NCBI GenBank assembly: GCA_008015325.1
Contig: SSFI01000041.1
Coordinates: 1 to 46,216, forward strand
Direction of reading: 5' to 3'
Source of the DNA: Rheinheimera sp.
GTDB taxonomy: Bacteria; Pseudomonadota; Gammaproteobacteria; Enterobacterales; Alteromonadaceae
DNA: 46,216 bases
Position numbers and translations under genes: made by a program. This document shows positions 1 to 46,216 of this stretch, piece after piece. The notes below the pieces were generated by a model that worked only from the letters and a program-made list of their open reading frames with translations, was not told the DNA's origin and made no database searches. Numbering within the stretch: the first letter of the stretch is position 1; each line of letters opens with the position of its first letter.

Positions 1-134
1 CGGCGATAATCGTACGACGGCGCTTCGCTTGCTCGTACCTCCCCTCGTACCTAGCCGATTCCCCCCATTCCCACCCCGCTGCTTTTATAACCAATTCTTC
101 TTAAAAACCTGAACCGCTGCTTTAAATAAACTCA

Positions 135-164
135 ATAAAGGATATTGTATACAATATCCTTTAT
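135..164. promoter_or_regulatory. 30-bp perfect palindrome, probable operator upstream of the collagenase gene
   Basis: A perfect inverted repeat with no loop, centred between 149 and 150, with core TTGTATACAA. It is 69 bp upstream of the collagenase start. The core resembles the T-GTA-TAC-A pattern bound by FadR-subfamily GntR repressors, but no such regulator is in the window, so the protein is unknown. It lacks a loop and a following T-run, which argues against a terminator. The inverted repeat is seen directly; the operator role is inferred. Confidence 0.5.
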
Positions 165-232
165 GTTAAGTTAAACCAGCCTGCGCAGGTTACACAAAAA
201 TAACGATACATAACAAAACAGGAACATCAGCA

Positions 233-2686
233 ATGAAAATTCAACCTCTGGCACTGTCGCTTTTGCTCGGCAGTGGTCTGGTCATGGCGCAGGATGTGAA
301 TTTGTCGCATCCGGGGCAGCTCGATCAGGATTTACAACAACAGCATCTGCAGCAGCGTTTAGCCCAGCAACAAGCGGCGCAGGCCGACAAACATTCACAT
401 ACGAAAGCCCTGCAGCTGGCGCCGCAACAGCCGCGGCTGATATCGCCGGCGGAATTTGAGAAAACCCAGGCGCAGATTTATGCGCAGCAGCATGGTGTGA
501 CCTTGTCGGCGAAATGGCAGACGGCCGCACAGCAAGCGTTTTTAACCGCAGACCTGCCAAGCCAATCAACCACCAAAACACAAGCCGCCGTGGACCAGGC
601 TTTCACAGATAACCAGACCAGTAACGCTTTAACCCAGGATGAACCCAGTTTGCTGGCCGCTGGCTGCAGCAGCCCGGCTGATTTACTGCCATTACAGGAC
701 CAGGCGCTGATTGACGCCATCAGCAACAGCAGCCTGACCGGTTGTTTATATAAGCTGTACAACGTGGCATATGTCGGCACTGCACATTTCAGCGACCAGA
801 AAATTTTGACCATCGCCACCGCTATTAATACCAGGCTGGCCGGTTTTGACGGCTCGGACGCCTCTGGCGCTGCAGTGCTGGAAAAGCTGGTGACTTATTT
901 GCGGGCGATGCACTGGGCACAATCCGGCAGCAACCGGGTGTTTCAGAGCGCTTACAAAACCCAGTTAGAACAGGCGCTGCGCCAGTATGTCAACGGCGCG
1001 CAATTTGTCCGTTTTGACGGCGATGTGTCGCGTAACTTTATGCTGCGCTACGAAATGCTGATTTTAATCAACAGCTCCGGCACTGAAACGCTGCAGTTTT
1101 TACCGCGTATCAGCGAAGCCATCAGCGGCTATGCCAGCAGCGTCAACCGCGCCAATAACTGGGGTATCGCCTATGAAGAAAACGGCATGACCCAGCTGCT
1201 GACGCATTATTTTAATGCGGTCAATCAGGGCTCGCAGGAGCTGCAGACTTTACTGGCGCAACAGCCGCAAATCGTCACCAGGCTGCGTGATTTTGTGATG
1301 AATGATGGCCAGTGGCTGCTCGGCCATACTCGTGAGTATCAACTGAATGATGCAGTGTCTGAACTGGGTCGGCTGCTGAAGCTCGGCGGCACTGTGGCTG
1401 ATACGGTGCGCCCGGCGCTGCAGCAGATCCTCAGCACTTACAGCTATGGCGGCCCCGGCTCGCAGGCCTGGGTTAATGCGCAGGGCATGGTCAAAGCCTA
1501 TGACAGCGCTAACTGCGCTTTGTACGGCAATGCCTGTGCTTTTAATCTGGAAAGCACCGTCTTGTCGGGCGCCCACCAGTGCAGCAATACCTTAAAACTG
1601 CGCTACCAGGGCAGTATCAGCGCCGCCAACTTAAGCCAGATCTGTAGCAAACTGGGGGCGGAAGAACAGCTGTTCCATCAGACTTTTGGCACCCAAAGCG
1701 ACCAGCCGGTGGCCAATGACCAGAACGAAGATCTGGAAATGGTGATCTTTAAATCGTCCACCGACTATCAGAACTATGCCGGTCAGTTCTTTGGTATCAA
1801 CACCAATAACGGCGGTATGTATCTTGAAGGCACGCCGTCCGATCCGGACAATCAGGCGCGTTTTATCGCCTATCAGGCGACCTGGCTGCAGCCGGCTTTT
1901 GTGGTGTGGAACTTAGAGCACGAATACATTCATTATCTGGACGGCCGGTATAACCAATGGGGCAGTTTTAACGACCAGCCGGAAAACTCAGTCTGGTGGG
2001 GCGAAGGTCTGGCTGAATACCTGTCGCAGCCAGCAACTAACGCCAATGCACTCGCCGCCGCACCACTGAAAACTTATCAGCTCAGCGAGCTGTTCCAGAC
2101 CACTTACGCCAACAGCAACACCAGCCGTACTTATCACTGGGGTTATCTGGCGGTGCGCTACATGTTTGAACGTCAGCGCGCCGAAATCAACGACCCGTTG
2201 CTACCTTCGTTACGCGCCGCCAAGTATGTGATTTCTTCAGCGCCATGCAGCTTTGACTGGGGCTGGCAGGAAAAACCAACGGCCATTGCCAACAACTGGA
2301 GCTGGCTCTATGACGACAGCAACAACGGCTCAGGCTATTGGGTCTGGACCTGTGGTCAGCAAAAAACCGCTGAACCCGAATTACCGCCACACACACCTTA
2401 TCAGGACATCCTGACCCGCTGGGGCAGCAGCTTTGATGTCGGCTTCCACCAATGGCTGGATTGTCTGGTGGCAGGCAATGGCAACTGCAGTGAGTTCCGC
2501 CCGGCGGATTTAGATAAAAACGCTAGCGTCGACCGGCGCGACATTGAGCTGTTTACCCAGCGCCTGCGCAGCAATACCAACCTGACCATGGACCTGGATT
2601 TTAACGGCGATAAAAAAGTCGATCAGCGTGATGTCAGCGCCATGAGCAAGCTTTGCGACCGCGCCCGCTGTGCGATCGCCAGCTAA
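233..2686 (+). CDS. Secreted M9-family collagenase with C-terminal dockerin-like repeats
   Basis: Zinc metalloprotease of the Vibrio/Clostridium collagenase family (MEROPS M9), expected to cut collagen or similar protein outside the cell. A signal peptide spans about residues 1-19 (cut after VMA). The N-terminal half matches the M9 activator region. The catalytic site is HEYIH at 563-567 followed by GEGLAEY at 590-596; Glu595 lies 28 residues after the second His, the spacing of the third zinc ligand in clostridial ColG. The C-terminus (about 759-812) holds two calcium-loop repeats, DLDKNASVDRRD and DFNGDKKVDQRD, the pattern of a type-I dockerin. This differs from the PKD or PPC domains usual at the end of M9 enzymes. 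A weak AGGA ribosome site precedes the ATG. The next gene encodes a cohesin-like protein, which suggests the dockerin has a local partner. Confidence 0.9.
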   Translation: MKIQPLALSLLLGSGLVMAQDVNLSHPGQLDQDLQQQHLQQRLAQQQAAQADKHSHTKALQLAPQQPRLISPAEFEKTQAQIYAQQHGVTLSAKWQTAAQQAFLTADLPSQSTTKTQAAVDQAFTDNQTSNALTQDEPSLLAAGCSSPADLLPLQDQALIDAISNSSLTGCLYKLYNVAYVGTAHFSDQKILTIATAINTRLAGFDGSDASGAAVLEKLVTYLRAMHWAQSGSNRVFQSAYKTQLEQALRQYVNGAQFVRFDGDVSRNFMLRYEMLILINSSGTETLQFLPRISEAISGYASSVNRANNWGIAYEENGMTQLLTHYFNAVNQGSQELQTLLAQQPQIVTRLRDFVMNDGQWLLGHTREYQLNDAVSELGRLLKLGGTVADTVRPALQQILSTYSYGGPGSQAWVNAQGMVKAYDSANCALYGNACAFNLESTVLSGAHQCSNTLKLRYQGSISAANLSQICSKLGAEEQLFHQTFGTQSDQPVANDQNEDLEMVIFKSSTDYQNYAGQFFGINTNNGGMYLEGTPSDPDNQARFIAYQATWLQPAFVVWNLEHEYIHYLDGRYNQWGSFNDQPENSVWWGEGLAEYLSQPATNANALAAAPLKTYQLSELFQTTYANSNTSRTYHWGYLAVRYMFERQRAEINDPLLPSLRAAKYVISSAPCSFDWGWQEKPTAIANNWSWLYDDSNNGSGYWVWTCGQQKTAEPELPPHTPYQDILTRWGSSFDVGFHQWLDCLVAGNGNCSEFRPADLDKNASVDRRDIELFTQRLRSNTNLTMDLDFNGDKKVDQRDVSAMSKLCDRARCAIAS

Positions 2687-2713
2687 ATTAACTAACAAAA
2701 GAGAAATAACACT

Positions 2714-3298
2714 ATGAATATATTTAAAAAAACATTAGGCGTCGCCATCCTGAGCTTAGGCTGCAGCCTGTGCAATCTGGCCCATGCCGGCGTGATCCAA
2801 ATCGACACTGACAAAACGAGCTACCAAAGCGGTGAACTCATCACTGCCACGCTCAAAGCCAATGCTTTCAGCGAGGTGTTGACTGGCTTTTTCCTGGCGC
2901 TGCAGTATCAGCCGGGCCAGCTGGTGCTGCAGGACTTCAGTTTTGGCGGCGGCTTTGATGATGGCTTCGGTTCTTATCAGTTCTCGGACCACAGTGGTGG
3001 CCGCCTGATACTGGAGGAATATGCCGACTGGGCAGCAAATCTGGCCAGGTTAGCGACACAACAACCCGCAGGTTTTGTTCTGGCCTCAGTTCGTTTCAAA
3101 GCAGCCGGCACTGGTTTATTCAGCCTGAACCTGGACCCGGTCTATCTGGGCTTGTTGACGGCCAGTGGCGACCTGCAAGCTGCCGACTGGACCGGCAGCA
3201 ACTTCAGCGTCACCGATACCGCGACAGTGCCGGCACCGGCGCCGTTGTTACTGATGTGTGTCGCACTGATGGCACTGGTGCGCCGGCGTCGGGTCTGA
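2714..3298 (+). CDS. Cohesin-like protein with PEP-CTERM-like sorting tail
   Basis: A 194-residue exported protein with a signal peptide about 1-25 (cut after AHA). The middle (about 26-165) has the alternating beta-strand pattern of cohesin-like domains common among PEP-CTERM proteins, for example a TGFFLALQYQPGQL strand and an FVLASVRFKAAGTG strand. The tail, from about residue 171, is VPAPA, a hydrophobic stretch and RRRR, a variant of the PEP-CTERM signal handled by exosortase and rhombosortase-type systems. No exosortase gene is in the window. It starts 27 bp after the collagenase stop, behind AAGAGAAA, and is probably co-transcribed. The likely role is to hold the dockerin-bearing collagenase at the envelope or in the matrix; this is inferred, as many cohesin-like PEP-CTERM proteins have no known dockerin partner. 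Confidence 0.7.
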   Translation: MNIFKKTLGVAILSLGCSLCNLAHAGVIQIDTDKTSYQSGELITATLKANAFSEVLTGFFLALQYQPGQLVLQDFSFGGGFDDGFGSYQFSDHSGGRLILEEYADWAANLARLATQQPAGFVLASVRFKAAGTGLFSLNLDPVYLGLLTASGDLQAADWTGSNFSVTDTATVPAPAPLLLMCVALMALVRRRRV

Positions 3299-3311
3299 GT
3301 ATTGCAACACG

Positions 3312-3335
3312 AGGTGCCGGCTGAGCCCGGCACCT
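3312..3335. terminator. Hairpin between convergent genes, possible bidirectional terminator
   Basis: A perfect 9-bp stem, AGGTGCCGG/CCGGCACCT, with a 6-nt loop, lies between the stop of the cohesin-like gene and the end of the opposing chemoreceptor gene, which it just touches. No long T-run follows on either strand, so intrinsic termination may be weak. Confidence 0.5.
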
Positions 3336-4965
3336 ACACCTTAAACTGCGCGACCAATGTGTTGAGACGATGCGACATCGCACTCAGCTCAATACTGGAT
3401 TCCTGGGTATGACGAGCGCCGGCTTCGGTCTGTTTCGCGACTGTGGAAATGCCACAGACACACTCGGCGACGGCACCAATTGCCTGGCTTTGCTGACGGG
3501 CAGCATCGGCTATCTGGCTATTCACAGTGCTCAGTGATTGCGCTGCACTGTTAATCTGGACCAGCGTCGTTTGGGTCCGTTCGCTGGTGGTTTTACTTTG
3601 CTCTGACGCCTGCTGGCAATGCGCCATATCCCGCACTGTGGATTCAACGCCCTGATGCAACCGGGTAATAATCTGTTTGATGTCCAGTGTGGATTGTTGC
3701 GTCCGTTGTGCCAGTTTCCGCACTTCGTCTGCAACAACAGCAAAACCACGCCCTTGCTCACCGGCGCGCGCCGCCTCAATCGCGGCATTCAGTGCTAATA
3801 AATTGGTCTGTTCAGCAATTTGATTGATGACCTCCAGCACTACGCCAATTTCAGTCGACGACTGTTGTAATTCCTGAACTGACGATTGCGCCGATGCAAT
3901 ATTGGCGGCGATGTGCGCAACCGCATCTAATGTTTGCTGCAAATCCATCAGTCCCTGCCGTGTCAGCTGGGAAGACTGGTCCGCCGTATCCAGCGCCTGC
4001 TCTGCCTCGGCATAAATACGCTGTGCCGACAGCGTTAAATCGTTGACCGAGTTCATCACCGATTCTGTGTCATTAAATTGTTGGGTGATGCCGGTCTGGA
4101 TCTGACTGGTGACACAAGAGAGTTCCTCCGCTTGTGACGCTAACGAGCTGGTATTGTTATGGATATGCGCAAGCACAGCGCGAAAATCGCTGTTCATGCC
4201 ATTAAATGCTTTGGCCATCACCGACAATTCGTCACTGCCATAACTCTTCAGCGAAACCGTCAGGTCTTTATGCTGGGCAATATTACTGATGGTGCGCGTC
4301 AGAGCGCCTAAGGGTTTGGTGATATTTCGCGCCACAACGCCGGATAACAGCACCAACAATGCAATACATATTGAGGTTTCGATGGCGACTGTCAGCAATG
4401 CCTGGGTGAACTGTTCGTGGATATCGGCCAGATAAATTCCCGAGCCTAAAACCCAATCCCAATGCTGCAGTTTTTGCAGATAAGACACTTTTTCTTCCTG
4501 CCCGGCTGCGCCGGGTTTTGGCCACAGATAGCTGGCAAAACCCTTACCCTGTTTTGTCGCCACGTCCACAAAAGTGCGAAAGGCCTGCACCATATAGCTC
4601 TGTTCATGTGCCAGCATCGGCAAACCATCCAGCGCCGGGTTGACCGGATGCATCACCATCACGCCCGAGGTATCAAATAAAAAGAAGTAACCATGATCGC
4701 CATATCGCGATGCGGCAGCCAGCTGCCGGACCCTCTTTTGTGCGGTTTCTGCATCCTGCAGTCCAGCTGCAGCCTCGGCATCCAGTTGACTGGCAATTGC
4801 CTGTACCAAAGCCACCGCTTGTTGTTGCCGCGCTTCAGTTAAGGTGGTTTTCAGATGATAAGCAGACGTCAGCTGGATCAGGATCAGCAAGACAGCGGAA
4901 ACAGCAATAATCAGATTTAATTTGGCCGGGATACGAATAGTCGCAAGCAGACGATTCAACTTCAT
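3334..4965 (-). CDS. Methyl-accepting chemotaxis protein with sCache sensor
   Basis: Inner-membrane chemoreceptor, 543 residues from the chosen start. The start at 4965 (MKLNRLL) is preferred because AAGGTG lies about 10 nt upstream; the frame is open 20 codons further but without a ribosome site. Order: TM1 about 10-30; a single-Cache periplasmic domain about 35-185 with the [17 protein letters not shown] and [13 protein letters not shown] patterns typical of sCache_2; TM2 about 186-208; HAMP; then the cytoplasmic signalling domain with the conserved tip [19 protein letters not shown]. sCache_2 receptors often bind small carboxylates, but no ligand can be assigned here. No che genes are adjacent, so it works with a chemotaxis array encoded elsewhere. 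Confidence 0.93.
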
Positions 4966-5177
4966 CAACAACACCTTTGGCGGAAACACTGAATTGACTG
5001 CTGTATGCGCGAAGTTTTTTTGCAAGCAGTGGCTAAGTTGCGGAACTGTATCGTTTAAGCCGAAGGTGTGGCAATACCACTTTAGTAATAGGGGTATTGC
5101 ATCTCAGCTGACGTTATGGGATTGACGACAAAGGCAATAATCCGCGGCAACTTTTGAGACAGAGTATCAGCTGCGGA

Positions 5178-5810
5178 TCACAAACTCTGCCCCAGACTCT
5201 GTGCTGACCACTCCCGGCGCTTGTCATCGTCCGGATTGTTTTTGCTCAGCTCATTTTCACGCACCAGCTGCTGCAGTTGTTTTTCCAGCGCGGTGATTTG
5301 CTGGTCGATCTGGCGGATAGCATTCCCCAGATTCTGGTCATTGCCACCTTTATGCATCTGATCCGCCAGCGCTTTGCGTTTTAATTCCAGCTCGGCAATC
5401 TTCTCTTTTAACCGGTCCATCTCTTTTTTGTTGAGCCCGAGCCGGTTCGCCAGTAGCTGCTCCATCAGGCCATCGAGGAATTTTTGCGCCTGTTCACTGT
5501 TGGGTTCGCTGTTTGACTCATCGCCTGCGTTTTTGCCGGAAGACCCGCGGGTCTGGCTGCTGCCGCCGACAGCCGGGCTATCCTGCCCCGGCAGCGCGAC
5601 GCCGGTTTCTGCCTGCTCCGATGCGGCCGGAGCGCTTTTCAGCTGCTGTTGCAAAGTTTGCGATTGTTGCATGGCAGCGGCAAATTCACTGGCAAGCTCG
5701 TTGCCATTTTCTGCCTGGTCGCCGGCAGATTGTTGCAGTGCGCTGAGATGACCGGAAACACCGGGGGTAGACGGCCACAGCATAGCTGCGGCCTGGAGTT
5801 GCAGTGACAT
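5178..5810 (-). CDS. Hypothetical coiled-coil protein
   Basis: A 210-residue protein not assigned to a family. It has no signal peptide or membrane segment. Residues about 30-110 are low in complexity and rich in Gln, Ala, Ser and Gly. Residues about 110-195 form a charged heptad-like coiled coil (KKEMDRLKEKIAELELK; IRQIDQQITALEKQLQQL). This resembles small FlxA-like coiled-coil proteins only in general character. It sits between two chemoreceptor genes on the same strand, 63 bp after the upstream one, so it may be read from the same transcript. Its Shine-Dalgarno GGAG is inside a 12-bp hairpin stem, described separately, which suggests controlled translation. Confidence 0.65.
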   Translation of the reverse strand: MSLQLQAAAMLWPSTPGVSGHLSALQQSAGDQAENGNELASEFAAAMQQSQTLQQQLKSAPAASEQAETGVALPGQDSPAVGGSSQTRGSSGKNAGDESNSEPNSEQAQKFLDGLMEQLLANRLGLNKKEMDRLKEKIAELELKRKALADQMHKGGNDQNLGNAIRQIDQQITALEKQLQQLVRENELSKNNPDDDKRREWSAQSLGQSL

Positions 5811-5814
5811 GTTG

Positions 5815-5847
5815 CTCCGTCTCAGGTAAATAGTGCCTGAGACGGAG
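5815..5847 (-). promoter_or_regulatory. Hairpin that occludes the ribosome binding site of the coiled-coil gene
   Basis: A perfect 12-bp inverted repeat (CTCCGTCTCAGG / CCTGAGACGGAG) with a 9-nt loop. In the minus-strand transcript the 3' arm carries the GGAG Shine-Dalgarno, five bases before the ATG at 5810. There is no T-run, so it is not a standard terminator. Ribosome-site masking is inferred from position. Confidence 0.55.
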
Positions 5848-5873
5848 TTTGCAAAAGCTATACCGACAACGCT

Positions 5874-7988
5874 TTAGTTACGTAAGCGACTCAGCTGGCC
5901 GTTGATATCGTCGGTGATATTACCGATCTGCCGGCTGATCTGCAGATTTTCGCCGGATAACTGCTCCAGCTGCCGCGTCGCATCGTCAATCGCCGTGATA
6001 TTACGGTTAATCTCTTCACTGACCTGATTTTGTTGTTCGGCCGCCGCTGCGACCTGAAAGGCGTTGTCAGCAATGGCCGAAATGCCGCTGGTTGCTGCCG
6101 ACAGCTGGCTGTACGAGGTCTCCGCTTCCTGCAGCGTGGTGCTGACTTTATTGGTATTAGCGGTGATTTGGCTGACAGTGCCCGCCACTTGTTGCTGCAA
6201 ATCGTGAATGAGCTTTTTAATCTCATCGGTCGAGCTGTGCGTGCGCGCGGCTAAAGACCGCACCTCGTCCGCGACCACAGCAAAACCACGGCCCTGCTCG
6301 CCGGCCCGCGCCGCTTCGATGGCTGCATTCAGTGCCAGCAAATTGGTTTGCTCGGCAATGGCCTGGATCACTTCGATAATGCCATTGATTTGCTGGCTAC
6401 TCTGCGACACTGACTGCACCGCCTGGCGGGTTTGTTCAAACTCAGCTGCGACGGCTTCAAAGGCTGAAACTGTGGTACGGAACAGCTGGTTGGCCTGCTG
6501 CAGCGCCTGCAAACTGGACTGCGCGCCTTCAGCGGTGCGGCTCGCCAGATTGGCCACTTCATGGGCGGTGGCGGTCATTTCGTGCATGGCAGACGCCACA
6601 CTTTGTACTTCGGCCGCCTGCAGGTGAGTAGCATTGTTGGTCTGGTCGCCAATGCTCACCAGCTGTGCCGATTGCGCCTGCAGCGCAACTGAAGATTGCT
6701 TCAGCGCACTAATCATCTGCCGGAGTTTGGCGGTAAATGCATTAAACCCCTCCGCCATTAGCCGCAGTTCCAGCGCTTTGTCGCTTTGCAGCTGCCGGGT
6801 CAGGTCACCTTCAGCACCCGCCAGTTCCTGCATCAGCTGGCCCATCTGCATCACAGGTGCCACCGCGCGTTTTAACCAAAGCGCGACGACCAGCACACCG
6901 GCAAACAGTAATGCCAGCCCTAACATCAGCATGCGGCCTGAGGTGACATCCGCGGCGTCATTTAGCTGCTGCTCCAGTTGCCGGGCGGCTGCCAGCGCGA
7001 CAGAACGCGGCACTGCCACCACCACCTGCCAGTCGGCACTGGCGGCATCAACCCGTAACGGCCGGCTGACTACCAGGTCGTCCTGATAAACCGCCAGCGT
7101 GCCTTTATACTGCTGCAGATGCTGATGCAGGCCTTTGTCTAAATCCGGCAAGGCTTTACCCAGATCTTTGACCAGCACATTACTGGCCAGCACCAGACCA
7201 TATTTACTCAGCAAATAAAGTTTGACCTGACCGCCATACAGCTGCGCCGCCTGCCGTTCTACCAACTGCTGCAGCACCGGCAGGTTCATGTCCACCCCGG
7301 CCACGCCGCGGAAAGTGCCGCCGGTCACCACCGGATAGACCAGCGAGGTCAGCAGCACCGAATTACCGGGCGCTATTTCCCACAAATAGGGTTCCATCAG
7401 ACAAGGCTTCAGGCTATCGCGGCTGCACAAATACCATTCCGCTTCACGCACGCCATATTGATTGCGGGTTTCGACATATTTTACCGCCGGGTCCGGCACC
7501 TGCACGAATTTGATGTCCTGACCGTCGCGCACCCAATAAATTTCCATAGTGCCTTGTTTTGAGCTGTGCTCGACAGTGCCGTCATACTGGCTGTCCAGCT
7601 GGTCATAACCATTGGCTTCAAACTGGGCATATAGCGCACTGATCGCTTCGTTGCTGCGCAGCAACACACCGGCCTGCTGCTGCACCCGTTCCCGGCTGTA
7701 CGGTGTATCGCCACTGCCATGCGCCGTGCTGCTGAGCAAAGCCGCCATCGAGCGGGCCAAATCAAAATTGCGGTTAATCAGCGCCGAAGTTTCTTCAGCG
7801 ATACCGCCGGCGGCATCGTTCAGTGTCGCTTCGGCCTGTTGTTGTAACGACTGGTTCAGCAGCCGGATCGCGGCTTCGTTATTGGCTTTACTGGAAAACC
7901 AGCCAAGACCGGTCAGCAAAGACACCACCAGCGTGATCAGCACCGCCATACCGGCGCTTAACTTAAAACGTAAAGAATCAATTTGCAT
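5874..7988 (-). CDS. Methyl-accepting chemotaxis protein with dCache sensor
   Basis: Inner-membrane chemoreceptor of 704 residues. TM1 is at about 11-31, followed by a large periplasmic region about 40-345 with the double-Cache layout ([17 protein letters not shown] and [19 protein letters not shown] are typical of dCache_1), TM2 about 352-372, HAMP, then a long signalling domain with tip [19 protein letters not shown]. The start is well supported by GAGG six bases upstream. dCache_1 receptors mostly bind amino acids, amines or other small polar molecules; the ligand here is unknown. It follows the putative porin gene by 27 bp on the same strand, so the two may share a transcript. Confidence 0.93.
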
Positions 7989-8015
7989 ACAGGACCTCGA
8001 ATATGACCACCGCTT

Positions 8016-8723
8016 TTACCACGGAAAGGTTTTACTGACACTGAGCGACAGCCGGGCATCGCCGAGCACCGGCAACTCCAGATCAGTATCGTCAAAGGCC
8101 AAAATCCAGTTGAGGCCAAAGGCCGCTTGCTGGTAACCAAGCCGCCAGTGATGATAGGTACCGTCATTGTCGCGCATAAATTTGTCAGTTTGAGTGGAGG
8201 TCGAGCGGTCGACCTGCAACAGCAATTCGCCCGGCCCAAGCGGGATGGCATGATTGAGCGCGACGATATAATGACCACCGCCGGCACCGAAATAATCCGA
8301 GGCATACCAATAAGATAATCTGGTTTTGCGGTATGAGACCTTGAGATAGGCTTCCGGGAAATTAAAACCGCGGCTTTGCGGGCCGTCGGAGCCATGGTAG
8401 GTGTATTGTGCAATCCCGGCATCCAGCAGCCAGTCGGCATTCAGCTGCCACCAGTGCCCGACGGTCGCATCAAACTCCAGACTGGTGCCGGGCGCAAATT
8501 TAACATTGGACGCCCAAAGCCCGGCATAAAAACCGCTGCCATTGTTCCAATCCAGGCTCGGTTGCAATGCCGGATCATGGTCGGTCAGGGTGATACCATT
8601 AAACAGATAATTACTGGTCAGGGTTACTGTGGAGCTGAGTTCCGCCTGCGACACAGCAGGCATCAGCGATAAAGCGGCAAGTACAAAGGCAACGCATTGC
8701 TTTGGAGATCTGGATTTAGCCAT
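8016..8723 (-). CDS. TorF-family putative porin
   Basis: A 235-residue outer-membrane protein of the TIGR02001/Gcw_chp family. The signal peptide ends around SQAE (residues about 1-28). The mature part begins STVTLTSNYLFNGITLTDHDPALQPSLDW, the standard family opening, followed by alternating amphipathic strands, and ends in an aromatic residue (KTFPW), as expected for a beta-barrel handled by the Bam complex. The family has no firmly established substrate. It lies directly upstream of the dCache chemoreceptor on the same strand. The leader on the minus strand contains three inverted repeats. Confidence 0.85.
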   Translation of the reverse strand: MAKSRSPKQCVAFVLAALSLMPAVSQAELSSTVTLTSNYLFNGITLTDHDPALQPSLDWNNGSGFYAGLWASNVKFAPGTSLEFDATVGHWWQLNADWLLDAGIAQYTYHGSDGPQSRGFNFPEAYLKVSYRKTRLSYWYASDYFGAGGGHYIVALNHAIPLGPGELLLQVDRSTSTQTDKFMRDNDGTYHHWRLGYQQAAFGLNWILAFDDTDLELPVLGDARLSLSVSKTFPW

Positions 8724-8927
8724 AACATCATCTCTTCATCGGCTATGGCGGGTATTCAGGCGCCTTCGCCAGTGGGGCCGTCCGGGGCAAACAGGTGTTT
8801 TCAGGTCCGGCAAACACCGACACAAAGCAGACAATGTATTGAGTTATAGCAGGATTTTGCGCCCATGCCGGTGCAGTGGGCGCTGAAATAAAACTATGGA
8901 AAGACTTGCAGTTGCGCCGTTTTCTGC
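8724..8927 (-). other. 204-bp leader with three inverted repeats
   Basis: Non-coding gap before the TorF-type gene. On the minus strand it holds GCGCCCA/TGGGCGC (8859-8883, 11-nt loop), GGTGTTT/AAACACC (8794-8818, 11-nt loop) and GGCG-AAGG-CGCC (8759-8770). A TGTTTGCC...GGAC element occurs twice. None is followed by a T-run, so they do not look like terminators. A structured RNA leader is possible, but I could not match it to a known riboswitch class. Confidence 0.3.
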
Positions 8928-9980
8928 TCAGCAGTCTTCTTCAATAGCACCAAGCTGGTCGTCAAAACGAGCTCTGATCTGCAGTAACTGCGGCAACACC
9001 GCAGTAAATACCGGCTGCAGCGCCGGGTCAAAATGCCGGCCAAACTCACTTTGGATCAAAGCAACAGCGGCATCGATATCCCAGGCTTTTTTGTAAGGCC
9101 GCTCCGTGGTCAGTGCATCAAATACATCCGCCAGTGCGGCAATACGCGCCATCAGCGGAATCTCTTCACCGGCCAGACCATGCGGGTAACCACTGCCGTC
9201 CCATTTTTCGTGGTGATAGAGGGCAATTTCGCGGGCGGCCTTCAGCAGTTCATCCTGATGAATACCGATAATATCGGCGCCAAATTGTGGATGCCGCTGC
9301 ATCAGCGCCCATTCGTCAGCGTCGAGCTTGCCGGGCTTGAGCAAAATTTGATCAGGAATGCCGATTTTGCCAACATCGTGCATCGGCGAGGCATTAAACA
9401 AAATCTGCAAGGCTTTTTCGCCCATGCCATATGCTTCACCCAGTACCTTGCAGAAATGGCTCATGCGCAGAATATGGTTGCCGGTTTCATTGTCGCGGTA
9501 TTCGGCGGCACGGCCGAGCCGGCGGATAATTTGCTGCCGGGTTTGATACAACTCGCGGGTGCGCGCTTCCACCTGACGCGCCAGTTCACGATTTTGATCA
9601 TAGAGCGCCAGCTGCGTGCGTACCCGCGCCAGCACCAGGGGCGGGCTGACCGGCTTGGTGATGTAATCCACAGCACCAAGCGAAAATCCGTATCGCTCGT
9701 CGTCGACTTCATTCATTGCCGTGACAAAAATCACCGGGATTTGCCGGCGATCCGGATTGGCTTTGATACGCTGACAGACCTGATAACCGTCCAGGCCCGG
9801 CATCATAATATCCAGCAGTACTAGATCCGGTGGTGTCGCTGATTCGATAATTTTCAGCGCGCGTTCGCCGGAGGTTGCCACTTTGGTTTTATAAAATGGT
9901 GACAATAACTCATTGAGAATATTCAGATTATCCGGGACGTCGTCGACCAGTAATATCGTATGTTGTTTCAATTCTGTCAT
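8928..9980 (-). CDS. Response regulator with HD-GYP phosphodiesterase domain (RpfG-like)
   Basis: A 350-residue cytoplasmic two-component regulator. The receiver domain is at about 8-125, with the acidic pair D13-D14, phospho-acceptor D57 (LLDIMMPG) and K109. A short helical linker leads to an HD-GYP domain (about 150-340) with H201-D202, GIPD at 207-210 and [11 protein letters not shown] ending in GYP at 264-266, so the catalytic set looks complete. HD-GYP enzymes hydrolyse c-di-GMP; the output here is probably removal of the messenger upon phosphorylation. Its ATG overlaps the stop of the hybrid kinase gene by 4 bp, so the two are translationally coupled and the kinase is the likely phosphate donor. 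Confidence 0.93.
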
Positions 9981-12900
9981 TGGTTTTTCTCCGGCATTCC
10001 CAACAGGGATTCAACCAGCATCAGCGCGGTCGAAAAATCAAAATTATCCATCGCCAGGTTAAGCTGGGCCAACACAGCAGGTTCAGCACAATCCGCCAAC
10101 ACCGGTTGCAATTCTGCTAAGACATGCACAGCCTCACCGTCATCGTCGGCGAGCAGCTGCTGCAGGCGGCGCAGACCGTCGTGGCAGGACTGCTGTGATT
10201 GCTCCCCGGCAGCGGCCGGCACCGCAGCGGCAGGCTCAGGTAAAGCGGCATCGATAGCATCACATAAACGCTGTAACTGCGCAGCCAGTTCATCAAGCTG
10301 TGTCAGGCTGAGCTGACCGCGCCTGGCGGCCTGCTCAGCCGTCGCAACTTCTGCAGCAAACAGATCGGCACCAATAGTTGCAGCCAGGCCTTTTAACGTG
10401 TGTAGCAGACGATTTTGCTCGTCAGCCGGGGCCACTCTCAGCACATCGATGCCGCCCCGCTGCTGTCCTGCAAAGCGGCGCAGCGTCTTCTGCAGCAGCG
10501 CCTGATCGCCACCCAGCCGGCGCAAGGCCGGCATCAGCTGCAGACCGGCAATAACGGGGAGCGCAGCTTCCGACTGAGTTGTGGCCGGCCGTGCTGCAGC
10601 CGACACATTCAGGCGGGGTTGTGGAGCTTGCGGCAAAGCTACAGTGTCTGGCTGTTGCGGGCTGACCAGCCACTGCGCCATTGTGCGGTACAGCTCGTTG
10701 ACATCAATAGGTTTAGCGATATGCGCATTCATGCCAGCAGCAAAACATTGTTGCTTGTCGTCCGCCATGGCGTTGGCGGTCATCGCCAGAATAGGTAAAG
10801 ACGCAAACTGCGGTAACTTGCGAATTTCCCGACTGGCGGTAAAACCATCCATCACCGGCATCTGACAATCCATCAGCACCAGATCAAAGGCCTGCTGCTG
10901 CACCAAATCGAGCGCCACAGCACCGTTGTCCGCCACAGTCACCTGCATGCCAACCTGCTGTAACAGCTCAATCGCCATTTCCTGATTCACCGGATTGTCT
11001 TCTACCAGCAACACCCGGGCGCCCTGCAGCACGACAAACTGCTGTTCTGGCAGCAACGCTGTCTGCGCCTGCTCCAGCTGCCAAATCTCTTTGCCAAAAA
11101 TATTCAGAATACAATCGTACAGCGTTGACGGGGTTAACGGCTTGACTAACACAGCGCGCACCGGCAAGCCGACTATCAGCTCATGCAGTTCATCACGGTT
11201 ATATGAAGTGACCATCACCAGCTCTGGCAGCACCAGCTCAGGCTTTTGCTGCGCCAGCGCCTGAATTTGCCGGACCGTTTCCACGCCATCAGGTGCCGGC
11301 ATCATCCAGTCCAGCAACACCAGCTGGTAAGGCATTTTTTGTTGCGCAGCCTGCTCTATCTGTCGCAGCGCCGCAGTGCCACTGTCGATAGCATCAACAA
11401 CAAAACCCAGCCCCTGCAAGGTGTCCTGCAAAATCTCGCAGGCACTGGCATTGTCATCGACGACCAGAATGCGCAGCTCAGATAGCCGCAGTGCGTCTTT
11501 GGGGAACGAGCGCTGCCGCTCCTGGACACCAAATGGCAAAGTGAAATAAAAAGTACTGCCGGCACCTGCGGCGGAAGTCACCCCGATAGACCCGCCCATC
11601 AGTTCCACCAGGTTTTTGCTAATCGCCAGCCCAAGGCCAGTGCCGCCATATTTGCGCGATGTCGAAGCATCGGCCTGACTGAATGACTGAAACAACTGGG
11701 CTTGTTGTTCTGCAGTCATGCCGATGCCGGTATCGGAAACGGCAAAATACAGCTGACAACCGGCGTTGCCTGCGGCATCTGTAAATTGCCCGGCCATCTC
11801 GACTTTAACGGTGATTTCACCGTGTTCAGTGAACTTCAATGCATTGCTGACAAAATTGTTCAGCACCTGGCGCAGCCGCAACGGGTCGCCATGCAGATAG
11901 ACCGGCACATCGGCTTTGATGTTAAACAGCAGCTCCAGACCTTTTTCCTGCGCCCGCACTGTGGCAAGGTCAATCAAGGCTTCGAGCACGTCATCGAGGC
12001 AAAAATCGATATGTTCGATATGCATCTTGCCGGCTTCGAGCTTCGACAAATCCAGAATATCGTTGATGATCACCAGCAACCCCTGGCCGGCACTCTGGAT
12101 TTTTTGCAGATAATTGCGTTGCCGCGCCGGCATCTCTTGCTGCAGCGCCAGATGCGACATACCCAGGATCACGTTCATCGGCGTGCGGATCTCATGGCTC
12201 ATATTGGCAAGAAACTCGGACTTGACCCGGGTTGCCGCTTCAGCCAAATCACGGGCAGCCGCATGCGCCTGCTGTGCTTCTTTGTGTACGGTAATGTCGA
12301 TTAAAGTACCGACCAGACCGGCTGGCTGCCCTTTGCTGTCATTGTACGCCGACAACATATAACTCAGCTGATGCCAACGGTTGTCTGCATACATCAGGCT
12401 AATTTCGTCCTGATAACTGCCGCCATGCTGCAACACATGTTGATTGGCCGCCTGATAAGCAGCGCGATCTTCTGCCGGCACTTTGATAAATTCCAGCACG
12501 GTTTTGCCAATAATCTCTTCCTGGCGAATTGCAAAGGCCTGCATAAAGGCGCGGTTACAGCCCAGATAACGGCCCTGCTGATCTTTAAAAAATACCGGAT
12601 AAGGTAAGGTGTCCAGTAACACGCGCTGAAACTCAAGCTGGTCAGAGATTTGCTGTTGATACCTTTTGCGGTCACTGATATCGCGCACCGTCGCCAAAGC
12701 ACAGGAACCATGGCCAGCCAGCGCCGGCAGCCGCGTCAGGCCCAGTTCAATCGGGAACTCTTCACCATTGGCTTTCACGCCGCGGAATTCACCATTTATA
12801 GCGCGCACTTTTCTGGCTTCGCCGGCCTGCATAAAAGACTGGCGATGGCCCGGATGGTCGGCGCGGATATCCTCAGGCACCAACATATCGACGGACATGC

Positions 12901-13837
12901 CAAGCATGCTGCCTTCAGCATACCCAAACTGTTGATGTGCTTTGGGATTTGCCAGTTCAATGCGGCCAGATCCGTCAACCACCAGCATGCCGTCCGGCGC
13001 ATAATGCAGTATTTGCTGATACCAGGTTTCGGCCAGCACAAGACGGCTGCGCTGTTCGGCCAGTTCAGCACTGGTCTGCTGCAACACATCCAGTGCGCGT
13101 GCCAGATCACCAATCTCATTGGGTTCTGCCAGATAAGTGTCGATCAGATCATGTTGATTCTGACCATGGCGCAAATAAGCGGTAAGCCGGGCTATGGGCC
13201 GTAAAATCCGGTGATGGTAAAAGTGCTGTAAGATCACCGTCACCACCAACAAACTACACAATACCATTAAGCCGGCGAATAACATGCTGAGATCGGCGCG
13301 CCGGTCCAGGCTGCTGATATTGCTGTTGATGGTCAGGTCCAGTGTTTCACCGGCGTCACGCAATTGCTGGCCGGTCGTGCGCATAATCTCGGTATAGGCC
13401 TGTCCATACACCAGATCCAGTGCCTTGGCCTGCTGCCCTTGTTCGCTGAACTGCATCGCCTGTTGTTCGGTGACGATCAGCTGCTGTGATTTGGTACGTG
13501 TCAGCTCTATAAAGCCGGCATCTATCGGCAGGTCTGGCCGGTGCAGGGCGAGGATTTTGTCGGCCGCGTTTTCCAGCCGGCGTTTTTCGGTCAACTCTTG
13601 CTGGTAACGGTCTCTGAACATAGTGTTGCCGGTCGCAACATAAGCCCGCGCGTTTTCGGTCAGCGCCTGACGGCCGAGCTGAATATCCCGGACTGAGTCG
13701 CTAATTTCATGTAACAAGGCCGCTTCAGTCCGATACTGTTTGGTTTGTGCCACACCAAATAACACTGCGACCGCAGTGACCAGCAACAAAGCGGCCACCA
13801 GCCAAATTAAATTCCGACTCGCTATTTCCAGACGCAT
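9977..13837 (-). CDS. Hybrid sensor histidine kinase (PAS-PAS-HisKA-HATPase-REC-REC-Hpt)
   Basis: Inner-membrane phosphorelay kinase of 1286 residues. The ATG at 13837 (MRLEIASRN) is preferred over an in-frame GTG 13 codons upstream because GGGAG precedes it. Order: TM1 about 10-30; a mainly helical periplasmic region of about 150 residues; TM2 about 185-205; HAMP-like segment; two PAS domains (about 265-510); HisKA with SHEIRTP (His548); HATPase with [10 protein letters not shown]; receiver 1 (Asp843); receiver 2 (Asp990); and an Hpt domain with LLHTLKG (His1146). The layout follows BarA/ArcB-type phosphorelays. Phosphate probably moves on to the coupled HD-GYP regulator encoded directly downstream. 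The signal sensed is unknown. Confidence 0.92.
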
Positions 13838-14062
13838 GACGCTGTAATGCTCCCTGATGCATCCATGAACCGCCACGCCTGAGCCCTGCTGTGGCCGTAC
13901 AACATGAATTCGCTGATAAAACAGACACTAGCATATTTTTTAGCGTTGAAAACGTTCCTGGCTTGAACTTCGGGTAAAAATTGGCCGCACGCAGCCGTTG
14001 CAGTGACAGAAAGCCGCAACGCAAAATATAAAATTGGGTTTGAATTCGGCAGCTAATTTAGC

Positions 14063-14081
14063 GACAATGACAATTATTATC
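14063..14081 (+). promoter_or_regulatory. Fur box upstream of feoA
   Basis: The 19 bases match the classical Fur consensus at 16 of 19 positions, differing only at positions 3, 9 and 13. The site ends 27 bp before the feoA ATG. It implies iron-dependent repression of feoAB. Confidence 0.8.
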
Positions 14082-14108
14082 ATTTAGCGCGCCGGGAGTT
14101 GTTGCCTG

Positions 14109-14381
14109 ATGACTGTATTAAACCCTGCGGGTCCTGTTTCTGCCCGTCATACGTTGTGGGACGCGCCGAAAAAAGCTTGTGTCTCTGTGGTTGAGTTGGC
14201 GGCCAGCTTAAATCCGCTGGTGCTGAACCGCTTGCGCGAAATGGGGCTGGAGCCCGGCCAACCCCTGATTTGTCTGGGCCGCGGCCCGTTTAATGGCCCA
14301 GTTGTGGTGCAGATCCAGGATTGTGTCTACACGCTGGAGCAGCAAGTCGCCCAACATATTTTGATCGAGCCGCAGCTGTAA
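14109..14381 (+). CDS. feoA: Ferrous iron transport protein A
   Basis: Small SH3-like cytoplasmic protein of 90 residues that supports FeoB-driven Fe(II) uptake. Residues about 25-88 fit FeoA (NRLREMGLEPGQPLICLGRGPFNGPVVVQI...YTLEQQVAQHILIEP). About 20 extra N-terminal residues precede the domain. A Fur box lies upstream and feoB starts 76 bp downstream, so this is a Fur-controlled feoAB operon; no feoC is seen. Confidence 0.92.
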   Translation: MTVLNPAGPVSARHTLWDAPKKACVSVVELAASLNPLVLNRLREMGLEPGQPLICLGRGPFNGPVVVQIQDCVYTLEQQVAQHILIEPQL

Positions 14382-14457
14382 CTGCGGCATCTCCGCCCTT
14401 CACATTCTCCGGGCGTCGGGTGAAACCGCCGGCGCCAGCATGCAGAAAAGGCTTCTG

Positions 14458-16275
14458 ATGAAAAAAATCGTTCTGGTAGGCAAACCCAATTCCGGCAAAA
14501 GCCTGTTGTTTAACCAGCTGACCGGTTTACGGCAGAAAGTCGCTAACTATCCCGGCGTGACCGTTGAGCTGAAAAGCGGCCGCTTTGAGCAGTTTGAGCT
14601 GATTGATTACCCTGGCGCCTATTCACTCAGCAGTTTATCGCGCGACGAAGAGATTGCCGTCAACAAACTCAAAGATGCGCTGCAGGACCCGAACACCGCA
14701 CTGGTGATTTGTAACCTCGACGCCACGCGGCTGGAAAGCAGCCTGATGTTTGGTTTGCAGGTGCAAGCCCTGGCGCGAGCTCACCACAAAGCGCTGGTAT
14801 TTGCCTTAAATATGGCCGACGAGCTGCAGCGTTTTGGCCATCAGCTCGACACTGCAGCGTTAAGCGCGGCGCTCGGCAGCCCGGTATTTGCCATTTCTGC
14901 CAAAACTTTATTGGGCATCCATGAATTTCGCGAAGGCGTGCTGGCACTGGCGCAAGCAGCCGAGCCAGCTGTTCCGGCACTGGACCACGGCGACGAACAG
15001 GCGCTGCGTCAGTTCAGCCGCAGCCTGGCCCGCACTTATGGTCTGGCGTCCAGTGTGGTATTAAAAAATCAGAATCGCATCGACAGGTTTATGCTGCATA
15101 ACCTAAGCGGCGGCCTGGCCTTTTTGCTGGTGATGTTCCTGTTATTCCAGAGTATTTTCACCCTGGCTGCGCCTTTGATGGACGCAGTGGAAGCCGGCAT
15201 CGGTGCCTTGGCGCATTGGGTCACCGGTTTTATCGGCGAAGGCACAACCAGCGATTTTCTTAACGACGCTATTTTTGGCGGAGTCGGCTCCTTCCTGGTG
15301 TTTGTGCCGCAAATTATGATGCTGACGCTGATTATCGGCTTGCTGGAAGACAGCGGTTATCTGGCCCGGGCGGCGCTGATTTGTCACCGGCCTTTGAGTT
15401 ACTTTGGTTTATCCGGCCGCAGTTTTATCCCATATTTATCCGGCCATGCCTGCGCCATTCCGGCCATTATGGCGGCCCGCACTATTGAATCGCCGCGTAA
15501 ACGCCTCATCACTATGATGACAATTCCGCTGATGGCCTGCTCAGCGCGCTTGCCGGTCTATGCCCTGTTAATTTCAGTGCTTATTCCTGAGCGCGCTTAT
15601 CTGGGTGGCCTGGTAAATTTACAAGGCGTGGCGTTTTTTGGCCTGTACCTGATGGGGATTATTGTGGCTTTGCTGGTCAGCCTGATGTTGTCGCGTTTTG
15701 TGGTAAGCCGCGATGAAAAATCCGATATGCCTTTTATTCTGGAATTGCCAAATTACCGCTTGCCGCACTGGAAGCCGTTGATTGTCCGGGTGATGAGCGC
15801 AGCAAAAAGCTTTGTTTACCGCTCAGGTCCGGTGATTTTTGCGGTAACTGTGCTGATTTGGTTATTCGGTTATTTCCCACACGACGCCGGTGGCCTCGAG
15901 CACTCTTACCTCGGCCAGATTGGCCATTTTATCGAGCCGGTCTTCGAACCGCTTGGGCTCGACTGGCGTTATGGCGTGGCGATTTTGATGTCGTTCCTGG
16001 CACGTGAAGTCTTCGTCGGCGCGCTTGGCACGCTGTTTGGTATTGATGGCGCCGACGAGAACATCGCCGGACTTGCCGCCAACATTCAGGCCGACGGCCT
16101 GGCGCTCGGCGCCGGTGTGGGTCTGCTGTTGTTCTACGTGGTCGCGCTGCAATGTGTCGCTACAGTTGCCACTATCCGCGCTGAAACGGGCAGCAACCGC
16201 ATCGCTGCAGGGCTGGTGGTCGGTTATGGCCTGCTGGCCTACGCGCTGGCCTGCCTGGCGGCGAATCTGCTGTAA
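14458..16275 (+). CDS. feoB: Ferrous iron transporter B (short form)
   Basis: Inner-membrane Fe(II) transporter with an N-terminal GTPase domain. G1 is GKPNSGKS (8-15), G3 DYPG (50-53) and G4 NMAD (118-121). The membrane part begins near residue 220 and contains the gate segment around GHACAIPAIMAARTI. The ATG at 14458 is preferred over one six codons upstream because AAAAGG sits 6 bp before it. At 605 residues it is much shorter than the roughly 770 of E. coli FeoB, mainly from a reduced region between the G domain and the membrane part and shorter loops; key motifs remain, so it should work. It forms an operon with feoA and is followed by REP-like repeats. Confidence 0.94.
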   Translation: MKKIVLVGKPNSGKSLLFNQLTGLRQKVANYPGVTVELKSGRFEQFELIDYPGAYSLSSLSRDEEIAVNKLKDALQDPNTALVICNLDATRLESSLMFGLQVQALARAHHKALVFALNMADELQRFGHQLDTAALSAALGSPVFAISAKTLLGIHEFREGVLALAQAAEPAVPALDHGDEQALRQFSRSLARTYGLASSVVLKNQNRIDRFMLHNLSGGLAFLLVMFLLFQSIFTLAAPLMDAVEAGIGALAHWVTGFIGEGTTSDFLNDAIFGGVGSFLVFVPQIMMLTLIIGLLEDSGYLARAALICHRPLSYFGLSGRSFIPYLSGHACAIPAIMAARTIESPRKRLITMMTIPLMACSARLPVYALLISVLIPERAYLGGLVNLQGVAFFGLYLMGIIVALLVSLMLSRFVVSRDEKSDMPFILELPNYRLPHWKPLIVRVMSAAKSFVYRSGPVIFAVTVLIWLFGYFPHDAGGLEHSYLGQIGHFIEPVFEPLGLDWRYGVAILMSFLAREVFVGALGTLFGIDGADENIAGLAANIQADGLALGAGVGLLLFYVVALQCVATVATIRAETGSNRIAAGLVVGYGLLAYALACLAANLL

Positions 16276-16279
16276 ACCA

Positions 16280-16398
16280 GCTTTGGGGTCAGGTCTTGCT
16301 TTGCAGCTTTTGGGGTCAGGTCTTGCTTTGTGCATCTTCGACGCACAAAGCAAGACCTGACCCCAAAAGCCTGTGACCCCAAAAGCCTGCCCCCAAAA
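16280..16398. repeat. REP-like inverted repeat cluster
   Basis: The unit GGGGTCAGGTCTTGCTTTG occurs at 16284-16302 and again in a perfect 28-bp inverted repeat whose arms are 16306-16333 and 16343-16370, with a 9-nt loop. Decayed copies of CCCCAAAAGCCTG follow to 16398. This layout matches REP/REPIN elements mobilised by REP-associated tyrosine transposases. It may also end feoAB transcription. No transposase gene is in the window. Confidence 0.7.
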
Positions 16399-16498
16399 GC
16401 CTGATACCTGCCGCCCTCTGCACAATTATCTTTACTTTGAAATCAATGTGATAACTCGCATTCTGAATTCTTCCCAAAAATTACATTGCGCAACAACA

Positions 16499-16512
16499 GT
16501 TATCGCAATAAC
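16499..16512. promoter_or_regulatory. Operator-like palindrome 1 upstream of ohr
   Basis: GTTATCGCAATAAC, a 14-bp palindrome with one mismatched pair. It sits between possible -35 TTGCGC (16487-16492) and -10 TAACAT boxes spaced by 17 bp. A related palindrome lies at 16614-16627. It is a candidate MarR-type (OhrR) site, inferred from its position near ohr and ohrR. Confidence 0.35.
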
Positions 16513-16564
16513 ATAAATCCAAGCCAGAACACAAATGACCTGGTAAGCAGACTGCGGCACGTTG

Positions 16565-16604
16565 AACATCCTGCCTGCAGCAACAAAACGCAGGTTGTTT
16601 TTTT
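16565..16604 (+). terminator. Intrinsic terminator in the ohr upstream region
   Basis: Arms AACATCCTGC and GCAGGTTGTT form a 10-bp stem with one mismatch and a 15-nt loop, running into seven T residues. It lies about 80 bp before ohr, between the two operator-like palindromes, so it could end a short leader or small RNA, or act as an attenuator. Confidence 0.5.
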
Positions 16605-16613
16605 AAGTAGATA

Positions 16614-16627
16614 ATTATCGCGATAAC
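16614..16627. promoter_or_regulatory. Operator-like palindrome 2 upstream of ohr
   Basis: A perfect 12-bp palindrome, TTATCGCGATAA (16615-16626), sharing TTATCGC-ATAAC with the site at 16499-16512. It is 57 bp before the ohr start and is a candidate OhrR operator. The classical OhrR box in other bacteria is AT-rich (TACAATT-AATTGTA), so the match is only in symmetry. Confidence 0.4.
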
Positions 16628-16683
16628 ACTTTGCGAAATATGCAAGTCGCGAAAATCACAAAACCAAACATTGGAGATGAATC

Positions 16684-17100
16684 ATGCAAGTCATTTACAA
16701 AGCAGTTGTTACCAGTACCTCAGGCCGTGACGGTCGCGCCGTGTCCAATGACAATAATCTGGACGTGAAATTAACTATGCCACGTGAACTGGGCGGTGCC
16801 GGTGGCGCCGGCACTAATCCGGAACAACTGTTTGCCGCCGGTTACTCAGCATGTTTCTTAAGTGCGCTGAAATTCATTGCCGGCCAGAGCAAAATCGCCG
16901 TACCGGCTGAGGCCAATGTCCGCGCAGAAGTTGGCATCGGCCAAATCCCGCAAGGTTTTGGTCTGGATGTTGAACTCTTTATCGAGCTGCCGGGTATTGC
17001 CGCCGATGTTGCGAATGAGCTGGTGCAAAAAGCCCATCAGGTGTGTCCGTACTCGAATGCAACGCGAAATGGCCTGGATGTCCGGTTGACGCTGGTATAA
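16684..17100 (+). CDS. ohr: Organic hydroperoxide resistance protein (Ohr, OsmC family)
   Basis: A 138-residue cytoplasmic thiol peroxidase that reduces organic and fatty-acid hydroperoxides using lipoylated partners. Hallmarks are NPEQLFAAGYSACF with peroxidatic Cys57 and VCPYSNATRNG with resolving Cys121; the length is standard for Ohr. It has TTGGAGATGAATC just before the ATG. ohrR follows about 100 bp downstream, after a terminator-like hairpin. Two palindromes upstream are candidate regulator sites. Confidence 0.95.
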   Translation: MQVIYKAVVTSTSGRDGRAVSNDNNLDVKLTMPRELGGAGGAGTNPEQLFAAGYSACFLSALKFIAGQSKIAVPAEANVRAEVGIGQIPQGFGLDVELFIELPGIAADVANELVQKAHQVCPYSNATRNGLDVRLTLV

Positions 17101-17116
17101 CCCGCGGTCGTGTAAA

Positions 17117-17165
17117 GGCAGGTCCTGTCGTGTTGTAGCAGACAAGACCTGCCCCGGCTTTTACG
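17117..17165 (+). terminator. Terminator after ohr, resembling the REP repeat
   Basis: Arms GGCAGGTCCTGTC (17117-17129) and GACAAGACCTGCC (17141-17153) pair over 13 bp with one mismatch, followed by CCGGCTTTTA. The CAAGACCTG-CCCC part repeats the sequence of the REP-like hairpin near 16350, so this terminator may derive from such an element. Confidence 0.55.
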
Positions 17166-17203
17166 TTATCATCGGCCGGGTATTGCCAGAGACGGGGAGC
17201 ATC

Positions 17204-17686
17204 ATGGCCAAACCAACCACTGACACCACTATATCGCCAGACCAAAGCTGCCAATGGCCCAGCAGTGCCTTGCATTTGGATAATCAGCTGTGTTTTGCCC
17301 TGTATTCTACGTCGCTGGCGATGACCAAAAGCTATAAACCGCTGCTGGAAAAACTTGGTCTGACTTATCCGCAATATTTAATCATGCTGATTTTATGGCA
17401 ACAGGACGGCGTCGCCCTGCGCGATATCGCTGAAAAACTGCATACCGAATCCGGCGCGTTAACACCAGTACTCAAACGGATGCAGGAGATGGGGTTGCTC
17501 ATTCGCGCCCGTAGCCTGCACAGCGAACGCACCTTGGAAATTCGCCTCACCGACGCCGGCCGCGCCATGCAACAGGACGCGTTAAAAATTAACCAGCATA
17601 TTGCGCTCAATTGCGGCAGCTCGCTGACTGAATTGGCAGCGCTGCGTGACCAGCTGATTAAACTGCGTCAGACGTTAACGGCATGA
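17204..17686 (+). CDS. ohrR: Peroxide-sensing MarR-family repressor (OhrR)
   Basis: A 160-residue winged-helix repressor of ohr. The ATG at 17204 has GGGGAG just before it; a TTG seven codons upstream is in frame but has no ribosome site. The OhrR signature LDNQLCFALYS places reactive Cys30 ahead of the domain, and KPLLEKLGLTYPQYLIMLILWQQDG is characteristic. A second Cys late in the protein (LNCGSS) fits the two-cysteine Xanthomonas-type OhrR, where organic peroxide oxidises the first Cys to a disulfide and releases DNA. Confidence 0.92.
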   Translation: MAKPTTDTTISPDQSCQWPSSALHLDNQLCFALYSTSLAMTKSYKPLLEKLGLTYPQYLIMLILWQQDGVALRDIAEKLHTESGALTPVLKRMQEMGLLIRARSLHSERTLEIRLTDAGRAMQQDALKINQHIALNCGSSLTELAALRDQLIKLRQTLTA

Positions 17687-17782
17687 TGGTTTTATGCTCT
17701 GCTGCACGGCGGCTCAGCAATTCATATCGTTTTCGCCGATTCGGCAAGATCGCTTAGTGGATGACAAGGACACCACTGCGGC

Positions 17783-17807
17783 AAAAAAAAGGCATGCAAA
17801 GCACGCC
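17783..17807 (-). terminator. Intrinsic terminator of the cytochrome operon
   Basis: On the minus strand GGCGTGC-TTT-GCATGCC forms a 7-bp stem with one G-U pair, followed by eight T residues. It lies 23 bp after the stop of the beta-helix/cytochrome gene. Confidence 0.85.
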
Positions 17808-17829
17808 CATTCCGAAACACTGCTGAACC

Positions 17830-19329
17830 CTACTTCTGCACACTCAGCATATATTTCGCCACTGCCAGCCGGGTTTCGGCATCGAGGTAATCCTGTTTTG
17901 GCATGGCTGGATAGTCTTCGCGTTTTTTCACCGGGTTGGCGATAAAGTCGGCTAAAGCCTGCGGGTCATCCATATACAGCGACTGGATCACCTGCACTGG
18001 TGGGCCAATCAGGCGGCCGGTGTAGGCGTGGCAGCCGGTGCAAATGCCAAGGTAAGCGTATTTGCCTTTGTCTGCCGTCGCAGTGCTGCGCGGTGCGGCT
18101 GGTTGTTCCAGCAAATAACTGGCGACAGTGTCGGTATTGGTAAAGCTGCAGGCTGGCCAATCGCCAACGCCAGCCGTGACATAACGCTCAGGATTGGCGA
18201 TACAGCTGTCATTTACTTTGCCGACGCGGACAATATCCGGCTCACCTTGTTTCAGTTCAGCACCGAGCAACACTTTGGCTTCAGAAATAGAGTCAAAACC
18301 GTTGTGATACATCAGGTTATTGAGGATTTGGATTTTATCCGGCGTCGGGTCTGACTCCGGGTCCAGCTGAGTATTGGGCGCATTTTCATGGTCGGTGATG
18401 ATGATACCGGCCACTTTGTTATCGACAATCAGGTTGTCTTCAACGATGACATTATCTGCCGCCATAATCAGGATGCCGGTGCCAGCCGGAATGCCCGATA
18501 CCATGGACCCCGGCGCACCGAAGTTGGCGGTGTTGTTATTACGGATCCAGTTGTTGCGGATAATCACCGTGTGGGTGTCCTTGATAGGCAACCCCGGTGT
18601 AACGAAGGCGAGAATACCGCCGGTGTTATTGTGGACAAAGTTATTTTCCACCACGGCATAACGGCTGTTTTCGATTTCAATGCCGGCGACGCTGTCGAAT
18701 ACTTCGTTATTGGCGACATGGATATGATCGCTCATACCGACATAAATCGCCGCATCTTCAATGCCTGACACAATATTGTGTTCAATCAGGCCGTTTTCAC
18801 CGAGCTGCGGGAAAATGCCGTACACACCGGTGTCGTCGATGATGTTGTTGCGAATTTCAAAGTTATTGCCGGCCTGGCCCATAATGCCATTGCCTTTGTA
18901 TTTGGTGATGAGGAAATTCTCAATCAGGATGTTATTGCCGGAATACAAAATGGCGTCGTTCAGCCGATCTTCGCCAAATAACCGCGGTCTCTTACCGTCA
19001 ATAATGACGCCGCTTAAGCGAATGCTGTCTTTGTCGATGTAGACCGTTTCGACATAATCACCCGGCCAGACCTGGATCACGTCACCGGGTGCCGCCGCTT
19101 TCACCGCGTCCATAATCAGCATGCCGGGTTTGACCTGATGCACTTTGCCGGGCGGCGTGTCCGGCAACACCGATTTTTTCGCATTCGTGCTGACGCCCGC
19201 TTTGCCGCCAGCCACCTGCAGGCTGGCTTCTTGCACCACTGCCACCGGGGCCTGCGGTTTTTGCCCCCACAGGTAACCACCGGCCAGGGTGACCGGCAGT
19301 AAAGCCGCCAAAATCCAGTTCGTTTTCAT
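17830..19329 (-). CDS. Parallel beta-helix protein fused to a C-terminal cytochrome c domain
   Basis: A 499-residue exported protein with an N-terminal signal/anchor (about 1-21). Residues about 65-350 form a right-handed parallel beta-helix with repeated N-N-x-I/V turns (ILIENFLITKYKGNGI, FEIRNNIIDDTGVYGI, HIHVANNEVFDSVAGIEI), similar to TIGR03805-type and NosD/pectate-lyase-fold proteins. Residues about 415-499 are a class-I cytochrome c with haem motif CTGCH (430-434) and likely axial Met476 (PAMPKQ). The fusion puts an electron carrier on a carbohydrate-type fold; substrate and activity are unknown. It is the last gene of a three-gene operon, overlapping the peroxidase gene by 4 bp. Confidence 0.85.
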   Translation of the reverse strand: MKTNWILAALLPVTLAGGYLWGQKPQAPVAVVQEASLQVAGGKAGVSTNAKKSVLPDTPPGKVHQVKPGMLIMDAVKAAAPGDVIQVWPGDYVETVYIDKDSIRLSGVIIDGKRPRLFGEDRLNDAILYSGNNILIENFLITKYKGNGIMGQAGNNFEIRNNIIDDTGVYGIFPQLGENGLIEHNIVSGIEDAAIYVGMSDHIHVANNEVFDSVAGIEIENSRYAVVENNFVHNNTGGILAFVTPGLPIKDTHTVIIRNNWIRNNNTANFGAPGSMVSGIPAGTGILIMAADNVIVEDNLIVDNKVAGIIITDHENAPNTQLDPESDPTPDKIQILNNLMYHNGFDSISEAKVLLGAELKQGEPDIVRVGKVNDSCIANPERYVTAGVGDWPACSFTNTDTVASYLLEQPAAPRSTATADKGKYAYLGICTGCHAYTGRLIGPPVQVIQSLYMDDPQALADFIANPVKKREDYPAMPKQDYLDAETRLAVAKYMLSVQK

Positions 19330-20612
19330 TGCTCGTGTTCCCCGTTTGTCGCCAATGCTGCAGCCTGGCTGATATTTTTGATTGTTGATACTGAGGCTTG
19401 CGCTGCGGGCCTGACTTCAGCAGGCAGCGCTAAGCCTGACGGCAGCTGCGCAGGCAACTGTGGTGTCAGACTTTGATCGGTTAAGCTGTGTAAAAAAGCC
19501 GCGATTTGCTGATTTTCTTCGGCGCTGAGTTTCGGTTCCCAGATATGCCAGTGCAGCAGCAGGTTCTCACCTTTGGGCACAGCGTGGCCGCGGCCTTTGC
19601 TGTAAAATTCAGCCGCTTCCTCTAAGCTGGCAAAACGGCCGGAATGCATATAAGGCGCGGTCAGCGCGACGTTGCGCAGTGTCGGTACTTTAAAACCACC
19701 GCGCAGTTTGGCGGTTTCCGCTGTGCTGCCGGCGCCGGCATCAAAAGGCCGACCTTCCGGTTCCGGCGTGCCAATGACGGCAATTTGCTGATTAGTAAAC
19801 AGCGGCGGTGTATGGCACTCAGCGCAGCGGGCAACGAATGAGCGGAACACATTCATGCCTTTGATTTCAGTCTCATTCAGCGCCTGATGAAAACCGTGGG
19901 CATAATGGTCATAGCGGCTATTCAGCGAAATTAACGAGCTTTGAAAAGCCGCCAGCGCCGTCACCACTTGTGGCAGTTCAACCGGGCCAGTGCTGGCGAA
20001 CGCCTGCGCAAACAGACGTTGATACTGCGGGTTGCTGTTTAAATCATGCAGCAGCTGTTCCGGTGTATTGGCCATTTCATCCGGCGCAAATAAAGGCCCG
20101 GCGGCCTGCTGCTCCAGACTGGGGCTGCGGCCATCCCAAAATAATTTTTGCAAAAAACCGACATTCCACAGCGTGGGCGCGCTGCGTTTGCCCTGCTGAC
20201 CAAAGGCGCCGGTGCTGACGGCTTTGCCATCGGTAAAACCTTTGTCCGGCTGATGACAGCTGGCGCAGGCTTGTTGTTTATTGGCAGAGAGCAGCGGGTC
20301 GAAAAACAAATAACGGCCAAGGTCAATCTGCTGCGGGCTAAAACCATCCCGCGCGGCCGGTAAAGCGGTTTTGGTACCGCCGACACCTTTGCTTTGCAAC
20401 GAATCATATTGCTGATACAGATTGACCAGTTTGCATTGTTGCCCCACCAGCTCAAAGCTCGGCGGGCATGTTGTCGACAGCTCGATTTGCGCTGGCGCGC
20501 CCCCGCTGCCGGTAAAGTCTGCGACAGTAACCGCCGCCAGTCGTGGCATCGCGACAACAGTGCCAGCCCAAAGTAACAGGACTGTACCCGCAATGTTCCA
20601 ACTGCTTGTCAT
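19326..20612 (-). CDS. Dihaem cytochrome c peroxidase family protein (CcpA/MauG-like)
   Basis: A 428-residue periplasmic protein with a signal peptide about 1-22. Two haem c sites are visible: CASCH at 116-120 and CAECH at 263-267. The context LGRYLFFDPLLS, KRSAPTLWNVGF, KLFWDGR and GGFKVPTLRNVALTAPYMHSG is diagnostic of the bacterial dihaem peroxidase/MauG family. Function could be H2O2 reduction or MauG-like oxidation of a partner; the coupled beta-helix-cytochrome is a plausible partner. Start and stop overlap both neighbours by 4 bp. Confidence 0.9.
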   Translation of the reverse strand: MTSSWNIAGTVLLLWAGTVVAMPRLAAVTVADFTGSGGAPAQIELSTTCPPSFELVGQQCKLVNLYQQYDSLQSKGVGGTKTALPAARDGFSPQQIDLGRYLFFDPLLSANKQQACASCHQPDKGFTDGKAVSTGAFGQQGKRSAPTLWNVGFLQKLFWDGRSPSLEQQAAGPLFAPDEMANTPEQLLHDLNSNPQYQRLFAQAFASTGPVELPQVVTALAAFQSSLISLNSRYDHYAHGFHQALNETEIKGMNVFRSFVARCAECHTPPLFTNQQIAVIGTPEPEGRPFDAGAGSTAETAKLRGGFKVPTLRNVALTAPYMHSGRFASLEEAAEFYSKGRGHAVPKGENLLLHWHIWEPKLSAEENQQIAAFLHSLTDQSLTPQLPAQLPSGLALPAEVRPAAQASVSTIKNISQAAALATNGEHEQ

Positions 20613-21238
20613 GGCAAAGACCCAATGTAAGCAATGACCTGCGCGACGTCCTGCTCGCTTTGCAGCGTGCGCGCCATCATCGCCATCTGGCGGCCCGGTT
20701 TATCGTTTTTATCGCTGCCGCGCACGCCCGTGCGGAAATATTCGAGCTGACGCTGCAGATAAACAGCATCAAGCTGGCGCAAAGACGGTGCTTTCAGCGC
20801 AACAACCCCTTCGGCTTTGGCCCCATGGCAAGCACCGCAGCTGTTGATATAGATGCGCCGGCCTTTATCGACCTGAACTGCATCAGCGGCCTGCGTTGCT
20901 TTGGCCGGTGCCGGTAACGCGGCAAAATGGCCGGCCAGCGCGGTCAGGTCTTCAGCACTTAAATCTGTGGGCAAAGCGGCGCGCATCTGCGCGCCAACAG
21001 CATCTTGCGGATGCGCCCCGCGCAGGCCACTCTGAAAATGTTGTAGCTGGCGCAGTAAATAATCCTGCTGCTGTGCGGCCAATGCCGGCGCTTGTAATGC
21101 TGCATTCCCGCTGCCATCCGGCTGGTGACAACTTTGACACAGCGTCAGCGCTGCTGGTACTGCAGCAACGGTGGGCGCAGCCGGCAATGTGGTACTGACC
21201 AGCAACAACACACTGCTGTAGAAGACGCTTAATCTCAC
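20609..21238 (-). CDS. Dihaem c-type cytochrome (c4-like)
   Basis: A 209-residue periplasmic electron carrier of two cytochrome c domains, with haem motifs CQSCH (34-38) and CGACH (134-138). A repeated segment (YLLRQLQHFQSGLRG / YLQRQLEYFRTGVRG) marks the two homologous halves, as in cytochrome c4-type proteins. A GTG start at 21238 is chosen because AGGAG lies 7 bp upstream and a signal peptide follows at once; a TTG ten codons upstream lacks a ribosome site. First gene of the operon; it overlaps the peroxidase gene by 4 bp and probably feeds it electrons. Confidence 0.88.
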   Translation of the reverse strand: MRLSVFYSSVLLLVSTTLPAAPTVAAVPAALTLCQSCHQPDGSGNAALQAPALAAQQQDYLLRQLQHFQSGLRGAHPQDAVGAQMRAALPTDLSAEDLTALAGHFAALPAPAKATQAADAVQVDKGRRIYINSCGACHGAKAEGVVALKAPSLRQLDAVYLQRQLEYFRTGVRGSDKNDKPGRQMAMMARTLQSEQDVAQVIAYIGSLP

Positions 21239-21701
21239 ACAAACTCCTGCATTGGTTTTAACCTGCAATGGCGATCAGCCCGGCGGAATGGGCGGAAATA
21301 CAATACCGGGCAGGTTCAACTTCGATATTGGTAGGGTGCGTCGGCAGAGGGCAGGCAGCAAACAAAATAGTGTACAAAAGTGTACAAAAACGGGCCAAAA
21401 AACTGCTGATTCTGGCCGTCTGTAACGCCAGAAGATTGCTGGTCGATGAAGTTCTGACTACCGCTGTAAGCCACACCAGTCCTGACATTTCGCTCATTTA
21501 CAGCCTCATTGCACAGCCCTTTCACAGCGCAATAACGCGACTTCAGGCCGTCACCCGGGCGGCCGGCCCTGTGTTGCGTTCAACCTATGCACCGATATTA
21601 TCGGCTAAGCGGGTGTTGCCATGGTTTTGTCCCAAATACAGGCGTTCAGCAAGGCAGACCGGTAGCTGCCGACCATAACTAAAATAATCCGGAGAACAGA
21701 G
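21239..21701. other. 463-bp divergent intergenic region with a tandem 10-bp repeat
   Basis: This gap separates the cytochrome operon (minus) from the TonB receptor (plus) and must hold both promoters. GTGTACAAAA occurs twice in exact tandem at 21370-21389, and each copy includes the palindrome TGTACA. An open frame on the plus strand (21268-21678) shows no signal peptide, family resemblance or ribosome site and I do not call it. I see nothing else. Confidence 0.35.
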
Positions 21702-24230
21702 ATGACAGGTGTGAACAAGCAATACAGGAACACTCCCCTCGCTTTATACATCGGCCTGCTTTGCAGCAGCGCGCTGTACAGCCAGGCCAGCAGTGCACAG
21801 GAACAACAAAACACTGACAAAAATGCCGAAGCAGCCATCGAAGTGATGACAGTCACAGCGCAAAAACGCGTGCAAAATTTGATGGAAGTGCCGGTTGCAA
21901 TCGACTCAATTTCAGCCAAAGACTTAGAAGAGACCAACTCGGTGCTGTTAGGCGATATCGCCGACTACACGCCGGGTTTTAAATTCAGTAAAGACGCCGT
22001 GGCGCAGGCGACTGCGACGATGCGTGGCGTGTCGAGTTCGAACATCAGCACCGGTGGCGACCCGTCAGTGGCAATTTTCTACGACGACGTCTATCTGCCG
22101 CGCGCCGCTCAGAGCGTGTTGTTTGCCGACATGCAGCGCATTGAAATTTTAAAAGGCCCGCAAGGCACTTTGTTTGGTAAAAACGCTGCGGCTGGTGTCG
22201 TCAGTATGGTGCCAAACGCGCCGGAACAGAGCGAGGAAGCGTTTCTCAAAGCTACGCTCGGCGATTATGGCCTGAAGCGGTTCGAAGGCATGGCCAATAC
22301 CTCACTGTCCGATCAATTTGCCGTGCGCATCAATGCGCTGTCAAACCAGCGCGACAGCTACATCGACAACGTTTATAAAAGCTATCAGGGCGAAGTGCTC
22401 GGCAATGCCAACCATCAGGCCGCCCGCATCGCCACGCTGTGGACCCCCAGCCAAAGCACCAAAATCCAGTTCAGTTACGATTATGACGACATGGACCAGG
22501 GCTATTCGCCTGCCATCGGCTTAAGCCCTTATGCCTACAGCATGAACCCGCTGGACCGCACTATTGAAAATGACGTGATTGATGGCCACGAGCGGCGCGA
22601 CATGGACGCCTGGACGTTAAAAATCAATCATGAATTTAACAGTGACTGGTCCGGCAAACTCATTTCCAGCAAACGGCAATGGCAAGTATCTGGCCGCGAC
22701 GACGCCGACGGCACCGCCGACAAAACCCGTTATCTCGATACCATCAACTTTGAAGATTCGGACATTTTTTACAACGAGCTGCAGCTGAACTACAGCCACG
22801 ACAAGCTGAACTATGTCGGTGGTATTACTTACAGCAAAGAAAACGTGCATCAGACCACCACGCTGGACATCACCGCCGATACGATTGCGCGGCTGACCAG
22901 CGATAACCTGAACCAAATGCTCGGTGGCGCTTTGCAACAAGCTGGTATTCCGCCACAAGCGGTCGGCCTGCCAATTGACCATATCTGGAAACCGGCCGAC
23001 TGGGCCAATGTACTGAGTATTCTGGCCATGATGGACCCGTCTGTCGCAGGGCTGCTGCAACAGTTAGGCGCTGCACCATTCAGCCCGGAACTGGCAGCTG
23101 CTATCAGCGCCACTGGCGATCTGACTTACCAGCTGGTAGGCGGAGGCCTTGGCATCGCGGAGATTTTTGGGCCGTCCAACGCCGGCAAGCTGTGGAGTGA
23201 AGACATCAGCAACAATGGTGTGTTTAATTCTTATGGTATCTATTCGGATGTGGACTATCAGTACAACGACCAGTGGGGCTTTACCGGTGGTCTGCGTTAT
23301 AGCCGCGATGAAAAAGACTTCAGCTGGGATATCCGCGAACGCTCCTTTGGCGCATCGCTGCCAAGCCTGACCGAGTTTTTATTCCCACTGGTGACCAACC
23401 TTAAAGCCAGCAAAGACTGGAGCAAGCTGACCGGCCGCGGTGTGGTTCGCTTCCAGCCTGATGCTGACCAGCTGTGGTTTTTATCATTCTCAACTGGTTA
23501 TAAATCAGGTGGTTATGATTCTTTAGACCCGGCATCAGCCGCTAATCCATATGCGCCGGAAGCGGTGAAAAACATTGAATTGGGGTACAAGGCCGAACTG
23601 TGGCAAAGCGTGCGGCTGCAAACGTCGATTTACAATATGGATTTGACAGACCGGCAGCGCTCAGTGAGCAGCAAAAGGCCGGGCGATGGCGTGGCAGTAC
23701 CAATCATCATCAACGGTGATCAGGATATCCGTGGCATGGAGCTGATCATCGACTGGCAAGCCACATCAGCGCTGAAACTGGGCCTGGTGACGGAGTATCG
23801 CAAAACTGAATCCAACTGGCAGCAGTTTTATAACGGCGACGGCGACTTAGTCACCGACACTGAAAAAGACTCCAGCGCCGATGCCTACACGCTAACCGCT
23901 GACTGGACACCGGATTGGGCTTTTGGGGATGGTCAGTGGAAAGTCCATGTTGACTATGTGTACGAGGAAAATACCCGCGCCGACGACCCGGATCTGCTGG
24001 CAATCGCCAGACAAATTCCGGCGTATTTTGCCGACAGCAAAAACCTCAATGCTCGCATCAGCTGGCAAAGCAACAGCGACCACTGGGAAGTGGCAGTCTA
24101 TGGCAAAAACCTGACTGACAACGCCACAACCGGCGGCATTGGCGGTTTTGCCGCAGCGGTCCTGGGTACGCCAATTACCTCACTGAATCCACCACGCACC
24201 GCCGGGGTGGAAGTGAAATATCAGTTCTGA
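21702..24230 (+). CDS. TonB-dependent outer-membrane receptor
   Basis: An 842-residue receptor with a signal peptide ending near SSAQ (about residue 33). The TonB box is around EVMTVTAQKR. The plug domain is about 55-170 (VPVAIDSISAKDLEE, MRGVSSS, IEILKGPQGTLFGKNAAAGVVSMVP), and the 22-strand barrel ends in VEVKYQF with a terminal Phe. The plug type is that of the broad group of receptors annotated for carbohydrates, aromatics or siderophores, so the substrate is open. A segment around 400-485 looks like a long extracellular loop rich in small hydrophobic residues. It is divergent from the cytochrome operon; no Fur box is apparent. ATCCGGAGAACAGAG precedes the ATG. Confidence 0.93.
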   Translation: MTGVNKQYRNTPLALYIGLLCSSALYSQASSAQEQQNTDKNAEAAIEVMTVTAQKRVQNLMEVPVAIDSISAKDLEETNSVLLGDIADYTPGFKFSKDAVAQATATMRGVSSSNISTGGDPSVAIFYDDVYLPRAAQSVLFADMQRIEILKGPQGTLFGKNAAAGVVSMVPNAPEQSEEAFLKATLGDYGLKRFEGMANTSLSDQFAVRINALSNQRDSYIDNVYKSYQGEVLGNANHQAARIATLWTPSQSTKIQFSYDYDDMDQGYSPAIGLSPYAYSMNPLDRTIENDVIDGHERRDMDAWTLKINHEFNSDWSGKLISSKRQWQVSGRDDADGTADKTRYLDTINFEDSDIFYNELQLNYSHDKLNYVGGITYSKENVHQTTTLDITADTIARLTSDNLNQMLGGALQQAGIPPQAVGLPIDHIWKPADWANVLSILAMMDPSVAGLLQQLGAAPFSPELAAAISATGDLTYQLVGGGLGIAEIFGPSNAGKLWSEDISNNGVFNSYGIYSDVDYQYNDQWGFTGGLRYSRDEKDFSWDIRERSFGASLPSLTEFLFPLVTNLKASKDWSKLTGRGVVRFQPDADQLWFLSFSTGYKSGGYDSLDPASAANPYAPEAVKNIELGYKAELWQSVRLQTSIYNMDLTDRQRSVSSKRPGDGVAVPIIINGDQDIRGMELIIDWQATSALKLGLVTEYRKTESNWQQFYNGDGDLVTDTEKDSSADAYTLTADWTPDWAFGDGQWKVHVDYVYEENTRADDPDLLAIARQIPAYFADSKNLNARISWQSNSDHWEVAVYGKNLTDNATTGGIGGFAAAVLGTPITSLNPPRTAGVEVKYQF

Positions 24231-24247
24231 CCGGGTTTTAACCTGTG

Positions 24248-24289
24248 ACCTGCGGCAGCGCGCTCTCCCCTTGCTGCTGCAGGTTTTTT
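24248..24289 (+). terminator. Intrinsic terminator of the TonB receptor gene
   Basis: Arms ACCTGCGGCAGC and GCTGCTGCAGGT pair over 12 bp with one G-U, followed by six T residues. It lies 17 bp after the receptor stop and before the convergent GGDEF gene. Confidence 0.88.
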
Positions 24290-24293
24290 CCTT

Positions 24294-26726
24294 TCAGCGC
24301 CCGGTATGCCGCAGCTGTTTTTGCTGGTACATCCGCTCATCGGCGATACGAATTAAGGTATCCGCATCAGAGCCATCATCCGGAAATAACGCCTGACCGA
24401 TACTGCAGCCAATCTGCACTGTCGCCATGCTCAGAGCAAAAGGTTCTGCCAGCGCCTGCGTGATTTTATGCGCAACCAGCCCCACTTCCTGCGGTGATTC
24501 GAGCTGCGGCAACAATACAACAAATTCATCACCACCAAGGCGAGCCACGGTATCGGACGCACGCAGTAGTTTGCGCAGCCGCTCGCCAATGGCCTTGAGC
24601 AGTTCATCGCCGGCGGCATGACCATGCTCATCATTGACCGGCTTAAACTTATTTAAATCCAGCAGCAACACCGCCAGCTGGCGCTGATGCCGGCTGCAAT
24701 ATGTCAGTACCTGTTGCAGCCGGTCCATAAACAGTGCGCGGTTGGGCAGGCCGGTCAGGCTGTCGTGCTGCGCCATATAGCGCATCTGCTGTTCCGTTTT
24801 ACGCCGCTCAGTGAGATCACGCGCCACCCCGACAATTGCGATAAACTCACCGGCTTCATTGTAAATACCGGCGGTTTTCACCTCACTCCAGACCGTGCCA
24901 CCGTTTTTGTGCGGTTGTTCCAAATCCGCCACAAATTCCGGATAAGCCAGTCCGGCTTCCACAGCTGCACGCGCCTGGCGCATCTGATTAAATACCAGCT
25001 CCGCTGACTCCGGCGTCAACGCTTCAGTAACGTGCTGGCGCGTCGCCTCTTCGGCGGTGAAACCACGATGACGCTCCACTGAAGGACTGACATAAGTGAT
25101 ATTGCCGGACAAATCCATAGTCCAAATCACATCACTGGCATTGTCAGTCAGCAGCCGGTGCCGCGCCTCGCTCTGACGCAGCGCTTCACGGTCCCGTTGC
25201 CGTTCCAGCGCGATAGCGACCATCGAACCAACATCACTCAGCACATCAAAATCCTGTGCAGTAAAAGCTGTCGCCTGCCACACCAGCAATACACCAGGGA
25301 TTTGACTGCTGTCTCCCTGAAGCGGAAAAGCACAGAATTGCAGTTGACCAGCCGGCACGTCGGTAAATGCCGGGCTGGGCTTACCCAATTGTGGCACGCG
25401 CAATAGATTCAGGCCCGGCGTATCACAGTCATCGCCAAAGACCTCCATTCGTCGTTGGATCTCCGCCCAGCCCGCAGCACAGAGGTCGACATGAATGATC
25501 TGCGGCAAGCCTTTGGGCCGGTCCAGTAACAAAATCGGGTGGTACGATGGGCGAAATTGTTGCAATAACTGCAGCACCGTGGTCATCAGCTCATTCGGTG
25601 CAGTTTCGTCCCGCAGCATCTGCTGCAAAATCTGACTACGGATATGCTGCCAGCTCTGTTGTTGACGTTTTTGCGCCAGCAACTGATGCAGCCGCCGGTT
25701 AACCTGAGTGATATAGGCCAGTAATGCCAGCGCCAGTAACAGGCCAAGCAGCACCAACAGGGCAATCAGTACCCAGGTCAGGTCAATAGGCGTACTGGCC
25801 TGATACAAAAAATCAGCCAGATCCGGAACTGCCGTCAGTAACCCTTGCTGCTGATAAACTTCGGCAATATGCAACCAGCGGTCCGGATTAATATACCCAG
25901 GTGCGATCAAATCAGTCTGTAACAACGGCTGCATTGCTGCAGCTTCCGCCAGCAGCAGCGCTGTGGAGCTGCCAGACGGATAATGCTGCTGCATGTATGC
26001 AATGACCTCAGCCGGATGCTGCATGGCATAAGACCAGCCCCGCAGACTGGCAGCACGGAACTTCTCAACCAGATCAGGATTTTTTTCCCAAAATTTGTTG
26101 GTGGTGAATAGATTATCACCGTAGAAATCAATGCCGGCACTGCGTGGTGAAAACTGGTGATAGGCGATGCCTGCCTGCTGCAAGATTAACGGTTCATTGG
26201 TGCTGTATGCTGAGATTGCCGCGGCTGCGCCGTTCAGCAAATCCGGAATGGAGGTTTCATGTTCAATCAGCTGGTAATCCTGCTCAGCAAGGCCTACACG
26301 GCGTAAATAGGCACGCAGTTCATCGGCGCCGGTTTCCAGCAAGACTTTCTGGCCACGCAGCAGTTGCAAATCCGGCACCACGCTATTTGCTTTGGTCAGC
26401 AATACCAATGCTGAATGCTGAAATACATTGGCAATAAGCCGCACTTCGCGGCCTTTGGCAAAATCCAGTAACAAGGCACTGGTTCCCACACCAAACTGCG
26501 CCCGGCCGGATAATACTTCATCGACCACCTGCAACTTAGGCGTCGCAGCAACCAGTTCCACTTTCAGTCCGGCTTCCGTGTAATAACCCTGTTGCTCTGC
26601 CGCATAGTAGCCGGCAAACTGAAAACCATGCTGCCATTTCAGCTGCAGCCGCACCTTCTCGGCCGCCCACAACGAAGTAGCCGGCCAGCACAGCAACAAC
26701 AGCGCCCAGCAGAAGCGGCTACTCAC
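24294..26726 (-). CDS. NMT1/THI5-like sensor diguanylate cyclase (NMT1-TM-GAF-PAS-GGDEF)
   Basis: An 810-residue inner-membrane protein expected to make c-di-GMP. After a signal sequence comes an NMT1/THI5-like periplasmic binding domain (about 25-300; VRLQLKWQHGFQFAGYYAAEQQGYY is the family opening), a TM about 315-340, GAF-like (about 375-520), PAS (about 530-650) and GGDEF (about 650-805). The active site GGDEF is intact at 731-735, and an RASD I-site precedes it by five residues, so product inhibition is likely. A GTG start at 26726 is chosen because GAGGA lies six bases upstream; the longer TTG start lacks one. The GTG overlaps the stop of the cytosine deaminase gene by 8 bp, so the two are coupled. 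NMT1-type domains bind pyrimidine thiamin precursors, hinting at a pyrimidine-like ligand. Confidence 0.9.
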   Translation of the reverse strand: MSSRFCWALLLLCWPATSLWAAEKVRLQLKWQHGFQFAGYYAAEQQGYYTEAGLKVELVAATPKLQVVDEVLSGRAQFGVGTSALLLDFAKGREVRLIANVFQHSALVLLTKANSVVPDLQLLRGQKVLLETGADELRAYLRRVGLAEQDYQLIEHETSIPDLLNGAAAAISAYSTNEPLILQQAGIAYHQFSPRSAGIDFYGDNLFTTNKFWEKNPDLVEKFRAASLRGWSYAMQHPAEVIAYMQQHYPSGSSTALLLAEAAAMQPLLQTDLIAPGYINPDRWLHIAEVYQQQGLLTAVPDLADFLYQASTPIDLTWVLIALLVLLGLLLALALLAYITQVNRRLHQLLAQKRQQQSWQHIRSQILQQMLRDETAPNELMTTVLQLLQQFRPSYHPILLLDRPKGLPQIIHVDLCAAGWAEIQRRMEVFGDDCDTPGLNLLRVPQLGKPSPAFTDVPAGQLQFCAFPLQGDSSQIPGVLLVWQATAFTAQDFDVLSDVGSMVAIALERQRDREALRQSEARHRLLTDNASDVIWTMDLSGNITYVSPSVERHRGFTAEEATRQHVTEALTPESAELVFNQMRQARAAVEAGLAYPEFVADLEQPHKNGGTVWSEVKTAGIYNEAGEFIAIVGVARDLTERRKTEQQMRYMAQHDSLTGLPNRALFMDRLQQVLTYCSRHQRQLAVLLLDLNKFKPVNDEHGHAAGDELLKAIGERLRKLLRASDTVARLGGDEFVVLLPQLESPQEVGLVAHKITQALAEPFALSMATVQIGCSIGQALFPDDGSDADTLIRIADERMYQQKQLRHTGR

Positions 26727-27159
26727 CGATATCCTCGAACCATAAGGCAGGCTTCTCAGCAATAAACCGCTGCATCAATGCTTTACAGCGTTCATCCTGT
26801 AGATTGACCAGTTCAACACCCCGACTTTTCAGGTAAGCTTCCGGCCCCTGAAACGTCTGATTTTCGCCAATCACCACTTTAGGAATACCGTAAAGCAGCA
26901 CAGTGCCGCTGCACATATCGCAAGGTGATAACGTTGAGTACAACACAGCACGGCGATAATCCGCTGCCTTCAACCGGCCGGCATTCTCCAGACAATCCAT
27001 TTCGGCATGTAAAGTACAGCTGCCTTTTTGCACCCGCTGATTATGACCACGCCCGACGATTTGGCCGTCAATCACCAGCACAGAGCCAATCGGAATGCCG
27101 CCCTCGGCCAGGCCCAGTTCAGCTTCGGCAATGGCTGCCTGCATAAATGGATCAGACAT
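26719..27159 (-). CDS. Cytosine deaminase, yeast Fcy1-like (nucleoside deaminase family)
   Basis: A 146-residue zinc hydrolase that probably converts cytosine to uracil. Zinc and catalytic residues are His51 and Glu53 in LHAEMD and Cys80/Cys83 in SPCDMC. The match to Saccharomyces Fcy1 extends well past the zinc site: GRGHNQRVQKGS, YSTLSPCDMCSG, YGIPKVVIGEN and a C-terminal WFEDIGE, the exact end of Fcy1. This makes cytosine deaminase more likely than the tRNA adenosine deaminase TadA, whose C-terminus differs. The ATG at 27159 has AGGA about 8 bp upstream; a TTG six codons earlier is less likely. It is the first gene of an operon with the NMT1-GGDEF gene. Confidence 0.88.
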   Translation of the reverse strand: MSDPFMQAAIAEAELGLAEGGIPIGSVLVIDGQIVGRGHNQRVQKGSCTLHAEMDCLENAGRLKAADYRRAVLYSTLSPCDMCSGTVLLYGIPKVVIGENQTFQGPEAYLKSRGVELVNLQDERCKALMQRFIAEKPALWFEDIGE

Positions 27160-27268
27160 GTCAGTATCCTGCAGCAATAAAAGAGGAGAAGATTAAGCCT
27201 GTGCCGTCAATGTCTTGCCGTCAAGGTTGCAGCCACAAAGGGGGGATAAAATACCCTGGGTACAAATT

Positions 27269-27309
27269 ACCGCGACAATGACCGCGGCAATTACCGAGAA
27301 AATACCGCG
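27269..27309. repeat. Four phased ACCGCG/ACCGAG repeats upstream of the deaminase operon
   Basis: ACCGCG (27269), ACCGCG (27281), ACCGAG (27293) and ACCGCG (27304) recur at 12, 12 and 11 bp, close to one helical turn. They are 110-150 bp upstream of the deaminase start. An 11-bp inverted repeat, TACCCTGGGTA (27252-27262), lies beside them. A regulator could bind along one face of the DNA; this is inferred. Confidence 0.4.
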
Positions 27310-27400
27310 CAAAGCCAGTTGATGTTTGCCAGCATCCCGCAGCTAAGGCATGGCTTGCAGCAGCTTCTGGTTGGCGCTGCATCTTATGACTGTCCACGTA

Positions 27401-29707
27401 TCACCCGGCATGCTTCTCCGGGGCAGCCAGGACTGATGCGCCGGACGCCCGTCTTTCGTTAATCAGCAACAACAATTCAGCTGCTGCGGCCGCGTCTGCC
27501 AGAGCACGGTGATGCTGTTTAAGTTCGATGCCAAAATGCACAGCCAGATTGCCAAGGCTATAGGAGGCTAAACCCGGGAAATAACGCCGGCTTTCCACCA
27601 CAGTGCAAAGCTGCGGTAATTGCAGCTGATAGCCGCAGCGGGCAAATTCGGCGCGGATAAAACCATAGTCAAACCGCACATTATGCGCGACAAAAATGCA
27701 GCCCTGCAGCTGTTGCCACAACTCGGCGGCGATATCGGCAAACACCGGCGCAGTTGCAACCATCGCATCACTAATGCCAGTCAACTTGCTGATAAAAGCC
27801 GGGATACGGCGCTGCGGGTTGATCAGCGTTGAATAGCGGGTTATTTCGCGGCCATATTGCAACTTGACCAAGCCAATTTCGGTGACCCGGTCATTACCGG
27901 CGGTGCCGCCGGTAGTTTCAACATCAATGACCGCATAAACCCGCGCCGGGTCCAGCACCCACTTTATCCGTTCCAGTCGGACGTCAAAGCCCAGCTCACG
28001 CAGGCTGTGCAGCCGGCTTAATTGATTACGCCGCACACTGTCACCTGGCGCTTTGATTTCAATAAACTGCAGCTCCTGTGCCTGGCCGTCGCTGCCACTT
28101 TCACTGCGATTGTCACGCCACAGCATTAAATCCGGATAACCACTGCTGTGACGGCGAAAATCCAGCGCCATTTTGCGTAGCAGCGCAGCCAAAGCGCCGG
28201 GCGGTGCGGCTTGCACCAACGCCAGCAGTGGCTGGGTTAACTCCGGATACCAGCTGAAAATTGCGTTTTGTTTGCCATAGTGCCGGGTACTTTGCGCCAG
28301 TAAATAACGGCACGCCGCAGCTTTGTCATCCAATAGCGCCAGCTGCGTTTCAATGGCCACACCATGGCGCTGATAAAACGCCGGCGTGGTTAAGTCGCGT
28401 GGCCGGCGCTCAAATTCGTTATGGATACTGCTGTCAGCGGCTTCGAATAACTGCGGCCACAGCAATAAACCAAACAAGGCCAGCCACAGGTTATTTTCCA
28501 GATGTTCAGCCTGATAACCCTGCTGCCGGTAATACTGCAGTGCGCCCTGCTCCGGCGCATTGGCCCAGAGTTCGTCCAAGGCTAATACGGCCGCTTGCTG
28601 CAGCAGATGCGTGGTGTCGGTGACCCGGCTTTGTTTCAGCACGCGGCGGCTAAAATCCTGTGCCAGATAATATTCTTCATCACAACAAGGCTCAGCCTGC
28701 ATTTGCGCAAGCAGCGCGTCGAGCTCATCGCGCCGACCCAGCTTATGATAAAGCCGCATCAGCCGCTCGGACGCCGGATAACCGCCCCCGGCCAGATACC
28801 AGTCGATCGCCAGTTCCGGCGCAATTAAGCGCTCCGCCTGCCGGCCTAAGGCTTCGCAAAGCTTTTCCCGCACCAGCACTGTGCGGTCATCCAAAGGTTC
28901 GGGCCAAAGTGCCGCTTCCTGTTGCCATTGCTGCAGCTGATCCAGGGTCAGCAAGCTGCTTTTACGTGGTAATGCCTCACGCAGTTGCGCTTTTAACCGG
29001 GCATAGGCATAAGCCGCCTGCGCGGTAGCGACATCAAGAAAACGCGCCAGATAGAGAGGCTCACCGCTGCCGGAAGCTTGTTCAGCGGCAGTGCTTTGTT
29101 GCGGAACAGTGCGCAAACCACCCGTGGCGACCACACCTAAATCGCGCAGTGTAAAGGCGGATAAATCGGTTTCGATGCGGCCAAAAAATAAAAACAATAA
29201 ATACTGCAGCGGCTCGGTTTGACGCAGCGCCAGCCAGTCGCCACTTTCTGCCAGCCACTGCGGTTGTAATAAATCAGCGTCCGTGACGGCTTGCTGTAAA
29301 GTCGCTTTGTCGGCGGATTTTTTTGGCAATTGCGCCAACAGCCCCTGCTGCAGCCCGACTTGCAGTAATTCGCTAAGCTGTTGTTTATTGGCTTTAAGCA
29401 GCCAGTTGGCGAGATCGGCATCTTGTTCAGGCCGGGCGGCAAAGCCGCTTTCCAATAACAGCGCTGCGGCTGCAGGCTGATCGCTGATTTCACTGTATTG
29501 CAGGTCCGCCAGCGCAAACACCGAACCTTTGCGGCTGAGCATCCGCAGCCACAAACGCTGTGCGTCCGGCGACAAAGCGCGGAATTCCCCGATAAACTGC
29601 TGTTCAACCGGCCCCAGCAGGCCGGCGTATTGCGCTTCGATACGAGCCAGAAACTCAGCGAAATGCTGCAGATAATAATCCGGCGGTAACACAACAGGCG
29701 CAGGCAT
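27401..29707 (-). CDS. FAN1-like VRR-NUC nuclease fused to a DEDDh 3'-5' exonuclease
   Basis: A 768-residue predicted DNA-repair nuclease. Residues 1 to about 575 resemble bacterial FAN1, a structure-specific nuclease: a helical N-terminal region and a VRR-NUC core with SGYPDLMLW (Asp526) and EIKAPGD (Glu550, Lys552), the PD-(D/E)xK site. Residues about 588-750 are a DnaQ/PolC-type exonuclease with all DEDDh residues: Asp595 and Glu597 (VIDVETTG), Asp680 (HNVRFDYGF), His733 and Asp738 (HRALAD). FAN1 is usually a separate protein of 550-600 residues. The ATG at 29707 has GGAAG nearby; a TTG 20 codons upstream is in frame but poorly supported. Joint processing of flaps or crosslinks is a reasonable inference. 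It seems monocistronic. Confidence 0.85.
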   Translation of the reverse strand: MPAPVVLPPDYYLQHFAEFLARIEAQYAGLLGPVEQQFIGEFRALSPDAQRLWLRMLSRKGSVFALADLQYSEISDQPAAAALLLESGFAARPEQDADLANWLLKANKQQLSELLQVGLQQGLLAQLPKKSADKATLQQAVTDADLLQPQWLAESGDWLALRQTEPLQYLLFLFFGRIETDLSAFTLRDLGVVATGGLRTVPQQSTAAEQASGSGEPLYLARFLDVATAQAAYAYARLKAQLREALPRKSSLLTLDQLQQWQQEAALWPEPLDDRTVLVREKLCEALGRQAERLIAPELAIDWYLAGGGYPASERLMRLYHKLGRRDELDALLAQMQAEPCCDEEYYLAQDFSRRVLKQSRVTDTTHLLQQAAVLALDELWANAPEQGALQYYRQQGYQAEHLENNLWLALFGLLLWPQLFEAADSSIHNEFERRPRDLTTPAFYQRHGVAIETQLALLDDKAAACRYLLAQSTRHYGKQNAIFSWYPELTQPLLALVQAAPPGALAALLRKMALDFRRHSSGYPDLMLWRDNRSESGSDGQAQELQFIEIKAPGDSVRRNQLSRLHSLRELGFDVRLERIKWVLDPARVYAVIDVETTGGTAGNDRVTEIGLVKLQYGREITRYSTLINPQRRIPAFISKLTGISDAMVATAPVFADIAAELWQQLQGCIFVAHNVRFDYGFIRAEFARCGYQLQLPQLCTVVESRRYFPGLASYSLGNLAVHFGIELKQHHRALADAAAAAELLLLINERRASGASVLAAPEKHAG

Positions 29708-29792
29708 CGGCACTTCCGGTTCAGATAAAGTTGGTTTACTGTAGCAAATTAACCACTGGATAAACAAACAGCAATTCAGGAATCACTGAGGG

Positions 29793-30095
29793 TTACCAAC
29801 GCGAGTCATTTTCACAGGGAATGCCATCACGGTCGCCATCCATTTTGGTATTCGGGCAATTGGCGATAAAAAACTCCGCCTCCGCTCTGGAGCGCATCTG
29901 ACTGCAAAACTGCCGGCTATCACACTGGAAGCTTTGCTGTATTTGCAGCTGTGGCTCTACTGGCACTGTCTCAACCGGTACAGGAAGCGTCTCCGATACC
30001 GGCAGCGATTCGGGTATTGGCGCCACTGTTTGTGTGCGTTGCCACCATTGCCAGCAGCCAATAAGAATGATGAGTACCAACAGTTTATTCAGCAT
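29793..30095 (-). CDS. Small excalibur calcium-binding domain protein
   Basis: A 100-residue protein with an N-terminal signal or membrane anchor (about 1-17), a Pro/Val/Glu-rich spacer (about 22-52) and a C-terminal excalibur domain: CSQMRSRAEAEFFIANCPNT followed by the calcium loop DGDRDGIPCE. In other bacteria the domain is often attached to thermonuclease-like or envelope proteins; here it is alone. AAAAGGAAC gives a good ribosome site. Function is unknown beyond likely calcium binding outside the cytoplasm. Confidence 0.85.
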   Translation of the reverse strand: MLNKLLVLIILIGCWQWWQRTQTVAPIPESLPVSETLPVPVETVPVEPQLQIQQSFQCDSRQFCSQMRSRAEAEFFIANCPNTKMDGDRDGIPCENDSRW

Positions 30096-30167
30096 TTCAA
30101 GTTCCTTTTGTAGTACCAGTTAAGATTCTTTATGCAACATTTACCCAATCCTGACAATTCTCCCCGT

Positions 30168-30213
30168 TGCTTTTTTCAGCAGCCAAATTTAGAATGAACG
30201 TTCACTCTAAATT
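30168..30213 (+). promoter_or_regulatory. Promoter and TetR-type operator of the RND efflux operon
   Basis: A 28-bp inverted repeat at 30186-30213, symmetric at 26 of 28 positions, has core TGAACGTTCA. It covers a -10-like TAGAAT (30190-30195), which is 17 bp from a weak -35 TTGCTT (30167-30172). A bound TetR-family dimer would block RNA polymerase. The tetR gene at the end of this operon is the obvious candidate. Confidence 0.75.
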
Positions 30214-30226
30214 GGAGATCATTCCC

Positions 30227-31453
30227 ATGCAGCCTATTCGTCGTTCGCAACCTCTGCTGCCGGGCGCTGTGACTTTGCTCGCCAGCGCCTTATTTTTATC
30301 CGCTTGTGGTAAACCCGCCCCTGCCGCACAAGGCGCCGGCCCGGCTGTGGTGCCAGTCGGCGTGGTCACTCTGCAGGCACAGGACGTGACTTTAAGCCGT
30401 GAATTACCAGGCCGGGTGCAGGCCGCGCAAATAGCTGAGATTAGGCCGCAAGTCAGTGGCATTGTGCTGGCGCGCCACTTCATTGAAGGCAGCACCGTCA
30501 CAGCCGGCACCGCCTTATATCAAATTGATCCGGCGCCGTTTGAAGCCGCTTTATTAAGCGCCAAAGCCGCTGAAGCCAAAGCCAAAGCCAATATCGCCAG
30601 CAGCAAAGCCAAAGCGGAACGTTACCGCGAACTGCTGAAAATCAAAGCCGTCAGCCGGCAGGATTTTGATGAAGCCGAAGCAGCCTTCCTGCAGGCGCAG
30701 GCCGAATTACAAAGTGCCAAAGCGCAAATCAACACTGCGCAGATTAACCTGAACTACAGCAAAGTGCTGGCGCCTATCAGTGGCCAGATTGGCAAATCAA
30801 CGGTCACCACCGGCGCGCTGGTCAGCAGCGGCCAAAGCCAGGCTCTGGCGACTGTGACGCAATTGGACCCTATCTACATCGATTTAACGCAATCAAGCAG
30901 CGAATTGCTGGCACTGAAGCAAGCGCTGGCCAAAGGCACGGTCGGAACAGCAGCCACGCAGACAGAAGTCAGCCTGACACTGGAAGATGGCACCCCTTAC
31001 GCCCATAAAGGCACGCTGCAATTTAGCGAAGTGACAGTGAATCCGGATACCGGCTCGGTCACGTTGCGCGCCAGTTTCCCGAACCCTGACCAGCTGTTAC
31101 TGCCCGGCATGTACGTGCGCGCCACAGTACAAGAAGGCCTGCAGGCCAATGCCTTACTGGTGCCACAACGCGGTGTCAGCCGCAATGCCAAAGGCGAAGC
31201 CACGGCGCTGGTGGTCAGTAAAGACGGCAAGGTCGAGCCACGGCTGCTGCAAACCAACCGCACCATCGGCAGCAACTGGTTAGTCACGGCCGGCCTGAAT
31301 GATGGCGACCAGCTGATTGTTGAAGGCCTGCAAAAAGTGCGGCCAGGCGCGGTGGTGCAGGCGGTGCCTGCGACTTCCACCGCAGTCACTTCAGCTGCAG
31401 CAACTTCCGACAGCACAGGTTCTGCCCAGGCAGCGCCGGCTGCAGCCCGTTAA
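30227..31453 (+). CDS. RND efflux periplasmic adaptor lipoprotein (AcrA/MexA type)
   Basis: A 408-residue membrane fusion protein linking the RND pump to its outer-membrane channel. The ATG at 30227 has GGAG upstream; an upstream in-frame TTG lies before the operator and is rejected. The signal peptide ends in lipobox LSAC, giving a lipidated Cys. Typical order follows: barrel-sandwich half (ELPGRVQAAQIAEIRPQVSGIV), helical hairpin (about 95-175), second lipoyl half (LAPISGQIGKS) and beta-barrel and membrane-proximal domains. First gene of a four-gene operon, 12 bp before the pump gene. Confidence 0.93.
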   Translation: MQPIRRSQPLLPGAVTLLASALFLSACGKPAPAAQGAGPAVVPVGVVTLQAQDVTLSRELPGRVQAAQIAEIRPQVSGIVLARHFIEGSTVTAGTALYQIDPAPFEAALLSAKAAEAKAKANIASSKAKAERYRELLKIKAVSRQDFDEAEAAFLQAQAELQSAKAQINTAQINLNYSKVLAPISGQIGKSTVTTGALVSSGQSQALATVTQLDPIYIDLTQSSSELLALKQALAKGTVGTAATQTEVSLTLEDGTPYAHKGTLQFSEVTVNPDTGSVTLRASFPNPDQLLLPGMYVRATVQEGLQANALLVPQRGVSRNAKGEATALVVSKDGKVEPRLLQTNRTIGSNWLVTAGLNDGDQLIVEGLQKVRPGAVVQAVPATSTAVTSAAATSDSTGSAQAAPAAAR

Positions 31454-31465
31454 GCGAGGTTTCTG

Positions 31466-34400
31466 ATGTCGCATTTTTTTATTAACAGACCGATTTTTGC
31501 CTGGGCGCTGGCCATTATGGTGATGCTGGCCGGTGTGCTGGCGATCAGCGCCCTGCCCGTGGCCCAGTACCCGTCGATTGCACCGCCAGCCATTAGCGTC
31601 AGTGCCAATTATCCGGGCGCTTCCGCCCGCACGCTGGAAGACACTGTCACGCAAGTGATTGAACAGAAAATGAAAGGCCTCGACGGCCTGATGTATATGT
31701 CGTCGACTTCTGAATCCAGCGGTCAGGTCACGCTGACACTGACCTTTAACGCCGAAACCGACCCGGATATCGCCCAGGTACAGGTGCAGAACAAACTGGC
31801 ACTGGCCACGCCGCTGTTACCGCAGGAAGTGCAGCGCCAGGGTGTGACAGTCGCCAAATCCGCACGTAACTTTCTGATGGTCGTCGGTTTTGTCTCGGAA
31901 GACGGCAGCATGACCAACATCGACATCGGTGATTATGTCGCGTCCAACGTGCAGGACATTATCTCGCGCGTCGAAGGTGTCGGTGAAGTGCAGTTATTTG
32001 GCTCGCAATATGCGATGCGCATCTGGCTGGACCCGGCCAAACTGCAAAACTTTAAACTGACCCCGGCTGATGTAAGCAACGCCATTGTGGCGCAAAACGC
32101 CCAGGTGTCTGCCGGTCAGCTGGGTGGTTTACCGGCCGCACAAGGTCAGCAACTGAATGCGACTGTCACAGCGCAAAGCCGACTGCAAACGCCGGAACAG
32201 TTCCGCAATATTCTGCTGAAAAGCGCCTTGGATGGCAGCACTGTGCGGTTAAGCGATGTCGCCACTGTTGAACTGGGTGGCGAAAGCTACAACGTGGTTG
32301 CGCGTTTTAACGGTAAACCGGCCTCAGGGATCGGCATTAAACTGGCGAGCGGCGCCAATGCGCTCGATACCGCCGACGGCGTCAAACAAGCCTTAGCCGA
32401 TTTAACGCCTTATTTCCCAGCCGGCCTCAAAGCGGTCGTGCCTTACGACACCACGCCTTTTGTGTCTTTATCGATTGAAAAAGTGGTCCATACGCTGATT
32501 GAAGCTGTGGTGCTGGTGTTTTTAGTGATGTATCTGTTTTTACAGAACTTCCGCGCCACGCTTATTCCGACCATCGCAGTACCGGTGGTGCTGCTTGGCA
32601 CTTTCGCCATCCTCTATGCCTTTGGTTATTCGATTAATACCCTGACCATGTTTGCGATGGTGCTGGCAATTGGTCTTTTAGTCGATGACGCCATCGTCGT
32701 AGTGGAAAACGTCGAACGGGTAATGACCGAAGAGAAGCTGTCGCCCATTGCGGCGACGCGCAAATCGATGAACGAAATCAAAGGTGCTTTAGTCGGTATC
32801 GCCATGGTGCTGTCAGCGGTATTTGTACCGATGGCATTTTTCGGTGGTTCTACCGGCGTGATTTACCGCCAGTTCTCAATAACCCTGGTTTCAGCGATGG
32901 CGCTGTCAGTGCTGGTGGCGCTGATTTTAACGCCGGCGCTTTGTGCCACTTTGTTAAAACCAAGCCATGTACCAAACCCTGGCTCGCTTTCCGGCCGCTT
33001 CTTTGGTGGTTTTAACCGCGGTTTTGATAAAACCAATCAGGGCACCCAGGGTTTTGTCGCACGGATGATTGCACAAAGCAAACGTTACCTGCTGGTGTAC
33101 GGCGTGATTTTAGTCGGTTTGCTGTATGTATTCAGCCAGTTACCTTCAGCCTTTTTGCCGGACGAAGATCAGGGCATTTTGTTTAATCAGGTGGTGTTAC
33201 CGGCAGGCAGTACGACAGAGCAAACGCTGGGTGTGGTCGAGAAAATGGAGCAGCATTTCCTGGTCGACCAACAGGAAGCGGTGAAATCGATTTTTACTGT
33301 GGCCGGTTTTAGTTTTGCCGGTTCCGGTCAAAACGCCGCCATCGGCTTTGTGAATCTGAAACACTGGGATGAGCGGCAGCGGCCGGACCTGCATGTCGGC
33401 GCCGTCGCTGGTAAAGCTATGGGTTACTTCGCCACCATCAAAGAAGCCTTTGTCTTTGCTTTCCCGCCACCGGCAGTAGTGGAACTTGGCACCGCCAACG
33501 GCTTTAACATCTATCTGCAGGACCGTGCTGGCCTTGGTCACGACCAACTGCTGCAGGCGCGTAATATGCTGCTCGGTATGGCAGCAAAAAGCCCGGTGCT
33601 GGCCGGGGTGCGGCCGAATGGTCAGGAAGATACGCCGGAGCTGAAACTCGACATCGATTTAGCCAAAGCGGAAGCGCTGGGGGTCAGCCAAAGCAGCATC
33701 AACAGCACGCTCGCCACCGCCTGGGGCAGCAGTTATGTCAATGATTTTATTGACCGCGGCCGGGTGAAAAAAGTCTTTCTGCAAGGTGCGGCCGACAGCC
33801 GGATGGCGCCGGAAGATTTAACCAAATGGTATGTGCGCAACAGCAAAGGCGACATGGTGCCGTTCAGCGCCTTTGCCAGCAGCCACTGGAGCTATGGCTC
33901 ACCACGGCTGGAACGTTACAACGGTTTCTCCGCGATGGAGATTCAGGGCGCCGCCGCACCGGGTTACAGCACAGGTCAGGCGATGGATGAAATGGAAAAA
34001 CTGGTCAAGCAACTGCCTGCCGGCGTCGGTTTCGAATGGACAGGCATCTCTTATCAGGAACGGTTAAGCGGTGGTCAGGCGCCCATGTTGTATGCCTTGT
34101 CGCTGCTCGTTGTGTTCCTCTGTCTGGCAGCTTTATATAACAGCTGGTCGGTACCGGCCGCGGTGATGATGATAGTGCCGCTGGGTGTATTTGGCGCCGC
34201 AACCGCTGCGCTGGTTGCAAACCTCTCCAACGACATCTACCTGCAGGTTGGCTTGCTGACCACTATGGGCCTGGCATCGAAAAACGCCATTTTGATTGTC
34301 GAGTTTGCGATTGCGCGGATGGAACAAGGCCTAGGCCTGGTCGAAGCCGCGATTGAAGCGGTGCGGCTGCGGCTGCGGCCAATCCTGATGACATCGATGG

Positions 34401-34591
34401 CCTTTATCTGTGGCGTGTTGCCGCTCGCGATCGCCTCCAGTGCCGGTTCAGGCGCGCAGAATGCGCTGGGTATTTCGGTGATTGGCGGCACGCTGGCGTC
34501 CAGTATTCTGGCGGTAATCTTTGTGCCGCTGTTTTTTGTGCTGGTGCGCCGGCTGTTCCCGCTCAAAGCGGCCGCAGATACTCAGGGTTAA
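31466..34591 (+). CDS. RND multidrug efflux transporter (HAE1 family, AcrB/MexB type)
   Basis: A 1041-residue proton-driven inner-membrane pump of standard length with 12 TM segments and two large periplasmic loops. The opening [20 protein letters not shown] is typical of the HAE1 family. The proton-relay pair Asp-Asp is present in [17 protein letters not shown] on TM4, and TM10 carries [14 protein letters not shown] with the relay Lys. Substrates probably include hydrophobic drugs, dyes and detergents, by family. AGGTTTCTG precedes the ATG, and the outer-membrane gene begins 10 bp after the stop. Confidence 0.95.
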
Positions 34592-34601
34592 GGAGCTTTC
34601 C

Positions 34602-36083
34602 ATGTTATTGCCATTAAAACAGACCAACGGCTTGCGGCTGAAAACACTGAGCGTCCTGACTGCCTTTGCTTTGACCGGATGTTCGTTAGCGCCGGAGCTG
34701 CCACAAACTCCGGCCACAGTACCCACCGAGTACGCACAAACGCCAACTGATGCTGCGGCGGCACAGGTCGCCGACTTGTCCTGGCAGGCATTTTTTCAGG
34801 AGCCGCGGCTGCAGCAGCTGCTGACACAAGCGCTGGCCCAGAATCATGATCTGAAACTGGCGGTGCTGAATGTCGAGCGGGTGCGGGCGCTTTATCAAAT
34901 CAGCGACAGCAACCGCTATCCGGCGCTGGACTTATCCGCCAGCCAAAGCCGGCAACGGCTGCCGGCGGACCTAAGCCAAAACGGGAGCCAAAGCGGCAGT
35001 GCAGCTATCCAGCAACAAGCCAGCGTGACTGTAGGCAGCAGCTGGGAGCTGGACCTGTTTGGCAAAGTGCGCAATCAGTCTGAACAGGCGCTGCAGCAGC
35101 TCTTTGCCAGTGAAGCGGCGCAACAGGCGGCGAAAGTCAGCCTGCTCGCTGAAGTCGCCACCAGCTGGTACAGCTACACCAGCAATCTGCAGCTGCTAAC
35201 GTTGGCAGAGCACAGCGCCGCCAGCTACCAGCAAAGCCTGCAACTGACCGAACGCAAAGTTGCGCTCGGTGCGGCGTCAGAGCTGACGCTCAGTCAGCAG
35301 CAAAGCCTGCTGGCCAACAGTCAGGCCGATGTGGCGCGGTATCAGCGTTTACTGCAGCGTGATTTAAACGCGCTGCAGTTGCTGCTGGCAAAGCCCGCTG
35401 CCGATCTCAGTGCCTGGCTGCCAACGGCGCAGGAATCGTTGCAACAATCCAGCCTGCAGTTGCCTGAACTGGCGCCCGGCAGCCCGGCTTTATTGCTGAC
35501 GCAAAGACCGGATATTGTGCAGGCCGAACATCAGCTGAAAGCCGCCAATGCTAATATCGGCGTGGCGCGGGCAGCGTTTTTCCCGTCCATCAGCCTGACC
35601 GCCAGTGCCGGTACTGCGTCGAATGAACTCAGCGGTTTATTTAACGGCGGCAGTGGCAGCTGGAGCTTTGTGCCAAACATCAGCCTGCCGATTTTTAATA
35701 TGGGCCGCACGCAGGCCAACTTGCAGCTGGCTGAAACAGACCGTACTATCGCGCTCGAAACCTATCAGCAGAGCATCCGCCAGGCATTTCGCGAAGTGTC
35801 AGATCAACTGGCCGACAAAGCCGGTTATCAGGCGCAGTTGAAAGCGTTGCAGGCACTGGAACGCAGTAGTTTTCACAGTAAACAGCTCAGTCAGGCCCGC
35901 TATGACGCCGGCGCCGACAGTTATCTGCAACTGCTGGACGCCGAACGCAGCTGGTACAGCGCACGGCAACAGCTGACCACAGCGCGGCTGAATTATCTGC
36001 AGGCGCAGCTCGGGCTCTATAAAGCGCTGGGTGGTGGCTGGCAGGAGCAGCAAACTCAGACCAGCAGCACCACAGCGCAGTAA
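34602..36083 (+). CDS. RND efflux outer-membrane channel lipoprotein (NodT/OprM type)
   Basis: A 493-residue TolC-like channel component. The ATG at 34602 follows an ideal AAGGAG, which removes a 27-codon upstream extension overlapping the pump gene. The signal peptide ends at lipobox LTGC. Two OEP repeats follow (about 55-245 and 265-470) with the usual WELDLFGKVRNQSEQA and LLTQRPDIVQAEHQLKAANANIGVARAAFFPSI patterns. Third gene of the operon, before tetR. Confidence 0.93.
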   Translation: MLLPLKQTNGLRLKTLSVLTAFALTGCSLAPELPQTPATVPTEYAQTPTDAAAAQVADLSWQAFFQEPRLQQLLTQALAQNHDLKLAVLNVERVRALYQISDSNRYPALDLSASQSRQRLPADLSQNGSQSGSAAIQQQASVTVGSSWELDLFGKVRNQSEQALQQLFASEAAQQAAKVSLLAEVATSWYSYTSNLQLLTLAEHSAASYQQSLQLTERKVALGAASELTLSQQQSLLANSQADVARYQRLLQRDLNALQLLLAKPAADLSAWLPTAQESLQQSSLQLPELAPGSPALLLTQRPDIVQAEHQLKAANANIGVARAAFFPSISLTASAGTASNELSGLFNGGSGSWSFVPNISLPIFNMGRTQANLQLAETDRTIALETYQQSIRQAFREVSDQLADKAGYQAQLKALQALERSSFHSKQLSQARYDAGADSYLQLLDAERSWYSARQQLTTARLNYLQAQLGLYKALGGGWQEQQTQTSSTTAQ

Positions 36084-36150
36084 CGACAGACGTTGCGACA
36101 ATCGACGCAGTAATAAAAGATACAGCGACAAACAAGGCGGAGGAAACAAC

Positions 36151-36762
36151 ATGACGACCAAAACCAGACGACAAGACCCGCAACTGGCGCAAAGCCGGCG
36201 GCTGCAAGTGCTGGACGCGGCGTCTGATTGCTTCCGCCGCCGCGGGTATCACGGTGCCGGCATGGCGGAAATTTCCAAAACTGCGCTCATGAGCCCGGGC
36301 CATATCTATAACTACTTCGACAACAAAGAGGCCATTATCGACGCCATCATCGAGCGCGATATGGAAGAGATGTTCTCGGTATTTAATACCTTCCTGCAGG
36401 CCGAAGGCCCCTTGCTGGATGTGATGCTCGATGGTTGTGACGATGGTGTCGACAAACATCTGGACGTGGAAAAAGGTGCGTTAAAGCTGGAAATGCTGTC
36501 TGAAGCGGCACGCAACGAAAAAGTGGCCTTGGCGCTGCAGGCCAATGATGTTGAAGCGCGCCGGTTGATGAAACAACTGCTGCGCCGCGACGGTAGCCTG
36601 GTGCGGGACCTGCCGGAGCCGGAACTCGACAGCCGTATCAGCGTGATGTTTGCGCTGTTTGGCGGCCTGATGATCCGCCGCGTGCTGAATCCGCAGCTGG
36701 ACCGCGAAACGGTGCTGATCGCACTGAAACCGGTGATCCGCACCCTGCTGTCGCCATTCTGA
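36151..36762 (+). CDS. TetR/AcrR-family repressor of the efflux operon
   Basis: A 203-residue regulator. The ATG at 36151 follows GGAGG, so the longer reading starting within the channel gene is rejected. The N-terminal helix-turn-helix (about 20-65) reads VLDAASDCFRRRGYHGAGMAEISKTALMSPGHIYNYFDNKEAII, standard for TetR. The C-terminal ligand domain is not assignable. It lies 67 bp after the channel gene and probably represses the operon through the palindrome at 30186-30213. Confidence 0.92.
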   Translation: MTTKTRRQDPQLAQSRRLQVLDAASDCFRRRGYHGAGMAEISKTALMSPGHIYNYFDNKEAIIDAIIERDMEEMFSVFNTFLQAEGPLLDVMLDGCDDGVDKHLDVEKGALKLEMLSEAARNEKVALALQANDVEARRLMKQLLRRDGSLVRDLPEPELDSRISVMFALFGGLMIRRVLNPQLDRETVLIALKPVIRTLLSPF

Positions 36763-36780
36763 TCAAACCGCAGTGCCACT

Positions 36781-36804
36781 CTGAGCCCGGATCTGCGGGC
36801 TCAG
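36781..36804 (+). terminator. Hairpin after the efflux operon
   Basis: A perfect 9-bp stem, CTGAGCCCG/CGGGCTCAG, with a 6-nt loop, 18 bp after the tetR stop. No T-run follows, so it may be a weak or Rho-assisted terminator. Confidence 0.4.
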
Positions 36805-36898
36805 TGTCAGCGCCGGCCGCCCCCCGCCAAAAGTCTAAGTTCGCCAACGGCAAAAAAAGGCTAAAGTCTCAGTAGTTACTATTGCCGGGATCCCTGCC

Positions 36899-38827
36899 AT
36901 GACCAACACAGATCAACAGCCAAATCTGCCACTGCAACGTTATCAGCAACTGCACCAGCAGGCTGCTACGGAGCCTGAACAGTTCTGGCAGCGCGAAGCG
37001 GCGCAGCTGGACTGGTTTGAAGCCCCGACGCAAATCCTCAGCCAAACCGACGCCGACCATTATCAATGGTTTGCCGATGGAGTGCTGAACAGCTGTTATC
37101 TGGCGCTCGACAGCCATGTGCAGCAGGGTCGCGGCAATCAGACCGCGCTGATTTATGACTCGCCGGTAACCGGCAGCAAGCGCAGTTACAGCTATCTGCA
37201 ATTACTCGATGAAGTGGCGTTGTTTGCTGGCGTGCTGCAACAACAAGGCGTTGGCAAAGGCGACCGCGTGGTGATTTATCTGCCGATGATCCCGCAGGCG
37301 GTGATAGCCATGCTGGCCGTGGCACGATTGGGTGCTGTGCATTCAGTAGTGTTTGGTGGTTTTTCCGCGCATGAACTGGCGCTGCGTATCGATGACGCCA
37401 CGCCGAAAGTCATTGTCAGCGCGTCTTGCGGTATCGAAATCAACCGCCTGATTGCCTACAAACCGCTGCTCGATGAGGCACTGGAACTTGCGCAGCATCA
37501 GGTCACCAGCTGCATTATTTTCCAGCGCGAACAGTTATTGGCAGAGATGCAAACCGGTCGCGACTTAGACTGGAACCTGGAGATGGCCAAAGCCGATCCG
37601 GTCGCCTGTGTGCCGGTGAAATCGACAGATCCGCTGTATATCCTCTACACCTCCGGCACCACCGGCAAACCCAAAGGCGTGGTGCGTGATAACGGCGGCC
37701 ATGCGGTCGCGCTGTCTTATAGCATGCGCACTATTTATGACTGCGGTCCCGGCGATGTGTTTTTTGCCGCTTCCGATGTTGGTTGGGTCGTCGGCCACTC
37801 TTATATTGTCTATGCGCCATTATTCGCCGGCTGCACGACGATTTTGTACGAAGGCAAACCGGTGTTTACGCCCGACGCCGGCGCTTTCTGGCGGCTTTGC
37901 GCTGAATACAAAGTCAAAGTGTTATTCGCCGCCCCGACCGCCTTTCGCGCTGTGCGCAAAGAAGACCCGGAAGCGCTGCTGCAAACTTATGATTTGTCGG
38001 CGCTCAAATACATTTTTATGGCCGGCGAGCGGCTGGATCCGGCGACTTATCACTGGGTCAGTGACAAAATCGGCAAGCCAGTGATTGACCATTGGTGGCA
38101 AACCGAAACCGGCTGGGCCATCAGCGCCAACCCGGCCGGTGTGGCGCTGTTACCGGCTAAAGCCGGCTCGGCCACAGTGCCGGTGCCGGGTTATCAGGTC
38201 GAAATTTTAAGCGACGACGGCACTGTGCTTGGTCCGAATGAACAGGGTTATATCGCCATCCAATTACCGCTGCCGCCCGGTTGCCTCAGCACCATTTGGG
38301 GCAATGATGAGCGTTTTGTTGACGGTTATCTGCGCACCTTCCCCGGTTATTACGCCAGCGGCGACGGCGGTTATCTCGACGAAGAAGGGTATTTGTTTGT
38401 GATGGGTCGCACCGACGATGTGATTAACGTCGCCGGCCACCGCCTGTCGACCGGCGAAATGGAGCAAATCGTCGCCAGCCACCCGGCAGTGGCAGAATGT
38501 TGTGTCATTGGCATTCATGAACCTATTAAAGGCCAGCAGCCGCTGGCGCTGGTGCTGCTGAAAAACGGCAGCAATATCGCTGAAGCCGCGCTGGAAGCCG
38601 AACTGGCCGCCATGGTGCGCAAAGAAATCGGCGCTTTGGCCTGCTTTAAAAAAGCCATCATCGTCAAACGTTTGCCAAAAACCCGCTCCGGCAAAATCCT
38701 GCGTAAGCTGCTGCGGCAAATCGCCGCCGGCAGTGAATACAGTATTCCGTCAACCATTGATGACCCGGCTTGTCTGGCTGAAATCGAACAGCTAATGGCG
38801 GACAAACAATTGGTCGGGCAGCTATAG
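36899..38827 (+). CDS. prpE: Propionyl-CoA synthetase (PrpE-like acyl-CoA synthetase)
   Basis: A 642-residue cytoplasmic adenylate-forming enzyme that activates propionate (and possibly acetate) with ATP and CoA. Phosphate-binding loop YTSGTTGKPKG is near residues 251-261, DHWWQTETGWAI near 399-410, and the C-terminal catalytic Lys is in KTRSGKILRK. Segments such as TALIYDSPVTGSKRSYSYLQL and SASCGIEINRLIAYKPLLDEA match PrpE rather than Acs. It stands alone: no prpBCD or acetate genes are adjacent. The promoter is not clear. Confidence is high for the superfamily and fair for the exact substrate. Confidence 0.88.
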   Translation: MTNTDQQPNLPLQRYQQLHQQAATEPEQFWQREAAQLDWFEAPTQILSQTDADHYQWFADGVLNSCYLALDSHVQQGRGNQTALIYDSPVTGSKRSYSYLQLLDEVALFAGVLQQQGVGKGDRVVIYLPMIPQAVIAMLAVARLGAVHSVVFGGFSAHELALRIDDATPKVIVSASCGIEINRLIAYKPLLDEALELAQHQVTSCIIFQREQLLAEMQTGRDLDWNLEMAKADPVACVPVKSTDPLYILYTSGTTGKPKGVVRDNGGHAVALSYSMRTIYDCGPGDVFFAASDVGWVVGHSYIVYAPLFAGCTTILYEGKPVFTPDAGAFWRLCAEYKVKVLFAAPTAFRAVRKEDPEALLQTYDLSALKYIFMAGERLDPATYHWVSDKIGKPVIDHWWQTETGWAISANPAGVALLPAKAGSATVPVPGYQVEILSDDGTVLGPNEQGYIAIQLPLPPGCLSTIWGNDERFVDGYLRTFPGYYASGDGGYLDEEGYLFVMGRTDDVINVAGHRLSTGEMEQIVASHPAVAECCVIGIHEPIKGQQPLALVLLKNGSNIAEAALEAELAAMVRKEIGALACFKKAIIVKRLPKTRSGKILRKLLRQIAAGSEYSIPSTIDDPACLAEIEQLMADKQLVGQL

Positions 38828-38952
38828 TCCCGCCCCACTGGACCAGCAGAATTGGCACATGAACGCATTTTTAGTCAAGGCCACTTGTCGCGTCCGTGAC
38901 GGGTCGTTAGGGTAGATGATCTTCCGCTAAATTGACTGTAAACAAGGCTGTT

Positions 38953-41382
38953 ATGTCCTGCGTAAAAACTTTGCTGAGCCTGAGCCTACTGCTTGGCAGC
39001 ACTTTATCTGTCGCTGCCGTGCAACAAACCAAAGGGGATTACATCGACAAGTTTCGCCAGCTTGACGAGGAGTTACCCACACCAAACGTCTATCGCAACG
39101 CCGCCGGCGAACCGGGCCAGCAATACTGGCAGCAGCAGGTCGATTATCAGATCAAAGCCAGGCTCGACGAATCCAGACGCCGCCTCAGCGCCAGCCAGCA
39201 GGTCACCTATCGCAATAACTCGCCGTACACGCTGAAATACCTCTGGTTGCAGCTCGATCAAAACGTGCTGAAAAACGATTCGATGGCGGAAATGACCGAA
39301 ACTTTCGGCGCTGCTGAACTGCGCGACGGTAAACCGGCCCGCATCAGCCTCGACCAGCTGCGTCGCCAGCAATTTATGGCCGACACTGAGCTTGGTTACC
39401 ACATCAGCAAGTTAGAGAGCGGCGGCAAAGCGCTGCGTTATGTCGTTGTCGGCACCCAACTGCGCATCGACCTGCCAACCCCGTTAAAACCAGGCCAACA
39501 CACTGAATTTAAGCTGGATTATGCGTTTAATATCGCCGAAGAAGATGCAGTCAATGAACGCGCCGGTTATGAACATTTCCCCGATGATGCGCGCAAAGGC
39601 GGCAACGACATTTTCCTGCTGGCGCAGTGGTTTCCGCGTCTGGTTGCTTACACCGATTACGAAGCCTGGACCAATAAAGAATTCCTCGGCCAGGGCGAAT
39701 TTACACTGGAATTTGGCGATTACGATGTGGCGCTGACAGTGCCGGCCGACCATATCGTCTCGTCAACCGGTGTGCTGCAAAACCCGACCGAAGTGCTGAC
39801 TGCCACACAACGGCAACGGCTGGAGCAGGCGAAAACGGCGAAACGCCCAGTGATGATCGTCACACCGGCCGAAGCGCTGGCAAACGAAAAAGACGGCAGC
39901 CACGAGCAAAAAACCTGGCGCTTTAAAGCGGACAATGTGCGTGATTTTGCCTGGGCCTCCTCGCGCAAATTTATCTGGGACGCGAAAGGCTATCAGCAAG
40001 GTGGCAGTGAACAGCCTTTTGTCATGGCGATGTCGTTTTACCCGAAAGAAGGCGGTGAGCTGTGGCAGAAATATTCGACTGAAGCCGTGATCCACACCAT
40101 GCAGGTGTATTCGCGTTTTGCCTTTGATTATCAATACCCGGTGGCGCAGTCGGTGAACGGTCCGGTCGGTGGCATGGAATATCCGATGATCACCTTCAAC
40201 GGCCCGCGTACCGAATTGCAAAAAGACGGCAGCCGCACCTATTCATTGGCCGAAAAGCTGTTTCTGGTCGGCGTGGTGATCCATGAAGTTGGCCATATCT
40301 ATTTCCCGATGGTGGTGAACTCCGATGAGCGGCAATGGACCTGGATGGACGAAGGCATTAACAGCTTTTTAGATGCCGTCGCCGGTCGCGAATGGGACCC
40401 GAACATGCCCTGGGGCGTCGAAGCGCGTGACATCGTGGATTACATGAAAGGCGACCAACAGGAACCGATCATGACGCAGTCCGACAGCGTAACCAGCCTC
40501 GGGCCTAATGCTTACACTAAACCAGCGGTAGCACTGGGTATTTTGCGCGACGTGATTCTGGGCCGCGAATTATTTGATTTTGCCTTTCGCGAATACGCCA
40601 CGCGCTGGAAATTCAAACGTCCAACGCCGGCTGATTTTTTCCGCACCATGGAAGAAGCCAGTGGCGTCGATTTAGACTGGTTCTGGCGCGGCTGGTTCTA
40701 TAGCACTGATCATGTCGATATCGCGCTGGAAAAAGTCTACAAACTGCGCCTCGACACCGAAAACCCGGATATTGATATGGACCGCGAGCGCCAGCAAGAA
40801 CGGAAAAAACCGGCGTCTTATTTTGCTGAGCTGAACGTCAAAGAAGGTAAAACGCCTTGGGTCGACAACAACAAAGACGTTACTGATTTTTATGACGAAA
40901 ATGACCAGTTCACCGTCACCAATAAAGAACGCAACAGTTACCAGCAGTTCCTGAAAGACCTGAAACCCTGGGAGCGCCGAGTGCTGGACCGGGCGGTGAA
41001 AGAAGACAAAAACTATTATGTGCTGCAGTTCCGCAATCTGGGCGGTCTGGTAATGCCCATACTGCTGCAACTGACTTATGAAGACGGCTCGACGGAACAA
41101 CAATATATTGCCGCCGAAATCTGGCGCCAATCGCCGCATGCTGTCAGTAAACTGCTGGTCAGCGACAAAGTGCTGGTCAAGGCTGAAGTCGATCCGAAAT
41201 GGCTGACGGCTGATGTGGATGTCGATAACAACGTCTACCCGCGACAGATCATTGAATCGCGCATCGAGTCGTTTAAACGCGAAAAACGCAAAGGCCATAC
41301 CCAGCGTGACATCATGCAGGACAGCAAAACCAAGCTGAAAAGCGCTGAAGATAAAGACGACAATGACGGACAACAGCCATGA
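38953..41382 (+). CDS. M1-family metallopeptidase, exported
   Basis: An 809-residue gluzincin peptidase. The start is ATG 38953 with AAGG five bases upstream; a TTG seven codons earlier is less likely. A signal peptide covers about 1-22. The zinc site is HEVGH at 444-448 with Glu467 in WMDEG, the HExxH-x18-E layout of M1. The exopeptidase motif GAMEN is replaced by GGMEYP (406-411), a form found in less-studied M1 branches, so aminopeptidase activity is likely but not certain. The C-terminus is highly charged (KTKLKSAEDKDDNDGQQP). The next gene overlaps the stop by 4 bp, so the two are coupled. Confidence 0.9.
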   Translation: MSCVKTLLSLSLLLGSTLSVAAVQQTKGDYIDKFRQLDEELPTPNVYRNAAGEPGQQYWQQQVDYQIKARLDESRRRLSASQQVTYRNNSPYTLKYLWLQLDQNVLKNDSMAEMTETFGAAELRDGKPARISLDQLRRQQFMADTELGYHISKLESGGKALRYVVVGTQLRIDLPTPLKPGQHTEFKLDYAFNIAEEDAVNERAGYEHFPDDARKGGNDIFLLAQWFPRLVAYTDYEAWTNKEFLGQGEFTLEFGDYDVALTVPADHIVSSTGVLQNPTEVLTATQRQRLEQAKTAKRPVMIVTPAEALANEKDGSHEQKTWRFKADNVRDFAWASSRKFIWDAKGYQQGGSEQPFVMAMSFYPKEGGELWQKYSTEAVIHTMQVYSRFAFDYQYPVAQSVNGPVGGMEYPMITFNGPRTELQKDGSRTYSLAEKLFLVGVVIHEVGHIYFPMVVNSDERQWTWMDEGINSFLDAVAGREWDPNMPWGVEARDIVDYMKGDQQEPIMTQSDSVTSLGPNAYTKPAVALGILRDVILGRELFDFAFREYATRWKFKRPTPADFFRTMEEASGVDLDWFWRGWFYSTDHVDIALEKVYKLRLDTENPDIDMDRERQQERKKPASYFAELNVKEGKTPWVDNNKDVTDFYDENDQFTVTNKERNSYQQFLKDLKPWERRVLDRAVKEDKNYYVLQFRNLGGLVMPILLQLTYEDGSTEQQYIAAEIWRQSPHAVSKLLVSDKVLVKAEVDPKWLTADVDVDNNVYPRQIIESRIESFKREKRKGHTQRDIMQDSKTKLKSAEDKDDNDGQQP

Positions 41383-41897
41383 TGCGTCAGACTTTGTGGC
41401 TGGTCCTCAGCGCGTTTTTGTGTTTCTGTGCGCCGTTGCAGGCGCATCAGATGAAAACCGCTATCACCAAACTGTTGTTTAACGACCGCAGTGGCCAGCT
41501 GGAAGTGATGCACCGCTTTTATCTGCATGACGCCGAGCACGCCGTGAAACATCTGCAGGGGAAAGCAGCAGATATTCATCAAGAAGAAGCGGTACGGGCC
41601 CAGTTTGCCGCTTATGTCGCCAGCCATTTTCAGCTGACTCTTAATGGCGAACCGCTGCAGCTGAAGCTACTGGGCAGTGAACTGGACGGCAGGCATATCT
41701 GGGTATACCAGGAAATCGCGCTGCCAAAAGCGGCGTTAAAAACCCTGAGTGTGCGTCATGACAGCCTGATCAGCATCTGGCCGGCGCAAATCAATGTGGT
41801 GAATCTGGAAGGCCGTGGTCCGGTGCGCACGCTGAAGCTGAGCAAACAAGCACCAGAGCAACGCTTCGATTTCCCTGCTGCCGGTTCAGCACACTAA
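41379..41897 (+). CDS. Exported DUF6702-like protein
   Basis: A 172-residue protein with a signal peptide (about 1-22, ending LQAHQ). The mature part (HQMKTAITKLLFNDRSGQLEVMHRFYLHDAEHAVK...) resembles DUF6702, often found beside M1 peptidases. Function is unknown. Two tandem ATGs (41379 and 41382) overlap the M1 peptidase stop, which implies coupling and probably a shared task. Confidence 0.78.
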   Translation: MMRQTLWLVLSAFLCFCAPLQAHQMKTAITKLLFNDRSGQLEVMHRFYLHDAEHAVKHLQGKAADIHQEEAVRAQFAAYVASHFQLTLNGEPLQLKLLGSELDGRHIWVYQEIALPKAALKTLSVRHDSLISIWPAQINVVNLEGRGPVRTLKLSKQAPEQRFDFPAAGSAH

Positions 41898-41976
41898 ACC
41901 GCGAAAAAATCGAAACGTAACCGCCGTTTTTTCTGCTGTACTCGGTACCCGCCTGCCCCCTAAGATACCGACCAAT

Positions 41977-41997
41977 ACCGCCGGCACTACCGGCGGT
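41977..41997 (+). terminator. Hairpin after the M1 peptidase operon
   Basis: A perfect 8-bp GC-rich stem, ACCGCCGG/CCGGCGGT, with a 5-nt loop, followed by CTGTTTGGG. The T content is low, so it is a modest terminator candidate. Confidence 0.45.
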
Positions 41998-42039
41998 CTG
42001 TTTGGGCGGCCTGTTTGGACGGTTTGGGGAGTAGCGAGG

Positions 42040-42771
42040 ATGGACTTGTGGCAATGGCTGACGCTGGCAGGCGCTGTGATGCTGTCCGGCATTTCCAAAA
42101 CCAGCTTTGCCGGTAGTCTGGGTTTATTAGCCATGCCGCTGTTATTGCTGGCGTTTCCGGCGGACCGCGCGCTGGCACTGTTGTTGCCAGTGCTCATTCT
42201 CTGCGATGCTTTTACCCTGCAAAGCAGCTGGAAAAAGTGGGACCTCGCCGCGCTGCGGTTTTTATTATTGCCGGCCATTCTTGGTATTGTTGCCGCCAGT
42301 TTTGTCTTACTACTGGTAACTATCCAGCAACTGCAGCTGTTTATCGGCATCGGCGCGACCTTGTTCGCGCTGCGCTATTTTTATGGCAATGCCGACTTAA
42401 GCATGTTCGCCGGCGCTAAAGCCGGTATCAGCCTCGGTTTTCTCAGTGGTGTCAGTTCCACCTTATTACACGCCGGCGGCCCGCCATTGTCGCTGCATTT
42501 GTTAGCGCGCCAGCTGCCGCCGGTCAGCTATATCGCTACCAGCGCGGTGTTTTTTGCTGTGCTGAACCTGTTAAAAGTGCCAGCCTTCTGGCTGACCGGC
42601 CAGTTTGATCTGGCAGATATTGTCCGGGTGTTGTATTGCACGCCACTGGCCTTCATTGCGGTACAGGCCGGCGTCTGGGTGCAGCGCAATCTGCCGCAGC
42701 AGCTGTTTATCCGTTTGCTGTATGTGCTGCTACTCTGCAGTGGGATCTGGATCACGCTCAGTGCCATCTGA
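42040..42771 (+). CDS. TauE/SafE-family membrane permease
   Basis: A 243-residue inner-membrane protein with about eight hydrophobic segments. The early GISKTSFAGSLGLLAMPLLLL and central GFLSGVSSTLLHAGGPPLSLHLL segments are the paired signatures of TauE/SafE (DUF81) permeases, which export sulfite, sulfonates or related anions. The substrate cannot be read from sequence. GCGAGG just precedes the ATG. The pirin gene follows 68 bp downstream. Confidence 0.9.
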   Translation: MDLWQWLTLAGAVMLSGISKTSFAGSLGLLAMPLLLLAFPADRALALLLPVLILCDAFTLQSSWKKWDLAALRFLLLPAILGIVAASFVLLLVTIQQLQLFIGIGATLFALRYFYGNADLSMFAGAKAGISLGFLSGVSSTLLHAGGPPLSLHLLARQLPPVSYIATSAVFFAVLNLLKVPAFWLTGQFDLADIVRVLYCTPLAFIAVQAGVWVQRNLPQQLFIRLLYVLLLCSGIWITLSAI

Positions 42772-42839
42772 GCCATACCGTCATTGCGTGGATCTTCTGA
42801 GGCCAGGGAGCTGCGCATAGCTACCTGAGGGCAAACATT

Positions 42840-43751
42840 ATGAGCAACATGGAAAAATCAGTCGAAGCATCCTGCCAGCTGGCTGGCAGTTGCAGCACTG
42901 TTACCAAAATCATTCAGCCGCGGGAAAAAGACTTAGGTGGCTTTTCGGTACGCCGCTTGTTGCCCGTCGCTGGTCAGCAGATGGTTGGCCCCTGGATTTT
43001 CTTTGACCATATGGGCCCGGCATTTTTTCCGGCCGGCTCCGGCATTAATGTGCGGCCGCATCCGCATATTAACCTCGCGACCGTCACTTATCTGTTTGAA
43101 GGTGAAATTCTGCACCGCGATTCGCTGGGCAGCCTGCAGCCAATCCGACCCGGTGACATCAATCTGATGGTGGCAGGCAAAGGCATAGTGCACTCGGAGC
43201 GCGAGCGGCCGGAAGTGGCGGCCGCCGACCATCAGCTGCACGGCCTGCAGCTGTGGCTGGTATTACCGGAGGCTGACGAAGAAACCGAACCGGCGTTTTA
43301 TCATTATCCCTCTGCCGACATTCCGGCGCTGGTCGTTGAAGGCGTGCCGGTGAGGGTCATTATGGGCAGCGCCTACGGTCAGACCTCACCAGTAAAACAA
43401 TTTGCTCCGACGCTATATATCGAGGCCAGTCTCAAAGCCGGTCAGCGGCTGGTACTGCCACAGGCGCCAGAACGCGCTTTGTATATCGCTGCAGGCGCAG
43501 TGAAAGCACGCGACAGCAAGCTCAATCAATATGAAATGGCGGTGCTGGACGCGGATACCGTCGTGACGATAGAAGCCGTCAGCGACAGCCGCATCGCGCT
43601 GATTGGCGGTGCAGCCATGACCCGGCGTTATATCGAATGGAATTTTGTTTCAAGCCGGCGCGAGCGCATCGAACAGGCCAAAGCCGACTGGCAGCAGGGG
43701 AATTTTCCTAAAGTGCCGGGTGATGAAACCGAGTTTATTCCGCTGCCTTGA
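42840..43751 (+). CDS. Pirin family protein
   Basis: A 303-residue bicupin of standard pirin length. The N-terminal cupin metal site is His74, His76, His118 and Glu120 (RPHPHIN and IVHSER), equivalent to the Fe site of human pirin and E. coli YhhW. Bacterial pirins have reported quercetinase or regulatory roles, and none can be chosen here. GAGGGCAAACATT precedes the ATG. It may be co-transcribed with the TauE-type permease. Confidence 0.92.
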   Translation: MSNMEKSVEASCQLAGSCSTVTKIIQPREKDLGGFSVRRLLPVAGQQMVGPWIFFDHMGPAFFPAGSGINVRPHPHINLATVTYLFEGEILHRDSLGSLQPIRPGDINLMVAGKGIVHSERERPEVAAADHQLHGLQLWLVLPEADEETEPAFYHYPSADIPALVVEGVPVRVIMGSAYGQTSPVKQFAPTLYIEASLKAGQRLVLPQAPERALYIAAGAVKARDSKLNQYEMAVLDADTVVTIEAVSDSRIALIGGAAMTRRYIEWNFVSSRRERIEQAKADWQQGNFPKVPGDETEFIPLP

Positions 43752-43863
43752 TGGCGCTTTGGCGTGAAGCGGCTCTCTGAGACTTTGCAGGGCCGCTCTG
43801 GTCCAATTCGTTCAAGGCCACGTAAAACTGGCACAACTGACCAACCAGCAACAGCCGATATCC

Positions 43864-44112
43864 ATGAGTTTCAGCCCCGCCGATTTATCCCGTATTATTG
43901 AAATGGCCTGGGAAGACCGCACACCTTTTGAAGCGATAGAACAGTTGTATGGCCTCAATCAGCACCAGCTGATTAAATTGATGCGTCGCGAACTGAACGC
44001 CGGCAGTTTCCGCTTGTGGCGGGCGCGCACCAGCGGCCGGGTCACCAAACACGCGGCTTTACGTTCGCCGGACGTCACACGCGGTTATTGCCCCAGCCAA
44101 TATAAACGCTGA
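43864..44112 (+). CDS. TIGR03643-family small protein
   Basis: An 82-residue protein recognised from the DUF2805/TIGR03643 pattern: IIEMAWEDRTPFEAIEQLYGLNQHQLIKLMRRELNAGSFRLWRART, then GRVTKHA and the end SQYKR. The helical, positively charged make-up suggests nucleic-acid binding, but the function is not established. Only a weak ribosome site is seen. It stands alone between pirin and a small membrane protein. Confidence 0.88.
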   Translation: MSFSPADLSRIIEMAWEDRTPFEAIEQLYGLNQHQLIKLMRRELNAGSFRLWRARTSGRVTKHAALRSPDVTRGYCPSQYKR

Positions 44113-44185
44113 GCCAGCAGCTGGCACAGTAACGCTGGCTTGCGCTACCATTGACAGATGTTCCGTTGTCCATAGGAAAGCTCCT

Positions 44186-44557
44186 ATGCGTATCATTCCC
44201 CGTTTGCTGCTGCCGGCACTACTGCTCTGCACCATCCTCCACCTGCAGGCCGAAACCACCGAAACCTGGAGTACTGAACGCTGCACCGCACTGCGTCTAC
44301 AGGCTCAAACCAATGACCAGGCTCAGGACGTCACAGTGCAACAACAACAACTGCAGCAACACTGTATGCCGGAAAAAGTCGCGCCGGAGCAAAGCTCCGG
44401 GCCCAATGTGATACCAGTTGAACTGCAGGCACCAGCAGCGGCCTCAACACCACAAATGCCTCCAGTGCGGGTGCAACACAACAGCACGCTGGAATGGCTC
44501 GGTAGTTCCATGTTGTTAGTATTAATCGGCTTTTGGTTGTGGATGGGGCGAAAGTAA
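44186..44557 (+). CDS. Small exported membrane-anchored protein, unknown
   Basis: A 123-residue protein I do not recognise. It has a signal peptide (about 1-22), a Gln-rich middle with two Cys (ERCTAL and QHCMPE), a Pro-rich linker and a C-terminal TM (about 101-119) ending MGRK. This is a periplasmic domain tied to the membrane by its C-terminus. AGGAAAGCTCCT gives a good ribosome site. Confidence 0.7.
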   Translation: MRIIPRLLLPALLLCTILHLQAETTETWSTERCTALRLQAQTNDQAQDVTVQQQQLQQHCMPEKVAPEQSSGPNVIPVELQAPAAASTPQMPPVRVQHNSTLEWLGSSMLLVLIGFWLWMGRK

Positions 44558-44624
44558 GCGGTGCACCGACGCCCCTGCGGGCCACAAAAACCTGCCTGTT
44601 CGGCAGATCGTTCGTCCATGACAA

Positions 44625-44652
44625 TAAAAAAGGGGCTCCGTCTGGGAGCCCC
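44625..44652 (-). terminator. Intrinsic terminator of the right-end chemoreceptor gene
   Basis: On the minus strand GGGGCTCC arms (44632-44639 and 44645-44652) form an 8-bp stem followed by TTTTTTATTG. It lies about 70 bp after the chemoreceptor stop. Confidence 0.8.
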
Positions 44653-44719
44653 CGTCACGATGACATCTTCATTCCTTCAGCCCCCCAGCCTCCGGTCAGA
44701 GATGTATTGCGAACACGGT

Positions 44720-46093
44720 TTACACAGTAAAACGAACGACTAAGTTATTCAGGTCAATGGCGAGGCGTGACAAATCGTGCGCCGCTGCGCTGGTCTGATG
44801 CGCGCCTGCAGAAGTCTGAGTTGCTAAGTCGCTGATATTGATAATGTTACGATCCACTTCCCGCGCAACTTTTGATTGTTGTTCAGCAGCGCTGGCAATG
44901 ATGTGATTACTGTCGCTGATGCGGTTGATTTGCCGGGCTATCATGTCCAGCGCATCGCCGGCTTTATGCGCCTGCTCTAACGCCTGCTCAGCTTTGTCGC
45001 GGCTATGCTGCATCGAGCTCACTGCAGCCTGAGTGCCGCCGCGGATACTGTGCACCATAGTTTCGATTTCTTTGGTAGAGCTTTGCGTGCGATGCGCCAG
45101 CGCCCGCACTTCGTCGGCGACTACGGCAAAACCGCGACCAGCATCACCAGCCCGTGCTGCTTCAATCGCTGCATTTAATGCCAGTAAATTGGTTTGATCT
45201 GCGATGGCGCGGATCACGTCCAGCACTTTACCGATATGCTGCGACTGCTCGGCCAGCTCACCAACCAGACCAGCGCTGACCGCCATATCTTTGTTGATGT
45301 CATGGATTGCCGTCAGCGTTTGCTCAACTTGTTGTTTGCCCAGCAGTGTATTGTGCGCCGATTCGATGGACGCTTCAGAAGTCGCGAGTGCGGTTTGCGC
45401 CACCTCTTCGACCGCCGCACTCATTTGCGTGATGGCAGTCGCAGCCTGTTGAATTTCATCATTTTGTTGACTGATACCCTCGGCCGCGTTGTCAGTCACC
45501 ATATTCAGTTCTTCTGACGCTGACGCCAGTGTTTGCGACGATGCAGCGATATGGCGAATAGTGTCACGCAGGTTCTGTTGCATAGTGCGCATCGAATCCG
45601 CCAGTTCGGCCATCTCGTCTTTGCCCCTGATATCAATGGATTGCGTCAGGTCACCACCCGCAACTTTTTGCGCTAAATGCAGGGCACGACGAACCGGCAG
45701 CACAATACTGCGGCTTAACATCACAGAGGCTGCCGCTGCCACCAGCAGGCTGAGCAACACCATGCCAATCACATAGTTCCAGCTTTGCAGATAGTTTTGC
45801 TCTGATTGATTGGCCTGCTCAGATGCATGCCGCGAATTCAGTTCGTTCAGCTGCATCAAGGCTTTGGCCATCAGGTTCGCCGTATCGGCCAGACTGGTAT
45901 TTGCCAGCTCAGTGGCTGCGGTCTGATTGTCCGCTTCGACCAGTGCGGTCAACTCGTTTTTCAGCTGAACATAGCGCAGGTAAGCGGCGCTGAACTCGTC
46001 ATAGTTTTGCTGTTCACCGCTGATTGAAATCAGCGGCTCGTAATGCTGCCTGACCTCGCCGATCTTCTGGTGGATCTCGTCGATAGTTTGTTT
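44720..46093 (-). pseudogene. Methyl-accepting chemotaxis protein, 5' end cut off by an insertion
   Basis: The open part encodes the end of a helical sensor domain ([22 protein letters not shown], then [18 protein letters not shown], as in 4HB_MCP receptors), TM2 ([22 protein letters not shown]), HAMP and a full signalling domain with tip [19 protein letters not shown]. Upstream, receptor-like coding stops near 46093 and an in-frame TGA appears at about 46117, inside IS-like sequence. TM1 and the first half of the sensor are missing and no good start remains; the first candidate is a TTG at 45952 without a ribosome site. It is probably an inactive remnant, though a 410-residue soluble-N-terminus product from 45952 cannot be excluded. 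Confidence 0.75.
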
Positions 46094-46216
46094 TGCGTAT
46101 TTCGGTGAATCCGATCAGCGATTCCGGAGTTATCCGATCACCTGCTAACCGTTCTTTTTCTTGATGGTATTTTTACGCTAAGTGATCGGATTGGTCTAGT
46201 TTTCTCATCGACTCTC
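46094..46216. mobile_element. Partial end of an IS21-family-like insertion sequence
   Basis: From TGCGTATTTCGG at 46094 the sequence departs from the chemoreceptor and carries repeated terminal motifs: CCGATCA at 46111 and 46134 (23 bp apart), and the inverse TGATCGG at 46183. Multiple internal end repeats and a TG terminus are typical of IS21-family ends. No transposase is visible because the window ends. The family is inferred from the end structure. Confidence 0.55.

Follow-up and report, generated by a model that had tools for sequence, protein, structure and literature searches.

Recurrence of one gene pair with varied cargo among relatives, together with the lack of a cohesin where orthologues of its enzyme have no dockerin, suggests that a collagenase locus of Rheinheimera sp. 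(Alteromonadaceae) is probably one instance of an enzyme-retention module that is general in the host's bacterial family and consists of two genes, for a dockerin enzyme and a cohesin-PEP-CTERM anchor. The locus lies in a window (the whole stretch of DNA analysed) comprising positions 1–46,216 of contig SSFI01000041.1 (assembly GCA_008015325.1), and all features described here are on its forward strand. An open reading frame at 233..2686 encodes an M9 collagenase of 817 aa with a C-terminal dockerin and, after an intergenic gap of 27 bp (2687..2713), a second one at 2714..3298 encodes a cohesin protein of 194 aa with a PEP-CTERM-like tail; the two genes are presumably co-transcribed. A plasmid origin of the locus was rejected, as a plasmid collection gave zero matches.

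The enzyme is identified as an M9 collagenase by its Peptidase_M9 domain and HExxH motif. Pfam scanning placed the N-terminal Peptidase_M9_N domain (PF08453, 3.8e-14) at residues 147–310 (671..1162) and the catalytic domain (PF01752, 2.5e-89) at residues 400–665 (1430..2227), and the zinc-protease motif HEYIH was read from the sequence at residues 563–567 (1919..1933). Type I dockerins bind calcium through D/N at loop positions 1, 3, 5, 9, and 12. Two such loops, located by sequence, PF00404 and a pattern search, follow near the C terminus: DLDKNASVDRRD at residues 759–770 (2507..2542) and DFNGDKKVDQRD at residues 789–800 (2597..2632). Both are complete, with acidic residues or Asn at all five positions, and past them the sequence carries a CX4C tail formed by Cys808 and Cys813 (2654..2671). 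The Dockerin_1 profile (PF00404, 0.001) covers residues 758–805 with 19.6 bits in a single-protein scan, under the cut-off of 22.9, and reaches 23.1 bits, slightly above it, in the genome scan. The top 19 structure matches of the dockerin model are dockerin chains or complexes only, at E values of 0.3 or worse.

These dockerin features recur across 86 deduplicated gene pairs. The CX4C tail is present in 86/86, a count partly favoured by selection because the dockerin profile was built from 23 CX4C-bearing tails; two loci located via their cohesins (L045 and L050) likewise carry it, as judged by eye. The full calcium-ligand pattern occupies both loops in 77/86 pairs, and a loop pair at such spacing is found in 80/86 real partners vs. 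2/1720 shuffled partner proteins, a comparison whose real-partner side lacks independence since those partners had been picked by the dockerin profile. PF00404 scored above gathering in 7 of 18 cargo proteins scanned. A dual-binding motif was considered and rejected: Arg stands at loop position 11 in both loops of just 20 of the 77 two-loop pairs.

By sequence profile and predicted structure, the product of 2714–3298 is a protein of cohesin fold. The family profile settles this call, because single-sequence searches are too weak: a single-sequence scan with PF00963 gave no report on the window protein, and phmmer against the PDB with the single sequence reached 0.0024. A profile of 41 family members, on the other hand, finds PDB cohesins at 5.8e-14 (3l8q), and PF00963 itself matches 18/41 members (E up to 0.01). 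An AlphaFold model (pLDDT 84.6) returned cohesins or cohesin complexes as all 50 matches listed by Foldseek, including 6kgd at 4.1e-9. The domain extends over about residues 26–168 (2789..3217), from the model strand at E27 to that at E167 and in the profile alignment. The protein is not a multi-cohesin scaffoldin, since its 194 aa hold one cohesin, and its N terminus appears to be Sec-type (signal peptide judged by eye).

The C terminus of the cohesin protein resembles a PEP-CTERM sorting signal, with VPxP, a hydrophobic stretch, and a basic end (VPAPAP...RRRRV; residues 172–193, 3227..3292). TIGR02595 scored 15.5 vs. a cut-off of 16 in the protein scan and 19.7, above the cut-off, in the genome scan, and PF07589 gave 16.3 bits vs. 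a cut-off of 20.7. The strict [VI]PxP motif was found in 63/86 pairs. The original prediction had correctly described an M9 collagenase ending in two type I dockerin loops, a cohesin-like protein encoded 27 bp on, and a PEP-CTERM-like tail, whose scores we find to lie near the cut-offs; the profile searches that it proposed were split, with PF00404 detected in the genome scan (and under cut-off in the protein scan) and PF00963 negative on the window protein. Exosortases accompany the module in a family sample of 196 evenly drawn genomes, being present in 47/48 module genomes vs. 103/148 others (Fisher P = 9e-6, genome kinship ignored). The window genome's assembly has zero matches to the exosortase profile PF09721, hardly any trace of a 20-kb exosortase region of a relative, and a PrsK kinase. 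Since the assembly yielded no exosortase, anchoring by such an enzyme is a putative step in this genome.

Cohesins and dockerins are strongly associated in the host's bacterial family. Co-occurrence in relatives had been named beforehand as a test of the original prediction, and it was borne out: a dockerin gene adjoins the cohesin in 22/22 named relatives' loci, several of which share genomes with a set of 62 cohesin places, and at 47 of the best 50 of those 62 places. At these 50 places the dockerin is on the gene directly upstream (45) or at the N terminus of the gene directly downstream (2), and at three (L025, L030, and L043) none was found close by. In the reciprocal direction, when 40 loci were chosen for their dockerin, 31 had a cohesin and the other 9 gave no cohesin match; counted per dockerin site, 32/46 are paired with an adjoining cohesin. 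These 40 were the best-ranked dockerin loci away from already collected cohesins, with the exceptions of L156 and L159, in which two of the remaining 12 of the 62 cohesin places reappear. Two dockerins and two such cohesins were found in the window genome, in pairs. Across the family sample, the dockerin profile matches 48/48 module genomes vs. 52/148 others. Pairing is much looser beyond the host's bacterial family, where either of two tests gave any nearby dockerin signal at 12/26 class-level loci, mostly weak.

The module carries diverse cargo. Pairs were extracted from 102 loci already paired in appearance (L025, L030, L040, L044, the 9 cohesin-less dockerin loci, and 27/30 class-level loci were omitted); two loci (L043 and L045) yielded no pair, and the 101 pairs obtained became 86 after removal of identical ones. 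Beside the cohesins we found collagenase, ExeM/NucH nuclease, lambda-carrageenase, GH98, M43 peptidase, and others. Nucleases of the ExeM/NucH type lead with 39/86 pairs (NF033681 at 2.8e-194) and collagenase accounts for 22/86, so that the minimal protease version of a cellulosome-type pair, as originally proposed, was too narrow a description. Pfam scans of 18 cargo proteins showed no cellulase family. For the tree, cargo labels were assigned by BLAST to five representatives plus a catch-all "other", which adds changes. Among the 21 closest collagenase orthologues (our own included), 17 have a dockerin tail and 17/17 of these lie beside a cohesin. The other four have no dockerin and no adjoining cohesin, nor was a cohesin found in their genomes at the search threshold; their C termini are PPC-type domains (by Pfam in the three scanned and by eye in the fourth).

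Cohesins and dockerins also appear to be inherited together. Distances between cohesins and between dockerins are correlated across the 86 pairs (rank correlation 0.43; maximum 0.147 in 1000 free shuffles), and within-genome partner swaps reached the observed correlation in 0/2000 cases. Linkage alone can yield such co-inheritance. Column covariation between the two domains (0.286) exceeded the free-shuffle maximum (0.225) and shuffles within 5 clusters, but not those within 14 clusters of relatives (mean 0.278, maximum 0.359). Covariation, which looked significant under free shuffling but not with the 14 clusters kept, was left out of the evidence for pairing.

Taken together, these features probably provide a route to enzyme retention. 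The upstream gene encodes a putatively secreted degradative enzyme, here the collagenase, whose extreme C terminus is, by sequence and profile, a calcium-binding dockerin closed by CX4C, and the downstream gene a single-cohesin protein with a predicted Sec-type N terminus and PEP-CTERM-like tail. Both proteins would be exported, and the calcium-loaded dockerin would bind its neighbour's cohesin one to one. The tail, once processed by an exosortase in cells that possess one, would tether the cohesin, and hence the degradative enzyme, to the cell surface or the exopolysaccharide; for the collagenase, both the binding and the surface display are what we infer. The module is probably of a plug-in kind, in which related cohesins serve differing enzymes, and an enzyme can bear other C-terminal domains in the dockerin's place.

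Other readings of the same pairs differ in what the cohesin binds and why. It could be a private chaperone or guard that binds the dockerin in the periplasm and folds, holds, or mutes the enzyme during export, its hydrophobic tail only holding it in the inner membrane, with no display role. This would fit a private neighbour, cargo such as nucleases and proteases that may harm the cell, and the failure to detect an exosortase in the window genome. We nevertheless consider it unlikely, given that an exosortase goes with the module in all but one of the module genomes, that polysaccharidases, which would hardly harm the cell, are also cargo, and that PPC-bearing collagenase orthologues manage without a cohesin. 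Mixing in trans, where the domains are real but neighbours are not the main partners and cohesins and dockerins assemble a small surface enzyme consortium, is fairly unlikely, although 14/46 dockerin sites do lack a cohesin of their own and one locus (L163) packs four dockerin genes into 19 kb with just two cohesin matches, of which one is strong and the other marginal. Most dockerin sites do have an adjoining cohesin, and re-pairing inside genomes never attained the observed distance correlation. That proximity alone explains the association, the domains having diverged and lost binding, seems highly improbable: the retained calcium ligands in both loops and the persistence of pairing across many cargo types argue against it, even if the window proteins' Pfam scores are close to or below cut-off and covariation falls inside the 14-cluster shuffle range.

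The enzyme-retention module shares its parts with several known systems. Clostridial cellulosomes use type I and type II cohesin–dockerin pairs and anchored scaffoldins; the same two folds are employed here, with the dockerin on the enzyme and the cohesin on a putatively anchored partner, but that partner has one cohesin in 194 aa and no scaffoldin repeats, is encoded by the next gene with a PEP-CTERM-like tail in a Gram-negative host, and serves cargo without a cellulase family among the 18 proteins scanned. Noncellulosomal cohesin/dockerin modules were reportedly described by Peer et al. in 2009. The PEP-CTERM/exosortase system, reportedly defined by Haft and colleagues, shares the tail architecture and co-occurrence of exosortase with the module; here, in contrast, the tailed protein would serve as adaptor to another protein, an enzyme with no anchor itself. 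The model NF033680 (exonuc_ExeM-GG) describes ExeM/NucH nucleases that bear a GlyGly-CTERM anchor themselves and belong to the same enzyme family as the commonest cargo, whereas here the enzyme ends in a dockerin and a separate gene encodes the putative anchor. The genome paper on Saccharophagus degradans, a marine gammaproteobacterium, reports two dockerin-like and six cohesin-like ORFs, likewise outside cellulosomes, and defers binding to future study (PMC2386152); our partner genes differ in adjoining each other and in the sorting-type tail. A "type II dockerin" also occurs on "long type" ulvan lyases, secreted lyases of algal polysaccharide (Kopel et al. 2016, cited in PMC11101340); the citing passage mentions no partner. 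Novelty in a gammaproteobacterium, as first supposed, accordingly does not extend to the dockerin- and cohesin-like ORFs, which S. degradans already has (PMC2386152). As for the arrangement, we found no description in the open-licence literature searched of a dockerin enzyme with a cohesin-PEP-CTERM partner, nor of a PEP-CTERM protein with a cohesin domain or with cohesin and dockerin. The component parts are already known, and the arrangement itself is what may be new.

A broader possibility, for which we would put the chances at a little under even, is that bacteria of this family share a widespread plug-in system for enzyme display that has so far gone undescribed. Every secreted depolymerase (DNase, collagenase, carrageenase, etc.) would have a CX4C-closed dockerin and a private neighbouring cohesin-PEP-CTERM anchor, with orthogonal pair recognition allowing several non-crossing anchors per cell; the system would be the Gram-negative equivalent of a cellulosome, but free of scaffolds. 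If the module works as proposed, the dockerins that these bacteria attach to secreted enzymes would gain a partner and a purpose, and the 2008 question of whether S. degradans dockerins bind cohesin-like modules would become a simple pairwise test, with dozens of natural cohesin–dockerin pairs to hand. Enzymes would then be kept at the producer's surface and not shed as public goods.

Two ORFs on the same strand, 27 bp apart exactly as the original prediction placed them, encode an 817-aa M9 collagenase with a C-terminal dockerin (233-2686) and a 194-aa cohesin protein with a PEP-CTERM-like tail (2714-3298). The collagenase is identified by Pfam matches to Peptidase_M9 (2.5e-89) and M9_N (3.8e-14) and carries HEYIH at residues 563-567. 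Dockerin calcium loops follow a ligand rule for five side-chain positions, and all five are acidic or Asn in both loops at the end of the collagenase, DLDKNASVDRRD (residues 759-770) and DFNGDKKVDQRD (residues 789-800), after which comes a CX4C tail. The two predicted loops are present, with PF00404 scores around the 22.9-bit cut-off (19.6 bits in the protein scan, 23.1 bits in the genome scan). A structural model of the dockerin (pLDDT 78) had dockerin chains or complexes as its 19 best matches, all at E 0.3 or worse.

The neighbouring protein had been called cohesin-like, which held for profile and fold; PF00963 gave no report when the window protein was searched as a single sequence. Because phmmer with this one sequence reached the cohesin chain 3l8q_A at only E 0.0024, insufficient to call a cohesin, a family profile was needed. 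A 41-member profile matched 3l8q_A at 5.8e-14, its 20 best PDB rows were all cellulosomal or cohesin chains, and unrelated prostaglandin synthases began at 0.0037; PF00963 is matched by 18/41 members (E up to 0.01). The AlphaFold model (pLDDT 84.6), built with an input of 22 relatives taken from named genome records, best matched 6kgd (4.1e-9) and the non-cellulosomal cohesin 2xdh (1.1e-8); the 50 matches listed, the best of 106 with E no higher than 0.001, are without exception cohesins or cohesin-holding complexes. The tail (VPAPAP, a hydrophobic stretch, RRRR) fits the predicted PEP-CTERM-like pattern with scores near the thresholds (PF07589, 16.3 of 20.7 bits; TIGR02595, 15.5 of 16, and 19.7 in the genome scan).

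The pair recurs in relatives, as the original prediction required. A relative of the 194-aa protein is found in 48/196 genomes of the same family (module genomes), the closest match being in G045, of the same genus (74% identity). Among the best 50 of 62 listed cohesin places, a dockerin lies in the immediately upstream gene at 45 (internally at L029; at L045 missed by the profile and recognised by eye and one loop pattern) and at the N-terminus of the immediately downstream gene at two (L040, L044), with none close by at three (L025, L030, L043). Class-level loci L091 and L093 share the reversed layout of L040 and L044, in which the cohesin gene precedes a gene with a dockerin match near its N-terminus. 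A separate scan of named loci from Rheinheimera, Arsukibacterium, Alishewanella, Thalassotalea, Alkalimonas, Colwellia, Paraglaciecola, Bowmanella and MAGs, several overlapping the family sample, placed a dockerin gene directly upstream in 22/22. The dockerin profile is present in 48/48 module genomes versus 52/148 others. In the wider class the cohesin profile matched 25/369 genomes, and loci outside the family had a nearby dockerin signal (profile or loop pattern), mostly weak, at 12/26, so tight pairing is demonstrated for the family only.

Loci chosen by dockerin (40, by rank of dockerin match, omitting sites beside already fetched cohesins except L156 and L159) had a cohesin by profile at 31/40, or 32/46 counted per dockerin site. 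No cohesin match lay near the dockerin-tailed proteins at the other nine (L158, L160, L170, L177, L178, L180, L184, L185, L186), which are possibly trans users of a cohesin or orphans. Mixing of partners in trans as the general mode seems unlikely to us: across 86 deduplicated pairs, cohesin and dockerin distances have a rank correlation of 0.43, free shuffles gave at most 0.147, and exchanging partners among the modules within a genome never reached 0.43 in 2000 trials. This shows that pairs travel together, a result that linkage alone would also give; a column covariation search, with close relatives grouped, did not stand out from shuffles. Both calcium loops are full in 77/86 pairs and CX4C is found in 86/86, a figure favoured by the search profile; the PEP-CTERM-like tail of the cohesin protein has a membrane-like stretch in 84/86 and a strict [VI]PxP in 63/86. 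That cohesin and dockerin are non-binding relics is very improbable.

Partners in the 86 pairs, classed by BLAST to five representatives, are ExeM/NucH nucleases (39), M9 collagenases (22), BNR_4 (9), M43 peptidases (4), CBM6 (4) and others (8). Pfam (18 representative proteins) and NCBIfam (8) named cohesin-paired ExeM/NucH (NF033681, 2.8e-194), lambda-carrageenase (2.2e-175), GH98, M43 peptidase, a protein with a beta-porphyranase C-terminal domain and CBM6, a GH141-like protein and F5/8 proteins. A GH42 protein (L178) has a dockerin and no cohesin next to it; at L175 an S8 subtilase without its own cohesin lies downstream of a nuclease module. At L163 (G177:C9:160000-179000), 19 kb contain four dockerin-bearing genes, of which the one scanned is a BNR_4 protein, and two cohesin matches, one strong and the other marginal. 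The cohesin tree requires 15 cargo-class changes, a number inflated by the catch-all class, versus a minimum of 5 and 41.9 under shuffled labels; cohesins therefore mostly keep one cargo, with occasional swaps. Arsukibacterium and R. baltica cohesins have nuclease partners yet fall within the collagenase group. A cohesin acting as private chaperone or guard of its enzyme is a reading we consider distinctly unlikely, slightly more so than mixing in trans. Counting the window's own, the 21 closest collagenase orthologues include 17 that extend through the dockerin end, 17/17 beside a cohesin. In the other four (L124, L126, L130, L132; genomes G063, G185, G157, G192) the match ends at residue 751-758 and PPC domains come next (in the three scanned, PF04151 with E of 1.5e-16 or better; in G185 by eye). 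No cohesin lies beside these orthologues, and their genomes gave zero cohesin matches in the family search. G185 has one weak dockerin match elsewhere (1.3e-4).

PF09721 exosortase occurs in 47/48 module genomes versus 103/148 others (P = 9e-6, kinship of genomes uncorrected), the sole module genome without a match being the window's own (3.86 Mb, 139 contigs searched). Of the 20-kb exosortase region of G045 (L086), a close relative, no more than three stretches of 30-33 bases find a match there, but PrsK, a kinase belonging to the PEP-CTERM system, is present at G000:C65:75028-77016, 3 kb from a contig end; the region was either lost or left out of the assembly. This genome yielded two dockerins and two cohesins of this kind, which form one pair in the window and another behind a nuclease gene on contig C51 (L031:2808-4857). 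That nuclease is split over three ORFs in different frames (156, 163 and 365 aa) beside an intact cohesin, likely a pseudogene or assembly error; its G045 counterpart is a single 848-aa ORF. The window, a complete 46-kb contig, also includes at 30167-36762, as read by eye, an operon for RND-type efflux with genes for a membrane fusion protein, the RND pump and an outer membrane factor; a TetR-like regulator comes next.

The individual parts are already known. Excerpts of earlier papers describe dockerin-like and cohesin-like ORFs in Saccharophagus degradans, with binding left to later study (2008; PMC2386152), call the function of these modules outside the cellulosome not known (2017 review; PMC5244752) and report 'long' ulvan lyases with dockerin (PMC11101340). 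In the open-licence literature we found no paper joining cohesin, dockerin and PEP-CTERM, or PEP-CTERM and 'cohesin domain', and the arrangement was not found described; this absence is weak evidence because most subscription journals fall outside the search.

Our analysis demonstrates domain identities, gene order, cargo variety and exosortase co-occurrence. In the mechanism we propose, the enzyme and cohesin genes would be co-transcribed, both proteins would be exported, cognate, calcium-dependent cohesin-dockerin binding would follow, and dockerin-bearing enzymes would be retained at the surface or in exopolysaccharide through a cognate cohesin anchor. Taken as a whole, this chain is probable.
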